Below are positions 1-49,290 of a DNA stretch of 49,290 nucleotides, piece by piece. Position 1 is the first letter of the stretch; every line of letters starts with the position of its first letter. The stretch is from an uncultured bacterium (GTDB lineage Bacteria; Actinomycetota; Thermoleophilia; Solirubrobacterales; 70-9). The notes under the pieces are model-generated. The model did no database searches. It had not been told where the DNA came from and saw only the letters and a list, made by a program, of their open reading frames with translations. The position numbers and the translations under genes are program-made. The stretch spans positions 1-49,290 of the forward strand of contig CAIUSP010000105.1 in assembly GCA_903901855.1 (NCBI GenBank). Reading direction: 5' to 3'.

Positions 1-182
1 ACGCGTGGGGGACCGTATTGACACGGGTCGAGGATGGGGTGGGGGTGGCGGTCGCCGACTGCGACCTCTCCTCCCTTGCCAGCGTGCGTGACCAGATCCC
101 CGCCATCGACTCTCGCCGACCGGAGAGTTACCCCTGGCCCGGTGTCGCCGAGATGGCCCTCGCGGTCCAGGGAGCGCTGTAG
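1..182 (+). CDS. C-terminal end of a carbon-nitrogen hydrolase (nitrilase/omega-amidase family), partial
   Basis: The reading frame is open from the left edge (codons start at base 3) to the TAG at 180-182, leaving 59 residues. The tail reads AWGTVLTRVEDG, then VAVADCDLSSLASVRDQIPA and DSRRPESY. This is the typical end of the nitrilase superfamily, where a strand giving V-x-D-x-D-L precedes a helix with V-R-x-x-x-P and an R-R-P-x-x-Y motif. These enzymes hydrolyse amides or nitriles with a Glu-Lys-Cys triad. The triad lies outside the window, so substrate and activity cannot be judged. The TetR gene starts 2 bp after the stop, so the two are probably co-transcribed. Family assignment rests only on this tail. 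Confidence 0.7.
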   Translation, partial: AWGTVLTRVEDGVGVAVADCDLSSLASVRDQIPAIDSRRPESYPWPGVAEMALAVQGAL

Positions 183-184
183 CG

Positions 185-802
185 ATGGCGAGCGAGAAGG
201 CCGCCGACAAGCGCCGATCGATCCTCGAGGCCGCTACCAAGGTCTTCGCCGAGAAGGGCTTCCACGCATCACGTGTCTCGGACATCGCCAGCGAAGCCGG
301 TGTCGCTCACGGGTTGGTCTACCACTACTTCGACTCGAAGGAGCAGATGCTCAACGAACTCTTCAGCGACCGTTGGTCGCTCCTGCTCGCTGCGATGGCA
401 GAGGCGGACGAGACCCTCGAGACCCCGCGCGAGAAGCTCGCCGCCGCCGCCGCATTCATCGTCGACAGCTATCGCCATCAGCCCGAGGTGATGAAGGTCG
501 TGATCGTCGAGGTAACCCGGGCGGCGAACTCGTTCGGTCGCATACATCTGCCCGAGATCACCCGTGCCTACGACCAGGTTGCCTCGTTCGTCGAGCAGGC
601 CCAGCAGAAGGGTGAGATGCGAAATGACGTCTCTTCGACCGACGCATCACTCCTCTTCTTCGGTGCGGTGGAGCAGTTCCTCTCCGGTTGGATCTTCGAG
701 CTGGTTCCGGCCAACGAGGAGGAGTTCGACCGGGCGAAGGAACTGGTGGTCGACACGATCTACCGTGGCCTCGCTCCGATCTCCGAGCCTGTCGGTGATT
801 AG
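185..802 (+). CDS. TetR/AcrR family transcriptional regulator
   Basis: A 205-residue protein with a TetR helix-turn-helix at about residues 8-55 (RRSILEAATKVFAEKGF, then VSDIASEAGVAHGLVYHYF). The C-terminal two thirds is a helical ligand-binding domain of normal length, similar in feel to the fatty-acid-responsive FadR/AcrR subgroups. TetR proteins are usually dimeric repressors released from palindromic operators by a small ligand. The gene starts 2 bp after the amidase stop and has no promoter of its own that I can see. Its ligand and targets are unknown. A TetR-size perfect palindrome lies upstream of the acyl-CoA dehydrogenase at 38908-38927, but nothing in the sequence links the two. Confidence 0.9.
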   Translation: MASEKAADKRRSILEAATKVFAEKGFHASRVSDIASEAGVAHGLVYHYFDSKEQMLNELFSDRWSLLLAAMAEADETLETPREKLAAAAAFIVDSYRHQPEVMKVVIVEVTRAANSFGRIHLPEITRAYDQVASFVEQAQQKGEMRNDVSSTDASLLFFGAVEQFLSGWIFELVPANEEEFDRAKELVVDTIYRGLAPISEPVGD

Positions 803-836
803 AAGGATCCCTCCCGCGTTTTCGGCCTCAGGCTGG

Positions 837-842
837 TTTACT
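837..842 (+). promoter_or_regulatory. weak candidate -10 box for the small envelope gene cluster
   Basis: TTTACT lies 8 nt before the GTG at 851. This matches the spacing of other start-proximal -10 boxes in the window but lacks the A at position 2. It is the main reason for preferring the 851 start over the internal ATG at 917. Confidence 0.3.
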
Positions 843-850
843 CAACGGGC

Positions 851-1039
851 GTGTCCCTGACTTCGACAAGCGAGCGAGTCTCGAGCTCCGTGCCCGGCAC
901 CGAGCAAGAGAACGAGATGGTCAGACGGCTCGTCTGGACCGGTCTCACGGTGACCACCAGCGCCCTTGCGGCCCTGTTGGCCCGCAGGGCCTCCGCCGCG
1001 ATCTGGAAGCGCGCATTCAACGAGGAGCCGCCCGAGTGA
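851..1039 (+). CDS. small DUF4235-like membrane protein
   Basis: A 62-residue protein (40 residues if it starts at the ATG at 917). It has one hydrophobic segment, LVWTGLTVTTSALAALLARRA, followed by a tail ending W-K-x-x-F-x-x-E-P-P-E. The tail resembles actinobacterial DUF4235 proteins, in which a helix is followed by W-x-x-x-x-G-x-x-P-P. The GTG start at 851 is chosen because of the start-proximal -10-like box, so the N-terminal 22 residues are uncertain. Its TGA overlaps the GTG of the next gene (GTGA), so the two are probably translationally coupled. Function is unknown. Its place beside a holin-like and a DUF3618 protein suggests a small envelope or membrane-stress module. Confidence 0.6.
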   Translation: MSLTSTSERVSSSVPGTEQENEMVRRLVWTGLTVTTSALAALLARRASAAIWKRAFNEEPPE

Positions 1040-1602
1040 GTCAGCCAGAGGAACAGCCCAAGTCACCGGCGACACCCGGTGCAGCTGCTCAGAGTCCTCC
1101 CTCCGGCGCAGGATCGGGCGCAACTGCGGATTCCGGGTCTGCCGGACCGGCACCCCGAACCGGGTCCGATGCCGCGGGCGCAAGGGGACTCGATGACATG
1201 ACCATCGGGGAGCTCGCATTCGAGGTGACCGATCGGGCAACGGTGCTGTTCAGGGAAGAGATCGAGCTCGCCAAGACGGAGGTCTCCGAGAAATTCAACC
1301 GACTCGTCCGCGGCTCGGTGGTCGGAGTGGCCGCAGGGATATTCGCTGTCCTCGCCTTGATCCTCCTTATGCATGCGATCGCTTGGGGCCTCAACAGCGC
1401 GTTTTTCGGCAGTTCGTTCTGGGCCGGCTTCCTGATCGAAGCCGTGATCTTCATCCTCGTTGCAGTAGGTGCAGGCCTGTTTGCGCGGCGGTCCTTCCAG
1501 ACCTCCGCGCCGCCGCTCCCCGAGATGGCGATCGAGCAGGCCAAGGAGATCAAGTCCGATCTAGAGGGGTCGAGATCCACCAGCGGAGAGGTCAAGTCGT
1601 GA
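1036..1602 (+). CDS. phage-holin-like membrane protein (DUF1469/YqjE type)
   Basis: A 188-residue protein. Residues 1-50 are Pro/Ala/Gly-rich and low in complexity. The conserved part begins near MTIGELAFEVTDRATVLFRE and continues with an amphipathic helix carrying E-I-E-L-A-K-x-E-V. Two membrane helices follow (about residues 95-120 and 130-150), then a short hydrophilic tail. This is the layout of the bacterial DUF1469 'holin superfamily' proteins. They are chromosomal, usually linked to DUF3618 and DUF4235 genes, and are not evidence for a prophage. It starts at the GTG overlapping the upstream TGA, with GAGGAG 8 nt before. Its own TGA overlaps the next GTG. Role unknown. Confidence 0.8.
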   Translation: MSQPEEQPKSPATPGAAAQSPPSGAGSGATADSGSAGPAPRTGSDAAGARGLDDMTIGELAFEVTDRATVLFREEIELAKTEVSEKFNRLVRGSVVGVAAGIFAVLALILLMHAIAWGLNSAFFGSSFWAGFLIEAVIFILVAVGAGLFARRSFQTSAPPLPEMAIEQAKEIKSDLEGSRSTSGEVKS

Positions 1603-1856
1603 GCCAGGGAGATACGGATCCGCGGATCAGAAGGCCCATGCCGGCGCCAGGAGCGCGAAGTGCGGATCAGATCCGAGACGACATCGTGGTCCAGCGCTCA
1701 GAGCTCTCGGATTCGGTAGGCGCACTGAGGCAGCGTTGGACCGAGGCGACGGATCTCAAGCTGCAGGCTTCGAAGCACAAGGGCGAGTTGGCCGCTGGCG
1801 CTCTCGCGATCGGTGTGATCGCAGGGGTCGCGATCGCACTCGGCCGACGCAGCTAG
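1599..1856 (+). CDS. DUF3618 domain protein
   Basis: An 85-residue protein starting at the GTG that overlaps the upstream stop. Residues 22-50 carry the DUF3618 signature: ARSADQIRDDIVVQRSELSD, then a short helix with S-V-G-A-L. A single C-terminal membrane helix follows (LAAGALAIGVIAGVAIALG) and the protein ends in basic residues. DUF3618 proteins are small membrane-anchored actinobacterial and proteobacterial proteins of unknown function, usually encoded directly after a holin-like gene as here. The three-gene order and the two GTGA overlaps strongly support one operon. Confidence 0.8.
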   Translation: MSQGDTDPRIRRPMPAPGARSADQIRDDIVVQRSELSDSVGALRQRWTEATDLKLQASKHKGELAAGALAIGVIAGVAIALGRRS

Positions 1857-1875
1857 CGGCCAGAATCAGGGTTGC

Positions 1876-2745
1876 TCAGCGAAGAACGTCGGTCGGGACG
1901 TACTTCGTCGGGATGCTCCCGGTACCGAGCAGCCCGGGTCCACCGTGCGCACCCACGACTGGACCGATCTGGGAGATCATCAGAGGTTCGCATCCGTAGA
2001 TCTCGCGACAGGCCTCGGCCAGTGCATCTGCCCGCTCGGCGTCGTCGATGTGCTGGATCACCCAGCCGTCGGCGCCCGCAGCGTGACGCTCCTCAGAGAG
2101 GGCCTTCATCCGCTCGACCACCTTCTTCGAAGTCCGGACCTTCTCCCCTGGGGTCACCTCCTCTTCGAAGGTCAGGATCGGCTTGATCTGCAGAGCAGAG
2201 CCGATCAGAGCCTGAGCTCCTCCGATCCTCCCGCCGCGTCGCAGGTACTCGAGGGTGTCGGGGGCGAACCAGATCTTCAACTCCTCGCGCGCTGCCGTGA
2301 CCGTGGCGAGCGCCTCCGCCGCACTCTGGCCCTGACGCGCCGCTGCCGCTCCCGCCAACTGCATCATCCCTGTCCCGCCGGCAGCGCTGCGTGAGTCGAA
2401 CACCTCGATCCTCTCGCCCCCCTTGCCCTCTGACGTCAACTGCTCTTTCGCCTGTATTGCCGTCTCGTGAGTGCCGGAGAGACCTGCCGAGATGTGCACC
2501 GAGAGGATCTCCTTGCCCTCGGCGAGGATCGGCTCGTATACATCGATGAAGTCGCCAACGGATGGTTGCGAGGTGGTGGGCATACCTTCACTCGCCCTGA
2601 GTCGCGCATAGAAGTCCGAGAAGTCACCCATCTCGGTTTCCTTCTCGGTGACCCCGTCGAGGGTCACGTAGAGGCTGACCAACTCGATTCCGAGGTGATC
2701 GACGGTCTCGCTGGGCAGGTAGCCGGTCGTGTCGGCAACCAGCAC
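1876..2745 (-). CDS. DegV family fatty-acid-binding protein
   Basis: A 289-residue protein with the DegV fold. The N-terminal strand VLVADTTGYLP leads into the lipid-binding region, with T-T-S-Q-P-S near residue 60, I-S-A-G-L-S-G-T-H near 90 and D-S-R-S-A-A-G-G-T-G near 120. R-R-G-G-R-I-G follows, and the protein ends G-P-V-V-G-A-H-x-G-P-G. DegV/FakB proteins bind a fatty acid and, with the kinase FakA, deliver acyl phosphate to phospholipid synthesis. No FakA gene is in this window. I chose the GTG at 2745 because GGAGGAG lies 11 nt upstream. The frame stays open to a GTG at 2811, which would add 22 residues not expected in the family. Confidence 0.88.
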   Translation of the reverse strand: MLVADTTGYLPSETVDHLGIELVSLYVTLDGVTEKETEMGDFSDFYARLRASEGMPTTSQPSVGDFIDVYEPILAEGKEILSVHISAGLSGTHETAIQAKEQLTSEGKGGERIEVFDSRSAAGGTGMMQLAGAAAARQGQSAAEALATVTAAREELKIWFAPDTLEYLRRGGRIGGAQALIGSALQIKPILTFEEEVTPGEKVRTSKKVVERMKALSEERHAAGADGWVIQHIDDAERADALAEACREIYGCEPLMISQIGPVVGAHGGPGLLGTGSIPTKYVPTDVLR

Positions 2746-2824
2746 CGTGTGCTGCTCTCCTCCGCTCACCTGATGTGTTCTATCAAGGTTTCGGATCGAG
2801 GTGGCGCCCACCTCCTCCCTCGCC

Positions 2825-2830
2825 TACGAT
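2825..2830 (+). promoter_or_regulatory. candidate -10 box, leaderless start of the GST-like gene
   Basis: TACGAT is followed 6 nt later by the GTG at 2837. No Shine-Dalgarno sequence is visible between them. No convincing -35 box is seen. Confidence 0.45.
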
Positions 2831-2836
2831 CGCCCG

Positions 2837-3127
2837 GTGGATGATCCGGTTCAAAAGCCCTCGGGAGCGGTGCTCTACAGGTGCAGGGTGCCTGGTGATT
2901 ACCTCTGCCCGTGCGGAACGGTCGCGCGCAGGTTGCGCAAGTCGGCTATCCCCTTCGAGCAGCGCCGCGTTGCCTGGGGTCGGGGTTCGCGACCGGAGAT
3001 AGTGGAACTGAGCGGGCAGAGCAGGGTTCCGGTGCTGTTGCTGGAAGGAGAGGTAATCAGCGACTCCAAGCGGATTCTCGAGCATCTCGCATGGAAGACT
3101 TCCCAGCCGGACCGGGCTGGGGTCTAG
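2837..3127 (+). CDS. glutaredoxin/glutathione S-transferase N-terminal-like protein
   Basis: A 96-residue single thioredoxin-fold domain. It runs from a first strand AVLYRCRV through a Cys-rich turn (D-Y-L-C-P-C-G) and helix TVARRLRKSAIPFE. A cis-Pro region (QSRVPVLLLEGEVISDS) and the helix KRILEHLAW follow. The order beta-alpha-beta-alpha with V-P-V-L and a D-S motif is that of GST N-terminal domains. The Cys-Pro-Cys of the active-site turn is closer to a glutaredoxin. There is no C-terminal GST helical domain. It lies 12 bp before the IscA-like gene and among Fe-S and redox genes, so a thiol-redox role is plausible. Partner and substrate are unknown. The GTG start follows a TACGAT box. Confidence 0.7.
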   Translation: MDDPVQKPSGAVLYRCRVPGDYLCPCGTVARRLRKSAIPFEQRRVAWGRGSRPEIVELSGQSRVPVLLLEGEVISDSKRILEHLAWKTSQPDRAGV

Positions 3128-3130
3128 AAT
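3125..3130 (+). promoter_or_regulatory. candidate -10 box, leaderless start of the IscA/ErpA-like gene
   Basis: TAGAAT overlaps the TAG stop of the upstream gene and lies 9 nt before the ATG at 3140. The interval GCAGCGGCG contains no ribosome binding site. Confidence 0.5.
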
Positions 3131-3139
3131 GCAGCGGCG

Positions 3140-3520
3140 ATGAGTACTGAAACGAAGATCGATCCAGTCACCCTCACCCCTGCGGCGGTGGAGAAGGTCC
3201 GTGAACTCCTCGGCGGTGACGACGAGCAGGGTCGCGCCCTCCGCGTTGCCGTTCGCGGCGGCGGTTGCTCGGGCTTCCAGTACGCGCTTGCTTTCGATCA
3301 GGCAGACGAGGACGATCACCGATTCGAATTCGACGGTGTCCCGGTAGTGGTCGACAAGACCAGCATGCAGTTCGTCTTCGGATCCGAAGTCGACTGGGTC
3401 GACGGTCTCCAGGGAGCCGGATTCCAGGTCAACAACCCTAACGTGGTTGCTGCCTGTGGCTGCGGTTCCTCATTTCAGGTACGCGAGGAAGCGCCCGGCG
3501 AGGGCGCTCCAGCCGTCTAG
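3140..3520 (+). CDS. HesB/IscA/ErpA family iron-sulfur cluster insertion protein
   Basis: A 126-residue A-type Fe-S carrier. The three conserved ligand cysteines are all present: Cys43 in RGGGCSGFQY, and Cys106 and Cys108 in AACGCGSSF. The N-terminal helix LTPAAVEKVRELL and the F-V-N/Q-N-P-N strand before the CGC motif are standard. A-type carriers receive [2Fe-2S] or [4Fe-4S] clusters and pass them to apo-proteins. A CGFS glutaredoxin and BolA are encoded convergently a few bases away, and these families act together in Fe-S trafficking. The C-terminal ten residues (EEAPGEGAPAV) are a short acidic, Pro/Ala-rich extension. Confidence 0.95.
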   Translation: MSTETKIDPVTLTPAAVEKVRELLGGDDEQGRALRVAVRGGGCSGFQYALAFDQADEDDHRFEFDGVPVVVDKTSMQFVFGSEVDWVDGLQGAGFQVNNPNVVAACGCGSSFQVREEAPGEGAPAV

Positions 3521-3529
3521 CGAGAGTCC

Positions 3530-3949
3530 CTACTCCTCGATCTGGATCGGTCCGGATGAGGCCGGCGGCATCGCGCCGGGCGCAGGGGCATCAGGATTCG
3601 GTGGCGGTGCTTCCACACCGAGCAGGCCGGCGAGATCTCCGGACGCGTACATCTCCTCGACGATGTCGCAGCCGCCTACCAGGTTCCCCTTCACGTAGAG
3701 CTGGGGGAAGGTGCGCCAGTCTGCGATCTCGCCCGTCGCTTCACGGAGCGGATCCAGGGCCGGCAGCACATCGAGCGCCGCGTAGTCGGTGCCGAGCTGG
3801 TCGAGAATCCCGACTACCCGCATCGAGAAGCCGCATTGGGGCGCTTCGGGGGTCCCCTTCATGAACAGGAGAACCTCGTTCTCAGCGATCAACTCGCGGA
3901 CCTTCTCGGTCACCGTGGGTTCGTTTCCTGACGTGCCGGATTCGTTCAC
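3530..3949 (-). CDS. grxD: monothiol glutaredoxin of the Grx4 (CGFS) family
   Basis: A 139-residue protein with the monothiol signature KGTPEAPQCGFSMRVVGILD (active Cys39). The glutathione and cluster-binding elements WRTFPQLYVKG and GGCDIVEEMY follow, as in GrxD/Grx5. The family binds a glutathione-ligated [2Fe-2S] cluster as a dimer or with BolA. The last 30 residues form a Pro/Ala-rich tail (about 110-139) not needed for the fold. The gene starts at GTG, 31 bp after bolA on the same strand, but has its own TATAGT box 7 nt before the start. It can therefore be read both from the operon and on its own. Confidence 0.93.
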   Translation of the reverse strand: MNESGTSGNEPTVTEKVRELIAENEVLLFMKGTPEAPQCGFSMRVVGILDQLGTDYAALDVLPALDPLREATGEIADWRTFPQLYVKGNLVGGCDIVEEMYASGDLAGLLGVEAPPPNPDAPAPGAMPPASSGPIQIEE

Positions 3950-3956
3950 GGTTCTG

Positions 3957-3962
3957 ACTATA
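3957..3962 (-). promoter_or_regulatory. candidate -10 box, leaderless start of the CGFS glutaredoxin gene
   Basis: On the minus strand TATAGT lies 7 nt before the GTG at 3949. ATGACT, a partial -35 match, lies 16 bp further upstream. The box falls in the gap between bolA and the glutaredoxin gene. Confidence 0.5.
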
Positions 3963-3980
3963 CGGGTCGGCCGACGCCAG

Positions 3981-4220
3981 TCATCCGGCGGCGGGAAGCG
4001 AGGTCGTGATCGAAAGCGCGTGGATCGTTCCGTCGTCCATCCTCGTTTGAACGGCAGCCCTCACGAGGCGATGCTGGTCGATCGTCGTCAGGCCGTCGAA
4101 CTGAGGCGCGGCCACGACCGCCCGCAGGTGATCGCCGCCCCCCTCGTCGAGGACTTCGACGCTCGCCCCGGGGAGAGCGTCTTCGATCATCGACTGGAGT
4201 TCCGCAAGATCCGCCGCCAT
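3981..4220 (-). CDS. bolA: BolA family protein
   Basis: A 79-residue protein with the BolA fold. Helix MAADLAELQSMIEDALPGA is followed by strand VEVLDEGGGDHLRAVVAAPQF and a helix IDQHRLVRAAVQ with R-M-D-D-G-T-I-H-A-L-S-I. The H-A-L-S-I-x-T strand is the BolA C-terminal signature. BolA proteins pair with CGFS glutaredoxins to form a mixed [2Fe-2S] complex, which fits the glutaredoxin gene immediately downstream. The ATG shares its A with the TGA of fprA (TGATG), showing translational coupling. The frame is open further upstream but only through the 3' end of fprA. Confidence 0.9.
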   Translation of the reverse strand: MAADLAELQSMIEDALPGASVEVLDEGGGDHLRAVVAAPQFDGLTTIDQHRLVRAAVQTRMDDGTIHALSITTSLPAAG

Positions 4221-5626
4221 CAGGATCCCTTCGCCGCTTCGAGCATCTCGGGGATCGAGGTGAACTTGACCCGAGGGCGGCCCTGCGGTTCGCCGTTGGC
4301 GACCTCGGCTGCGTCGATCTTCTCCCACTCCTCGAAGGCGACGGCATCCGGCTTGCGCTCGGCCAGCAAGGCGGGCGTCGCCTCGCGGTCGTCGGCCAGA
4401 TCCGTTTCGAGGTGCTTGCCTGCGCCGATGTCAGCGAGGAGGTTGTCCGCGGTTTCTTGAGCGTCTTTCTTGTTGGTCCCGATGACGCCGGAGGGCCCCC
4501 GTTTGATCCAGCCCACCGTGTAGAGACCCGGAACCTGCTCACCGGAGTCGGGATCGGTGACCCTGCCCTCGACGTTCGAGATCGTGCCGCGGTCCTCGTC
4601 GAACGGCACTCCCTCCATCGGCACTCCGCGGTACCCGATCGAGCGGAAGATCAAACCGCACTCCAGCTCCTCGCGCTCGCCGGTGTCACGCGCCGTGATC
4701 CGGTCTCCGTCGGCGGTCAGCTCGTTCTTCCCGATCACCAGTCGTTCCACCTTCCCGTCGCCCTGGATCTCGACAGGGGAAGCGCAGAACCTGAGGACTA
4801 TCCGCTTGGGCTTTCCTTCCGGCTCACGACCCGCGAACTCCTCGATCATCTCGACGTTTCGTCGGCGCGTCGGGTCTCCGTCGTCTGAGTCGAGCGAATC
4901 CCGGCTGGCGGAATCGAGTTCCGCTTCGCCGGCATCGATGATCAGATCCGCCTCGAGCATCTCGCTCAACTCGCGCAGCTCCGGATTGGTGAAGGCGGCC
5001 TGAGCTGGTCCTCTGCGACCGAGGACGACTATCTCCTCGATCCCGCTGGAGGGCAGAGCTTCGATCGCGTGATCCGCGGTGTCGGTCTGCGCCAACTCTT
5101 CTCCGGTCAGAGCAAGCATCCGGGCGACGTCGGCTGCGACGTTCCCGTTTCCGATCACCACCACGCGCTTTGCGGACAGGTCGAATTCGCGATCGGCGAA
5201 GTCGGGGTGGGCGTTGTACCAGTTGACGAACTCGGTAGCGGCATGGCTACCGGGAAGATCCTCCCCGGGAATGCCCAGCTTGCGGTCGGTCGACGACCCG
5301 TAGGCCAGCACGATCGCGTGATACCTCTGCTGGAGCTCTTCGAGGGTCACGTCCTTGCCGATCTCGACTGCGCCGAAGTAACGGAAGCCGTCACGGGCGG
5401 CGGTGCGCTCGTAGACCCTGGTCACCGACTTGATCTTGGGGTGATCGGGGGCTACCCCTGCTCTCACGAGTCCGTAAGGGGTGGGGAGGCGGTCGAACAG
5501 ATCTACCTCGCAGGCGGGGTCCTCGCTCTTGAGCAGGTGCTCGGCCGTATAGAAGCCAGCCGGTCCTGAGCCGATGATCGCTATCCGGGCCGGGCTGTCG
5601 GGGCTTCCTGTGCGGGTCTCGTTCAT
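4220..5626 (-). CDS. fprA: FprA-like ferredoxin/flavodoxin-NADP+ reductase (adrenodoxin reductase type)
   Basis: A 468-residue FAD/NADPH enzyme. The FAD Rossmann motif G-S-G-P-A-G-F-Y lies near residue 19 and D-R-L-P-T-P-Y-G-L-V-R-x-G-V-A-P-D-H follows, a hallmark of mycobacterial FprA and adrenodoxin reductase. The NADP-binding motif G-N-G-N-V-A-A-D-V is near 157. G-R-R-G-P-x-Q-A-A-F-T follows, and the C-terminal FAD contact is G-W-I-K-R-G-P-S-G-V-I-G-T-N. It moves electrons from NADPH to a ferredoxin, useful for Fe-S biogenesis or P450s. I start it at the ATG at 5626. The frame is open for 33 more codons, but those are Pro/Ser-rich and overlap hemQ. It sits 46 bp after hemQ and overlaps bolA by one base. 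Confidence 0.92.
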   Translation of the reverse strand: MNETRTGSPDSPARIAIIGSGPAGFYTAEHLLKSEDPACEVDLFDRLPTPYGLVRAGVAPDHPKIKSVTRVYERTAARDGFRYFGAVEIGKDVTLEELQQRYHAIVLAYGSSTDRKLGIPGEDLPGSHAATEFVNWYNAHPDFADREFDLSAKRVVVIGNGNVAADVARMLALTGEELAQTDTADHAIEALPSSGIEEIVVLGRRGPAQAAFTNPELRELSEMLEADLIIDAGEAELDSASRDSLDSDDGDPTRRRNVEMIEEFAGREPEGKPKRIVLRFCASPVEIQGDGKVERLVIGKNELTADGDRITARDTGEREELECGLIFRSIGYRGVPMEGVPFDEDRGTISNVEGRVTDPDSGEQVPGLYTVGWIKRGPSGVIGTNKKDAQETADNLLADIGAGKHLETDLADDREATPALLAERKPDAVAFEEWEKIDAAEVANGEPQGRPRVKFTSIPEMLEAAKGS

Positions 5627-5672
5627 CAGAGGAGTCAGCAGCCTAGGCGATGGGGCAGAGGGTGAGGGGTGG

Positions 5673-6377
5673 TCAGTCGTTCTGTCTGGATGCGACAGCG
5701 GTCGCGGCGGTTCCGTCGAGGGCATCGACCGCTCTCGCGGCCGACATCGAGACGCAGGTGAAGATCGGCGTGTCCCTCAGCGTGTAGGCGCTCGACTCGG
5801 TCCCCCGAAGCTCCTGAACCAGTTCGAGGAACTCGTCGGGCTCGTCGCCCTCGAAGCTGACCACGAACTCCTGATCGTCGAGCCCGAACGAGTAGGCGGT
5901 GTTGATCGAGATCTGCGGGTACTTCCGGCCGGTCTCGATGTGGCCCTCCATGATCCTCCTGCGCTCTTCGAGCGGGAGCGTGTACCACTCGCGTTGTTTC
6001 TCGAACGGGTAGACGAAGAGGTACTTGCGGTTCGAGACACAGATCTCGTGACGCGCCAACTCCTCCGAGTACTCCGAAACCTTGGTCATCGCCAGGTAGG
6101 AGTAGGGGACATCAGCCCACTTGGCCAGCCCACTCTGCCCGAGCACGACATGGAAGGTGTGGATGTCCTCCAATACCCGGCTCTGGCTCAGCAGCATCAA
6201 ATCGGTGTCACCGCGGGTTCCGATGGTCGAGTAGGCCCGCAGCGAATGGTCCTGCGCGAAGTCCTCGCAAGCGGCTAGGAACTCCTCTTTGTCACGAACT
6301 CGTTCCTCCACGGGCAGCCGCCGCCAGGCCGGATCGATCTTGAAGAAGGTGAATTTCGCATAGGTGCCAACGGGCAT
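5673..6377 (-). CDS. hemQ: HemQ/ChdC coproheme decarboxylase (chlorite dismutase family)
   Basis: A 234-residue protein of the heme-dependent Cld/HemQ family. Motifs in order are YLAMTKVSEYSEE, then NRKYLFVYPFEKQREWY with the presumed catalytic Tyr near 123. G-H-I-E-T-G-R-K-Y-P follows with the proximal heme His at about 146, then Y-S-F-G-L-D-D-Q-E-F-V-V and YTLRDTPIF. In Gram-positives and actinobacteria this protein converts coproheme to heme b by two oxidative decarboxylations, the last step of the coproporphyrin-dependent pathway. No other heme gene is in the window. It heads the run hemQ-fprA-bolA-grxD, linking heme and Fe-S functions. A TAACCT box lies 8 nt before the ATG. Confidence 0.92.
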   Translation of the reverse strand: MPVGTYAKFTFFKIDPAWRRLPVEERVRDKEEFLAACEDFAQDHSLRAYSTIGTRGDTDLMLLSQSRVLEDIHTFHVVLGQSGLAKWADVPYSYLAMTKVSEYSEELARHEICVSNRKYLFVYPFEKQREWYTLPLEERRRIMEGHIETGRKYPQISINTAYSFGLDDQEFVVSFEGDEPDEFLELVQELRGTESSAYTLRDTPIFTCVSMSAARAVDALDGTAATAVASRQND

Positions 6378-6385
6378 GGAACCTC

Positions 6386-6391
6386 AGGTTA
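6386..6391 (-). promoter_or_regulatory. candidate -10 box, leaderless start of hemQ
   Basis: TAACCT on the minus strand is 8 nt before the ATG at 6377. It lies in the 64-bp divergent gap with the glycosyltransferase gene. Confidence 0.45.
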
Positions 6392-6427
6392 GTGGGCGCG
6401 AGGTCTCCTTCGGCTGTCAGCAGGACC

Positions 6428-6433
6428 TATACG
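6428..6433 (+). promoter_or_regulatory. candidate -10 box for the glycosyltransferase fusion gene
   Basis: TATACG lies 8 nt before the GTG at 6442, which selects that codon over the GTG at 6436. The last base departs from the TANNNT pattern. Confidence 0.4.
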
Positions 6434-6441
6434 CTGTGTCT

Positions 6442-8781
6442 GTGCGCATCGCATTGGTATCGCCGTACTCCTGGACCTACAGGGGAGGGGTCAATCGTCA
6501 CGTCGAGGCTCTGGCCCGCGAACTCGCTTCGCGGGAGCATTTCGTGCGGGTTCTCGCGCCCTCCGACCCTCCTGACCGGATCACCCGGGTGCTGCACCGG
6601 AACCGGATGCCGGCCGAGGTCGACCAACCCGATTTCCTCGTACCACTGGGGAGGACGATCCCGGTCGGAGCCAACGGAGCGGTCTCCAACCTCGGCGTCT
6701 TTCCCGACAACGTCCTCAAGCTCCGTCGAGAGCTCGAGTCGGGTGAGTTCGATGTCGTCCACGTCCACGAGCCAGCCGCACCATTGGTCGCGTGGGACGC
6801 AAACACCTTCAGAGGCGCTCCGATCGTCGGGACCTTCCATGCCTACTCGACCAAACCGTTGCCCAACCACATCGCAAACGGCCTGGGCGCACGGCGTCTG
6901 TTCAACCAACTGACCCGCAGGATCGCGGTCTCCGAGGCCGCGGCATGGACCGGTAAGCGCTGGTTCGGCGGTGAGTACTCGATCGTGCCCAACGGTGTCG
7001 ATCTCGCGGCCGCGCCGACCCCTACGGGCCGCAAGCCGGCCTCGGAGGAGTTGAACCTGCTCTTCCTCGGTCGAGCCGAAGAGCGTAAGGGCCTCGGGGT
7101 CCTCCTCACCGCTTTCGCGGCTTTGATCGAGCAGGTTCCTGCGAGGTTGACCGTGGTCGGCGCCACGCACGAGGAGGTGGAGCGGCTGCTGGCTGATCCA
7201 GAGGCCGCGTCGCGAATCGATACCCCTGGTCGGGTCTCCGACGAAGAACTCTGGCGACACCTGGGCGAGGCAGATCTCCTCTGCGCCCCCTCGCTGTCGG
7301 GAGAGAGCTTCGGCATGGTCCTGACAGAGGCCTTCGCCGCAGGGACCCCAGTGGTCGCGTCGAACATCGCCGGCTACTCGGACGTGGTCACCGACGGAGT
7401 CGACGGGGTGCTCGTTCCCCCGGCCGATCCACAGCGTCTCGCAGAGGTACTCAGGGACCTCTGGCACGAACCGGAGCGGATCGCGTCGATGGGCAGGGCG
7501 GCACGCAAGAGCGCCGAGCGTTACGCATGGCCGAGGATCGCCGACGAAGTAACCGAGGTCTACGAGTCAGCTCTCATTCCCGCCCGTCCTCCGGTCAGTC
7601 GGCCGGAAGCGATCGCGCGTCGCACCGGACTGATTCCGATCGACGGATCCACTCCGTCACCTCCGAAGCGTATGCCGTCGCTCGATCCGATCCCCGATAC
7701 CGGCCGCGGGGCGCGTATGTTGCGGAAGGCGGCGCTCGGCGTAGTCGGGGCGCTCGGCGTGGGGTTGACCCTGCTCGCCGCGAAGAAGGTCGGGCTGCAC
7801 GACGTGGCAGCCAGCGTGATCGGCTCCGATATCTCTTGGGTGCTCCTCGCCTGCGCACTGATGATCGCCTCGCTATTCCTGCGGGCCGCGTCCTGGCTGA
7901 TCGTGGTCAGGTCGGCTCTGCCCGGCTCGCCCGTGAGGAGGCGTGACGTTGCCTCGGCCACCATGATCGGGGTGTTCATGTCGGCGACCCTGCCCGCCCG
8001 GCTCGGAGAGCCGGCCAGAGCGATGGTGCTTTCGCGTCGTGTCGGCCGGATGAGGGAGACCTTTGCGGTGATCGTGGGCACGCTCGTCTCTCAAACCGCG
8101 ATGAATATCTTCGCGCTGGTGCTGCTGGGAGTGGTGATCGTCAGCACCAGCGATCTCTTCCAGTCGAGCACCGAGCGGATCTTCATCTACAGCATGGCTC
8201 CTGTCCTGCTCTTGATCGCGGTCCTGGTGGCCCCGGTCTTGATCCGCCCCAACGGCGAGGGCAGGATCGCCCGACTGGCGAGAGCGGTGCGTCGCGCCCT
8301 GAACGAGGTGCGGAGTGGTCTGAGCGTATTTCGTCACCCCAAGGAGGGGTTGGGTGCAACCGCGTTCCAGCTCGGCGCATGGGGTCTTCAGCTCGGCGCC
8401 TGCTGGGCCCTGTTCGCCGCACTCGGTATCAACGGTCTGGACGGCGCGGTTGGGATAGGCGCCGCCGCCGCCGTGCTCTTCGCGGTCAACGTGACCGCTG
8501 TCGTCCCGGTGACCCCCTCGAACATCGGTGTCTTCCAGCTTGCCGTTGTGAGCGTGCTCAGTGCGGGCTTCGGGGTCGACCCCGCGACCGCCCTTGCCTA
8601 CGGAGTCATCCTCCAGGCCGTGGAGGTGGCCACCGCTGCGTTGCTCGGCGTCCCCTCGCTGGTCAGGGAGGGGGTCAGCTGGTCCGACATGCGTCTCCGT
8701 GCCCTGCAGGCAGCTCCGGTCCGGCTCCAGCCTCGGGCCGGACGGGGTGATCCCGTGCCTGACCAGGCTTCGGCAGGATGA
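6442..8781 (+). CDS. GT4 glycosyltransferase fused to an AglD/MprF-type multi-pass membrane domain
   Basis: A 779-residue two-part protein. Residues 1-380 are a GT-B fold GT4 enzyme close to PimA-type mannosyltransferases: an N-terminal VRIALVSPYSWTYRGGVNRH, then VHVHEP and FHAYSTK. The donor site follows, with F-L-G-R-A-E-E-R-K-G-L near 210 and G-E-S-F-G-M-V-L-T-E-A-F-A-A-G near 290. After a Pro-rich linker (about 385-430) the C-terminal half has some eight hydrophobic helices of the AglD/LPG_synthase_TM (UPF0104) type, with T-L-P-A-R-L-G-E and N-V-T-A-V-V-P-V-T-P-S-N-I-G. The first part should transfer sugar from a nucleotide donor to a lipid, and the second type is linked to lipid or glycolipid flipping. 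The product is unknown. Confidence 0.88.
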   Translation: MRIALVSPYSWTYRGGVNRHVEALARELASREHFVRVLAPSDPPDRITRVLHRNRMPAEVDQPDFLVPLGRTIPVGANGAVSNLGVFPDNVLKLRRELESGEFDVVHVHEPAAPLVAWDANTFRGAPIVGTFHAYSTKPLPNHIANGLGARRLFNQLTRRIAVSEAAAWTGKRWFGGEYSIVPNGVDLAAAPTPTGRKPASEELNLLFLGRAEERKGLGVLLTAFAALIEQVPARLTVVGATHEEVERLLADPEAASRIDTPGRVSDEELWRHLGEADLLCAPSLSGESFGMVLTEAFAAGTPVVASNIAGYSDVVTDGVDGVLVPPADPQRLAEVLRDLWHEPERIASMGRAARKSAERYAWPRIADEVTEVYESALIPARPPVSRPEAIARRTGLIPIDGSTPSPPKRMPSLDPIPDTGRGARMLRKAALGVVGALGVGLTLLAAKKVGLHDVAASVIGSDISWVLLACALMIASLFLRAASWLIVVRSALPGSPVRRRDVASATMIGVFMSATLPARLGEPARAMVLSRRVGRMRETFAVIVGTLVSQTAMNIFALVLLGVVIVSTSDLFQSSTERIFIYSMAPVLLLIAVLVAPVLIRPNGEGRIARLARAVRRALNEVRSGLSVFRHPKEGLGATAFQLGAWGLQLGACWALFAALGINGLDGAVGIGAAAAVLFAVNVTAVVPVTPSNIGVFQLAVVSVLSAGFGVDPATALAYGVILQAVEVATAALLGVPSLVREGVSWSDMRLRALQAAPVRLQPRAGRGDPVPDQASAG

Positions 8782-8801
8782 GGTCTTCGCGGCTCACTCG
8801 C

Positions 8802-8807
8802 TAAGGT
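8802..8807 (+). promoter_or_regulatory. candidate -10 box for metE
   Basis: TAAGGT lies 10 nt before the ATG at 8818. There is no ribosome binding site in the 36-bp gap and no room for a cobalamin or SAM riboswitch. Confidence 0.4.
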
Positions 8808-8817
8808 CAGTCGCCGT

Positions 8818-11136
8818 ATGGCACTTTCCAATGTTTCAGGATTCCCGCGTATCGGTCCCGCCCGCGAACTGAAGTTCGCCACCGAGTCCTTCTGGCGGGG
8901 AGAGAGCAGTGAGGCTGATCTGCAGCGGGTCGCGCGAGACATCCGCATCGCCAACTGGAAGCGGATGAGCGATGCCGGCATCGATCTGATCCCTTCCAAC
9001 GATTTTTCCTTCTACGACCAGATGCTGGACACGATCGCGCTGGTCGGCGCGATCCCCGAGCGTTACGGCTGGGAGGGTGGTGATATCGGTCTCGAGGATT
9101 ACTTCGCGATGGCGCGAGGCAGGCAGGCCGATGGGGTCGATGTCACAGCGATGGAGATGACCAAGTGGTTCGACACCAACTACCACTACATCGTCCCCGA
9201 GTTGGGACCGACCACGGAGTTCTCGCTCTCCTCGTCCAAGCCGTTCGACGAGCATGCGGAGGCGATGTCCGAACTGGGTATCGACACCGTCCCCGTGTTG
9301 ATCGGCCCGGTGAGCCTGCTCCTACTCTCGAAACCCGCCGACGGCGTATCGGGTGACTTCGACCCGCTAGATCTGCTCGAGGGACTGGTCGAGGTCTACG
9401 GAGAGGCCCTCGAGAAGCTTGCCGAGCAGGGCGCGACCTGGGTCCAGCTCGACGAGCCGTGCTTCGTCGAGGACAGGACCGAGAAGGAGCTCGACGCGCT
9501 GCGCCTCGCCTATGAAGAGCTGGCGAAGGTCCACGAGCGTCCGCAGATCGTCGTCAAGACCTACTTCGATCACGTCGGCGACGCCTACGGGGTTCTGCGA
9601 GATCTTCCGGTCGAAGGCATCGGACTCGACCTCCATAGAGGAAGCCACAATGTCGAGCTGATCGCGGACCAGGGTGGTCTCGAGGACAAGTGGCTGTTCG
9701 CAGGAATCGTCGATGGTCGGAACGTCTGGATCTGCGACCTCGAGCACAGTCTCGACCTCGTGGCAGGTCTCGCCAGCCGGGTCAGCCAGTTGGTCGTATC
9801 GACCTCCTGCTCGCTCCTCCACTCACCGGTGGATCTCGAGGCCGAGCCGATCGGGGGCGACGAGGATCTCGATGACGAGCTCCGTTCCTGGATGTCTTTT
9901 GCGGTGCAGAAGGTGGGTGAGGTGGCAACGCTCGCAAAGGGCTTGGCCGAGGGGCGTGAAGCGATCGCTTCGGAGTTGGATGCCAACGACCGTGCTCTCG
10001 AGAGCCGCCGCAACTCGCACAGGACGAGCAACCCCGAGGTTCGTTCGCGGGTCGAGGCCTTGACCGAGGCGGACGCACGTCGCGACAGCGACTTCACCGA
10101 ACGCCAGAAGGCCCAACGCGAGCGACTCGGCCTGCCCCTCTACCCGTCCACCACCATCGGCTCGTATCCACAGACCACCGAGATCCGGACCGCCCGTGCC
10201 GAACTGAGAGAGGGCAAGATCGACTTCCCCGCTTACAAGGAGCGGATGGAGTCCGAGATCCAGAAGGTCATCTCGTTCCAGGAAGAGGTCGGCCTCGATG
10301 TACTCGTCCATGGAGAGCCCGAGAGGAACGACATGGTCCAGTACTTCGGCGAGCAGATGATGGGCTACGCGTTCACCCAGAACGCATGGGTCCAGTCCTA
10401 CGGGTCTCGCTGCGTGCGCCCACCGATCATCTTCGGAGATGTCAGCCGGCCCTCTCCGATGACCGTCGACTGGCACCTGTATGCGCAGTCACTGACCGAA
10501 CTTCCTGTCAAGGGCATGCTCACGGGTCCGGTGACGATGCTCCAGTGGTCTTTCGTCCGCGACGACCAACCTCGCTCTGACACCTGCAGGCAGTTGGCTC
10601 TGGCGGTCAGGGACGAGGTCCACGATCTGGTTGCGGCCGGAGCAGGAATCGTCCAGGTCGACGAACCGGCCATTCGCGAGGGTCTGCCGCTCCGGCGCGA
10701 GAACTGGGCGGAGTATCTCGACTGGGCGGTCGAGTGTTTCCGGATCTCGACCTCCGGAGTCGAGGACGCGATCCAGATCCAGACACACATGTGTTACTCG
10801 GACTTCGGCGACATCATGGATCACATCCAGGCGATGGACGCGGACGTGCTGCTGATAGAGGCGGCCCGTTCCCGCATGGAGTTGCTCGGGGACTGGGAGA
10901 AGCAGGGCTATGCGCAGGAGATCGGCCCCGGCGTCTACGACATCCACTCTCCACGAGTTCCATCGGTCGAGGAGATGTCGGAGTTGCTCCAGGCGGCCGC
11001 CGAGGTACTCACCGCCGATCAGGTCTGGGTCAACCCAGACTGCGGGCTGAAGACCCGCGCCTGGCCGGAGACCGAAGAGGCGCTCCGCAATATGGTCGAG
11101 GCAGCGAAGCTCGTGCGCGAGCGCGCAGCCTCCTGA
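8818..11136 (+). CDS. metE: cobalamin-independent methionine synthase
   Basis: A 772-residue, full-length MetE that transfers a methyl group from 5-methyltetrahydrofolate triglutamate to homocysteine in the cytoplasm. The N-terminal half starts GFPRIGPARELKFA, and T-S-C-S-L-L-H follows near 340. The C-terminal catalytic half carries the zinc ligands His657 and Cys659 (in I-Q-T-H-M-C-Y), Glu681 (L-L-I-E-A-A) and Cys742 (N-P-D-C-G-L-K-T-R). The sequence around residue 440 (STTIGSYPQT) starts the second barrel. The gene stands alone, 36 bp after the glycosyltransferase gene, with a TAAGGT box close to its ATG. Start-proximal promoters are unusual for metE genes, which often carry riboswitches. 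Confidence 0.97.
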   Translation: MALSNVSGFPRIGPARELKFATESFWRGESSEADLQRVARDIRIANWKRMSDAGIDLIPSNDFSFYDQMLDTIALVGAIPERYGWEGGDIGLEDYFAMARGRQADGVDVTAMEMTKWFDTNYHYIVPELGPTTEFSLSSSKPFDEHAEAMSELGIDTVPVLIGPVSLLLLSKPADGVSGDFDPLDLLEGLVEVYGEALEKLAEQGATWVQLDEPCFVEDRTEKELDALRLAYEELAKVHERPQIVVKTYFDHVGDAYGVLRDLPVEGIGLDLHRGSHNVELIADQGGLEDKWLFAGIVDGRNVWICDLEHSLDLVAGLASRVSQLVVSTSCSLLHSPVDLEAEPIGGDEDLDDELRSWMSFAVQKVGEVATLAKGLAEGREAIASELDANDRALESRRNSHRTSNPEVRSRVEALTEADARRDSDFTERQKAQRERLGLPLYPSTTIGSYPQTTEIRTARAELREGKIDFPAYKERMESEIQKVISFQEEVGLDVLVHGEPERNDMVQYFGEQMMGYAFTQNAWVQSYGSRCVRPPIIFGDVSRPSPMTVDWHLYAQSLTELPVKGMLTGPVTMLQWSFVRDDQPRSDTCRQLALAVRDEVHDLVAAGAGIVQVDEPAIREGLPLRRENWAEYLDWAVECFRISTSGVEDAIQIQTHMCYSDFGDIMDHIQAMDADVLLIEAARSRMELLGDWEKQGYAQEIGPGVYDIHSPRVPSVEEMSELLQAAAEVLTADQVWVNPDCGLKTRAWPETEEALRNMVEAAKLVRERAAS

Positions 11137-11163
11137 GCCTCTCCCGATTTCGGCTGGAGCCGA

Positions 11164-12744
11164 CTACTTGCCGAGCTTGCGACGCAGATCCCGCGCACCG
11201 AAGAACCGGAAGATCCGGTTGAGCAGCGCCCGGCGCTCCGGCGTGTAGGGGAAGAAGAACGGATCTCTTCCCGGCCCCTGGCCGAAGCGGTTGATCACCA
11301 GCGACTCGGAGCGCACGAACTTCTTGATTCCGTACGCACCACGTCGGAAGCCGATCCCGCTGTCCTTCCAACCGCCCATCGGAACGGCGGGATTGAGGAA
11401 GTTGATCAGTACGTCGTTCACGCAGGCAGCTCCGACCTCGAGGCGTCTGGCAACCGCTTCGGCCTCTGACCGCTTGCCGAACACGTAACCGGTCAGACCG
11501 TGCCTGCTCGCGTTGGCTCGCTCGACGGCCTCATTCGCATCGCGGACCTTCATCACGGCCACGACCGGTCCGAACGACTCTTCCTTGACGACCTCCATCT
11601 CGGGCGAGGCGTCGGCGATCACGGTCGGTCTGAGCCACTGTCCGGGTCGATCCTCGCGTCCCTCGCCGCCGGTGAGGATTCGCGCGCCCTTCTTCCTCGC
11701 ATCCTCTATGTGGTCGGTGCATATGTCGATCTGCGGGGCGAAGGTCATGGCGCCCACCTCGGCACCGTAATCCGTATCGTCCTCGCCCTGCCGGAGTTCG
11801 TTCACTTCCTTGGTCAGTTTCTCGACGAACTCCTCGTAGAGGGCATCGGCCACATAGATCCGCTCTACCGACATACAGACTTGGCCGGTGTTGAGGAATG
11901 ATCCCCATGCGGCGGCGTTGACCGCGCGGTCGAGTTTGGCTGAATCGAGCACGATCATCGCGTCGTTTCCACCCAGTTCGAGAGAGACGGGCGTGAGCGT
12001 TTCTGCGGCCTGGGCCATCACCTTCTTGCCGGTCCTGTCCGAACCGGTGAACTGAACGAAGTCGACCTCGTCGACCAGAGCCGAGCCGGTTTCGCCGAGA
12101 CCGTTCACTACCTCGAGCACGTCCGGGGCGCCGATCTCTTCCTTCCATGCCTTCAGCACCCGCTGGAGACCAAGGGGAGTGAGCTCGGAAGGCTTGATCA
12201 CAACCGCGCAGCCGGCGATCAGGGCGGGGATGGCATCACCGAGTGAGAGGATCAACGGGAAGTTCCACGGGCTGATCACACCCGCCACTTCGTAAGGTCG
12301 GTGTTGGACCCTCAGCTTCTTGACGCTCATCAAAGGAGAGTGGGCTGAGACCTTCTCCTCCCCGATGAACTTCTTGGCCTTCTTGCCGTAGTAATTGATC
12401 AAGTCGGCCAGGTAGGTCGTCTCGCTGCTCGCATCAGCCCTCACCTTTCCGGTCTCGGCCTGCATCAGGTCTGCGATCTCATCCTCGTGATCGAGCAGCC
12501 AGTCCCGCAGCTGGAACAGGTACTTCCGTCGACCCTTGATTCCCAGTGCCTCCCAGGCCGGCTGGTTGGAGCGGACCCGGGCGACCGCTGCCTGCACTGC
12601 CTCTTTGTCGTCGAGGGGGACGGTTCCGATCAGCGTCCCGTCGGAGGGCTTGCGAACCTCGATCTGCGTCGCTGCCGGCGAGCCTCCATTTCCTCCGTGG
12701 GCTTGCCCGGATGAGACACCGGTGCTGGTCGCTGAGGTGTTCAC
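11164..12744 (-). CDS. aldehyde dehydrogenase (succinate-semialdehyde dehydrogenase-like)
   Basis: A 526-residue NAD(P)+-dependent aldehyde dehydrogenase. Residues 1-28 are a low-complexity Ser/Gly/Thr leader. The conserved domain begins at EVRKPSDGTLIGTVP. The active site has the signature G-V-I-S-P-W-N-F-P near 170, Glu256 in S-L-E-L-G-G-N-D and catalytic Cys290 in G-Q-V-C-M-S-V-E-R. The C-terminal 60 residues (VINRFGQGPGRDPFFFPYTP and a basic end) extend beyond the usual fold. The substrate is not readable from sequence. The GTG at 12744 is chosen because AGGAGAG lies 5 nt upstream. A frame open to 12810 would read through an inverted repeat and is less likely. Confidence 0.9.
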   Translation of the reverse strand: MNTSATSTGVSSGQAHGGNGGSPAATQIEVRKPSDGTLIGTVPLDDKEAVQAAVARVRSNQPAWEALGIKGRRKYLFQLRDWLLDHEDEIADLMQAETGKVRADASSETTYLADLINYYGKKAKKFIGEEKVSAHSPLMSVKKLRVQHRPYEVAGVISPWNFPLILSLGDAIPALIAGCAVVIKPSELTPLGLQRVLKAWKEEIGAPDVLEVVNGLGETGSALVDEVDFVQFTGSDRTGKKVMAQAAETLTPVSLELGGNDAMIVLDSAKLDRAVNAAAWGSFLNTGQVCMSVERIYVADALYEEFVEKLTKEVNELRQGEDDTDYGAEVGAMTFAPQIDICTDHIEDARKKGARILTGGEGREDRPGQWLRPTVIADASPEMEVVKEESFGPVVAVMKVRDANEAVERANASRHGLTGYVFGKRSEAEAVARRLEVGAACVNDVLINFLNPAVPMGGWKDSGIGFRRGAYGIKKFVRSESLVINRFGQGPGRDPFFFPYTPERRALLNRIFRFFGARDLRRKLGK

Positions 12745-12773
12745 TGTCTCTCCTCTCGTTGGCGCTGCTGCCA

Positions 12774-12793
12774 GAGGGTCCGGTCGGACCCTC
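12774..12793. promoter_or_regulatory. 20-bp inverted repeat upstream of the aldehyde dehydrogenase
   Basis: GAGGGTCCGGTCGGACCCTC has perfect 9-bp arms around GT, centred about 39 bp upstream of the GTG at 12744. It may be an operator or a leader hairpin. If the gene really started at 12810 this would be coding, so regulatory status is uncertain. Confidence 0.4.
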
Positions 12794-12911
12794 GTCACCG
12801 TGCTGACCATATCGCCCCATCTGGCAGTTGTGTGTCGTCCCTCACGCCTCGCTCACCTCCTCAGGCGTGGTTTCACTTCGGACAATCGTCAGGACGGGAT
12901 TTCCTACATGC

Positions 12912-12945
12912 GTCCATATGGACAGGCGTGGCCTCTCAATACCGT
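12912..12945 (+). promoter_or_regulatory. candidate amt promoter with overlapping palindrome
   Basis: TGGACA (12918-12923) and TACCGT (12940-12945) are separated by 16 bp and fit a -35/-10 pair. The perfect palindrome GTCCATATGGAC (12912-12923) covers the -35 element, a position suited to a repressor or activator. I find no convincing GlnR box. The predicted leader is roughly 55 nt and ends in a strong ribosome binding site. Confidence 0.35.
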
Positions 12946-13007
12946 CTGGAACTGCAAATCAGGTAATCCGGCAACGGCACGACGTGCGCTGAAAAGGAGG
13001 CTCGTGG

Positions 13008-14432
13008 ATGACATCGGCTGAGGTGGGCAAGCAGGTTGTGAATCTGGATATCGAGCTCGACAACCTCTGGATAATCGTTTCCTGCATCCTGGTATTCCTG
13101 ATGCAGGCGGGGTTCATGTTCCTGGAGATCGGCTTCTCGCGACGCAAGAACGCAGGAACCGGAGTCGGGAAGATCCTGGTCAATTTCGCGGTCGTGACCC
13201 TCTCCTGGTGGGCGGTCGGCTATGCCGTGAATTCCGCGTCTGGAGGTGCGGTGTTCGGCGATCAGGGCTTCTTCTTCCACTTCGGCCAGCAGGTTGGAGA
13301 GGTGACCAATGACGGTGTCGCCGCCAACAGCTTCCTCTTCGGTCTCGCCTTCTGCGCGGTTTCTCTCGCGATCGTCTGGGGCACCACCCTGGAACGGATC
13401 AAGTTCGCGCCCTACGCGATCTTCGCAGTGATCTTCGGTGCCCTGATCTATCCCCTGATCGCGCACAGCGTCTGGTCCGGATTCGGACTTCTCGATGACA
13501 TCGGCGGCAAGGAGGTACTCGACTTCGCCGGGTCCTCCGTGGTCCACCTGACTGGCGCCACCGCCGCGTTCGCAGCCCTGCTCCTGCTCGGATCACGTAA
13601 GGGCAAGTACGGGCCCGACGGCTCGCCCAGGGCGATCCCGGGGCATTCCATGCCGCTGGTGGGTCTGGGTGTGATGCTCCTGTGGATCGGCTGGTTCGGA
13701 TTCAACGGGGGATCCGCCCTGGTCACCGACGGTGTCTTCTTCGCCGAGGTAGCGCTCAACACCCAACTCGGTGCCGCTGCGGGCGTGCTCGGTGCGCTGC
13801 TCACCTGCTGGCTGTTGACCAAGACGGTCGATGTCGGAATGGCGGGCAACGGCGCGATCGCGGGCCTCGTCGGCATCACCGCTGGTTGCGGCTATGTCGA
13901 GTATTGGGCCGCCCCGGTGATCGGGTTCGTCGCGGGGATCGTGGTGGTGGTCGGAGTGCTCCAGATCGAGAAGAAGCTCGACGATCCGGTCGGAGCGCTC
14001 TCCGCTCACGGACTCGCGGGGATCTGGGGAACCCTTGCGGTAGGCCTGTTCGCCTCGCCTCGCCTCGTGGGTGACACCGCCAGCGCGGGTGTCTGGTATG
14101 GCCTGTTCGGTGACGAGTCGGTCAGCGCCGGCTTCGGTCAGCTCGGAGTCCAGGCGGTCGGCGTGGTCGGGACCTTCGTGGTCGTGTTCGCCCTCTCGCT
14201 GGCGGCATTCTGGGCGATCAAGCGCACGATCGGTCTCAGGGTCGACGAAGGTGACGAGGAGAGCGGTCTGGACATCTCCTCACACGGGATGTACGGATAC
14301 CCGGAGGCATTCATTCCACAGCCCGAGTACCCCGTGGCCGATCACGCGCCACACGTCGCGGGCACTCCGGTTGCGATGGTGGCGGATGCGCCTCCGTCGA
14401 AGGCAAGCAACATCACCGGAAAGGCGGCATGA
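13008..14432 (+). CDS. amt: ammonium transporter Amt
   Basis: A 474-residue Amt/Mep/Rh protein with about 11 membrane helices. Visible family motifs include FLMQAGFMFLEIGFSRRKNA near residue 30, DFAGSSVVHLTGATAAF near 170 with the first pore His, GWFGFNGGSAL near 230, and SAHGLAGIWG near 330 with the second pore His. It conducts ammonium across the membrane and is gated by a P-II protein. The C-terminal tail after the last helix is long (about 65 residues) and carries D-I-S-S-H-G-M-Y-G-Y-P-E-A, the region P-II proteins engage. A strong AAAAGGAGG site sits 8 nt before the ATG. Its TGA overlaps the start of the P-II gene. Confidence 0.96.
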   Translation: MTSAEVGKQVVNLDIELDNLWIIVSCILVFLMQAGFMFLEIGFSRRKNAGTGVGKILVNFAVVTLSWWAVGYAVNSASGGAVFGDQGFFFHFGQQVGEVTNDGVAANSFLFGLAFCAVSLAIVWGTTLERIKFAPYAIFAVIFGALIYPLIAHSVWSGFGLLDDIGGKEVLDFAGSSVVHLTGATAAFAALLLLGSRKGKYGPDGSPRAIPGHSMPLVGLGVMLLWIGWFGFNGGSALVTDGVFFAEVALNTQLGAAAGVLGALLTCWLLTKTVDVGMAGNGAIAGLVGITAGCGYVEYWAAPVIGFVAGIVVVVGVLQIEKKLDDPVGALSAHGLAGIWGTLAVGLFASPRLVGDTASAGVWYGLFGDESVSAGFGQLGVQAVGVVGTFVVVFALSLAAFWAIKRTIGLRVDEGDEESGLDISSHGMYGYPEAFIPQPEYPVADHAPHVAGTPVAMVADAPPSKASNITGKAA

Positions 14433-14803
14433 CGATGAAGAAGATCGAAGCATTCATTCGCCACGAGTCCTTCGAGCCGATCAGGACGGAGTTACTCGAT
14501 AAGGGCTTCCCATCTCTATCGATCACCGAGGTCAAGGGATCTGGCAGACAGAAGGGAGTGGTCGAGACCTACCGGGGATCCACGCTCGAGGTGAACGTGC
14601 GGCCGAAGTTGAAGATCGAGTGTGTGGTCTCGGACGATGACGTCAAGACGGTGGTGGACTCGATCCTCACGCACGCTCAGACAGGGGAGGTCGGCGATGG
14701 CAAGATCTTCATCCTGCCGGTCGAGGATGCGGTCCGGATCAGGACCGGCGAGAGCGGCGAGGAGGTCCTCCAGGCCCACGAGGAATCGGAGATGCCCGAG
14801 TGA
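14429..14803 (+). CDS. P-II nitrogen regulatory protein (GlnK/GlnB family) lacking Tyr51
   Basis: A 124-residue P-II protein (122 if it starts at the second ATG, giving the usual M-K-K-I-E). Family signatures are VKGSGRQKG, E-T-Y-R-G, the P-K-L-K-I-E strand, and TGEVGDGKIFILPVEDAVRIRTGE near residue 85-108. It should trimerise, sense ATP/ADP and 2-oxoglutarate, and bind Amt. In canonical numbering the T-loop reads Y46-R-G-S49-T-L51. The tyrosine uridylylated in E. coli or adenylylated in other actinobacteria is therefore Leu here, and Ser49, the residue phosphorylated in cyanobacteria, is present. Regulation by nucleotidylation at Tyr51 is not possible. The ATG overlaps the amt stop, so the pair is coupled. 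Confidence 0.94.
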   Translation: MTMKKIEAFIRHESFEPIRTELLDKGFPSLSITEVKGSGRQKGVVETYRGSTLEVNVRPKLKIECVVSDDDVKTVVDSILTHAQTGEVGDGKIFILPVEDAVRIRTGESGEEVLQAHEESEMPE

Positions 14804-14856
14804 GCCTCGTACCCCGGGCGTAGGGGCCCCTGCCGAGCCTCGGTCCCGGCTGCAGA

Positions 14857-14882
14857 CGGAAGGGCTGTTCTCAGCCCTTCCG
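14857..14882. terminator. bidirectional hairpin terminator between P-II and a PQQ-dehydrogenase-like gene
   Basis: Perfect 11-bp arms CGGAAGGGCTG and CAGCCCTTCCG flank a TTCT loop. TTT follows on the plus strand. It lies between convergent genes, and the TGA of the minus-strand gene (14871-14873) falls inside it. Confidence 0.85.
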
Positions 14883-16298
14883 TTTCGCGGTCAGTCTCCA
14901 GATCCCGCCTTCGAGCGAGATCAGGTAGATCCTTCCGGACCGATCCTGGCCGAACCCCGAGAGTCCACGGACTCTGAACCTGAGCCCCTGGACCTTCTTC
15001 GCAGGGCCGAACCTCGGCACGAAGGCAAAGACCTTCCCCGTACAGAAATCACCGAAGACGACCGAGCCGACGACCTCCGGCCCCGCTATCCGGGACAACC
15101 TGGGGTCGCGCACCACATATCCACCGATCACCGAGCAGGCAGGGCCGTGCGGGTAGACGACTGCCGGCGTTACGGTCCGGGATCTCGCCACTCCTCCTTT
15201 GAACACGGCGGTCCCCTCGTATGCCGCCCAGCCGAAGTTCGCTCCGAGGCCTCCACCGGCCGGCAGGTAGTTGACCTCCTCGAATCTCGAGTTGCCCACG
15301 TCGCCGACTACCAACGCGCCGGTGGAGCGGTCGAAGGTGAACGACCAGGGGTTCCTCAGCCCGGAGGAGTAGATCTCGTCTCTGCCCTGAATCCCCACGT
15401 AGGGGTTGCTCTTGGGAGACCGATACGCCTGCCAGTTGCGCTTCCCCTTACGCCCGATGGTGCGTGAGGGATCGATTCGCAGCAACTTCCCGAGGAGGCT
15501 CCGCCGATCCTGCGAGACGTTCGCCGGATCTCCCGACGGACCACCGTCGCCCGAGCCGATGTAAAGGAAGCCGTCCGGCCCGAACTCGAGGCGACCCGAG
15601 TGGTGCTGAGTGGTCGGCTGGGGCACGGTCAGGATCTCCCTTCCGCTGCCGGATTCGGTGACCAGCTGTCCGGTGTCTCGCACCCTGTACTCGAAGATCC
15701 TTAGGTCGTTACGACGGTCGGTGAACGAGACGTAGTAGCGATCGGTCTTGGCGAAGTTGCCAGGGAAGGCGACCGAGAGCATCCCCTGCTCGCCACCCCT
15801 TCCCGAGGTCTTGACCAGCTTCCGGATGTCGAGCATCGGCTTGGCGAGGGTCACGCCGTCGTCGAGCACCCGGAGTTCACCGGCTTTCTCCACCACGACC
15901 AGTTGACTGTGTCCCGGGGGTTGGACGATCCCCACGGGTTCGTCGAAGTTCCCGACCTTCTCTAGGCCCATCACCTTGGTGCCGCTCTCCCGGGTCGCCC
16001 GAACCACGATCCCCGTGATTCCGAGGATCAACACGAGCAGGATCAGACCGGCGAATTCCAGTTGCTTGCGGCTCGGGCTACGCAGATCCCGCGCCGCGGC
16101 GGTTGCCCAGAGTCGCACCCGGTCGAGCCAACTCGCCGGCTTGGTCGGCTTGCGCTGGCGCGAAGGCCGGCGTCGTGCCGTCGACTTTCCGGTCCCGCTC
16201 TTCGCAGACTTGCGGGCAGTGCTGGATCGCCGGGACTGCGTCCTCGATGCGGGACGCTTCCCCTTTCCGGGTGCGGGTTTCTTCCTGCGCTCGGTCAT
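14871..16298 (-). CDS. membrane-anchored PQQ-dependent sugar dehydrogenase-like protein (Glc/sorbosone dehydrogenase family)
   Basis: A 475-residue protein. Residues 1-55 are a very basic Lys/Arg/Ser/Pro tail. A single membrane helix follows (about 82-100, FAGLILLVLILGITGIVV), then a six-bladed propeller with GSDH motifs. These are E-Q-G-M-L-S-V-A-F, Q-H-H-S-G-R-L-E-F-G-P-D-G-F-L-Y-I-G-S-G-D, S-G-L-R-N-P-W-S-F-T-F-D and V-G-D-V-G. The histidine expected to act as base in soluble glucose dehydrogenase is kept in the HHSG motif. The topology puts the basic tail in the cytoplasm and the propeller outside. Substrate and PQQ use are unproven. It starts 47 bp after its paralogue, and I chose the ATG over a TTG 24 bases upstream. 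Confidence 0.85.
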   Translation of the reverse strand: MTERRKKPAPGKGKRPASRTQSRRSSTARKSAKSGTGKSTARRRPSRQRKPTKPASWLDRVRLWATAAARDLRSPSRKQLEFAGLILLVLILGITGIVVRATRESGTKVMGLEKVGNFDEPVGIVQPPGHSQLVVVEKAGELRVLDDGVTLAKPMLDIRKLVKTSGRGGEQGMLSVAFPGNFAKTDRYYVSFTDRRNDLRIFEYRVRDTGQLVTESGSGREILTVPQPTTQHHSGRLEFGPDGFLYIGSGDGGPSGDPANVSQDRRSLLGKLLRIDPSRTIGRKGKRNWQAYRSPKSNPYVGIQGRDEIYSSGLRNPWSFTFDRSTGALVVGDVGNSRFEEVNYLPAGGGLGANFGWAAYEGTAVFKGGVARSRTVTPAVVYPHGPACSVIGGYVVRDPRLSRIAGPEVVGSVVFGDFCTGKVFAFVPRFGPAKKVQGLRFRVRGLSGFGQDRSGRIYLISLEGGIWRLTAKRKG

Positions 16299-16345
16299 TG
16301 CGTGAGCAGGCAGTTTCCCCAATCGGGGAGACGCCCGCTTACTGT

Positions 16346-17533
16346 TCAGCCCTGCTTGATCCGGTAGACCGGCCCGGTGATCGAGGCGATCCAGATCTGC
16401 CCCTTGTAGCCCCGCCCGAACGAGACCACCTGTCCGGCGCTCAAGTCCTCGGTGCGGGCGCCGCTGACCGATCCGTTCGCGAACTTGAAGCTGCGGATTC
16501 TCGTGGTGCAGAGGTCGGCGTACAGGTATCGATTGCGCAGCGTCGGAAGTTCGGGGTCGTCGACGAAGTAACCGCCGGTGACCGAGCAGCCGTTGTCATG
16601 GTCGTACGAAACGACCGGATCGATCCGGTCCGGTGCTGTCTGGTCGATGTTGAACCTGCTCAACGCCTCGTATGCCGACCAGCCGAAGTTCCCGCCCTTG
16701 GCGGTCGTCCTGGCCAGCACGTTGACCTCTTCGAACTCGTTCTGGCCGACATCACCGATCGCGATCAGATCCCGCTTCGGCTCGAAGCTGAATCGCCAGG
16801 GGTTTCGCAGACCGTAGGCGAAGATCTCATCGCGACCTGCGGTCCCGACGAATGGGTTCGAGGCAGGGGAGGAGTAGGGGGCTCCTCCCGAGGGCCGGGG
16901 GTTGATCCTGAGGATCTTCCCGAGCAGGCTGTCGAGATCCTGTGCCGTGCGGAGCGGGTCTCCGGGGGCGTCGCCGTCACCCGTTCCGATGTAGAGCAGG
17001 CCGTCGGGGCCGAACTGCAACAGGCCTCCGTTGTGGCTTGCGCCGGGATCACTCATCCGCAGCACCTCACGGGGAGCCCCGACCGTTCGGGTGGCTCGAT
17101 CGTTGGCGCGCATCTCGACCACCGACTGATCGCCGGACTTGGTCGTGTAGTACGCGTAGAGCAGCCTAGAGGAGCGGAAATTCGGCGCAAATGCGATCGA
17201 GAGCAATCCCTGCTCGAGATTGTCGCTCTCCACCCGTCCGGAGATATCGAACAGCGGACGCTCGAGGGTCCTGCCCTTGCGGACGACTCGTACACGCCCT
17301 CTGCGCTCGACCACGTAGACGCTTCCGCCCTTCGGCGGTTGGGTCACGTAGACGGGCCCCTGGAAGTTCCCGATGCGCTTGAGTTGAAGCGATCCGGCGG
17401 CTTGAGCCGCCTCTTGCCCTGGGCTCCCGGAGGTGAACGAGATCACGAGACCGACGACGACTCCCACCGCGAGTGCGAGCAGGAAGATGGGCAGAGGGAG
17501 TGTCGGCCTGCAGCAGGGCTGGTTCTCGTTCAT
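16346..17533 (-). CDS. second PQQ-dependent sugar dehydrogenase-like protein (Glc/sorbosone dehydrogenase family)
   Basis: A 395-residue paralogue of the downstream gene, with one N-terminal membrane helix (about 12-33, LPIFLLALAVGVVVGLVI) and no basic tail. The propeller motifs are E-Q-G-L-L-S-I-A-F, S-H-N-G-G-L-L-Q-F-G-P-D-G-L-L-Y-I-G-T-G-D, Y-G-L-R-N-P-W-R-F-S-F-E and I-G-D-V-G-Q-N-E-F-E-E-V. Blade motif N-F-G-W-x-A-Y-E is shared with the neighbour. Members oxidise sugars or aldoses outside the cytoplasm, or serve as binding modules. The gene is 24 bp after the lipoprotein gene and has GAGG before the ATG, so lipoprotein, this gene and its paralogue probably form one operon. Confidence 0.87.
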   Translation of the reverse strand: MNENQPCCRPTLPLPIFLLALAVGVVVGLVISFTSGSPGQEAAQAAGSLQLKRIGNFQGPVYVTQPPKGGSVYVVERRGRVRVVRKGRTLERPLFDISGRVESDNLEQGLLSIAFAPNFRSSRLLYAYYTTKSGDQSVVEMRANDRATRTVGAPREVLRMSDPGASHNGGLLQFGPDGLLYIGTGDGDAPGDPLRTAQDLDSLLGKILRINPRPSGGAPYSSPASNPFVGTAGRDEIFAYGLRNPWRFSFEPKRDLIAIGDVGQNEFEEVNVLARTTAKGGNFGWSAYEALSRFNIDQTAPDRIDPVVSYDHDNGCSVTGGYFVDDPELPTLRNRYLYADLCTTRIRSFKFANGSVSGARTEDLSAGQVVSFGRGYKGQIWIASITGPVYRIKQG

Positions 17534-17557
17534 CGCCTCTTGAACACCTCGCGTTAC

Positions 17558-18256
17558 CTAAGGTACCGGTACCACGTCGCCCTGAGCGTCGACTCGGAGC
17601 TTCGATGGTTTGCCGCTGATCTCGACCGTGATCTCTCCCTGAACCGGCCCTCCTACCGCGTCGACCGCCTCGGACTTGCCGTCGAGTCCCGCCGAGAGCA
17701 CCCACGCGACCGTGTAACTGCCCGTTGCCACCGCGTTCAGGTTCCAGGTCATCGTGGCTGTCTCTCCCGCCGCGAGTTCTCCGAAGGCGTAGGTGTTCGT
17801 CTGGGCCCGTTGCGCTCCCGCCGAGGTGTCGCTGCCGTTCAGCTTCGGCCAGTCGGCATTGAGGATCCAGACGGGGCGTGTCTTGACCGCGACGTCCTCG
17901 CGGTCGGTCCTGATCGAGAAGGAACCGTTGGCGACCCCGGCCTCTTCGGCCGTCAGGTCAGAGGCACGCGTGTTGATCGTCACCGCCAGATCGGGAATCG
18001 TCTCCGAGCCGGTGTTGCGGACCTCGAGTACGAGGTTCGAGGTCTCGGCCAGCTTCTGCTTCTCGGGCAACTTCACCTCGAGCACCTCGACTGGGAACTC
18101 TCCGCTGGGTTCGTTGGCGTCCTGCCTCTCTCCTCCGGAGCCGCATCCGGCAACGGCCAGAGCGAGTGCGGCCGCGACAGCCAACCCGGGCCAAGACCTG
18201 TGAGAACGGAATGCAGTCGTTCCTTGTGGGCGCGCCCCGTTCACGCGGCTGAACAT
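17558..18256 (-). CDS. putative lipoprotein with a CARDB/FixG-like beta-sandwich
   Basis: A 232-residue exported protein of unknown function. A Lys-poor signal peptide ends in a lipobox, A-L-A-V-A-G-C-G-S-G-G, predicting lipid attachment at Cys38. The mature part looks all-beta: N-L-V-L-E-V-R-N-T-G-S-E-T-I-P-D-L-A-V-T resembles CARDB/DUF11 sandwich domains, and T-M-T-W-N-L-N-A-V follows. I start it at the ATG at 18256. The frame is open to a GTG at 18289 that has TACCGT 9 nt before it, so an 11-residue longer form is possible. Its place upstream of two sugar-dehydrogenase-like genes suggests a surface-associated partner, but nothing shows this directly. Confidence 0.7.
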   Translation of the reverse strand: MFSRVNGARPQGTTAFRSHRSWPGLAVAAALALAVAGCGSGGERQDANEPSGEFPVEVLEVKLPEKQKLAETSNLVLEVRNTGSETIPDLAVTINTRASDLTAEEAGVANGSFSIRTDREDVAVKTRPVWILNADWPKLNGSDTSAGAQRAQTNTYAFGELAAGETATMTWNLNAVATGSYTVAWVLSAGLDGKSEAVDAVGGPVQGEITVEISGKPSKLRVDAQGDVVPVP

Positions 18257-18366
18257 ACCACGCACGCTCGAGGCCTCCACGCACCGCACGTCTCAGTGAC
18301 GGTATGGAATAACCTTCCGTATTCGAGTCGAGTGCACCGACCGGTGTATCGGCAAGAGAGGAGAGA

Positions 18367-19173
18367 ATGCTCAAGACAGCAGTAGACAAGGCGTTCCTGC
18401 CCGCCAAGTCGCTTTTCGAGCAGGTTGGTGACGTGATGATCCTGACTGGCAGGACGATGATGTCCGCTGTCCGTCCCCCGTATCCCTATGGCGGCGAGTT
18501 CGTCGGGCAGTTCATGTTCGCCCTGCAACTCTGCTGGTTTCCCATGATGATCTCGACGCTCGCATTCGGCTTCGGTGCGCCGGGACTGCAGGCGGCGAAC
18601 TTCCTCTCTCTGTTCGGCGCCCTCGATCGTCTCGGTGGGTTCTTCATCCTGGCTTCGGTCCGCGAGTTCGCACCATTCGTCACCGCGGTGGTCGTCGCAG
18701 GCGTGGCCGGTACCGCGATCACGGCAGACCTCGGAGCCCGCAAGATCCGCGAAGAGCTCGACGCTTTGCAGGTGTTGGGCGTGGATCCGATCAAGAATCT
18801 CGTCGTGCCTCGATTCCTCGCGCTGATGTTGATCACCGGGCTGATGGACATCTATGCCTTGATCTTCGGGATAGTCGGAGGACTCGGCGCGGAGTTGCTC
18901 TACAACGAGCCGCTCGGCGGGTTCTTCGCGACGCTCTTCAACAACGCCTCGATCACCGACCTCTGGGGCTCGGTCCTGAAGACGACGCTGTTCGGCGCGA
19001 TCATCGCCGTGGTCTGCTCCTACAAGGGGATGACTGCATCGGGTGGCGCCGAAGGAGTGGGCCGGGCCGTCAACGAGGCGGTGGTGATCGCCTTTCTCGG
19101 TGTCTTCGCCTTCAACTACGTGTTCACCCAGACGCTGCTCGCAACCAACCCCGACCTCTCGGTGGTCAAGTGA
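18367..19173 (+). CDS. MlaE/YrbE family ABC permease (first of two)
   Basis: A 268-residue permease with about five membrane helices. The MlaE signature helix-loop reads R-E-E-L-D-A-L-Q-V-L-G-V-D-P-I and is followed by V-V-P-R-F-L-A. A-D-L-G-A-R-K-I-R-E-E precedes it, and Y-K-G-M-T-A-S-G-G-A-E-G-V-G is the C-terminal motif. MlaE/YrbE permeases pair with MlaF ATPases and MCE substrate-binding proteins to move phospholipids, sterols or mycolic-type lipids across the envelope. A good AGGAGAG site precedes the ATG. The next permease gene starts inside its stop codon (GTGA). No MCE gene follows, which is unusual for actinobacterial yrbE pairs. Confidence 0.9.
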   Translation: MLKTAVDKAFLPAKSLFEQVGDVMILTGRTMMSAVRPPYPYGGEFVGQFMFALQLCWFPMMISTLAFGFGAPGLQAANFLSLFGALDRLGGFFILASVREFAPFVTAVVVAGVAGTAITADLGARKIREELDALQVLGVDPIKNLVVPRFLALMLITGLMDIYALIFGIVGGLGAELLYNEPLGGFFATLFNNASITDLWGSVLKTTLFGAIIAVVCSYKGMTASGGAEGVGRAVNEAVVIAFLGVFAFNYVFTQTLLATNPDLSVVK

Positions 19174-19976
19174 ACGGGTCGTCCGCCTGGCTAGAGGTCC
19201 CGAGGGGCTGGCTGAACTCGATCGGGGAGATCTTCGGTTTCTGCGGCCGGGTGATCGGGCTGGTCTTCTCGGGTCGGGTTTTCCAGTTCTTCGGTGAGGC
19301 ACTGCGTCAGGCCGGGATCCTGATCCTCGGATCCACCATCGTGATCTGGGGGCTCGTCTTCATCCTCGGGCTCCAGTGCGGCATCGAGGGTGCCTACTTC
19401 AACCGGTCGGTCGGTGCGCCAGCTTACGCCGGCGTCTTCGCCGCCTGGTGCGACCTCCGTGAGGTGGTGCCCTACGCGTTCGGATACATGCTCTCGGCCA
19501 AGGTCGGAACGGGGATCGTGGCCGAACTCGGCGCGATGCGCATCTCCGACGAGATCGACGCCCTCGAGGTGATGGGCGTGCCGCCCATCACCTTCCTCGC
19601 GGCTACCCGGCTGCTCGCGGCGATGATGGTCTTCCCCTTTATGTACCTCGCTGCGGTCGGCATCGGTTTCTTCGCGAGTTGGCTCGCCGTGGTCGAGCAA
19701 ATCGGCGATGTCTCATCCGGTGGTTACTTCCTGATCTTCTGGATGTTCCAGAACCCTGGGGATCTGATGTTCAGCCTGATCAAGGGGATGACGATGGCAC
19801 TCGTGATCGTGTTGGTGGGTTGCTACTACGGCTACACCGCATCGGGCGGTCCGGTGGGAGTCGGAACGGCCACCGCGAAGTCCATGGTCCTTAACATCGT
19901 CTTAGTGCACGTGATCGGGATGATGGGGACACTTGTGTTCTGGGGAGCAAATCCGAGAGCGCCGATAGGCGGCTGA
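19170..19976 (+). CDS. MlaE/YrbE family ABC permease (second of two)
   Basis: A 268-residue paralogue of the preceding permease, starting at the GTG overlapping its TGA. The signature is S-D-E-I-D-A-L-E-V-M-G-V-P-P-I with A-T-R-L-L-A, and the C-terminal motif is Y-Y-G-Y-T-A-S-G-G-P-V-G-V-G. The residues before the first helix (WLNSIGEIFGFCGRVIGLVF) form an interfacial helix as in MlaE structures. Two different permeases suggest a heterodimer, as in mycobacterial YrbEA/YrbEB. An ATPase gene follows after 17 bp with AGGAGAG. Confidence 0.9.
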   Translation: MNGSSAWLEVPRGWLNSIGEIFGFCGRVIGLVFSGRVFQFFGEALRQAGILILGSTIVIWGLVFILGLQCGIEGAYFNRSVGAPAYAGVFAAWCDLREVVPYAFGYMLSAKVGTGIVAELGAMRISDEIDALEVMGVPPITFLAATRLLAAMMVFPFMYLAAVGIGFFASWLAVVEQIGDVSSGGYFLIFWMFQNPGDLMFSLIKGMTMALVIVLVGCYYGYTASGGPVGVGTATAKSMVLNIVLVHVIGMMGTLVFWGANPRAPIGG

Positions 19977-19993
19977 GGACTGCGAGGAGAGAG

Positions 19994-21088
19994 ATGGCCG
20001 AGAAGAAGACAACTGCGAGCAAGACCAGGAAGTCGGGTTCACGCACGACGGGCACCGCGAAGCGCACCGCGAAGTCCACGAAATCGCGTGCCAGTTCGGC
20101 ATCGTCGACCACACGCAGGGCCTCTGCCAAGCCCAAGTCGGCTGCGGGCACCAAGACCCGGACCAGGTCGGCGACCAAGACCAGCGCTACCCCGAAGCGG
20201 AAGACCGATCCTCTGGCCGCCCAGGGATGGAGCGAGGAGGATTTCGCAAATCGCGACTACGTGATTCCGGGAGTCGAGGCCGATGACCCGAATCCGTACA
20301 AGTGGCATACCGGCAAGAAGCGCGATCACGGAGGAACCGACGCGATCGAGGTGATCGACCTCGTCAAGCAGTTCGGTCGCACGAGGATCCTCAACGGGTG
20401 CAATCTCGGGCTGCCGGATGACATGATCTCGATGGTGCTCGGACCGTCGGGAACGGGCAAGAGCGTGCTGATCAAGCACATCGTCGGACTCCTCTATCCG
20501 GACTCCGGCGACGTGTTGGTGCACGGCGAGTCGATCCCGAACATGTCGGATGACGAGCTCTTCGAGACGCGTAAGAAGTTCGGTCTCCTGTTCCAGGACG
20601 GAGCGTTGTTCGGTTCGATGAACGTCTACGACAACGTCTGCTTCCCGCTCCGGCAGCACACCGATAAGAGTGAGGACGAGATCGACGAGATCGTCACACG
20701 CAGGCTGGGTGAGGTCGGCCTGGCAGAGGCTCATTACAAGATGCCGAACGAGCTTTCCGGGGGAATGAGGAAGCGAGCCGGATTCGCCCGCGCCCTCGTG
20801 CTCGACCCCGCAATCGTCATGTTCGACGAGCCGGATTCGGGTCTGGACCCGGTCAGGACGGCGCTCCTTTGCGAGTTGATCCGTGAGGTACATGCGGAAA
20901 ACGGCGGTTGCTACCTGGTGATCAGCCACGACCTCAGCACCGCGAGACGCGTGGCGGATTTCCTCGCGGTCCTCTGGAAGGGCAGGATCGTCGAGTCGGG
21001 GCTGGCTGACGATCTGTTCGGTTCCAAGAACAAGTTCGTCTCGCAGTTCCTGAACGCCGACGTTCGCGGACCGCTCTCGATGGATTGA
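19994..21088 (+). CDS. MlaF-type ABC ATPase with a lysine-rich histone-like N-terminal tail
   Basis: A 364-residue ATPase. The ABC domain starts near residue 115 (AIEVIDLVKQFG). It has Walker A G-P-S-G-T-G-K-S at 150-157, Q-loop F-Q-D-G-A-L-F-G, signature L-S-G-G-M-R-K-R near 254 and Walker B I-V-M-F-D-E-P-D-S-G-L-D-P. The H-loop is V-I-S-H-D. This pattern is that of MlaF/MceG. Residues 1-72 are a low-complexity tail of Lys, Arg, Ser, Thr and Ala resembling a histone H1 tail and absent from typical MlaF. A linker with W-S-E-E-D-F and D-D-P-N-P-Y-K-W follows. It should energise the two upstream permeases. The tail could bind acidic lipid, polyphosphate or DNA, which is inference. Confidence 0.9.
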   Translation: MAEKKTTASKTRKSGSRTTGTAKRTAKSTKSRASSASSTTRRASAKPKSAAGTKTRTRSATKTSATPKRKTDPLAAQGWSEEDFANRDYVIPGVEADDPNPYKWHTGKKRDHGGTDAIEVIDLVKQFGRTRILNGCNLGLPDDMISMVLGPSGTGKSVLIKHIVGLLYPDSGDVLVHGESIPNMSDDELFETRKKFGLLFQDGALFGSMNVYDNVCFPLRQHTDKSEDEIDEIVTRRLGEVGLAEAHYKMPNELSGGMRKRAGFARALVLDPAIVMFDEPDSGLDPVRTALLCELIREVHAENGGCYLVISHDLSTARRVADFLAVLWKGRIVESGLADDLFGSKNKFVSQFLNADVRGPLSMD

Positions 21089-21131
21089 CCCGAGCCGGCG
21101 GTCCCGCGGTGTCTGCGGAGGGGAGGTCGGT

Positions 21132-23807
21132 TTGGACAGGGAAAGGGTGAAAACGTTCTTCGAACGGGTCGCCGCGTCGGCGGTAAGGCGACCGTGGATC
21201 GCGATCTCCGCCGTCGTCTCACTGGCGCTGGTCGGTGGCTGGTTCGGCCTCGGCCTTCGGGCTGACGCAGGTACCGACACGCTCCTCGACAGCGGCTCGG
21301 CTTCCTACCGTTCGACCGAGGCATTCAGGAAGGCATTCGGCGACGATGCGGCGCTGATCCTGGCGAGGGAGGATCTCTCCAAGTTGCTCACCGGAGAGGA
21401 CCTTCGCGCTCTGTTCGAGCTCGAGACGTGTCTGGCCGGCGGCACGAGACTGGGTTCGGATCTGCCGCGTCAACCCGGCAGACCACTGCCTGGTGTGTGC
21501 GACAGGATCGAGGAACTGGCCCCTGCGCGGGCTATCTACGGCCCCGCGAGCTTCCTCTACCAGTCGGTAGATCAGATCTCCAGTGTGCTGCGGAGGCAGG
21601 TGGCAACTGCGCAGACAGAGGCCCAGCGCGCCGCAGAGAGTGCCCGCCAGCGGGCGCTCTCGGACGGCCTGTCTAGTTCCGAGGCCGATTCCGCTGCGCA
21701 GGAGGCATCGGATTCGGTGCTGGAGCAGTTCAACCAGGCGGTGTTGCGACTCGCTCTCAGCTACGGAATCACGGGAGTCCCCCGATTGGACGACCCGTCA
21801 TTCATCGGCCGGGTCGTCTTCGACTCCCAGGGCAACACCAAGTCGCAGTTCGCTCAGCTCTTTCCCCGCTCCGATGTCGCCCAGATCACGATTCGACCAC
21901 GCCCCGACCTGACCGATAACGAGCGGGATCGGATGGTCGCGCTCTACCGCGAGGCGCTCGCCAACCCGCGTTTCGCGCTCTCGACCGGCGATTACGTCTT
22001 CAGCGGCGCACCGGTCCTGATCGGTGCGCTCACCTCGTCGATCCGGTCCCAGATGCTCCTCTTGCTCGGTGTGTCGGTGCTGGTCATGGCGATGGCCCTC
22101 GCGTTCGTCCTGCCGCCGCCGTTCCGACTCCTCCCGTTGGGAGTGGCCCTTTCGGCTACCGGCATACTCTTCGGGCTGCTCGCGCTGTTCGGGGGGTCGC
22201 TGACCATCTCCGCGATAGCCATGCTGCCGGTTCTGGTCGGTCTGTCGGTCGACTACGCGATCCAGGTGCAGGCGAGATTCAGCGAGGCACGCGAGAAGGG
22301 GCTCGACCCTCGTTCAGCTGTGGTCGAAGCGGCCGGAGTGGGCGGGCCGGTTCTCGCTCTGGCCTGTTTGGCGACCATGACCGGTTTCGCGTCCTTCGGG
22401 CTCTCGGCCAGTCCGCTCGTTCGCTCGTTCGGATTCCTGCTGGTGGCAGGTATAGCGATCGCACTCGGTATAGCCCTGTGGAGCGGTCTCGCCGTCCTCT
22501 CGAGGGACAGAGGACCGGCTCCGGCGGCGGGAGGGGGCCCCGCAACCACTCCGCTGCGACGCTGGGTTTCGAATCGTCTGCGGAAACCGGCCCAGATCGC
22601 CATTGCGACCTCCCTGCTCCGACCCGGCCGCGTGCTGCTCGTGGCAGGCACTCTGGCGCTCTGTGGGCTGATCGCGAGCACCCAGACGCCGGTGGATGCC
22701 GACGTCCGTGATCTCGCGCCTTCGAATTCGCCGGAGCTGGAGGAGCTGCGTGAGGTCGAGAGGACCACCGGGATCTCGGGCGAGATCGACGTCTTGATCA
22801 CCAGCGACGATCTGGCTGATCCCGCGACGATCGCCTGGATGGCCGAGTTCCAGAGGCGGGTACTCGCCCGGCACGGGTTCTCGGGACCCTCCGCGAGCTG
22901 CGACCGCGCGGCGCTCTGCCCTGCCCCGTCCCTGACCGATCTGTTCGCTGCCGCAGGCGGCACCCTCGACCGGGCTGGTTCCGAGGCCCTGATCGAGTCG
23001 ATCCCGCCTTATCTCTCGGAAGCGGTAGTCACCCGTGATCCCGACACGGGGGAGGTCGGAAACCAGGCCGTGATCTCCTTCGGGGTGAAGGTGCGACCCC
23101 TCGACGAGCAACAGGCGTTGATCGACGACATCAGAGAACAGGTCGATCCTCCCGGCGGACCGAGCCCTCCGGCTGGCGTCACCGTAGAGGTCGCTGGCTT
23201 GCAAGTACTGATCGCTGACGCAAACGCCAGTCTCGAGCGGAGCAGATGGTGGCTGCCCGCCGCCGGTATCGGAGCGGTGGCGTTGATCCTCCTGCTGCTC
23301 TGGAGGTCGCTCCGCCGCACCCTCGCCGTGCTGGTTCCGGTGGTGTTCGCAACCGGATGGTCCTCGCTCGCCGTTGCCTCGACCGGCTACGCCCTCAATC
23401 CGATGTCCGCAACGCTGGGAGCCTTGGTGATCGCGGTCTCGACGGAGTTCAGCATCATCCTGGCCTCACGCTTCTGGGAGGAGCGGAGTGCCGGACTCAC
23501 GGTGGGGGAGGCTCTGCGGAGCACCTATTCGAGAGCGGGTTTCGCGACGCTCGCTTCGGGCGCAACGGTGATCGCGGGTTTCGCGGTCCTGGCCGTAGCC
23601 GGTCCTCTCGGCTCGCTTGGCCTTCCCTCGATAGCCCCGATACTCAGCGGGTTCGGCCTGGTCACGGTGGTTGATCTGCTCGTAGCGCTGGCTGCGGTCC
23701 TACTGGTCATACCGGCCTCTCTCACCCTGTTCGATCCGCTGACTGTTCGGTCCGAGAGAGGCGAAAGCGCCGCCCCGGCCCCCCGGACCGGCGGGAGCCC
23801 AGGATGA
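21132..23807 (+). CDS. MMPL/RND family lipid exporter (HpnN-like)
   Basis: An 891-residue RND protein with the duplicated layout of MMPL and HpnN proteins: helix 1 near 20-40, a large outer loop (about 45-300), six helices, a second helix-loop (about 495-700) and six more helices. The first half has V-G-L-S-V-D-Y-A-I-Q-V-Q-A-R-F, with the Asp of the proton relay. The second half has A-V-S-T-E-F-S-I-I-L-A-S-R-F-W-E-E-R, with Glu at the equivalent place. MMPL proteins export lipids such as hopanoids or glycolipids by proton motive force. A helix rich in Ala/Gln/Arg/Ser (about 155-190) looks coiled-coil. TTG is the start, with GGGAGG 6 nt upstream. It follows mlaF by 43 bp. Confidence 0.88.
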   Translation: MDRERVKTFFERVAASAVRRPWIAISAVVSLALVGGWFGLGLRADAGTDTLLDSGSASYRSTEAFRKAFGDDAALILAREDLSKLLTGEDLRALFELETCLAGGTRLGSDLPRQPGRPLPGVCDRIEELAPARAIYGPASFLYQSVDQISSVLRRQVATAQTEAQRAAESARQRALSDGLSSSEADSAAQEASDSVLEQFNQAVLRLALSYGITGVPRLDDPSFIGRVVFDSQGNTKSQFAQLFPRSDVAQITIRPRPDLTDNERDRMVALYREALANPRFALSTGDYVFSGAPVLIGALTSSIRSQMLLLLGVSVLVMAMALAFVLPPPFRLLPLGVALSATGILFGLLALFGGSLTISAIAMLPVLVGLSVDYAIQVQARFSEAREKGLDPRSAVVEAAGVGGPVLALACLATMTGFASFGLSASPLVRSFGFLLVAGIAIALGIALWSGLAVLSRDRGPAPAAGGGPATTPLRRWVSNRLRKPAQIAIATSLLRPGRVLLVAGTLALCGLIASTQTPVDADVRDLAPSNSPELEELREVERTTGISGEIDVLITSDDLADPATIAWMAEFQRRVLARHGFSGPSASCDRAALCPAPSLTDLFAAAGGTLDRAGSEALIESIPPYLSEAVVTRDPDTGEVGNQAVISFGVKVRPLDEQQALIDDIREQVDPPGGPSPPAGVTVEVAGLQVLIADANASLERSRWWLPAAGIGAVALILLLLWRSLRRTLAVLVPVVFATGWSSLAVASTGYALNPMSATLGALVIAVSTEFSIILASRFWEERSAGLTVGEALRSTYSRAGFATLASGATVIAGFAVLAVAGPLGSLGLPSIAPILSGFGLVTVVDLLVALAAVLLVIPASLTLFDPLTVRSERGESAAPAPRTGGSPG

Positions 23808-24541
23808 GCGAGCCCGGAGATCTCCAGACGGAGAAGCGCGACGACCAGGGCGATCCCCAGCGCTCAGGCATCAAGCCACCTGCAGTCTGGTCGGTTCTCG
23901 TGGGGATCATCTTCTGCGCGGTGATCGTGGTCGCGGTAGTCAATTCCGTTTCCGGAAGCGACGGGGGAGTGCTGGGCAGCGGAGAGGATGCAGGTCTCGT
24001 ATTGCCTGACTTCGCGGTTGCCGATGCCCGTGGGGAGCTGATCGGTGACGCGAATATCGACCAGACTGACTGCGCCTCGAGCCAGCGCCCTTGCCCCGCC
24101 GACTCCCGTCGTACCCCGGCCTGCGAGGTATCGGTCGACGGCGCGATCAGATCGTGTGATGTCTTCCGGCTACCCGCAGTGGTTTCCTTCTGGTTCACCC
24201 GAGGCGGCGAATGCGAGGATCAGCAGGACGTCTTCGAGACCGCCTACCGCCGCTTCTCCGGCAGGGCGAACTTCCTGGCAATCGATGTCCGTGATGACCG
24301 CGCCACGGTCCGGGAGTTGATCCGCGACCGGGGCTGGACGCACCCCGTCGGGTTGGACCCCGATGGCGCGCTGTCCAATCTGCTTCGGGTCGGGGGATGC
24401 CCGACGGTTCTCTTCGTCGAACCGGGCGGCCGTCTCTACGAGGTCGCGCTCGGCAACCAGACCCCTTCCAGCCTGGCTTCGCGAGTCGAGGATCTCATCC
24501 GAGCTTCGGCTGGCCCAGAGGCAAGCGGAGGAGGGCGATGA
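23804..24541 (+). CDS. membrane-anchored thioredoxin-like protein with a broken CXXC
   Basis: A 245-residue protein with one membrane helix (about 28-48) and an outside thioredoxin-fold domain from about 120. The strand-turn V-V-S-F-W-F-T-R-G-G-E-C aligns with TlpA-type F-W-x-x-W-C-x-x-C. The first Cys is Gly134 and only Cys137 remains. The cis-Pro loop reads G-G-C-P-T-V-L-F-V, placing Cys199 next to the cis-Pro. Four to five extra cysteines lie in an insert before the domain (about 90-118). A standard disulfide-exchange mechanism is therefore unlikely, and a scaffold or one-Cys role is more probable. ATG overlaps the MMPL stop (ATGA), so it is coupled to the lipid exporter. Confidence 0.75.
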   Translation: MSEPGDLQTEKRDDQGDPQRSGIKPPAVWSVLVGIIFCAVIVVAVVNSVSGSDGGVLGSGEDAGLVLPDFAVADARGELIGDANIDQTDCASSQRPCPADSRRTPACEVSVDGAIRSCDVFRLPAVVSFWFTRGGECEDQQDVFETAYRRFSGRANFLAIDVRDDRATVRELIRDRGWTHPVGLDPDGALSNLLRVGGCPTVLFVEPGGRLYEVALGNQTPSSLASRVEDLIRASAGPEASGGGR

Positions 24542-24595
24542 AGGTGACATTCCCTACCCGCATTACGATGCATCGCGTGTCCCGAGGCAGGTCAG

Positions 24596-25006
24596 ATGCC
24601 CCGCAGTAGGTCCCGTCGCCCTCGCAGGGAGGATCGACCACCCGCTCCGTGGGGCACCTTCCCCTTGACCGAGGTAGTCGTATTCGTCGGGTTGGTGCTC
24701 TTGTTGGCGGGGTTCTTCGTGGCGCCACCGCGCGGCCCGATCATGATCGGCGCCGGGTTGGTCCTCTCTTCGGTCGCGGGCCTGGAGCTCGCCCTGCGTG
24801 AGCATCTGGCCGGCTATCGATCACACACCCTGATCCTCGCCGGCATGGGAGGGGTGATAACCCTGGCCGTGGGTTGGACGCTCCTGGCCTCGGTAATCGC
24901 GCCCGCGCTTCGGATAGTCCTCGCAGCGGTCGTCTTCGGGGTCGGAGCCTGGTACTTCTCCGGCTTGTTCGCGCGCCGATCGGGTGGCGCGCGGTTCAAG
25001 CTCTAG
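24596..25006 (+). CDS. small multi-pass membrane protein, unknown function
   Basis: A 136-residue protein with a basic N-terminus (PRSRSRRPRRED) and four predicted membrane helices at about residues 26-44, 48-66, 79-101 and 104-124. It ends in R-R-S-G-G-A-R-F-K-L. I do not recognise a family. The ATG at 24596 has GAGGCAGG shortly before it. The 54-bp gap after the thioredoxin-like gene could also hold a 23-codon reading frame at 24538, which I do not credit. It is the last gene of the lipid-transport run and may belong to it. Confidence 0.65.
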   Translation: MPRSRSRRPRREDRPPAPWGTFPLTEVVVFVGLVLLLAGFFVAPPRGPIMIGAGLVLSSVAGLELALREHLAGYRSHTLILAGMGGVITLAVGWTLLASVIAPALRIVLAAVVFGVGAWYFSGLFARRSGGARFKL

Positions 25007-25016
25007 TCGGCGCCCC

Positions 25017-25415
25017 TCAGGCGCTTGGTGCGTTAAGAGCTGCCGTGAGAAGCGAGAGCTGACGCTCGGTCAGGGTGCCGATGCGCTTGTTCTCGGTCAG
25101 GTCGAGGCGCGAGAGGAGCTTCCGCGAACGCGTCCTGCCCCAACGCCGCTGACTGGCCAGCAACTCTGAGACCGTCATTCCCTCTGCCTCGGCTGGGTAG
25201 TCGTTGAGAACCTCTGCGACGGTCAACTCGCCTGCAGCGATTCGACGCTTCAGCGACGCCCTGGCCAGCCGTACCTCGTTTGCCTTGGCCAGCGCCCTCA
25301 TGTGTTGAGAGTCAGAGTTGTTGCGACCTCTGCTTCCGTTCGCCTTGGCCTTTCGCTGCTTCGTCTTACTGGTCTTGCGGGTCTTGGCCTTGGTTGCGGT
25401 TGCGGCGGTCGTCAT
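25017..25415 (-). CDS. actinobacterial integration host factor (mIHF) with a lysine-rich N-terminal tail
   Basis: A 132-residue nucleoid protein. From about residue 45 it matches mIHF: A-N-E-V-R-L-A-R-A-S-L-K-R-R-I-A-A-G-E-L then T-V-A-E-V-L, M-T-V-S-E-L-L, and the helix-two-turn-helix region G-R-T-R-S-R-K-L-L-S-R-L-D-L. R-I-G-T-L-T-E-R-Q follows. mIHF is an essential DNA-bending protein in mycobacteria and Streptomyces. Residues 1-36 are an extra tail rich in Thr, Ala, Lys and Arg, absent from the roughly 105-residue mycobacterial form and likely to add DNA contacts. A strong AGGAGGAAGAG site precedes the ATG, which fits high expression. It is transcribed convergently with the membrane protein gene. 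Confidence 0.9.
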   Translation of the reverse strand: MTTAATATKAKTRKTSKTKQRKAKANGSRGRNNSDSQHMRALAKANEVRLARASLKRRIAAGELTVAEVLNDYPAEAEGMTVSELLASQRRWGRTRSRKLLSRLDLTENKRIGTLTERQLSLLTAALNAPSA

Positions 25416-25633
25416 CTCTTCCTCCTGTCGAGGGTCTTGGGGTCGGCTTCAAATGTGGCTCGCGCTTCCCTATTCGACCTTGGCCGGGTCGCGTCGGTTG
25501 GGGGTCGGGCTGGAGCCCTTCCCGCTTGCCTTCTCTCCTCGAAGGCGCGCGGCTGCGGAAACATATCGCGCCAGCGGCCCGAGTTGGAGGCGGTCGAAAC
25601 GAGTCGCCCGCTAAGAGCAACTTTTTCGGATTC

Positions 25634-26899
25634 TCAGACTCTGGGTAGGTCGGGGAAGTCGGCGATTACCCGCTCGACCGTCTCGAGAGCGCGGTCGAGA
25701 TGCTCGGTCTCGTGGGTTGCCATGAGGCTGGTACGCAGCAGCGCTCCGCCAGGAGGAACCGCCGGGTGTATCGCCACGTTGGTGTAGACGCCGGCATCGA
25801 ACAGGGCCTTCCACAGCAGGACCGCCTGCCAGTCCTCGCCCACGACCACCGGCACGACCGGTGTGGTGGCCTCGCTGCCGTCGGGGAGAGTTCCAGGCTC
25901 AACCACCTGGAGGCCGAGGTTCCGGAACCCGCTGCGCAGATATGAGGCGTTGGAGAGCAGCTTCTCGAACAGAGCCGGTCCTTCGTCCCGGATTATCCGC
26001 AGAGCTGCGAGAGCTGCTCCTGTCGCGGCGGGGACGGCCGAAGCGCTGAAGATGAACGAGCGCGAGGAGATCCGCATGTACTCGATCACCTCGGCGGATC
26101 CGGCGATGAATCCGCCGCAGGAGGCGAGGCTCTTGGAGAAGGTCCCCATCCGGAGATCGACGCTGTCTTCCATTCCGAACATCTCGCAGGCCCCTGCCCC
26201 GCGGGCTCCCAGGACTCCCACCCCATGAGCCTCGTCGACCATCAGGCGGACTCCGAACCGGCTACACAAGTCGACTATTCCAGGCAGGTCACAGACGTCG
26301 CCCTCCATCGAGAAGACTCCGTCGACCACCACCAAGACCCCACCTCCGTCCTCGACCGCCCGCTCGAGCATCCGCTCGAGCTTGTCCATCCGGTTGTGGC
26401 GGAATGGCCTGAGTTTCGCTCCCGAGAGCTTGCACCCGTCCAGGATCGATGCATGGTTGGCCGAATCGCAGATCACGGTGTCGCCCGGCTCGAGGATCGC
26501 GCTGATGGCTCCGAGGTTGGACTGGTAGCCGGTGCTGAAGACGATCGCGTCCTCGGTCTGCATCCACTCGGCGAGTTCGCGTTCGAGGTCGAGGTGCTGG
26601 GGTGTGGTTCCGTTCAGCAGCCTCGACCCGGTAACGCCGGTTCCGTACTGCTCGAGAGCGTCACGCGCAGCCTGCTTGACCCTGGAGTCCGCGGTCAGCC
26701 CGAGATAGTTGTTCGAGCCGAGCATGATGGTCTCGCGACCCTCCATCTCCACGACCGGCCCTGCTTCCGACTCGAGCAGTCGGAAGTACGGCAGCAGGTC
26801 ATGCTGCTTGGCGGCTTCTAGTTGCTCGGCGCGTTCATGCCCACGTACCTTTTCGAATACGTCTACGGGCGGTGTCTGGGTTTGAGTCGTGTTTGCCAT
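25634..26899 (-). CDS. alpha-oxoamine synthase, serine-palmitoyltransferase-like (PLP)
   Basis: A 421-residue fold-type I PLP enzyme of the group BioF/KBL/SPT/HemA. Motifs in order are G-S-N-N-Y-L-G-L, Y-G-T-G-V-T-G-S-R-L-L-N-G-T, F-S-T-G-Y-Q-S-N-L-G, N-H-A-S-I-L-D-G, R-P-F-R-H-N, D-E-A-H-G-V-G-V, and G-T-F-S-K-S-L-A-S-C-G-G with the PLP lysine at about 256. The T-G-S-R-x-L-N-G-T and F-S-T-G-Y-Q motifs are closer to bacterial serine palmitoyltransferases than to KBL or BioF. That distinction is by eye. Such enzymes join an amino acid to an acyl-CoA or acyl-ACP with loss of CO2. The ATG at 26899 follows a TACACT box by 8 nt. It diverges from a GNAT-like gene across only 25 bp. Confidence 0.88.
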   Translation of the reverse strand: MANTTQTQTPPVDVFEKVRGHERAEQLEAAKQHDLLPYFRLLESEAGPVVEMEGRETIMLGSNNYLGLTADSRVKQAARDALEQYGTGVTGSRLLNGTTPQHLDLERELAEWMQTEDAIVFSTGYQSNLGAISAILEPGDTVICDSANHASILDGCKLSGAKLRPFRHNRMDKLERMLERAVEDGGGVLVVVDGVFSMEGDVCDLPGIVDLCSRFGVRLMVDEAHGVGVLGARGAGACEMFGMEDSVDLRMGTFSKSLASCGGFIAGSAEVIEYMRISSRSFIFSASAVPAATGAALAALRIIRDEGPALFEKLLSNASYLRSGFRNLGLQVVEPGTLPDGSEATTPVVPVVVGEDWQAVLLWKALFDAGVYTNVAIHPAVPPGGALLRTSLMATHETEHLDRALETVERVIADFPDLPRV

Positions 26900-26907
26900 C
26901 CGTGAGA

Positions 26908-26917
26908 AGTGTAGGTT
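26908..26917. promoter_or_regulatory. overlapping divergent -10 boxes of the oxoamine-synthase/GNAT pair
   Basis: AGTGTAGGTT holds TACACT on the minus strand (26913-26908), 8 nt before the ATG at 26899. It also holds TAGGTT on the plus strand (26912-26917), 7 nt before the GTG at 26925. The two boxes share two base pairs. Both messages would be leaderless or nearly so. Confidence 0.5.
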
Positions 26918-26924
26918 GACAAGG

Positions 26925-28070
26925 GTGGCGGATCCCTCGCAACTGCAGATTGTGCACGTTTCCGGCCGAAGGGATCTGGTCCGCTTCATCAAGCTCCCAT
27001 ACCGCCTGCACCGTGGCACGCCCTGGGTTCCGCCGTTGCTGATGGAGAGGCGTGAATTCCTCGATCGGGACAGGAACCCCTACTTCCAGCATGCGGAGGC
27101 CGAGTATCTCCTCGCACTGCGCGAGGGCGAGGTCGTAGGCCGGATAACCGTCCAGATCGACCATCGCTGGGACGAGTACCAGGGAGGCTCGGACGCCCAG
27201 TTCGGCTTCATCGACGCCGTCGACGATCCCGAGGTCTTCCAGGCACTGTTCAGCGCCGCCGAGGAGTGGGCTCGCTCGAAGGGGCGGAAGCGGATGATCG
27301 GGCCGATGGACTTCACCACCAACGACGAGTGCGGGCTCCTGATCGACGGTTACGACCTTCACCCGATGATCCTCGAGCCATGGCATCCGCCGTACTACCG
27401 CGACAGGATCGAGGCCCTCGGCTACGACAAGGCCATGGACCTCCAGATGTGGGACCTGCAGGTCGGGACACTCGCCGAGGGAGAGATGTTCACCCCGATG
27501 ATCCACGCTGCTGCCGAGGAGATGGAGAAGCACCGCGTGACGGTGCGGAACATGCGTCGCCGCGAGCTCGACAAGGAGATAGCCCGATTCATGGAGGTCT
27601 ACAACGCCGCCTGGGGTCGCAACTGGGGCTTCGTCCCGGTGACCGATGCCGAGGCCGAGTTCCAGGCCAAGAACCTGAAGCAAGTGTTGAGCGAGGACTG
27701 GGCGATGATCGCGGAACGCGATGGAGAGATCCTCGGGGCGGCGCTCACCCTGCCCGACATCAACCAGGTCCTGAAGAAGCTGAATGGCCGGCTTCTACCC
27801 TTCGGCTGGCTCAAGTTCCTGCTCGGCAGGAGGAAGATCGATCAGGTGAGGGTGTTCGCGCTGGGTGTCAAGCCCGAGTATCAGCACCTGGGGATAGCGG
27901 CGGCCTTCTACATCCGTCATCTCGAGACGGCAAAGAGCACGGGCGTAGGAGGCGGCGATCAGGGCTGGATCCTCGAGACCAACAAACCGATGAACAAGGC
28001 CATGGAGGGGATGGGGGGCAGCGTGGTCAAGCGCTACCGGCTGTTCGAGAAGGACCTCGATCCGGCATGA
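26925..28070 (+). CDS. GNAT-fold acyltransferase-like protein (YghO/bacterial ceramide-synthase-like family)
   Basis: A 381-residue protein with two GNAT-like halves. The N-terminal part reads FIKLPYRLHRGTPWVPPLL, then N-P-Y-F-Q-H-A-E, V-V-G-R-I-T and G-P-M-D-F-T-T-N-D-E-C-G-L-L. E-P-W-H-P-P-Y-Y-R and the second half with F-A-L-G-V-K-P-E-Y-Q-H-L-G follow, an acetyl-CoA-type binding strand. Proteins of this layout include proteobacterial genes linked to sphingolipid synthesis, where a GNAT enzyme N-acylates the sphingoid base. That link is from memory. The divergent serine-palmitoyltransferase-like neighbour makes the idea attractive. Start at GTG 26925 is chosen from the TAGGTT box; an earlier GTG at 26889 is possible but would overlap the neighbour's start. 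The AlkA-like gene overlaps its stop. Confidence 0.72.
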   Translation: MADPSQLQIVHVSGRRDLVRFIKLPYRLHRGTPWVPPLLMERREFLDRDRNPYFQHAEAEYLLALREGEVVGRITVQIDHRWDEYQGGSDAQFGFIDAVDDPEVFQALFSAAEEWARSKGRKRMIGPMDFTTNDECGLLIDGYDLHPMILEPWHPPYYRDRIEALGYDKAMDLQMWDLQVGTLAEGEMFTPMIHAAAEEMEKHRVTVRNMRRRELDKEIARFMEVYNAAWGRNWGFVPVTDAEAEFQAKNLKQVLSEDWAMIAERDGEILGAALTLPDINQVLKKLNGRLLPFGWLKFLLGRRKIDQVRVFALGVKPEYQHLGIAAAFYIRHLETAKSTGVGGGDQGWILETNKPMNKAMEGMGGSVVKRYRLFEKDLDPA

Positions 28071-29056
28071 GCGATTCCGGTTGGACAACCGAGTTGCCGC
28101 TGGAGTCCTTCGCCAATCCGCCCTCACCGGTCCAACTCCCCGAGCGTTCCGCGGCTGACGGGATACTCTCCTGCGACGGTCGTCGGGTCAGGAGGTTCCT
28201 CCACGTCGACGGCGCTCCGGTCATGGTTACGGCCTGCCCCGCCCGGTCGGGTGACGGCGGCGCGATCAGGTTCACGGCGGAGGCCCTGGACCCCGACTCG
28301 GTCGACTACCGAGACGGCGACGGTCGTTCGAGTGGACGGCGGTGTGCGTCGGCAGGCGACCTTGCCACCGCGATCGGTCGGGTCCGCTTCTCGCTGGGAG
28401 TGGACGAAGATCTGACCGAGTTCTTCTCGACGAATCGAGACGACCGGCTGCTCGGTCCGGTGATCTCCCGCAGGCCGTGGGCGCGACCTCCAAGACGCCC
28501 CTGGCCATGGGAGTCCCTCGCTTGGGCGATCGTAGGGCAGGGGCTGGAGCCAGCCGAGGCAGCACGGATACAGCGCCGCGTCGTCCACCGTTGGGCCCCT
28601 CGCGTGCTTCCGGCAGGTTCCTCCGAGCCTCTCTTCGACTTCCCCTCATCGGAGACGATCGCCGATGCGGCCCCCGCGGAACTGGTCAGCAAAGGCTTGA
28701 CGGAGGCACGCGCGATCGCGCTGGCCCGCTCGGCTCGTGAGATCGTCTCCGGACGGGTGGATCTCGACCGGCCTGAGACGCTCGACCGGTTGCTGCTGAT
28801 CCGTGAGGTCGATGCAGCGACCATGGACTCGGTCGCGGCTGGGGGCAGGGGGGATATCGATGCGCTACCCGTTTCCGATCCGACCCTGGCGAAACTGGTG
28901 GGGCGCATCACCGGTCTCGGCCGTCGGGCCGACGCAGGCGAAGTGGAAGGACTCCTCGCCCCGTATGCACCATGGAGAGGTCTGGCAGCCGCATTCATCC
29001 TCGCCGGCTACTCGAAGGCCGTGGTCGAGGGCCCGCCGCTCAGAGCCGTCGCCTAG
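28067..29056 (+). CDS. AlkA-like DNA-3-methyladenine glycosylase with a degenerate helix-hairpin-helix
   Basis: A 329-residue protein. The N-terminal third is a beta domain (F-L-H-V-D-G-A-P-V-M-V). The HhH-GPD core begins at W-P-W-E-S-L-A-W-A-I-V-G-Q near residue 146, as in AlkA. The region that should hold the hairpin (usually P-G-V-G-P-W-T-A) reads L-L-L-I-R-E-V-D-A-A-T-M at 243-253, so both hairpin glycines are gone. The Asp expected to drive base excision is present at about 271 (L-P-V-S-D-P-T-L). DNA binding may be altered, and glycosylase activity should not be assumed. ATG overlaps the upstream TGA (ATGA), and its stop overlaps the stop of the convergent thiY. Confidence 0.75.
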   Translation: MSDSGWTTELPLESFANPPSPVQLPERSAADGILSCDGRRVRRFLHVDGAPVMVTACPARSGDGGAIRFTAEALDPDSVDYRDGDGRSSGRRCASAGDLATAIGRVRFSLGVDEDLTEFFSTNRDDRLLGPVISRRPWARPPRRPWPWESLAWAIVGQGLEPAEAARIQRRVVHRWAPRVLPAGSSEPLFDFPSSETIADAAPAELVSKGLTEARAIALARSAREIVSGRVDLDRPETLDRLLLIREVDAATMDSVAAGGRGDIDALPVSDPTLAKLVGRITGLGRRADAGEVEGLLAPYAPWRGLAAAFILAGYSKAVVEGPPLRAVA

Positions 29057-30069
29057 CGCGGTTCAGGCGCAGGAGGCAGGAATTCGCTCGTGATCGACTC
29101 CTCCACCGACGGGAGGTCGTCGATCAGTCCCTGCGCCTTCATCCAGGCCGCGAAGTTCGCCCACTCGTTCGGATTCATCCAGCCGAATGGAGCGTTCTCG
29201 GGAGCCTCGAGGAGGGGCAGCGTCGCCTCTACCTCCGCAGCGGTGAGGGACGGATCGAGTCCGTCACCGGCGGCGAGAATCGATCTGATTGCGAGATCCG
29301 GATTGTCGATCGCGAGTTCCGTTCCCTTCGCCAGGGCCGAGATGAAGAGAGCCAGCTCATCGGGGCGCTCTTCGATCGTCTCGTCCGAGGCAACCAGCAC
29401 CAGCTCGTCGTAGGTCGGGACCCCGACCCGGTCTACGGGAAGGACGGTCGGGTCGTCACCCCGCTCGGTCAGCTGCACTCCCTCGATGTTGCGGAACCCA
29501 CCGAGGATCGCATCGGCCTCACCACCGAGCAGTGCCGGCAGGAGTCCGTAGCCGACGTTCACCCTGTCGACCGATGCCGCAGGTACACCCGCAGCATCGA
29601 GGATCGTGTCCAGATAGTCATCTTGGTACGGGATGCCGGCGGTCGCCACGGTCTTGCCCGAGAGATCTACAGGGTCGACGATCCCGCTTTCCGGCAGCCA
29701 GATCAGGGAGGTCAGCGGCTCGTCCACGATCGCCGCTACAGCCTTCACCGGCAGGCCCTCTGAGCGCGCGGTCAGGACCTCGGGTTCGTAGGAGATGGCT
29801 AGATCGGCACGTCCCGCTGCCACCTGCTTGAGGGGCGCCGATGGATCCGAGGGGACTCGCAGATCCACCTCCAGTCCGGCCTCTTCGAAGTAGCCCCGCC
29901 GTTCCGCCACCACCAGGCCTGCGTGGTCCGGGTTGACGTAGAAGTCGAGCATCACGCTCAACGGAGCGCCTCGACCGCTGCCCGTCCTCTCCTCCTTCTC
30001 GCTGCAGGCTCCGAGCGCAGCGGCAGCCATACACAGGGAAACGGCCAGCAGTGCCCGAACCACACTCAT
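29053..30069 (-). CDS. thiY: thiamine-precursor ABC transporter, substrate-binding lipoprotein (NMT1/THI5-like)
   Basis: A 338-residue exported protein. The signal peptide ends in a lipobox, A-A-A-L-G-A-C-S, with Cys21. The mature domain is NMT1/THI5-like: M-L-D-F-Y-V-N-P-D-H-A-G-L, G-Y-F-E-E-A-G-L-E-V, V-A-A-G-R-A-D-L-A-I-S-Y-E, V-L-T-A-R-S-E-G-L-P-V. Relatives bind pyrimidine precursors of thiamine such as HMP or formylaminopyrimidine. The operon is headed by a TPP riboswitch, which strongly supports that role. GGAGGCGGGCGG precedes the ATG, which overlaps the permease stop (ATGA). A longer open frame upstream runs through the permease gene and is rejected. Confidence 0.9.
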   Translation of the reverse strand: MSVVRALLAVSLCMAAAALGACSEKEERTGSGRGAPLSVMLDFYVNPDHAGLVVAERRGYFEEAGLEVDLRVPSDPSAPLKQVAAGRADLAISYEPEVLTARSEGLPVKAVAAIVDEPLTSLIWLPESGIVDPVDLSGKTVATAGIPYQDDYLDTILDAAGVPAASVDRVNVGYGLLPALLGGEADAILGGFRNIEGVQLTERGDDPTVLPVDRVGVPTYDELVLVASDETIEERPDELALFISALAKGTELAIDNPDLAIRSILAAGDGLDPSLTAAEVEATLPLLEAPENAPFGWMNPNEWANFAAWMKAQGLIDDLPSVEESITSEFLPPAPEPR

Positions 30070-30851
30070 CCGCCCGCCTCCCCCCGTTGCCAGAAGACCA
30101 CCCTCCGCTCGATCGCCCCGACCGCCCAGAAGAGCACGATCGCGATTGCAGAAAGGACCACGATGGCAGCGAACATCCTGGCGGTGAGGAGCTGAGCCGA
30201 GGAGATCTGGATCAGATAACCCAGCCCCGCGTCCGAGCCCGACCACTCTGCGAACACGGCGCCGATCACCGAGACCGCCGCTGCGATCTTTGCTCCGCTG
30301 AAGAACGCCGGCAGGGCCGTAGGTACCTCTACCCAGGTCAATACCTGACCCCTGCTCGCACCGAGAGAGCGCACCAGACGGATCTGATCGGGGTCGGAGC
30401 GCCTCAACCCGTCCATGCAGTTGACGGTGATGGGGAAGAAGCAGACCAGCGCGATGATCGCGAGCTTCGGACCCAGACCGAAGCCGAACCAGACCACCAG
30501 GATCGGCGCGATGGCGATGATGGGAATCGTCTGCGATCCCACCAGCAGCGGATAGACGGCTCTCCTCGCCGCTTCGGAGCGGTGGATCAGGAGTGCCAGC
30601 GCCACACCGGCGATCACGGCGACGATGAACCCCGCGACCACTTCGACGATCGTCGTCACCGCCGCCGATCCGAGCAGAGAGCGATCCTGCCAGAGCGAGT
30701 CCGCTATCTCGCTCGGCGCAGGAACCAGGAAGGATTCGATCGAGAGGGCATCGGCTATCAGTCCCCAACTCGAAGCGAGCTGCCAGATCACCAACAGCCC
30801 GAGGCCGACACAGACCGGAGCGAGCCAGCGGGATCTCCGCTCTCGACTCAC
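30066..30851 (-). CDS. thiX: thiamine-precursor ABC transporter, permease
   Basis: A 261-residue permease of the SsuC/TauC/ThiX type, with six membrane helices. The EAA loop is L-V-R-S-L-G-A-S-R-G-Q-V-L-T-W-V-E-V-P-T-A-L-P, the coupling motif that docks on the ATPase. The start is the GTG overlapping the ATPase TGA (GTGA). The open frame continues 40 codons further but only inside the ATPase gene. It passes the ligand handed over by the NMT1-like lipoprotein. Its place in the middle of a three-gene run with 4-base overlaps at both ends supports strict co-translation. Confidence 0.9.
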   Translation of the reverse strand: MSRERRSRWLAPVCVGLGLLVIWQLASSWGLIADALSIESFLVPAPSEIADSLWQDRSLLGSAAVTTIVEVVAGFIVAVIAGVALALLIHRSEAARRAVYPLLVGSQTIPIIAIAPILVVWFGFGLGPKLAIIALVCFFPITVNCMDGLRRSDPDQIRLVRSLGASRGQVLTWVEVPTALPAFFSGAKIAAAVSVIGAVFAEWSGSDAGLGYLIQISSAQLLTARMFAAIVVLSAIAIVLFWAVGAIERRVVFWQRGEAGG

Positions 30852-31633
30852 GCTACGGCCCTCTCGGCGCCCAACGCTTCGAGCGCTCTCTGCTTGGCCT
30901 GTACGAAGTCGGGTCTGCAGATCGCAGCCAGACGGTCTACGGCTCTCGGCGCGGGTGAGTCGATTTCGCACACCACCTGTCCCGGGCGGGCGCTCAGCAC
31001 CAAGGTGCGGTCACAGAGATAGAGAGACTCCTCTACGTCGTGGGTCACCAACAGACAGGTCCTCGGGATCTCGTTCAGGATCGAGCCGAACCAGCTCTGC
31101 AGATCGGCGCGACTGATCGCGTCCAGCGCAGAGAAGGGTTCATCCAGACAGAGGACCGGGCGGTCGGCGATCAGGGTCCGGAGCAGCGCGACTCGTTGGC
31201 GCATCCCCCCGGACAGTTCCCCGGGCAGCGATCCCTCGAAGCCGCCGAGTCCGAAGCGCTCGAATGTCTCCGAGGCCAGTTGCCGCGAGCGCTCCTTGCC
31301 GAGGCCCGCAAACCTGGGGGCCAGCCCGGCATTGTCGATCGCCGAAAGCCAGGGGAGGAGGAGGTCTCTCTGCGGCATGAAGGCGCATGACTCGAGACGT
31401 CCCTCCGCGTCATCTCGATCGCCGACCCGCACGACTCCCTGGCTCTGCTCGAGCAGACCGCAGACCATCCTCAGCAGCGTCGACTTGCCACAACCGGAGG
31501 GACCGACGATTCCCACCACCTGGTCCGCTTCCACGACCAGATCCACTCCATCGAGGGCGCGGACCCCGGAGTAGTCGTGGGACACCCCGGCGATCGTGAT
31601 TGCGGTCTTCTCGTTCGGTTTGGCTTCGGTCAT
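30848..31633 (-). CDS. thiZ: thiamine-precursor ABC transporter, ATPase
   Basis: A 261-residue ABC ATPase of the SsuB/TauB/ThiZ type. Walker A is G-P-S-G-C-G-K-S-T near residue 44, the Q-loop is M-P-Q-R-D-L-L-L-P-W, the signature is L-S-G-G-M-R-Q-R, and Walker B is V-L-C-L-D-E-P-F-S-A-L-D. The H-loop is V-T-H-D-V-E-E. The Q-loop L-L-P-W is typical for nitrate/sulfonate/thiamine-type importers. It is the first gene after the TPP riboswitch. The ATG directly follows A-A-G-G-A-A-G, part of the riboswitch 3' end, so ligand binding could hide the ribosome binding site. Confidence 0.92.
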   Translation of the reverse strand: MTEAKPNEKTAITIAGVSHDYSGVRALDGVDLVVEADQVVGIVGPSGCGKSTLLRMVCGLLEQSQGVVRVGDRDDAEGRLESCAFMPQRDLLLPWLSAIDNAGLAPRFAGLGKERSRQLASETFERFGLGGFEGSLPGELSGGMRQRVALLRTLIADRPVLCLDEPFSALDAISRADLQSWFGSILNEIPRTCLLVTHDVEESLYLCDRTLVLSARPGQVVCEIDSPAPRAVDRLAAICRPDFVQAKQRALEALGAERAVA

Positions 31634-31747
31634 CTTCCTTCGCGCGCGTTACCGCACAGGTTCCGAGGGTAAGCACCGACCGGATCCAGGACCCGCGGGT
31701 GCACTCTCAGTCCGCCGGATCGCGGACTCCCCTGATGGCTCGTTGCG
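31634..31747 (-). ncRNA. TPP riboswitch (THI element) upstream of thiZXY
   Basis: Read on the minus strand, AGGGG is followed by a stem with arms TCCGC and GCGGA, then ACTGAGAG, the conserved C-U-G-A-G-A. A variable hairpin ACCCGCGGGT comes next. Then come ACCCTCGGAACCTG, with ACCCT pairing to AGGGG and the universal G-A-A-C-C-U-G, and TGCGGTAACGCGCGCGAAGGA up to the start codon. The order and spacing match the TPP aptamer. It should turn thiZXY off when thiamine pyrophosphate is plentiful. The distal P1 boundary is uncertain; TCGCGC near 31746 can pair with GCGCGA near 31642. No intrinsic terminator hairpin with a U-run is seen, so control is probably at translation. Confidence 0.9.
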
Positions 31748-31752
31748 CGAGT

Positions 31753-33105
31753 CTATCGTCTGGTGCTCGCGGGATCCGCGGCGATCAGGTTGACGAACGA
31801 CTCGAGGTGTTTGGTCGTCCAGCACTCGAAGGCACCGTCGCACCGGTCCTCGTAGGCACGCATCACCGAGTCGCCGTAGTTCCAGTAGAGCTTCGGTTCC
31901 GGATTGAGCCAGTAGGTGTGACCCGCCCGCTCGGCCAACTTGCCGAACGCCTCCGCATGGGGATCTCTGCCGTTGGCTCTTGCGTCACCCAGCACGATCA
32001 CGGTGGAACGTGGGCCGAGGTCGTCTCTGATCATCTCCTCGAACTCGAGCCAGACGCGGCCGTAGTCCGTGTAGCCGGAGATGTCGGCTACGCCGCCATG
32101 AGAGGTGATCTTCTCGGAGATCTTCCGGAAGTCGCGTTCCTGCTCGAAGATCTCTGTGATCTCGCTGATTCGCTCGATGAATACGAAGCTCCTCAACTTC
32201 CGGAACGAGTCGTGAAGCGCGTGGAGCACGGAGAGGAAGAACACACTCGAGGAACTGACCGAGGTGGACACATCGCAGCAGACGAAGATCTCCGGCCGGC
32301 GGGGGCGCCGATTCCGGTAGCGCAGATTCAGCGGCACACCGCCGGTCTCGAGTGAAGCCCTCATCGTCCTGCGGACATCTACCGTCTGACTCCGGCGCCT
32401 GCCTCTCTGTTCGTGTCCCAGGGTCGCGATTCGTCGTTTCAACTGGGTGACCGCCTTGTGTACGGCGGCCAGATCCTGGGTCGGACTTCCGGGTAGAGAC
32501 CGGTCCAGCTCTGCCAACGGCTTCGCGGGAGGCAATTTTCCGGCGCGCTCGATCGAGTCGCGCTCCAACTCCCTGCGCAGATGCTTCTCGAACTTCCGCA
32601 CGGCGTCGGGGTCGAGCCGCGCCGGATCGGTGCCTCCGGTGTTGAGCTCGAGTTCGCGTCGGATTCGCTGGACATCCACTCCGATGACTCCCGATCGCTC
32701 TCCCTGTGGCCCGAACGCAGCGATCGCAAGCTGCGCCAGATCGCTCATCTCGCCGTCACGCCCCTCGACTATCGCCTCTCGGATCGCATCCCGCAACTGA
32801 TCGAGGTCGATCCGGTTCGACCCCTGGTGACGGTTCTGTTCGCCCTCGCCCAGATCCATCTCGAGAGCCCCCTGCTCGGTTGCCCGGAAGAAGTACCGGT
32901 CGAAGACGAGGTCGAACACCCGGCGGTCCTCCTGGGACTTCGCGACGGTGGCCGCCAGGGCTTCCCTGAAGTCTTCCTTGTCGGTCCAGTCGATCTGGTC
33001 GATCGCGCTGAACGAGTCGAGGATCTCCGAGGTACCGATCGCAACTCCTTCGGCCCGGAGATCTTCGAAGAAACTCAGCAGCCCCGGTGCGAGGCTCGAC
33101 GCCAT
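31753..33105 (-). CDS. CoxE-like VWA domain protein
   Basis: A 450-residue protein. Residues 1-240 are helical and charged, and residues 250-450 are a von Willebrand A domain. The MIDAS motif is C-D-V-S-T-S-V-S-S (D-x-S-x-S), followed by a Thr-containing loop (Y-T-D-Y-G-R-V-W) and I-V-L-G-D-A-R. This is the CoxE/DUF58-like class that partners MoxR ATPases in assembling or maturing enzyme complexes. The MoxR gene lies 4 bp upstream on the same strand. No CO dehydrogenase or other obvious client is in the window, so the client is unknown. Confidence 0.87.
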   Translation of the reverse strand: MASSLAPGLLSFFEDLRAEGVAIGTSEILDSFSAIDQIDWTDKEDFREALAATVAKSQEDRRVFDLVFDRYFFRATEQGALEMDLGEGEQNRHQGSNRIDLDQLRDAIREAIVEGRDGEMSDLAQLAIAAFGPQGERSGVIGVDVQRIRRELELNTGGTDPARLDPDAVRKFEKHLRRELERDSIERAGKLPPAKPLAELDRSLPGSPTQDLAAVHKAVTQLKRRIATLGHEQRGRRRSQTVDVRRTMRASLETGGVPLNLRYRNRRPRRPEIFVCCDVSTSVSSSSVFFLSVLHALHDSFRKLRSFVFIERISEITEIFEQERDFRKISEKITSHGGVADISGYTDYGRVWLEFEEMIRDDLGPRSTVIVLGDARANGRDPHAEAFGKLAERAGHTYWLNPEPKLYWNYGDSVMRAYEDRCDGAFECWTTKHLESFVNLIAADPASTRR

Positions 33106-33109
33106 GACC

Positions 33110-34027
33110 TCAGCCCGTCTGGCCGTTCGTCTCGGGTCCGGACAGCTTCACCGCCACCCGCTCAGCGATCAAATCGATATCGGTCCGGTGTTTGACGATG
33201 ATGCTGAGTGACTGCTCCAGGGTCTCCCGGTCGATGTCGTCGGCGCCGATCAGCAGCAAGGTCCTCGCCCAGTCGATCGACTCCGAGAGGGAGGGAGGCT
33301 TCTTCAGGTCGAGCTCGCGGATCTCCTGGATCACGTCGACCATCTTGCCGGCGAGCTTCGGATCGAGATCCGGCACGTGGAGACGCACTATCTCCAGCTC
33401 CCGCTCGCGACTCGGATAGTCGATCCAGAGGTAGAGGCAACGCCGCTTCAGCGCCTCGGTCAACTCGCGCGAGTCGTTCGAGGTCAGGAACACGAGTGGT
33501 TGGGTGGTGGCCTCCACCGGTCCGAGCTCCGGGATCGAGATCTGGAACTCCGAGAGCACCTCCAGCAGCATCGCCTCGAACTCCTGATCGGTCTTGTCGA
33601 TCTCGTCGATCAGCAGCACCACTGGCTCCCCTGAGGCGATGGCGGTCAGGAGCGGGCGCTCGAGCAGGAAGCCCTCTCCGAAGATCTCGTTTTCGGCGCT
33701 CTCACCCGCGCCTTCATCCGCTGCCGCTCGGGCCTGGATGTGGAGGAGCTGCTTACGGTAGTTCCACTCGTAGAGGGCCTTGGCTTCGTCGAGCCCCTCG
33801 TAACACTGCAGCCGCACCAGCGGTCGTCCCGTGGCCCTGGCGACCGCCTTGGCCAGTTCCGTCTTGCCGACCCCGGCTGGCCCTTCGACCAGCACGGGCT
33901 TATCGAGACGCTCAGCGAGGAACGAGACCAGTGCAGCCGACTCATCGGCCAGGTAGCCGGCCTCGGCGAGTCGTTTGCGTTCGTCCTCTACAGAGGACGG
34001 CGCAGGCCTGTCGGTTTTCGCGCCCAT
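33110..34027 (-). CDS. MoxR family AAA+ ATPase
   Basis: A 305-residue AAA+ protein. Walker A is G-P-A-G-V-G-K-T near residue 39, followed by L-A-K-A-V-A and R-L-Q-C-Y-E-G-L-D. Walker B is V-L-L-I-D-E-I-D-K near 110, sensor 1 is F-L-T-S-N-D-S-R-E-L, and the sensor-2 area carries R-R-C-L-Y-L-W-I-D-Y-P. MoxR ATPases act as chaperones with VWA partners, here the gene 4 bp downstream. The ATG at 34027 is chosen because TACAAT, a near-consensus -10 box, lies 8 nt upstream. The open frame extends about 160 codons further with no family similarity. Confidence 0.9.
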   Translation of the reverse strand: MGAKTDRPAPSSVEDERKRLAEAGYLADESAALVSFLAERLDKPVLVEGPAGVGKTELAKAVARATGRPLVRLQCYEGLDEAKALYEWNYRKQLLHIQARAAADEGAGESAENEIFGEGFLLERPLLTAIASGEPVVLLIDEIDKTDQEFEAMLLEVLSEFQISIPELGPVEATTQPLVFLTSNDSRELTEALKRRCLYLWIDYPSRERELEIVRLHVPDLDPKLAGKMVDVIQEIRELDLKKPPSLSESIDWARTLLLIGADDIDRETLEQSLSIIVKHRTDIDLIAERVAVKLSGPETNGQTG

Positions 34028-34035
34028 CTGTGGAG

Positions 34036-34041
34036 ATTGTA
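34036..34041 (-). promoter_or_regulatory. candidate -10 box, leaderless start of moxR
   Basis: TACAAT on the minus strand is 8 nt before the ATG at 34027. It is the best -10 match in the window. No ribosome binding site lies in the gap. Confidence 0.55.
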
Positions 34042-34096
34042 GGCCTCGGCGTCGAAGCCACCTGCAGCGGGTGACCCCGCGAAGCGCTGCGTGGCC

Positions 34097-34102
34097 GATA
34101 AT
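34097..34102 (+). promoter_or_regulatory. candidate -10 box for the 34109 operon
   Basis: GATAAT lies 6 nt before the GTG at 34109. This supports that start over the GTG at 34091. Confidence 0.4.
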
Positions 34103-34108
34103 CGAACC

Positions 34109-34345
34109 GTGCATGCAATAGCTGAATTCGCCCTCGCCCTGCCTCAGACCATCAGTCCCTACCTCTACCTGATGCTCGCCGGCTTCGTGGTCGGGATACT
34201 CGGCCACCTGTTCAAGCTCAAGATCCTGATCGGCAGTGGAATCCTGATGATCGCGCTTGCGACTCTCCTCTTGCCCATGGCACTCGTCTTGAGCGAGGAT
34301 CAACCCGACCGAGGCCCGGGCATCTACGCTCCCGGGACCAAGTGA
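34109..34345 (+). CDS. small two-helix membrane protein, unknown function
   Basis: A 78-residue protein with two hydrophobic helices (about 13-33, YLYLMLAGFVVGILGHL, and 38-60, ILIGSGILMIALATLLLPMAL). The tail ends D-Q-P-D-R-G-P-G-I-Y-A-P-G-T-K. No family is recognised. A similar small membrane gene often precedes other genes in this phylum, but I cannot name it. The PPK2 gene begins 13 bp after its stop, so they are probably co-transcribed. The start follows a GATAAT box by 6 nt; an in-frame GTG at 34091 would add six residues. Confidence 0.55.
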   Translation: MHAIAEFALALPQTISPYLYLMLAGFVVGILGHLFKLKILIGSGILMIALATLLLPMALVLSEDQPDRGPGIYAPGTK

Positions 34346-34358
34346 ACAGCCCGGCCTC

Positions 34359-35159
34359 GTGAACAGACTCCACCAACTCGATCTCTCCAAGACCCTCAAG
34401 GCCGATGAGGAGCGGAACCGTCTCGAGGTCGCGTGGTCACGGTTGAGCGAGCTCCGGCTCTCCCTCGGAGGCCAGCGGCCTCTCGCGGATCCGCGCTCCT
34501 CCACCCATCAGGGACTGGGTCCTCCGGTTTGTGTGGTCTTCGAGGGCTGGGACGCGGCCGGTAAGGGCGGAGCGATCAAGCGTCTAGTCCAGCCGCTCGA
34601 TCCCCGGCACGTCAAGGTCTCCCAGTTCGCCGCTCCGACCCATGACGAGCTGCGGCACCACTTCCTCTGGCGCTTCTGGCCCCACATACCGGGATGGGGA
34701 GGGATGAGTGTGCTCGACCGATCCTGGTACGGGAGGGTCCTGGTCGAGAGGGTGGAGGGGTTCGCAAGCGAGGAGGAGGTCGAGCGAGCCTACGGAGAGA
34801 TCAACTCGTTCGAGGAATCACTCGCTCAGGAGGGGATGATCCTGATCAAGTTCTGGCTCGAGATCTCCGATGCCGAGCAACTGAAGAGATTCGAACGCCG
34901 GGACAAGGATCCACTCAAGTCGTGGAAGCTCACCGATGAGGACTGGCGCAACCGCGAGAAGCGACCCGCGTACGAGTCTGCGGTAGAGGAGATGCTCGAG
35001 AGAACGGATCGTCCGCCGGCCGCCGCCTGGCACTTGATCGAAGCGAACTCGAAGCGCTACGCAAGGGTGAAGGTGCTCGAGACCGTGATCGCCGAGATTG
35101 AGGACGGGATGGGTCGTTACGGTATCGACCCACCACCAGCTGTCGAGGTGAATCCATGA
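34359..35159 (+). CDS. ppk2: polyphosphate kinase 2 family protein
   Basis: A 266-residue P-loop enzyme. The PPK2 Walker A is F-E-G-W-D-A-A-G-K-G-G near residue 62 and the Walker B/lid is V-L-D-R-S-W-Y-G-R-V-L-V-E-R-V near 117. L-K-R-F-E-R-R follows and then K-S-W-K-L-T-D-E-D-W, all diagnostic. PPK2 enzymes transfer phosphate between polyphosphate and nucleotides; whether this one prefers AMP, ADP or GDP cannot be read safely. The GTG start is 13 bp after the small membrane gene. Its TGA overlaps the ATG of the calcium exchanger gene (ATGA), so polyphosphate metabolism and cation exchange are translationally coupled. Confidence 0.9.
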   Translation: MNRLHQLDLSKTLKADEERNRLEVAWSRLSELRLSLGGQRPLADPRSSTHQGLGPPVCVVFEGWDAAGKGGAIKRLVQPLDPRHVKVSQFAAPTHDELRHHFLWRFWPHIPGWGGMSVLDRSWYGRVLVERVEGFASEEEVERAYGEINSFEESLAQEGMILIKFWLEISDAEQLKRFERRDKDPLKSWKLTDEDWRNREKRPAYESAVEEMLERTDRPPAAAWHLIEANSKRYARVKVLETVIAEIEDGMGRYGIDPPPAVEVNP

Positions 35160-36346
35160 CTGCCAGGAAGAAGACATCCAAGAGAAAAGCCTCCAGGGGA
35201 AGAGCCCCGAGAGGATCGGGAGCCCCGGAGGTCAACCTGTCCTTCTTCGCCTCGGCTCATGGTTGGCCCTACCTGCTCGTGCCCTTCATCGTCATCGCGA
35301 TCGTCCTGGAGCTAAACCACGCCGCTCCCGCGCTGGTCTTCGCGGCGTCCGCTCTCGGGGTCATCCCCACCGCCGCTCTGATGGGTCGGGCTACCGAGGA
35401 GCTGGCCGCCAAGTCCGGCCCGGGACTCGGAGGTCTGCTCAACGTCACCTTCGGGAACGCCCCCGAGTTGATCATCGCCCTGTTCGCGCTCGCGGCCGGA
35501 CTGCACGAGGTGGTCAAGGCTTCGCTGATCGGCTCGATCCTCGGCAACGTCCTCTTGGTGATGGGGGCTTCGATGCTGTTCGGTGGCCTCAAGAAGGGGC
35601 AGTCCGTGCAGAGGTTCGACCGAACTGCTGCGAGTGCACAGTCGCTGATGCTGCTCCTCGCACTCGCCGCGCTGGTCATGCCTGCGGTCTACGAACTCGT
35701 CGACGGGCAGGGGTTGCCTGCGATCGGCCCGGATCGCATCCGGTACGACTCCACGGTGGAGGGCCTCTCGCTGGTGGTAGCGGTAGTCCTGATCGTCACC
35801 TACGTAGCCGGACTCTTGTTCAGCCTCAAGACCCACAAGGATCTCTTCAACCCCCACAGCGACGACGCTGGTCACGACAGTTGGGGCTGGTCGGTAAGGC
35901 AGTCGGTCATCGCCCTCGCCGTTGCGGGTATCGCGGTCGGCGGAATGTCGGAGATCCTCGTCGGGTCGATCAGCGAGGCCTCTGAGGCGATCGGGATCAG
36001 TGAGTTCTTCGTTGGCGTGATCATCGTCGCGATCGTCGGAAACGCAGCCGAGCACTGGGTGGCAGTGCTGTTCGCCATCAAGAACAAGATGGACCTCTCG
36101 GTGAACATCTCGATCGGTTCGAGCGCTCAGATCGCGCTCTTCGTCGCGCCCGTCCTGGTTATCTGCTCGTTCTTCATCGGACCCTTCCCGATGCCACTGG
36201 TGTTCAACGGCTTCGAGATTGCGGCTGCCATCCTCGCCATCCTCGCCGCCTTCCAGGTGACCAGCGAGGGAGAATCGAACTGGTTCGAGGGCGCTCAGCT
36301 GTTGGCTCTCTACGTCGTACTGGCCGCGGTCTTCTTCGTCGCCTGA
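35156..36346 (+). CDS. Ca2+/H+ antiporter (CaCA superfamily, ChaA/CAX type)
   Basis: A 396-residue membrane exchanger with about 11 helices. The two alpha repeats are clear: G-N-A-P-E-L-I-I-A-L near residue 100 and G-N-A-A-E-H-W-V-A near 300. The paired acidic residues bind the cation. An acidic, His-containing loop (N-P-H-S-D-D-A-G-H-D) sits between the halves. Residues 1-20 are a basic Lys/Arg/Ser tail (ARKKTSKRKASRGRAPRG). It likely exports Ca2+ in exchange for protons. The start overlaps the PPK2 stop, and a second CaCA gene follows after 40 bp. Confidence 0.9.
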   Translation: MTARKKTSKRKASRGRAPRGSGAPEVNLSFFASAHGWPYLLVPFIVIAIVLELNHAAPALVFAASALGVIPTAALMGRATEELAAKSGPGLGGLLNVTFGNAPELIIALFALAAGLHEVVKASLIGSILGNVLLVMGASMLFGGLKKGQSVQRFDRTAASAQSLMLLLALAALVMPAVYELVDGQGLPAIGPDRIRYDSTVEGLSLVVAVVLIVTYVAGLLFSLKTHKDLFNPHSDDAGHDSWGWSVRQSVIALAVAGIAVGGMSEILVGSISEASEAIGISEFFVGVIIVAIVGNAAEHWVAVLFAIKNKMDLSVNISIGSSAQIALFVAPVLVICSFFIGPFPMPLVFNGFEIAAAILAILAAFQVTSEGESNWFEGAQLLALYVVLAAVFFVA

Positions 36347-36372
36347 CCCGGCAGCCCTCCGGCCCCGACGGG

Positions 36373-36378
36373 TAGGAT
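36373..36378 (+). promoter_or_regulatory. candidate -10 box, leaderless start of the second exchanger
   Basis: TAGGAT lies 8 nt before the ATG at 36387. No ribosome binding site is visible between. Confidence 0.5.
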
Positions 36379-36386
36379 GGCTCTAG

Positions 36387-37376
36387 ATGGAAGTCTTCCT
36401 GCTCCTCGTAAGTTTCGCGATCATCCTCACCGGCGCGTTGCTCTTCACCAACGCGATCGAGTGGATGGGCCACCGCCTCTCGCTCGGCGAGGGTGCTGTC
36501 GGCAGCCTGCTGGCAGCGGTCGGAACGGCGCTGCCAGAGACCTTGATCGCAATCGTGGCTCTGCTCGGGGGCAGCAAGAAGGAGGACGTGGCAATCGGAG
36601 CCATTGTCGGTGCGCCATTCATGCTCGCGACCATCGCGATGATGCTGGTCGGTGTCTCGGCACTCGCCTATCGCCATCGACGTAAGACGGGCACCACGCT
36701 CGACGCTCACGCTCCCACCCTTGAGCGTGATCTCGTTTTCTTCATCATCTTCTTCGCGCTCGCTCTCCCGTTCGGATTCGGCGCTCCGCAGGAGATCAGG
36801 ATCGCTCTCGGGATCGTCTTCTTCCTCGGCTACGCCTACTACGTCAGGAGGACCCTCAGGGGCGGGGGCACCGTACAGGAGGAGGAGACCCTCAATCCGC
36901 TGATCATGGACCGGATCCCCACCAGGCCGGAGCCACCGATGTGGCTGATCGTGGTCCAGAGCCTGCTCGGACTCGGTGCGATGGTGGGGGGCGCGCATCT
37001 CTTCGTCGACGAACTGATCAAGGTCGCGGAATCCTTCGGGGTCGAGGCGCTGGTCCTGGCGCTGATCCTCGCCCCGCTCGCTACCGAACTGCCTGAGAAG
37101 GTCAACAGCTTCTTCTGGATCAGGGAGAACAAGGACTCGCTCGCGCTCGGGAACATCACCGGCGCCATGGTGTTCCAGTCGACTATCCCGGTGGGCATAG
37201 GTTTGATGTTCACCGGCTGGGATCTCTCCGGCTACGCCGCGCTCTCGATCGTCCTCGGACTGATCGGAGGTGCGATCGCCTGGATCGCCCTGCACCGGCT
37301 CGACCGATTCAACGGCTGGGCGGTTGCGGGCTGGGGCTTGCTCTACGCGACCTTCTTCGTGGTGGTCGCCCTCTAG
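36387..37376 (+). CDS. sodium/calcium exchanger-like membrane protein (CaCA superfamily)
   Basis: A 329-residue protein with about 10 helices in two inverted halves. Alpha-repeat motifs are G-T-A-L-P-E-T-L-I-A near residue 47 and A-P-L-A-T-E-L-P-E-K-V-N near 230. The first resembles YrbG-type G-T-S-x-P-E. In the second the G-N-x-x-E form is replaced by A-T-E-L-P-E, so ion choice is open. The second half carries N-I-T-G-A-M-V-F-Q-S-T. Although it sits just after another exchanger, it is not a close copy, and it has its own start-proximal -10 box. Confidence 0.87.
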   Translation: MEVFLLLVSFAIILTGALLFTNAIEWMGHRLSLGEGAVGSLLAAVGTALPETLIAIVALLGGSKKEDVAIGAIVGAPFMLATIAMMLVGVSALAYRHRRKTGTTLDAHAPTLERDLVFFIIFFALALPFGFGAPQEIRIALGIVFFLGYAYYVRRTLRGGGTVQEEETLNPLIMDRIPTRPEPPMWLIVVQSLLGLGAMVGGAHLFVDELIKVAESFGVEALVLALILAPLATELPEKVNSFFWIRENKDSLALGNITGAMVFQSTIPVGIGLMFTGWDLSGYAALSIVLGLIGGAIAWIALHRLDRFNGWAVAGWGLLYATFFVVVAL

Positions 37377-37380
37377 CGGT

Positions 37381-37851
37381 TCAGGAGGTCTCGGCGACCA
37401 GCTTCAGTATGTCCTCGGCGTGGGTTTTCGGCGAGGCCTTCTCGATCACGTGCGCGATCTTGCCCTTCGAGTCGATTACATAGGTGGCGCGTTGAACGCC
37501 CCAGTACTTCTTCCCGTACATGCTCTTCTCGACCCAGACGCCGTACTTCTCGGCCACCTTGTGGTCCTCGTCGGCGAGCAGGGTGAAGTCGAGTGAGTGT
37601 TTCGAGTCGAACTTCGCTACCGCCTCGACCGGATCGGGGCTGACTCCGAGGACCGTCACGCCGGCCTTCTTCAACTCGGCGCGATGATCCCGGATACCGC
37701 AGGCTTGAACCGTGCAACCAGGGGTGTCGGCGCGCGGGTAGAAGTAGAGGACCACCGGCCCGCCGCGAAGCGACTTGAGTGCAACCTTCTCGCCGCTCTG
37801 GTCGGGGAGCGTGAACAGCGGTGCGGACTTGCCGGCTTCGAGCAGCGCCAT
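37381..37851 (-). CDS. bcp: Bcp-type atypical peroxiredoxin
   Basis: A 156-residue peroxiredoxin. The peroxidatic Cys46 lies in D-T-P-G-C-T, and Cys51 follows in Q-A-C, the Cys-x4-Cys pair of E. coli Bcp. F-Y-P-R-A-D-T-P-G-C-T-V-Q-A-C and the end motif R-A-T-Y-V-I-D are standard. It reduces hydrogen peroxide and organic or lipid peroxides using thioredoxin. Its ATG shares a base with the TGA of the upstream acidic-protein gene (TGATG), so the two are coupled. It converges on the exchanger gene with a 4-bp gap. Confidence 0.95.
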   Translation of the reverse strand: MALLEAGKSAPLFTLPDQSGEKVALKSLRGGPVVLYFYPRADTPGCTVQACGIRDHRAELKKAGVTVLGVSPDPVEAVAKFDSKHSLDFTLLADEDHKVAEKYGVWVEKSMYGKKYWGVQRATYVIDSKGKIAHVIEKASPKTHAEDILKLVAETS

Positions 37852-38303
37852 CAGTCCTCGCGACCCGGGTCCTGACCCGTCTCTCCCTCGTCCGACTCGC
37901 CGTCGTCCTGCTCGAGCGCCGTCTCGGACAGCGAACCATCGTTTCCGGCGTGGTAGTGGGTCTGGAATTCCTCCAACAGCCGGTCGCGCTCGTCCTCGTC
38001 GACCGCGCTCTCCTCGGAAACCTTCACCCAGTCAGCGCCCTCGTAAGACTCCATGTTGAAGATCTCCTGGTCGATCGAGGTCGAGTCGTCGACGATCACC
38101 ACCACCTCGGTCTGAGGGTTGAAGTAGGTACCCGGTTGGACCAGCATCTGCTCCAGTTCGACAGCCTGCTCCGCCGCCAAGCCCTCTGCGTCGGCGCCCT
38201 CGTCCTCATCATCGTCGTCGAAGGCGAGTCCGCCCTCGTCGAGATCGTCCTCGAGGTCTTCCACTGGCTCGAACTCTCCACCGATGTCCATCTCGTCGCT
38301 CAC
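37851..38303 (-). CDS. acidic protein of unknown function coupled to bcp
   Basis: A 150-residue, strongly acidic protein (Asp/Glu-rich throughout, with D-D-D-D-E-D-E and a C-terminal D-G-E-S-D-E-G-E-T). The middle (about 55-95) looks folded, with V-Q-P-G-T-Y-F-N-P-Q-T-E-V-V-V-I-V-D-D. It has no signal peptide and no membrane helix. I do not recognise a family. It starts at GTG 7 nt after a TACAGT box and ends in TGATG with the peroxiredoxin gene. It could be an adaptor or metal/cation-buffering protein, which is a guess. Confidence 0.6.
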   Translation of the reverse strand: MSDEMDIGGEFEPVEDLEDDLDEGGLAFDDDDEDEGADAEGLAAEQAVELEQMLVQPGTYFNPQTEVVVIVDDSTSIDQEIFNMESYEGADWVKVSEESAVDEDERDRLLEEFQTHYHAGNDGSLSETALEQDDGESDEGETGQDPGRED

Positions 38304-38310
38304 TGCCGGA

Positions 38311-38316
38311 ACTGTA
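38311..38316 (-). promoter_or_regulatory. candidate -10 box, leaderless start of the acidic protein gene
   Basis: TACAGT on the minus strand lies 7 nt before the GTG at 38303. Confidence 0.45.
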
Positions 38317-38383
38317 TATCGCCTGCGCCCGTCTTGGCGGGGAGCCGGATCGCTGATGGGGAGGCTTCAGCGACGCACAGGGT

Positions 38384-38824
38384 TCAGGAATCGATCGCAC
38401 GGAGTCTGCGCGAGATCTCCTCGTCGACATCCAGCGGTTCCTCGCCCCGACGGACCCGCCGCTCGTTGTTGGCGATCACCACCTGCCGGATCTCCTCTCT
38501 GAGTTCGGGGTCTTCCGAGTGCACCGCGTTCATCAGTCGCTCGACCTCGGCATCCACGTCCACCGGATCCTCGCCACGTCTCTCCTTACGGAAGTTCGCC
38601 GCCTCGACCATCTGCCTCACCTCGTCTCGGGCGACCGCCGAGCCGCCTTCGTCGGCCTTGCCCGGATCCTCGCGGTCGATCGAGAGAGGACCGCCCCCGA
38701 TCCCTTTGTAAGCGCCCTTCGAACCGATCGCGAAGATCGCACCTGCCAGCGGCAGGGCGATCACCACTACGACGATCAGCACCAGCATCAGCGTGGAGGA
38801 CTCGACTGCAAGGGGTGGACTCAC
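38384..38824 (-). CDS. membrane-anchored protein with two copies of an R-R-G-E-x-P-x-D-V repeat
   Basis: A 146-residue protein. An N-terminal membrane helix (about 11-33) is followed by two homologous units of about 35 residues. Unit A (about 65-98) has E-V-R-Q-M-V-E-A-A-N, then E-R-R-G-E-D-P-V-D-V-D-A-E-V-E-R. Unit B (about 107-141) has E-I-R-Q-V-V-I-A-N-N, then V-R-R-G-E-E-P-L-D-V-D-E-E-I-S-R-R. The units look helical and highly charged. I cannot name a family. It starts at GTG, 7 nt after a TAGGCT box. Confidence 0.65.
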   Translation of the reverse strand: MSPPLAVESSTLMLVLIVVVVIALPLAGAIFAIGSKGAYKGIGGGPLSIDREDPGKADEGGSAVARDEVRQMVEAANFRKERRGEDPVDVDAEVERLMNAVHSEDPELREEIRQVVIANNERRVRRGEEPLDVDEEISRRLRAIDS

Positions 38825-38831
38825 GCTATTG

Positions 38832-38837
38832 AGCCTA
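38832..38837 (-). promoter_or_regulatory. candidate -10 box, leaderless start of the repeat protein gene
   Basis: TAGGCT on the minus strand lies 7 nt before the GTG at 38824. Confidence 0.45.
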
Positions 38838-38895
38838 TTGGGGGTGGTTCAGGCACGCTTTCATTCCAATGTCCCGGTTCGGCCTTCCAATCCGC

Positions 38896-38901
38896 TAGGC
38901 T
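38896..38901 (+). promoter_or_regulatory. candidate -10 box of the acyl-CoA dehydrogenase gene
   Basis: TAGGCT lies 6 bp upstream of a perfect palindrome. The start site predicted about 7 nt downstream of the box falls at the edge of that palindrome. The message would have a leader of about 90 nt and a GGAGAAG ribosome binding site. Confidence 0.4.
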
Positions 38902-38907
38902 TCCGAT

Positions 38908-38927
38908 TATTGACTCGCGAGTCAATA
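38908..38927. promoter_or_regulatory. perfect 20-bp palindrome, probable repressor operator for the acyl-CoA dehydrogenase
   Basis: TATTGACTCGCGAGTCAATA is a perfect inverted repeat with 10-bp arms, at the predicted transcription start 70 bp upstream of the ATG. Size and form (T-T-G-A-C-T-N4-A-G-T-C-A-A core) suit a TetR-family regulator of fatty-acid degradation. The regulator is not identified. Confidence 0.6.
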
Positions 38928-38936
38928 TCTTCGTCA

Positions 38937-38951
38937 GTCAAAGCCTTTGAC
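38937..38951. promoter_or_regulatory. second palindrome in the acyl-CoA dehydrogenase leader
   Basis: GTCAAAG-C-CTTTGAC has perfect 7-bp arms and shares the T-T-G-A-C half-site with the 20-bp palindrome 9 bp upstream. It may be a second, weaker operator or a leader hairpin. Confidence 0.4.
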
Positions 38952-38996
38952 AGGAATTGAGGGCTCCCCAACGGAGCCGGAAATGGAGAAGAAGAC

Positions 38997-40199
38997 ATGG
39001 TTGATTTCACTCTCACAGACGAGCAGAGGGCGATCAAGGAGATGGCGCACGACTTCGCGGAGAAGGAGATGCGTCCGGTTGCGGCGGAGCTCGACAAGGA
39101 CGGCGGTTGGCCCCAGGAGGTCCTCGAGAAGTCCCACGAGGTCGGCATCCTGACCACGCACGTCCCGGCCGAGTACGGCGGCCCCGGGATGAGCTACTTC
39201 GACGGAGTGCTGATCGAGGAAGAGCTCGGTTGGGGATGCTCCGGGATCGGCACCTCGATCGCGGCCAACGGCCTCGCATCGGCCCCCGTGGCCATCGGCG
39301 GCAGCGAGGAACTGCAGAAGCAGTTCTTCGGTGAGCTCGTCGAGAGCCCCAAGCTCGCTTCCTTCTGCCTCACCGAGCCAGACGCCGGTTCAGACGTCTC
39401 GGGGATGAAGACCACCGCGACCAAGAAGGGTGACAAGTACGTCATCAACGGGTCCAAGTGCTTCATCACCAACGGTGGTTACGCCGACTACTTCACGGTC
39501 TATGCCAAGACCGACAAGGACGCCGGCCACCGCGGTATCTCGGCCTTCCTGGTACCGAAGGACGACACGGTCGTGGTCGACAAGAAGGAAGACAAGATGG
39601 GCCAGCGGGCATCCAACACCGCGACCATCACCTTCAACGAGACCGAGATCCCCGAGGGCAACCTCCTCGGAGAGGAGAATCACGGCTTCAAGCTCGCCAT
39701 GATGACCCTCGACCGGACCCGTCCGGGAGTGGCGGCGATGGCCGTCGGGATCGCACGTGCTGCGTTCGAGCACGCCTCCGAGTACTCCAAGGAGCGCGTT
39801 CAGTTCGGCATGCCGATCGCGATGAACCAGGGTGTCTCCTTCCTGATCGCCGACATGGCGACCAAGATCGAGGCCGCCCGTCTGCTGGTCTGGAAGTCGG
39901 CAGTGATGCTCGATCAGGGTCAGCGCAACACGCTGATCTGCTCTCACGCCAAGCGTTTCGCGGCGGATACCTGCATGGAGGTCACGACCGACGCCGTCCA
40001 GGTATTCGGTGGCTACGGCTACATCAAGGAGTACCCGGTAGAGAAGCTGATGCGCGACGCGAAGCTCATGCAGCTCTACGAAGGAACCTCCCAGATCCAG
40101 CGTCTGGTGATCGCCAAGGAGGTACTGATGGGACGCGGCGCCGACGAGGCTACGTCCTCGAACGGTTCCGCTCCCGAGAAGGAGCCCGCCACCGCCTGA
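38997..40199 (+). CDS. acyl-CoA dehydrogenase
   Basis: A 400-residue FAD enzyme for the first step of acyl-CoA beta-oxidation. Signatures are S-F-C-L-T-E-P-D-A-G-S-D near residue 120, the substrate strand I-N-G-S-K-C-F-I-T-N-G, R-V-Q-F-G-M-P-I near 265 and Q-V-F-G-G-Y-G-Y near 338. L-Y-E-G-T-S-Q-I-Q-R has Glu362 at the catalytic base position of short/medium-chain enzymes. Chain length is not decided. The C-terminal 20 residues form a Glu/Ala/Ser-rich tail. A palindrome at its predicted promoter suggests ligand-responsive repression. A strong terminator follows at once, so it is a single-gene unit. Confidence 0.95.
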   Translation: MVDFTLTDEQRAIKEMAHDFAEKEMRPVAAELDKDGGWPQEVLEKSHEVGILTTHVPAEYGGPGMSYFDGVLIEEELGWGCSGIGTSIAANGLASAPVAIGGSEELQKQFFGELVESPKLASFCLTEPDAGSDVSGMKTTATKKGDKYVINGSKCFITNGGYADYFTVYAKTDKDAGHRGISAFLVPKDDTVVVDKKEDKMGQRASNTATITFNETEIPEGNLLGEENHGFKLAMMTLDRTRPGVAAMAVGIARAAFEHASEYSKERVQFGMPIAMNQGVSFLIADMATKIEAARLLVWKSAVMLDQGQRNTLICSHAKRFAADTCMEVTTDAVQVFGGYGYIKEYPVEKLMRDAKLMQLYEGTSQIQRLVIAKEVLMGRGADEATSSNGSAPEKEPATA

Positions 40200-40225
40200 C
40201 CAGGCTGTCTGGCGGTACGTGTTTC

Positions 40226-40265
40226 AGGCCCGGTCGCGCTTCGAGCGCGGCCGGGCCTTTTCTTT
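40226..40265 (+). terminator. strong intrinsic terminator after the acyl-CoA dehydrogenase
   Basis: Arms AGGCCCGGTCGCGC and GCGCGGCCGGGCCT pair over 14 bp with one G-T wobble around the loop TTCGA. TTTTCTTT follows. It also lies just before the end of the convergent GNAT gene. Confidence 0.9.
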
Positions 40266-40272
40266 GCTCGAT

Positions 40273-41094
40273 TCAGTCACTTACCGCTCTGGCAGGTGGC
40301 GGTTTGAGGGTCGCCGATGAGAGCCTCCCCGAGGCAACGAACCCGAGCTTCTCGTAGAGATGCTGGGGCCAATCAACGGCATCTGCGCACACGTAGAGCA
40401 GTTCGTCACCTCGCTGCCTGGATGCTGCGATCGCGGCGATGATCGCCGCCGAGGCGAGCCCTCTGCCTCGCGATCGAGCCATCGTCCCGACATTCTCGAC
40501 CTGACCTATGCCACCGGGGTGCAACAGCAGCTGGCAGAACCCGTCGGGAGGTTCACCGGCCGCGAACCAGAGGCCTGCGAGGCCTTCCTGCATTGCATCT
40601 TCGGAGCGCAGGAGCTGCCGCATCGACTCGGTGGTGTGGTGCGCACCCGCGGCCTCGGTTGCGAGCTCCTCGCGTCCCTCGAGGATCTGATCACCGGTCA
40701 CTTCGTGACCTTCGATCGCGCGTCTGCGGTCAGACTCACCCAGATGCGGCATGTAGACCTCGGCTGAGGGTTCCCACCGGGCGTCGAGGGCCTTCAGCCC
40801 CGCCACCAACTCCTCACCCGCCCGGGCGTCGGTGTGGGCGATGTGGACCTGGCGGTGCTCCAGGCCCCGAGAGCCGAGTATCTCGTCCCCGAGTTCGATC
40901 ACCCTTTCGGCGTCGGCCGACGGATCGCATATCGCCAGGAAGTTCGCGCTCCAGATGAGGGGGATCCCGGGATCGATGGCCGCCCAGCCGAAGTCGTGTT
41001 CGATCACCTCCGGAGACAGTTTCCTGATCGCGTCGAACTCGACCTCGACGATCCGTTTGAAGACTCCATCGTTGGTGTTGCCGTCTGCCTGCAT
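40273..41094 (-). CDS. GNAT family N-acetyltransferase
   Basis: A 273-residue protein whose C-terminal 130 residues form a GNAT domain. The acetyl-CoA site is G-Q-V-E-N-V-G-T-M-A-R-S-R-G-R-G-L-A-S-A-A-I near residue 195, and the end motif L-Y-V-C-A-D-A-V-D-W-P-Q-H-L-Y-E-K-L-G-F is typical. The N-terminal half has F-G-W-A-A-I-D-P-G-I-P-L-I-W-S-A-N-F and is less conserved. The acceptor is unknown. The ATG at 41094 is chosen because TAGCCT lies 7 nt upstream. The frame is open another 130 codons, but these run antisense to the next gene. Divergent from a beta-oxidation gene across 33 bp. Confidence 0.85.
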   Translation of the reverse strand: MQADGNTNDGVFKRIVEVEFDAIRKLSPEVIEHDFGWAAIDPGIPLIWSANFLAICDPSADAERVIELGDEILGSRGLEHRQVHIAHTDARAGEELVAGLKALDARWEPSAEVYMPHLGESDRRRAIEGHEVTGDQILEGREELATEAAGAHHTTESMRQLLRSEDAMQEGLAGLWFAAGEPPDGFCQLLLHPGGIGQVENVGTMARSRGRGLASAAIIAAIAASRQRGDELLYVCADAVDWPQHLYEKLGFVASGRLSSATLKPPPARAVSD

Positions 41095-41101
41095 CCGCGC
41101 A

Positions 41102-41118
41102 AGGCTAGTCGCTAGCCT
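41102..41118. promoter_or_regulatory. symmetric divergent promoter: two facing TAGCCT -10 boxes
   Basis: AGGCTAGTCGCTAGCCT is an inverted repeat. The plus-strand TAGCCT (41113-41118) is 9 nt before the ATG at 41128, and the minus-strand TAGCCT (41107-41102) is 7 nt before the ATG at 41094. The palindrome is best explained as two facing -10 boxes, though it could also bind a regulator. Confidence 0.5.
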
Positions 41119-41127
41119 CCGCTTCCG

Positions 41128-43128
41128 ATGTTCGTTTCCAAGGCAGCAGTTATCGGTGGCGGCACGATGGGCGGCGAGATTGCCCAGGTGATCGCTGCGG
41201 CGGATATCCCGGTGGTGGTCAAAGACGTCGATCAGCAGTTCGTCGACCACGCGATCGAGAAGGCCCGCGAGGTCACCTCCGGTCAGTTGGGCCGCCTCGT
41301 GAAGAAGGAGAAGATCTCCCAGGAACAGGCCGATGAGCGTCTCGCCGAGGTCATGGGTCGTATAACCGGCACCGTCACCTACGAAGAGTTGGGCGATGTC
41401 GACTTCGTGATCGAGGCTGTACCGGAGAAGATGGAGATCAAGAAGCAGGTCTTCGCCGAGCTCGACGCCGCCACTCCCGGTCACGCGATCCTCGCCTCCA
41501 ACACGTCATCTCTGTCGATCTCCGAGATGGCAACGGCGACGCTTCGTCCGGACAAGGTCGTCGGATTCCACTTCTTCTATCCAGCATCGGTCCTTCCGCT
41601 CGTGGAGGTGATCTCCGGCGCCGAGACCGATCCCGACACGGTCGCCGCTGCCTACAACTTCGCCCAGACCATCCGTAAGCAGCCGATCACCTGCACCGAG
41701 GTGCCGGGGTTCGTGGTCAACCGGATCCTGATGTCGGCCGTGGGCGAGGTCTGGCGAGCGCAGGAGCAGGGCGGCCTCTCGGCCAAGGCGGTGGACGAGG
41801 CGATCACCGCCCAGAACGCGGCACCCATGGGCCCCTTCTTCCTCTGCGATCTGCTCGGCCTGGATACGGTCTCCCACGTAGCCGAGCACCTCGAGAAGTC
41901 CTACGGGGAGAGCTTCTACGTCCATCAGGGCATGCGGCAACTGGTCTCGGACGGCAAGCTCGGCGCGAAGACCGGTGGTGAGGGTTTCTACGCCAACGGT
42001 GAGGCCCAGATCCCGGGCGAGGTCGAGCCCGACGCAGCGGAGATCGCCGAGTTGATGGGCCTGAAGGCGCTGGTCGAGGCGTGTCTCCTGCTTGAGGAAG
42101 GCGTGGCTTCCGCTCGTGATATCGATGTCGGGATGATGGCCGGGGCCGGCTTCGACCCCCGCCGCAATCTCTTTCCTCCGTTCTGGAAGGCCGACATGCT
42201 CGGTCTCGATGAGGTGCTGACGAAGCTGGAGGCCGCCGAAGCCGGGCACGGTGCCCGATTCGCTCCGCCGAGGATCCTCCGTCGCCTCGTTTCCCAGGGA
42301 CGCCTCGGGATGAAGTCCGGCCAGGGCTTCTATGCCTACCCTCAACCCGACGAGGGTGATCAGACAGAGACCGTCAAGCTCGAGACCCGCGGCAAGGTCG
42401 CGATCGCCTGGCTGATGAATCCGCCGATGAACGCGATCTCCCCACAGGTGATCGGGGATCTCGCCGAAGTCTGGAAGAGGGTCGAGGCTTCGCAGGAGAT
42501 CCGGGCGATGGTGCTCGCATCTTCGATCCCGCTGGTCTACTCGGCTGGCGCCGACATCAAGGCCTTCACCGAGATGGATGAGACGACCGGCGCAGAGTTG
42601 ATCTCCAAAGCCCACGGCCTGCTCCGGGAGTTCGGGTTGTCCAGCGTGGCCACGGTAGCCGCGGTCAACGGCCTCGCTTTCGGGGGCGGCTGCGAGATCG
42701 CAATGGCTTGCGATTTCCGGATCGCCGCTCGCTCGGCGGTCTTCGGTCAGCCTGAGATCAAGCTGGGGATCATTCCTGGCTTCGGCGGAACCCAACGACT
42801 GCCTCGGCTGGTCGGAAACTCGAAGGCCCTGGAGATGAATCTGATCGGCGATGCGATCCTCAGCGATCAGGCGGGGGCGTTGGGCCTGGCCAACCGGGTC
42901 GTCCCCGATCACGAACTCTTCGAGACCGCTCTCTCTTGGGCGACCCGACTGGCCGGCCAGGCCCCTCTTGCGCTCGAGCAGATCAAGCGCGTATCGGCCG
43001 CAGGCGATCTCGATCAGGGGATCGAGGATGAGAAGGCCGGCTTCGCCGCCGCGTTCCTCTCAGCCGATGCAGGAGAAGGTATCTCTGCCTTCCTCGCCAA
43101 GCGCACGCCTTCCTGGCGCGGCGAGTGA
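41128..43128 (+). CDS. bifunctional 3-hydroxyacyl-CoA dehydrogenase/enoyl-CoA hydratase (FadN-like order)
   Basis: A 666-residue fusion for steps two and three of beta-oxidation. Residues 1-400 are the NAD-dependent 3-hydroxyacyl-CoA dehydrogenase: G-G-G-T-M-G-G-E-I-A near 10, S-N-T-S-S-L-S-I-S near 131, G-F-H-F-F-Y-P near 148, and P-G-F-V-V-N-R near 192. Residues about 415-666 are a crotonase, with the oxyanion loop S-A-G-A-D-I-K, A-F-G-G-G-C-E-I-A-M and Q-P-E-I-K-L-G-I-I-P-G-F-G-G-T-Q-R-L, keeping both catalytic Glu. The order is the reverse of FadB/FadJ and like FadN. No thiolase is in the window. The sirtuin gene follows after 19 bp. Confidence 0.95.
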   Translation: MFVSKAAVIGGGTMGGEIAQVIAAADIPVVVKDVDQQFVDHAIEKAREVTSGQLGRLVKKEKISQEQADERLAEVMGRITGTVTYEELGDVDFVIEAVPEKMEIKKQVFAELDAATPGHAILASNTSSLSISEMATATLRPDKVVGFHFFYPASVLPLVEVISGAETDPDTVAAAYNFAQTIRKQPITCTEVPGFVVNRILMSAVGEVWRAQEQGGLSAKAVDEAITAQNAAPMGPFFLCDLLGLDTVSHVAEHLEKSYGESFYVHQGMRQLVSDGKLGAKTGGEGFYANGEAQIPGEVEPDAAEIAELMGLKALVEACLLLEEGVASARDIDVGMMAGAGFDPRRNLFPPFWKADMLGLDEVLTKLEAAEAGHGARFAPPRILRRLVSQGRLGMKSGQGFYAYPQPDEGDQTETVKLETRGKVAIAWLMNPPMNAISPQVIGDLAEVWKRVEASQEIRAMVLASSIPLVYSAGADIKAFTEMDETTGAELISKAHGLLREFGLSSVATVAAVNGLAFGGGCEIAMACDFRIAARSAVFGQPEIKLGIIPGFGGTQRLPRLVGNSKALEMNLIGDAILSDQAGALGLANRVVPDHELFETALSWATRLAGQAPLALEQIKRVSAAGDLDQGIEDEKAGFAAAFLSADAGEGISAFLAKRTPSWRGE

Positions 43129-43147
43129 ATCTGGCCACTTTCCGACC

Positions 43148-43897
43148 GTGAGCGACGAGGCTCGCAAGCTCGGTCGGCTGATCGCCGACTCCGATTCGGT
43201 CGTGGTGCTGACCGGCGCCGGGATATCGGTTCCTTCGGGCATCCCGGACTTCCGGACTCCGGGAACCGGAATCTGGGAGAAGGTGAACCCGATGGAGGTG
43301 GCTCACATCGACTCCTTCCGACGCGACCCGGCGCTCTTCTGGTCGTTCTACCGCGAGCGCCTCAATGCTCTCTCCGACATCGCCCCCAACCGCGCGCATG
43401 AGGTGTTGGTCGAGATGGAGCGCGACGGGCTCATCCGCGCCGTGATCACCCAGAACATCGACACCCTGCACGAGCGCGCGGGCCAGCAGGAAGTGATCGA
43501 GGTCCACGGCTCGATTCGAACCTCGAGTTGCTCGGCCTGCGGCGCGAAGGTGTTGCTCCAGGACCTCGAGGATCGTTTCGACGAGCAGGGTGTGGCGAGT
43601 TGCCCTCTCTGCCTCAGCGCGCTTCGCCCCGACGTGGTCCTCTTCGGTGAGATGCTCCCTCCGGACGAGATGCTCCACGCCACCCAGTTGGCGGCGGCGG
43701 CGGACCTGCTCGTCTGCGTCGGCTCCTCGCTCGAGGTCCACCCGGTGGCCGGCCTCCCCGAGATCACCCTCGCTGCCGGCGGCAAGGTCGGGATCGTGAC
43801 CCAGGGACCGACGCCCTACGACGAGGTCGCCGAGGTCGTCTGCTCAGGAGATGTGGTGGCCGAACTCGAGGCCGCGCTCGCTGCAGCCGAAACCTGA
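43148..43897 (+). CDS. SIR2 family NAD-dependent protein deacylase (sirtuin)
   Basis: A 249-residue sirtuin. The NAD site is T-G-A-G-I-S-V-P-S-G-I-P-D-F-R near residue 20, then T-Q-N-I-D-T-L-H-E-R-A-G with E-V-H-G-S carrying the catalytic His near 122. The zinc cysteines are two C-x-x-C pairs, C-S-A-C-G and C-P-L-C. V-L-F-G-E-M-L-P and V-G-S-S-L-E-V-H-P complete the fold. It removes acyl groups from lysines using NAD+. The GTG start is 19 bp after the beta-oxidation fusion gene, so it is probably co-transcribed and could reset acylation caused by acyl-CoA. The acyl preference is not readable. Confidence 0.93.
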   Translation: MSDEARKLGRLIADSDSVVVLTGAGISVPSGIPDFRTPGTGIWEKVNPMEVAHIDSFRRDPALFWSFYRERLNALSDIAPNRAHEVLVEMERDGLIRAVITQNIDTLHERAGQQEVIEVHGSIRTSSCSACGAKVLLQDLEDRFDEQGVASCPLCLSALRPDVVLFGEMLPPDEMLHATQLAAAADLLVCVGSSLEVHPVAGLPEITLAAGGKVGIVTQGPTPYDEVAEVVCSGDVVAELEAALAAAET

Positions 43898-43937
43898 TCG
43901 GCTGATCCCCCTATTCCCCTGATCGGGATCTGGCCGA
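43898..43937. terminator. possible terminator between the sirtuin and the peptidoglycan hydrolase genes
   Basis: TCGGCTGATCCC and GGGATCTGGCCGA can pair with a small internal mismatch in the 48-bp convergent gap. There is no T-run. Confidence 0.4.
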
Positions 43938-43945
43938 GAGAGGGG

Positions 43946-46294
43946 TCAGTCTGCGGTGTCGCGACGCCCGCGTGACTTCTTGGGCTTCGACTTGGCCTTC
44001 GCCTTGGCGGCCGAGGTGATCTTGGGGTTGTCGATCTCGGCTATCCGCTGGATCAGCCTTTCCCACTGTTCGGGCTTCAGGACCTGGGCGAGCCGGGCCA
44101 GTTGCGCATCGTTGGTGTAAGGCGGCGAGAAACCGAGGTGGATGTGATCAGCGTGGTCGGCCATCGCGAAGGTCGCTCCGCCGAGGGACATCAGCGTGAT
44201 GATCTGGTCGGCCGCCATCGTCCCCTGCAGCTTCATCAGGTCGCGCACCACCATCTCGGTCAGCGATCCACGTCCCTGGTTCCCGAGGATCGACACCCCG
44301 TTGATCGCAGCGATGTCCACCGCGTTGCCGGATGAGTGGGCACTGACGTTGCCAGAGCTCGTGTAGTAGCTGTGACCGCACTTGAGCGAGGTGATGGTGA
44401 GTCGGTAGCCGCGCTCCGAGAGGTAGGCGAGAGACGCCAGCACGCGCCGGTTGATCTGGCCGGAGCGGATGTCCAGCTCGCCGCACTCGTAGATGTCCAG
44501 CTTCGGATCCGCCAGTACCTTGCGCTCGAGCATCGGCTTGCTCATCAGCAGGATCTGTCCGATCGATGCGCCGTTGCCGAAAGGCGTTTTACCGGTGGCC
44601 CGGTAGATCGCGGTCGACTCGAGCAGCTTCCAGCCGTCGAGGATCGGCTTCGGATCGATATTCGGCGCGCCACGTCCTGCTGGCTTGATCGAGAAGTGGA
44701 TGTGCGGGGCCGCAGACTCCCCGATCCGGCCGAGTACCGTGCCGCCGGTTACCTGTGAGCCGACCTCGAGCGGACGCATCTCCATCGTGCGTCGGTCGAA
44801 TCGGAGGATCGTCCCGAAGTAGTCCCGGAGCGCCGACTCGGAGACACCTGCAGCTGCAGCAGCTGTGGTCTGGCCGCTGCCGAGCAGCTCCTCGGCCGCC
44901 TGGGTCGCCTCCTCGGTCGAGAGTTGTCTCTCGATCTCGGCCTTCTCTTCGCGGCCGGTGTCCTGCAGCTCGGTACCGGGCGGCACTGCTTCCTCGCTGG
45001 AGTTGTCCCCTGCGCTCGCTGCCCGCTTGGGCCTCGGATCAGCCTCCGGGTCCGCCTCGTCGCTTCCTCTCTTGCCGAAGCGCTCTCTGGGTGCGGGGTA
45101 AGTGGCCTCGACCGAACCCAGGTCCGCGTAGGTGTAGCGGTTGCCGTAGGCATCCTGCAGGACGATGTAGTTGCCGAGTTTCTTGCTCTTGCCGATCTCG
45201 CGGATCACACCGTCGTTGACCGCGACGACGGGAGCGTCAACCCTCGAGTAGACGTTGATACCTCTGCGGGTCGGGGAACTGGAGACCACGTCGGCGGCAT
45301 TGCCGGGCTCGACTCGGTTGGTCTTCGAACGGCGGAGGGCATCGCGCTCCGAGATGTCGTCGGCGTAGCGCGAGTTGGCGGCTACCGGGAAGTGCGCTCC
45401 CTCGGTCAGGCCGGTCAGTGATCCGATCAGGTCGTCGGGGAGCTTCGCGTACTGGTTGGCGTAGAGGATGACCTCGTCCACGTACCAGTCGGCGTGGTTG
45501 TAGGCGAAGATCGCTCCGCGGAGATCGTCCTCGGCTCCCGCCGCTTTGAGGTACCTGCCCGCCGCGCAGATCGCGTCGACCGGGTTGTAGGGGTCCTTCT
45601 TGCCGTCTTCGTTTGCATCGACTCCGTAGGCCTCCCAGGTCGGGGGCATGAACTGCATCCAGCCGGTTGCTCCTGCCGAGGAGACGTTCAGGTTGGTGCC
45701 GAATCCGGTCTCGATCTTGTTGATCGAGGCGAGGATCTGCCACGGCACCCCGTACTCGGTTCCGCAGGCCTGGTAGATCGGCAGCAGGAACGGCGGTATC
45801 TCGAACTGGTCGATCACGATGTTCGGGACACCGATAGGCGCTGCCCCGTAGGGCGCGATGGTCAGGGTCGGATCGCGACGGGAGGGCGCGCCGTCGGCTC
45901 CGCGCGGCGCCCGACCCTCGATCTTGTCGAGTTCCGCCTTGGCGATTTCCTCGCCCTTGTCGGACTTCGGTCCCAGCTGGTCGAAGATGCCTCCGCTCGG
46001 GCCGTTCGCAGGACCCTGAGAAGGCTTGCCGGCGTTTGGCTTGGCGCCTGGCTTCTGAGGCTTGCGCTTGCCCTCGAGGTTGTCCAGCGCGTCCTTGCAG
46101 TCGGGATCTTCGAGATCGAACAGCTCGTCGCGGTCGTTGTCGATCAGGTCGGCGCACTGGGGCAGAGCTCCGGCTGGAGCCTCGACGGAAACGCCCGTGT
46201 CGGTGAACTCGCCCGAGCTGGCGGTACCCACCGCGACCACGGCGAATACGGCGCCGATCGCTGCGACCAGTTGGATTTTCCGACTCACCTTCAC
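43946..46294 (-). CDS. secreted three-module peptidoglycan hydrolase (lytic transglycosylase, M23-like, M15-like)
   Basis: A 782-residue exported protein. The signal peptide ends near residue 27. Residues 46-72 form an Asp-rich, two-Cys loop (C-A-D-L-I-D-N-D-R-D, D-P-D-C) that could bind Ca2+. A lytic transglycosylase of the MltB/SLT type covers about 165-285, with Glu195 in N-K-I-E-T-G-F-G and G-W-M-Q-F-M-P. An M23-like domain (about 344-400 and 515-540) keeps H-I-H at 531-533, but the first H-x-G-x-D motif reads R-R-G-I-N-V, and a 110-residue insert splits it. The last domain is M15-like with H653, D660 and H-A-D-H-I-H at 714-719. A basic tail (763-780) ends it. GTG start. Confidence 0.88.
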   Translation of the reverse strand: MKVSRKIQLVAAIGAVFAVVAVGTASSGEFTDTGVSVEAPAGALPQCADLIDNDRDELFDLEDPDCKDALDNLEGKRKPQKPGAKPNAGKPSQGPANGPSGGIFDQLGPKSDKGEEIAKAELDKIEGRAPRGADGAPSRRDPTLTIAPYGAAPIGVPNIVIDQFEIPPFLLPIYQACGTEYGVPWQILASINKIETGFGTNLNVSSAGATGWMQFMPPTWEAYGVDANEDGKKDPYNPVDAICAAGRYLKAAGAEDDLRGAIFAYNHADWYVDEVILYANQYAKLPDDLIGSLTGLTEGAHFPVAANSRYADDISERDALRRSKTNRVEPGNAADVVSSSPTRRGINVYSRVDAPVVAVNDGVIREIGKSKKLGNYIVLQDAYGNRYTYADLGSVEATYPAPRERFGKRGSDEADPEADPRPKRAASAGDNSSEEAVPPGTELQDTGREEKAEIERQLSTEEATQAAEELLGSGQTTAAAAAGVSESALRDYFGTILRFDRRTMEMRPLEVGSQVTGGTVLGRIGESAAPHIHFSIKPAGRGAPNIDPKPILDGWKLLESTAIYRATGKTPFGNGASIGQILLMSKPMLERKVLADPKLDIYECGELDIRSGQINRRVLASLAYLSERGYRLTITSLKCGHSYYTSSGNVSAHSSGNAVDIAAINGVSILGNQGRGSLTEMVVRDLMKLQGTMAADQIITLMSLGGATFAMADHADHIHLGFSPPYTNDAQLARLAQVLKPEQWERLIQRIAEIDNPKITSAAKAKAKSKPKKSRGRRDTAD

Positions 46295-46487
46295 CGCTCG
46301 TTCAGACTCTCTTCCCTGTTTTCGCGTTCAAAGTGATCCCGATTGCTCTGTGCGTGCCCGCTCTCCTCACAGGACGCTCTCGGGGAGTATATGCCTGCGG
46401 GAGATTGGCAACGCCGCCGGCCTTGCGGGTTAACCGCGCGTGAACGAAGCGGGTCCGTTTCTTTCGGCCTCGGGTAGCGCATCGCGC

Positions 46488-46493
46488 TAAGGT
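46488..46493 (+). promoter_or_regulatory. candidate -10 box, leaderless start of the UbiK-like gene
   Basis: TAAGGT lies 5 nt before the ATG at 46499. This is the shortest spacing of the set. Confidence 0.4.
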
Positions 46494-46498
46494 CCCGC

Positions 46499-46867
46499 AT
46501 GCAAGTGACTCCTGAACAGAGCGACAACCTGAAGGACCGGATCTCCTCGCGTGGGGAGGAAGCCTTGGGCGAGGTAGCCCAGGCCCTGCTCGAGAACCCG
46601 GTCTTCAGCCAGATCCTCCAGTCGGCGTTCGGCGCCCGCGAGGCAGCCGGTCAAGTCACCGCGCAGGCGATGCGCAACGTCGGTTTCGCCACCCAGGCCG
46701 ACCTCGAGCGCCTCGAGCGTAGGGTGAGGGGTATCTCCGATCGGCTCGAGGCCGTCGAGGATCGGTTGGATGCCTTGGGCAAGTCGTCTGCCAAGGTCAA
46801 GGCCAGCACCTCTGCGACCAAGGCGAAGGCGACCAAGGCGAAGTCGGCAAAGCCCAAGTCTTCCTGA
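46499..46867 (+). CDS. UbiK/BMFP-like coiled-coil protein with a Lys/Ala-rich C-terminal tail
   Basis: A 122-residue protein. An N-terminal helix with Q-A-L-L-E-N-P-V-F-S-Q-I-L-Q precedes F-A-T-Q-A-D-L-E-R-L-E-R-R-V-R, then I-S-D-R-L-E-A-V-E-D-R-L-D-A-L (about 66-92). Such a two-helix layout, with a short amphipathic segment leading to a trimeric coiled coil, resembles the BMFP/UbiK family that binds membranes. Residues 95-122 are a tail of Lys, Ala, Thr and Ser (A-T-K-A-K-A-T-K-A-K-S-A-K). No ubiquinone genes are nearby, and most actinobacteria use menaquinone, so the family link should not be read as function. Stands alone. Confidence 0.65.
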   Translation: MQVTPEQSDNLKDRISSRGEEALGEVAQALLENPVFSQILQSAFGAREAAGQVTAQAMRNVGFATQADLERLERRVRGISDRLEAVEDRLDALGKSSAKVKASTSATKAKATKAKSAKPKSS

Positions 46868-46897
46868 CCGAGTCGAGCCGTCGCAACGCGCCAACCT

Positions 46898-46926
46898 CTG
46901 AACCTCTACCTCTAGTCGAGGTTCAG
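46898..46926. terminator. hairpin between the UbiK-like and phosphorylase genes
   Basis: CTGAACCTC and GAGGTTCAG are perfect 9-bp arms around an 11-nt loop in a 67-bp convergent gap. No T-run follows. A bidirectional terminator is the likely role. Confidence 0.55.
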
Positions 46927-46934
46927 GTCACGGA

Positions 46935-47714
46935 TCACCTACCTGCCGCGATGACCTCCGTGACCGCTTTGCCGATCGGGATCGATTCGGCCATCACCTG
47001 ATCGTCGTCCAGCGCCGTCACTCCGTCGGCCGATTCGACCACCAGGTCGACACAGCCGATCGCTATCCCGACCCGTTGCCCCACTGCCACCAGAGCAGCG
47101 ATCTGGAGATCGGCTGCCGACGCTTCCGAACCGGCAATCGCGTCGGTTGCGTTCGTGACCGGTCCTCCCGGGGTGAGCGGATCCTCTCCGGCGATCGTCG
47201 CTGGCGTTCCCACCCCGGATCCGATCAGCGCGGCGGTCAGCTCCCGGTCGGGCTCGAGGAGCTCCCCGGCTCCGCCGGCAGAGAGCCCCGCGCTGACTCC
47301 GTCCAGGGCGAGGACCCGCTCGGCGATCAGCACCTGCCCGACTTCGGGAGCGTCACTGCCAGGGCCATCCCCAACAGCAACACCCTCTCGAGGTGGCTGG
47401 AGCGCCCGACAGGTTCCGATCCGAACTGCTCGCTCGACCCCGAGTCCGGCCAACTCGGCGAGCACCACGGCTCCGCTCGCGGCACCGATCCCGGTGCTCT
47501 GGATGGTCAGGCCGTCGCCGTTCGGCGTCCGGCCGGTGTAGCCCCAGAGGCCTCTCGCATGATTCGACATCAGTGGCTCGACCAGTAACTCCTGAGCGAG
47601 CGTCAGGGCTCTGGCCGGATCCCCGGGGAGCAAGGCATCGGACTCCATCGGGGCTTTCGGGTTCGGACGAAGGTGCTTCCTCCCCGTTGTGTCCTCGTTG
47701 CTTCCCGAAGTCAA
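46935..47714 (-). CDS. purine/uridine nucleoside phosphorylase family protein
   Basis: A 259-residue phosphorylase. Motifs are H-L-R-P, L-L-P-G-D-P-A-R-A-L near residue 28, S-N-H-A-R-G-L-W-G-Y-T-G, T-I-Q-S-T-G-I-G-A-A-S and R-I-G-T-C-R-A-L near 97, as in DeoD/Udp. Members split nucleosides with phosphate into base and sugar 1-phosphate. A later stretch (S-A-A-D-L-Q-I-A-A-L) stands where the usual M-E-x-E/A-A motif binds ribose, so the substrate is uncertain. The TTG start is chosen because TAGAAT lies 9 nt upstream and H-L-R-P occurs in relatives. The ATG at 47648 would remove that motif. Confidence 0.82.
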   Translation of the reverse strand: MTSGSNEDTTGRKHLRPNPKAPMESDALLPGDPARALTLAQELLVEPLMSNHARGLWGYTGRTPNGDGLTIQSTGIGAASGAVVLAELAGLGVERAVRIGTCRALQPPREGVAVGDGPGSDAPEVGQVLIAERVLALDGVSAGLSAGGAGELLEPDRELTAALIGSGVGTPATIAGEDPLTPGGPVTNATDAIAGSEASAADLQIAALVAVGQRVGIAIGCVDLVVESADGVTALDDDQVMAESIPIGKAVTEVIAAGR

Positions 47715-47723
47715 GATTCGCCG

Positions 47724-47729
47724 ATTCTA
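47724..47729 (-). promoter_or_regulatory. candidate -10 box, leaderless TTG start of the nucleoside phosphorylase
   Basis: TAGAAT on the minus strand is 9 nt before the TTG at 47714. Confidence 0.45.
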
Positions 47730-47822
47730 GGCAGCCTTGGACGTCACCACTTTCGGTAGACTCGCAGGGCATAAGGGAGTTGGTTTTTTGTTTTCGGATC
47801 ACCGCAACGTTCAGCATCCGCG

Positions 47823-47835
47823 GTGGTTAGACCAC
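47823..47835. promoter_or_regulatory. short inverted repeat upstream of the beta-helix gene
   Basis: GTGGT-TAG-ACCAC lies 57 bp before the ATG at 47893, in a gap with unusual T-rich sequence (47781-47795). Flanking copies of CATAAGGGA occur at 47770-47778 and 47835-47843. Possible operator or leader hairpin; evidence is thin. Confidence 0.25.
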
Positions 47836-47892
47836 ATAAGGGATCGCGCAGCGGCTCGAGTCGCTGCCGGAGAGAAAGGGAGAGGAATCCAC

Positions 47893-49290
47893 ATGACAAC
47901 CATCGCTACCCCCAGCAGGTCGATCACGGGAAGTACGGGGAGGCTTCTGATCTTGGGCATCGCCGCAGCGGCTTTGTTCGGATTCGTCGCCTCCGATGTT
48001 GCGTCGGCCAAGACGATCACCGTCTGTAAGCCCGGCTGCAAGGTCAGGACGATCACTGCCGCCGTCAAGCAGGCACGCAAGGGCGACACCATCAAGGTCA
48101 AGCCGGGCGTCTATCCCGAGAGCGTCTTCATCAAGGGCTCTCGCTACGACAACCTGAAGATCTTCGGCACCACCGCCAACAGGAAGAAGATGCCGTTGCT
48201 GACCGGTACCCGTGCACGCCCGCAGACCGACTTCGGCATCCTCGCTCAGGGGGTCGACGGTTTCCAGCTCAAGAACCTCCGCGGAGCCAACTACACCGGC
48301 ACCGCGTTCTTCGTTCGGGGTGACTATGGCGACTCGGGCCCCGCAGAGCCGTGCAAGGGCTACAAGTTCAGCAACCTCGTCGCCTACAACAACGTCAAGT
48401 ACGGCCTCTATGCGCGCAACTGCATCGGCGGTCAGATGACCCGTTCCGAGGCCTACATCAACGGTGACGCGGGTGTCTACATCGGCGAGACGCCGGAGCA
48501 GGACGTTCCGGTCTGGACCGATCTCTCATACCTGAAGATGCACAAGAACGTCCTCGGTTACTCCGGGACCAACTCCAGGTACGTGGACATCAACAACTCG
48601 CAGTTCTTCAACAACGGCGCCGGCATCGTGCCGAACACGCTCGACTCCGAGGGTTTCGAGCCGACCGCCAACGGGAAGATCCGTGACAACCAGATCTTCT
48701 GGAACAACTTCAACCACTACGCCAATTGCGCTGGCTCCAAGACCGGCGACACACCGGCCTGCTCGCCGATTCCGCGTAGTTGGGTGGGGAACCTCGGAAC
48801 AGTCGGCGGGGTCTTCACGATCTATTACCCGACGGGAATAGGTGTCCTGCTCCACGGCTCCACAGGCTGGGAGATCACCGACAACGACATATTCGGTAAC
48901 AACAAGTGGGGTGTCGGGATCGTCTCCGACCCGTTCAACGATGCCGACGATGCGGTCGGAAACGACAACCAGGTGAGAAACAACGTCCTCAGTCGTGGTG
49001 GGGCGGATAGCAACGGATTCGATTTCTACTGGGATTACGCTGGGGCGAGACAGTGCTTCTCCGGTAACGGGTCCTTCACTTCGGAGAACGCAACCAGTAG
49101 CCCCGCCGTATCCGACTCGGATCTGTATCCGACCGCTTGCCCTGGAACGACGGGAACCGGAACCAAGGATGCGAATGGAGGGCAGTTCAACGTACTCCTG
49201 GATCTCGTGACCGGCGGCCTCAACAGCTTCCCGTCGCCTGACCCCGAGAAGATGCAGTGCCTCTGGGAGCGAGATGCTGCGGATTCCCAC
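47893..49290 (+). CDS. secreted right-handed beta-helix protein, 3' end beyond the window
   Basis: The frame is open to the right edge, giving 466 residues. It begins with a signal peptide (helix LLILGIAAAALFGFV, probable cleavage after ASDVASA). Then comes T-I-T-A-A-V-K-Q-A-R-K-G-D-T-I-K-V-K-P-G, the usual entry of pectin-lyase-fold/NosD-like helices. Asn-rich turns follow at intervals of about 22 residues (F-S-N-L-V-A-Y-N-N-V, I-N-N-S-Q-F-F-N-N-G, I-R-D-N-Q-I-F-W-N-N, I-T-D-N-D-I-F-G-N-N, V-R-N-N-V-L-S-R-G). Cysteines are paired in position and may form disulfides. Carbohydrate binding or cleavage is likely but no catalytic site is clear. GGGAGAGG precedes the ATG. Confidence 0.82.
   Translation, partial: MTTIATPSRSITGSTGRLLILGIAAAALFGFVASDVASAKTITVCKPGCKVRTITAAVKQARKGDTIKVKPGVYPESVFIKGSRYDNLKIFGTTANRKKMPLLTGTRARPQTDFGILAQGVDGFQLKNLRGANYTGTAFFVRGDYGDSGPAEPCKGYKFSNLVAYNNVKYGLYARNCIGGQMTRSEAYINGDAGVYIGETPEQDVPVWTDLSYLKMHKNVLGYSGTNSRYVDINNSQFFNNGAGIVPNTLDSEGFEPTANGKIRDNQIFWNNFNHYANCAGSKTGDTPACSPIPRSWVGNLGTVGGVFTIYYPTGIGVLLHGSTGWEITDNDIFGNNKWGVGIVSDPFNDADDAVGNDNQVRNNVLSRGGADSNGFDFYWDYAGARQCFSGNGSFTSENATSSPAVSDSDLYPTACPGTTGTGTKDANGGQFNVLLDLVTGGLNSFPSPDPEKMQCLWERDAADSH

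What the first reader, a model, noticed from the sequence alone, without database searches (positions are those of the whole stretch)
38908..38951. Two tandem palindromes with a shared TTGAC half-site at the acyl-CoA dehydrogenase promoter
A perfect 20-bp palindrome lies just downstream of a TAGGCT -10 box and a 15-bp palindrome follows 9 bp later. Both carry T-T-G-A-C arms. Position and form suit a repressor of fatty-acid degradation responding to acyl-CoA. I do not see the same 20-mer elsewhere in the window, so other targets and the regulator must be sought genome-wide.
Basis: partly seen in the sequence, partly recalled or inferred. Interest (0 to 1): 0.5.

Follow-up and report, generated by a model that had tools for sequence, protein, structure and literature searches.

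The report
Operator of a FadR-like fat-burning switch
A short palindrome in front of an acyl-CoA dehydrogenase gene is very probably the docking site of a repressor that shuts off fatty-acid breakdown in a little-studied group of soil actinobacteria, and the gene for that repressor lies in the same window.

Summary
The 20-bp palindrome (38908-38927) is real and very probably an operator. Its core TTGACTNNNNAGTCAA occurs exactly 4 times in the 1.66-Mb genome: before this acyl-CoA dehydrogenase (ACAD), an ETF operon, a thiolase and an HD-domain gene. It is in 133 of 229 genomes of the class; the reversed control pattern is in 3. In 15 genomes, this one included, it stands before the orthologous ACAD, 8-16 bp after a TAnnCT -10 box. 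The TetR protein at 185-802 is very probably the regulator. TetR and site co-occur in 126 of 229 genomes; 5 have the TetR only, 7 the site only, 91 neither. Its own operon carries a one-mismatch operator: contig C74 (operator, then C-N hydrolase gene) overlaps the window's first 141 bases exactly. Of 8 TetR-less relatives asked, all keep the ACAD and 7 lack the operator there. Its nearest solved relatives are Bacillus FadR. The second palindrome (38937-38951) is of chance quality and not conserved. The reading as a repressor site for fatty-acid degradation is strongly supported by computation; acyl-CoA as inducer is inferred only.

The parts
38908..38927 (.). operator: 20-bp perfect palindrome, core TTGACTCGCGAGTCAA at 38910-38925
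   Evidence: exact core pattern repeated in the genome and present in 15 orthologous promoters; 24.5 bits with a matrix trained on relatives only
38896..38901 (+). TAGGCT, predicted -10 box of the ACAD promoter; the operator core begins 8 bp after it (the 20-mer 6 bp after it) and so should cover the transcription start
   Evidence: TAnnCT within -25 to -6 of the operator core in 15 of 15 orthologous promoters, against 4.65% of shuffles
38937..38951 (.). second palindrome GTCAAAGCCTTTGAC; probably chance, not part of the conserved signal
   Evidence: chance-level frequency, best matrix score -6.8 bits, not found in the 14 other orthologous promoters
38997..40199 (+). acyl-CoA dehydrogenase, the gene controlled
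   Evidence: Pfam PF00441, PF02770, PF02771
38384..38824 (-). divergent small membrane protein sharing the intergenic region (start codon uncertain); whether the operator controls it is unknown
   Evidence: cluster of 9 homologues, 7 of them divergent from the ACAD orthologue in relatives; no Pfam match
185..802 (+). TetR-family protein, FadR-like; proposed regulator
1..182 (+). 3' end of the C-N hydrolase (nitrilase-family) gene that precedes the TetR gene; the operator of that operon, TTGACTGATGCGTCAA, is on contig C74 at 850-865
   Evidence: exact 141-bp overlap between the C74 end and the window start; PF00795 on the C74 part

Best explanation
The palindrome 38908-38927 is the operator of a TetR-family repressor of the FadR type, encoded at 185-802. 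A dimer of it binds TTGACTNNNNAGTCAA over the transcription start of the ACAD promoter and blocks transcription. The same protein binds like sites before the ETF operon, a thiolase, a second ACAD and its own operon (C-N hydrolase, then TetR), and so forms a self-limiting beta-oxidation regulon. Shown by computation: the site family, its targets, its conservation together with the -10 box, its co-occurrence with this TetR, and the fold of the TetR. Inferred: binding by this TetR, repression rather than activation (from the position over the start), and release by acyl-CoA (from its nearest relatives).
For: Own genome: 4 exact sites (ACAD, ETF beta with ETF alpha and ETF-QO, thiolase, HD_4 protein) and 3 one-mismatch sites (second ACAD, C-N hydrolase, Rieske protein). 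Class: 133 of 229 genomes with an exact site, 3 of 229 with the reversed control. Of 67 sites examined (of 74 exact sites in the 25 family genomes), 57 lie within 150 bp before a called gene start, against 12.8% of random positions, and 7 inside called genes, against 87.7%. 50 of the 67 precede ACAD, ETF beta, thiolase, C-N hydrolase, RibD or TetR genes. Regulator: both 126, TetR only 5, site only 7, neither 91 of 229 (Fisher; phi 0.89 against 0.54 and -0.11 for two other TetR proteins of the genome). Self-targeting: 25 of 29 TetR loci have a matrix hit of at least 14 bits upstream within 1.5 kb (6 of the 25 sites were also in the training set). Operator absent at the ACAD in 7 of 8 TetR-less relatives asked. 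Nearest solved structures: Bacillus FadR by profile (about 1e-44, next other family 5e-25) and by fold (six best entries, Z 19.9-21.7).
Against: G006 (99% complete) has perfect sites before ACAD and ETF beta but no TetR match. G084, G097, G098, G128, G184 and G237 also have a site and no TetR match; in G128 the site lies inside a gene. TetR without an exact site: G026, G064, G088, G168, G193; G026 has two one-mismatch sites, the other four were not followed up. Four of 29 TetR loci show no good self-site; in one of them (L145) little upstream DNA is held. Some sites precede genes with no evident tie to fatty acids (HD_4 by Pfam; an arginase-like and flippase-like genes as read from sequence). 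Another TetR (C108) also correlates with the site, less well. The fold lead of FadR over other TetR proteins is small (19.9 against 19.8). No binding or expression data.
Confidence: 0.86

Rival explanations
1. The site is a true operator of a catabolic regulon, but the TetR at 185-802 is only one of its targets (or a co-inherited neighbour) and a different regulator binds it.
For: G006 and six other genomes have sites without a match to this TetR. Another TetR of the genome (C108) also correlates with the site, phi 0.54.
Against: The FadR-like TetR correlates better (phi 0.89). In the distant family f7, in 14 of the 18 genomes that have both, site and TetR gene lie on one contig within 10 kb. 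The C108 TetR has matches in three f4 genomes that have no site.
Confidence: 0.09
2. A variant of the best explanation, not exclusive of it: the regulator responds not to long-chain acyl-CoA but to a CoA ester from the pathway next to its own operon (CoA-transferase, C-N hydrolase, acyl-CoA carboxylase), so the regulon serves amino-acid or short-chain acid breakdown.
For: The operator and the C-N hydrolase are preceded by further catabolic genes on C74 and in relatives (apart from the C-N hydrolase their names are read from sequence, not from a family search). None of the targets that I annotated with Pfam is an acyl-CoA ligase; not all targets were annotated.
Against: The nearest solved relatives are FadR proteins, which are inhibited by C14-C20 acyl-CoA in B. 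subtilis (PMC4525379). ETF, ACAD and thiolase are the recurrent targets.
Confidence: 0.3
3. The palindrome is a chance repeat.
For: 7 of 60 shuffled windows hold an even palindrome this long.
Against: The core pattern is in 133 of 229 genomes against 3 for the same pattern reversed, sits at the same place in 15 orthologous promoters, and lies near a gene start in 57 of 67 cases.
Confidence: 0.01

Closest known systems
FadR (YsiA) of Bacillus subtilis and B. halodurans, TetR family
   Same: Closest solved sequences and folds. B. subtilis FadR represses five fad operons, one of which holds fadR itself and etfB-etfA, and is inhibited by C14-C20 acyl-CoA (PMC4525379, passages read). Here too: ACAD, ETF, thiolase and its own operon.
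   Different: About 24% identity. 89 bits against a cut-off of 200 in the NCBIfam FadR model. HTH region GLVYHYF instead of GTIYLYF. Operon partner is a C-N hydrolase. The Bacillus box as I recall it (TGAATGANTNNTCATTCA, from memory, no call) differs, although many relatives' sites contain TGACTGA.
FadR of Thermus thermophilus (TTHA0101)
   Same: TetR-family regulator of fatty-acid genes; binding consensus TTRNACYNRGTNYAA has a like half-site (PMC5597230, passages read).
   Different: 15-mer with a 1-nt centre, against a 16-mer pattern with a 4-nt centre here; looser structural match (Z 17.4, rmsd 6.0).
FadR of Sulfolobus acidocaldarius
   Same: TetR-family, 16-bp dyad motif, acyl-CoA-released repressor of a fatty-acid gene cluster (PMC6449355, passages read).
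   Different: Different ligand binding, which its authors think convergent; archaeal gene cluster; lower in the fold list (Z 17.9).

Membership tests
FadR of the Bacillus (YsiA) type, TetR family | TetR-type N-terminal HTH | tested here: met
   PF00440, 2.7e-19, 69.1 bits, above the curated cut-off
FadR of the Bacillus (YsiA) type, TetR family | closer to solved FadR than to other TetR proteins in sequence and fold | tested here: met
   Profile E about 1e-44 for 1vi0, 3whb, 5gp9, 5gpa, next 5e-25. Six best entries by Z are these FadR proteins, though the sixth (19.9) is tied with others (19.8). By Foldseek E-value 3dew ranks first and FadR second.
NCBIfam NF053878 FadR equivalog | score above the curated cut-off of 200 bits | tested here: not met
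   89 bits, the best of 24 families listed; so it is called FadR-like, not a FadR equivalog
FadR of the Bacillus (YsiA) type, TetR family | operators before beta-oxidation genes | tested here: met
   41 of 67 examined sites precede ACAD (24), ETF beta (12) or thiolase (5)
FadR of the Bacillus (YsiA) type, TetR family | operator in its own operon | tested here: met
   25 of 29 TetR loci in relatives; own genome by contig overlap (one-mismatch site)
FadR of the Bacillus (YsiA) type, TetR family | same operator sequence as Bacillus | tested here: inconclusive
   the Bacillus box is recalled only; a paper search for it gave 0
FadR of the Bacillus (YsiA) type, TetR family | DNA release by long-chain acyl-CoA | not testable with these tools
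   needs protein
Thermus FadR operator | TTRNACYNRGTNYAA, 15-mer | tested here: not met
   consensus from PMC5597230; the sites here have a 4-nt centre between the arms

The most novel reading that the evidence does not exclude
In this class of actinobacteria a FadR-like repressor with its own operator code governs a flavoprotein regulon: several ACADs, ETF with ETF-QO and, in three relatives, the flavin-synthesis gene ribD. It is wired into a C-N hydrolase operon, so it may sense an acyl-CoA made from amide or amino-acid breakdown rather than from lipids, and match flavin supply to dehydrogenase demand.
Probability: 0.25. Interest if true: 0.5.

Novelty: new member of a known kind. Interest (0 to 1): 0.38.

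Why it matters
It gives a ready, testable regulator-operator pair and regulon for an order with few cultured members. It offers a natural experiment, since a clade without the repressor has also no operator at the same gene. The kind of system (a TetR-type FadR regulon) is well known.

Tried and rejected
Rejected: the second palindrome as a second operator (chance frequency, low matrix score, not conserved). Two-mismatch matches of TTGACTNNNNAGTCAA in the own genome are at noise level (25 places with up to 2 mismatches, the 7 good ones included, against 27 for the control). The weaker matches at C60, C61 and C84 were looked at and dropped. The C108 and C42 TetR proteins were tested as rival regulators and fit worse; the remaining TetR-like hits of the genome were not tested.

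Literature: searches for TTGACTNNNNAGTCAA, TGACTGACCAGTCA, FadR with TGAATGA and a five-term search gave 0 papers. Broader searches gave 8 to 20 listed titles each, of up to 467 hits; I saw nothing on this regulon in the titles and abstract starts shown. Only held open-access papers were searched; regulon databases could not be. The B. halodurans FadR structure paper is not held.

In one search two reference proteins were mispicked (ETF, C-N hydrolase); the tally was redone. In one search the fixed offset misplaced the start in G036, where only about 230 bp upstream are held; there I rely on the whole-locus scan (best 8.5 bits, over the start codon). Gene calls in the loci are from my own simple caller, so distances are approximate: for the C40 ACAD the site is 182 bp before the start it chose and 51 bp before a longer reading frame. 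The joint counts were read by hand from the lists. The matrix was trained on 63 sites that include 6 of the 25 TetR-locus sites.

Full report
WHAT IS THERE. The window holds one perfect 20-bp palindrome, TATTGACTCGCGAGTCAATA, at 38908-38927. Its 16-bp core (38910-38925) ends 71 bp before the ATG of an acyl-CoA dehydrogenase (ACAD; 38997-40199, Pfam ACAD domains) and begins 8 bp after a TAGGCT box at 38896-38901. A 15-bp palindrome follows at 38937-38951. In 60 dinucleotide shuffles, 7 had an even palindrome with arms of 10 or more. Odd ones with arms of 7 are no rarer in shuffles (mean 6.25) than in the window (4). So the window alone does not settle the matter.

GENOME-WIDE. The genome (G000, 1.66 Mb, 108 contigs, 92% complete) has 8 places matching the 16-mer within 3 mismatches, against 3 for the reversed control. 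With the pattern TTGACTNNNNAGTCAA there are 4 exact and 3 one-mismatch sites; the two-mismatch level is noise (25 places in all against 27 for the control). The exact sites lie before the ACAD in the window, an ETF beta - ETF alpha - ETF-QO operon (C21), a thiolase (C92) and an HD_4 protein (C41). The one-mismatch sites lie before a second ACAD (C40; 51 or 182 bp, by start codon), a C-N hydrolase (C74) and a Rieske protein (C24, 126 bp).

RELATIVES. The exact pattern is in 35 of 41 genomes, the own one included, and in 133 of 229 genomes of the class searched with a 90% completeness filter; the reversed control is in 3 of 229 (G009, G132, G177). I fetched 67 of the 74 exact sites in the window's family (22 of 25 genomes; G018, G021 and G024 were left out). 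Of these 67, 57 lie within 150 bp before a called gene, against 12.8% of random positions in the same loci, and 7 lie inside called genes, against 87.7%. 50 of the 67 precede homologues of the window's ACAD (17: 15 true orthologues counting the window's own, at 72% identity or more, and 2 distant ones near 30%), another ACAD (7), ETF beta (12), thiolase (5), C-N hydrolase (5), RibD (3) or TetR (1). The other 17 precede other genes (7), lie inside a called gene (5) or have no called gene near (5).

ORTHOLOGOUS PROMOTERS. In these 15 genomes the operator stands before the orthologous ACAD. They were picked because they have the site, so they show its place, not its frequency. The operator begins about where transcription should start. 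The homologue of the divergent membrane protein (38384-38824) faces the ACAD in 7 of the 14 others. The second palindrome is in none of the 14, and its best score with the operator matrix is -6.8 bits, against 24.5 for the first. The matrix was trained on 63 sites from relatives, none from this genome.

THE REGULATOR. The window's TetR (185-802) has matches in 34 of 41 genomes at E up to 1e-20 and in 131 of 229 class genomes at E up to 1e-15, the own one included. Joint counts with the exact site: both 126, TetR only 5 (G026, G064, G088, G168, G193), site only 7 (G006, G084, G097, G098, G128, G184, G237), neither 91; Fisher p 2e-48, which ignores kinship. Within the distant family f7: 18, 2, 1 and 16 of 37 (p 2e-7). 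Two other TetR proteins of the genome fit worse (phi 0.54 and -0.11 against 0.89). In 14 of the 18 f7 genomes with both, site and TetR gene are on one contig within 10 kb. In 8 of 10 f7 loci fetched the site is within 40 bp before an ACAD-like start (one of the 8 proteins was checked with Pfam, the rest by eye). The other two loci gave no clear call.

SELF-CONTROL. Of 29 TetR loci in relatives, 25 carry an operator of at least 14 bits upstream within 1.5 kb; three have none and one a weak one. The largest score in 20 shuffled windows was 10.9. Six of the 25 sites were in the training set. In the window's own genome the TetR gene lies at the contig start. The first 141 bases of the window equal the end of contig C74, so the order is operator (one mismatch), C-N hydrolase, then TetR two bases after the hydrolase stop.

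NATURAL EXPERIMENT. Nine genomes that lack the TetR or an exact site were asked for the ACAD, and all nine have it. Of the 8 TetR-less ones, 7 (five of family f4, G170, G186) have no operator above 12 bits at it (best 11.3, in G039, 187 bp upstream), although three f4 promoters keep a TACACT box. In G036 only about 230 bp upstream could be seen. The eighth, G006, has a perfect operator, which speaks against a strict tie. G026, which has the TetR but no exact site, has a one-mismatch operator at the ACAD (17.1 bits) and another at its TetR (22.5 bits).

WHAT THE TETR IS. Profile search against solved structures: Bacillus FadR at about 1e-44, next family at 5e-25. AlphaFold2 model: mean pLDDT 91. 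The six best entries by Z are FadR of B. subtilis and B. halodurans (Z 19.9-21.7, rmsd 2.1-3.0); KstR2 and another follow at 19.8, so the fold lead is small. By Foldseek E-value 3dew comes first and FadR second. It falls below the NCBIfam FadR cut-off (89 against 200). I therefore call it FadR-like.

MECHANISM. Shown: site family, targets, position, conservation, co-occurrence. Inferred: a TetR dimer sits on the operator across the start site and represses; an acyl-CoA releases it, as in B. subtilis FadR (PMC4525379). The neighbouring C-N hydrolase and CoA-pathway genes leave room for another CoA ester as inducer.

VERDICT. It is a new member of a known kind.

Noticed in passing
window 1-141 and the end of contig C74 (L023): Exact 141-bp overlap shows that the two contigs adjoin; the window's first bases are the end of a C-N hydrolase gene.
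   Followed up: yes
L074, L092, L123: RibD-like genes (name read from sequence, no family search; one cut by a contig end) start within 40 bp of the operator in three relatives, which would tie flavin supply to flavoprotein dehydrogenases.
   Followed up: partly
L072, L080, L110, L114: Four sites have the centre TTGT or ACAA (TTGACTTTGTAGTCAA) and different neighbours; they may belong to another regulator.
   Followed up: no
L153:2926-2949: At one TetR locus the site reads TTGATTGACTGGTCAATCAA, two overlapping registers of the arm, which might allow two dimers.
   Followed up: no
window 38832-38837, minus strand: TAGGCT also occurs on the minus strand 8-13 bases before the first start codon of the divergent membrane protein, hinting at a nearly leaderless transcript or a later start.
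   Followed up: no
L021:5315 (G000 C41): An exact site 44 bp before an HD_4-domain gene; among the 67 sites examined no other precedes such a gene as far as I saw.
   Followed up: no
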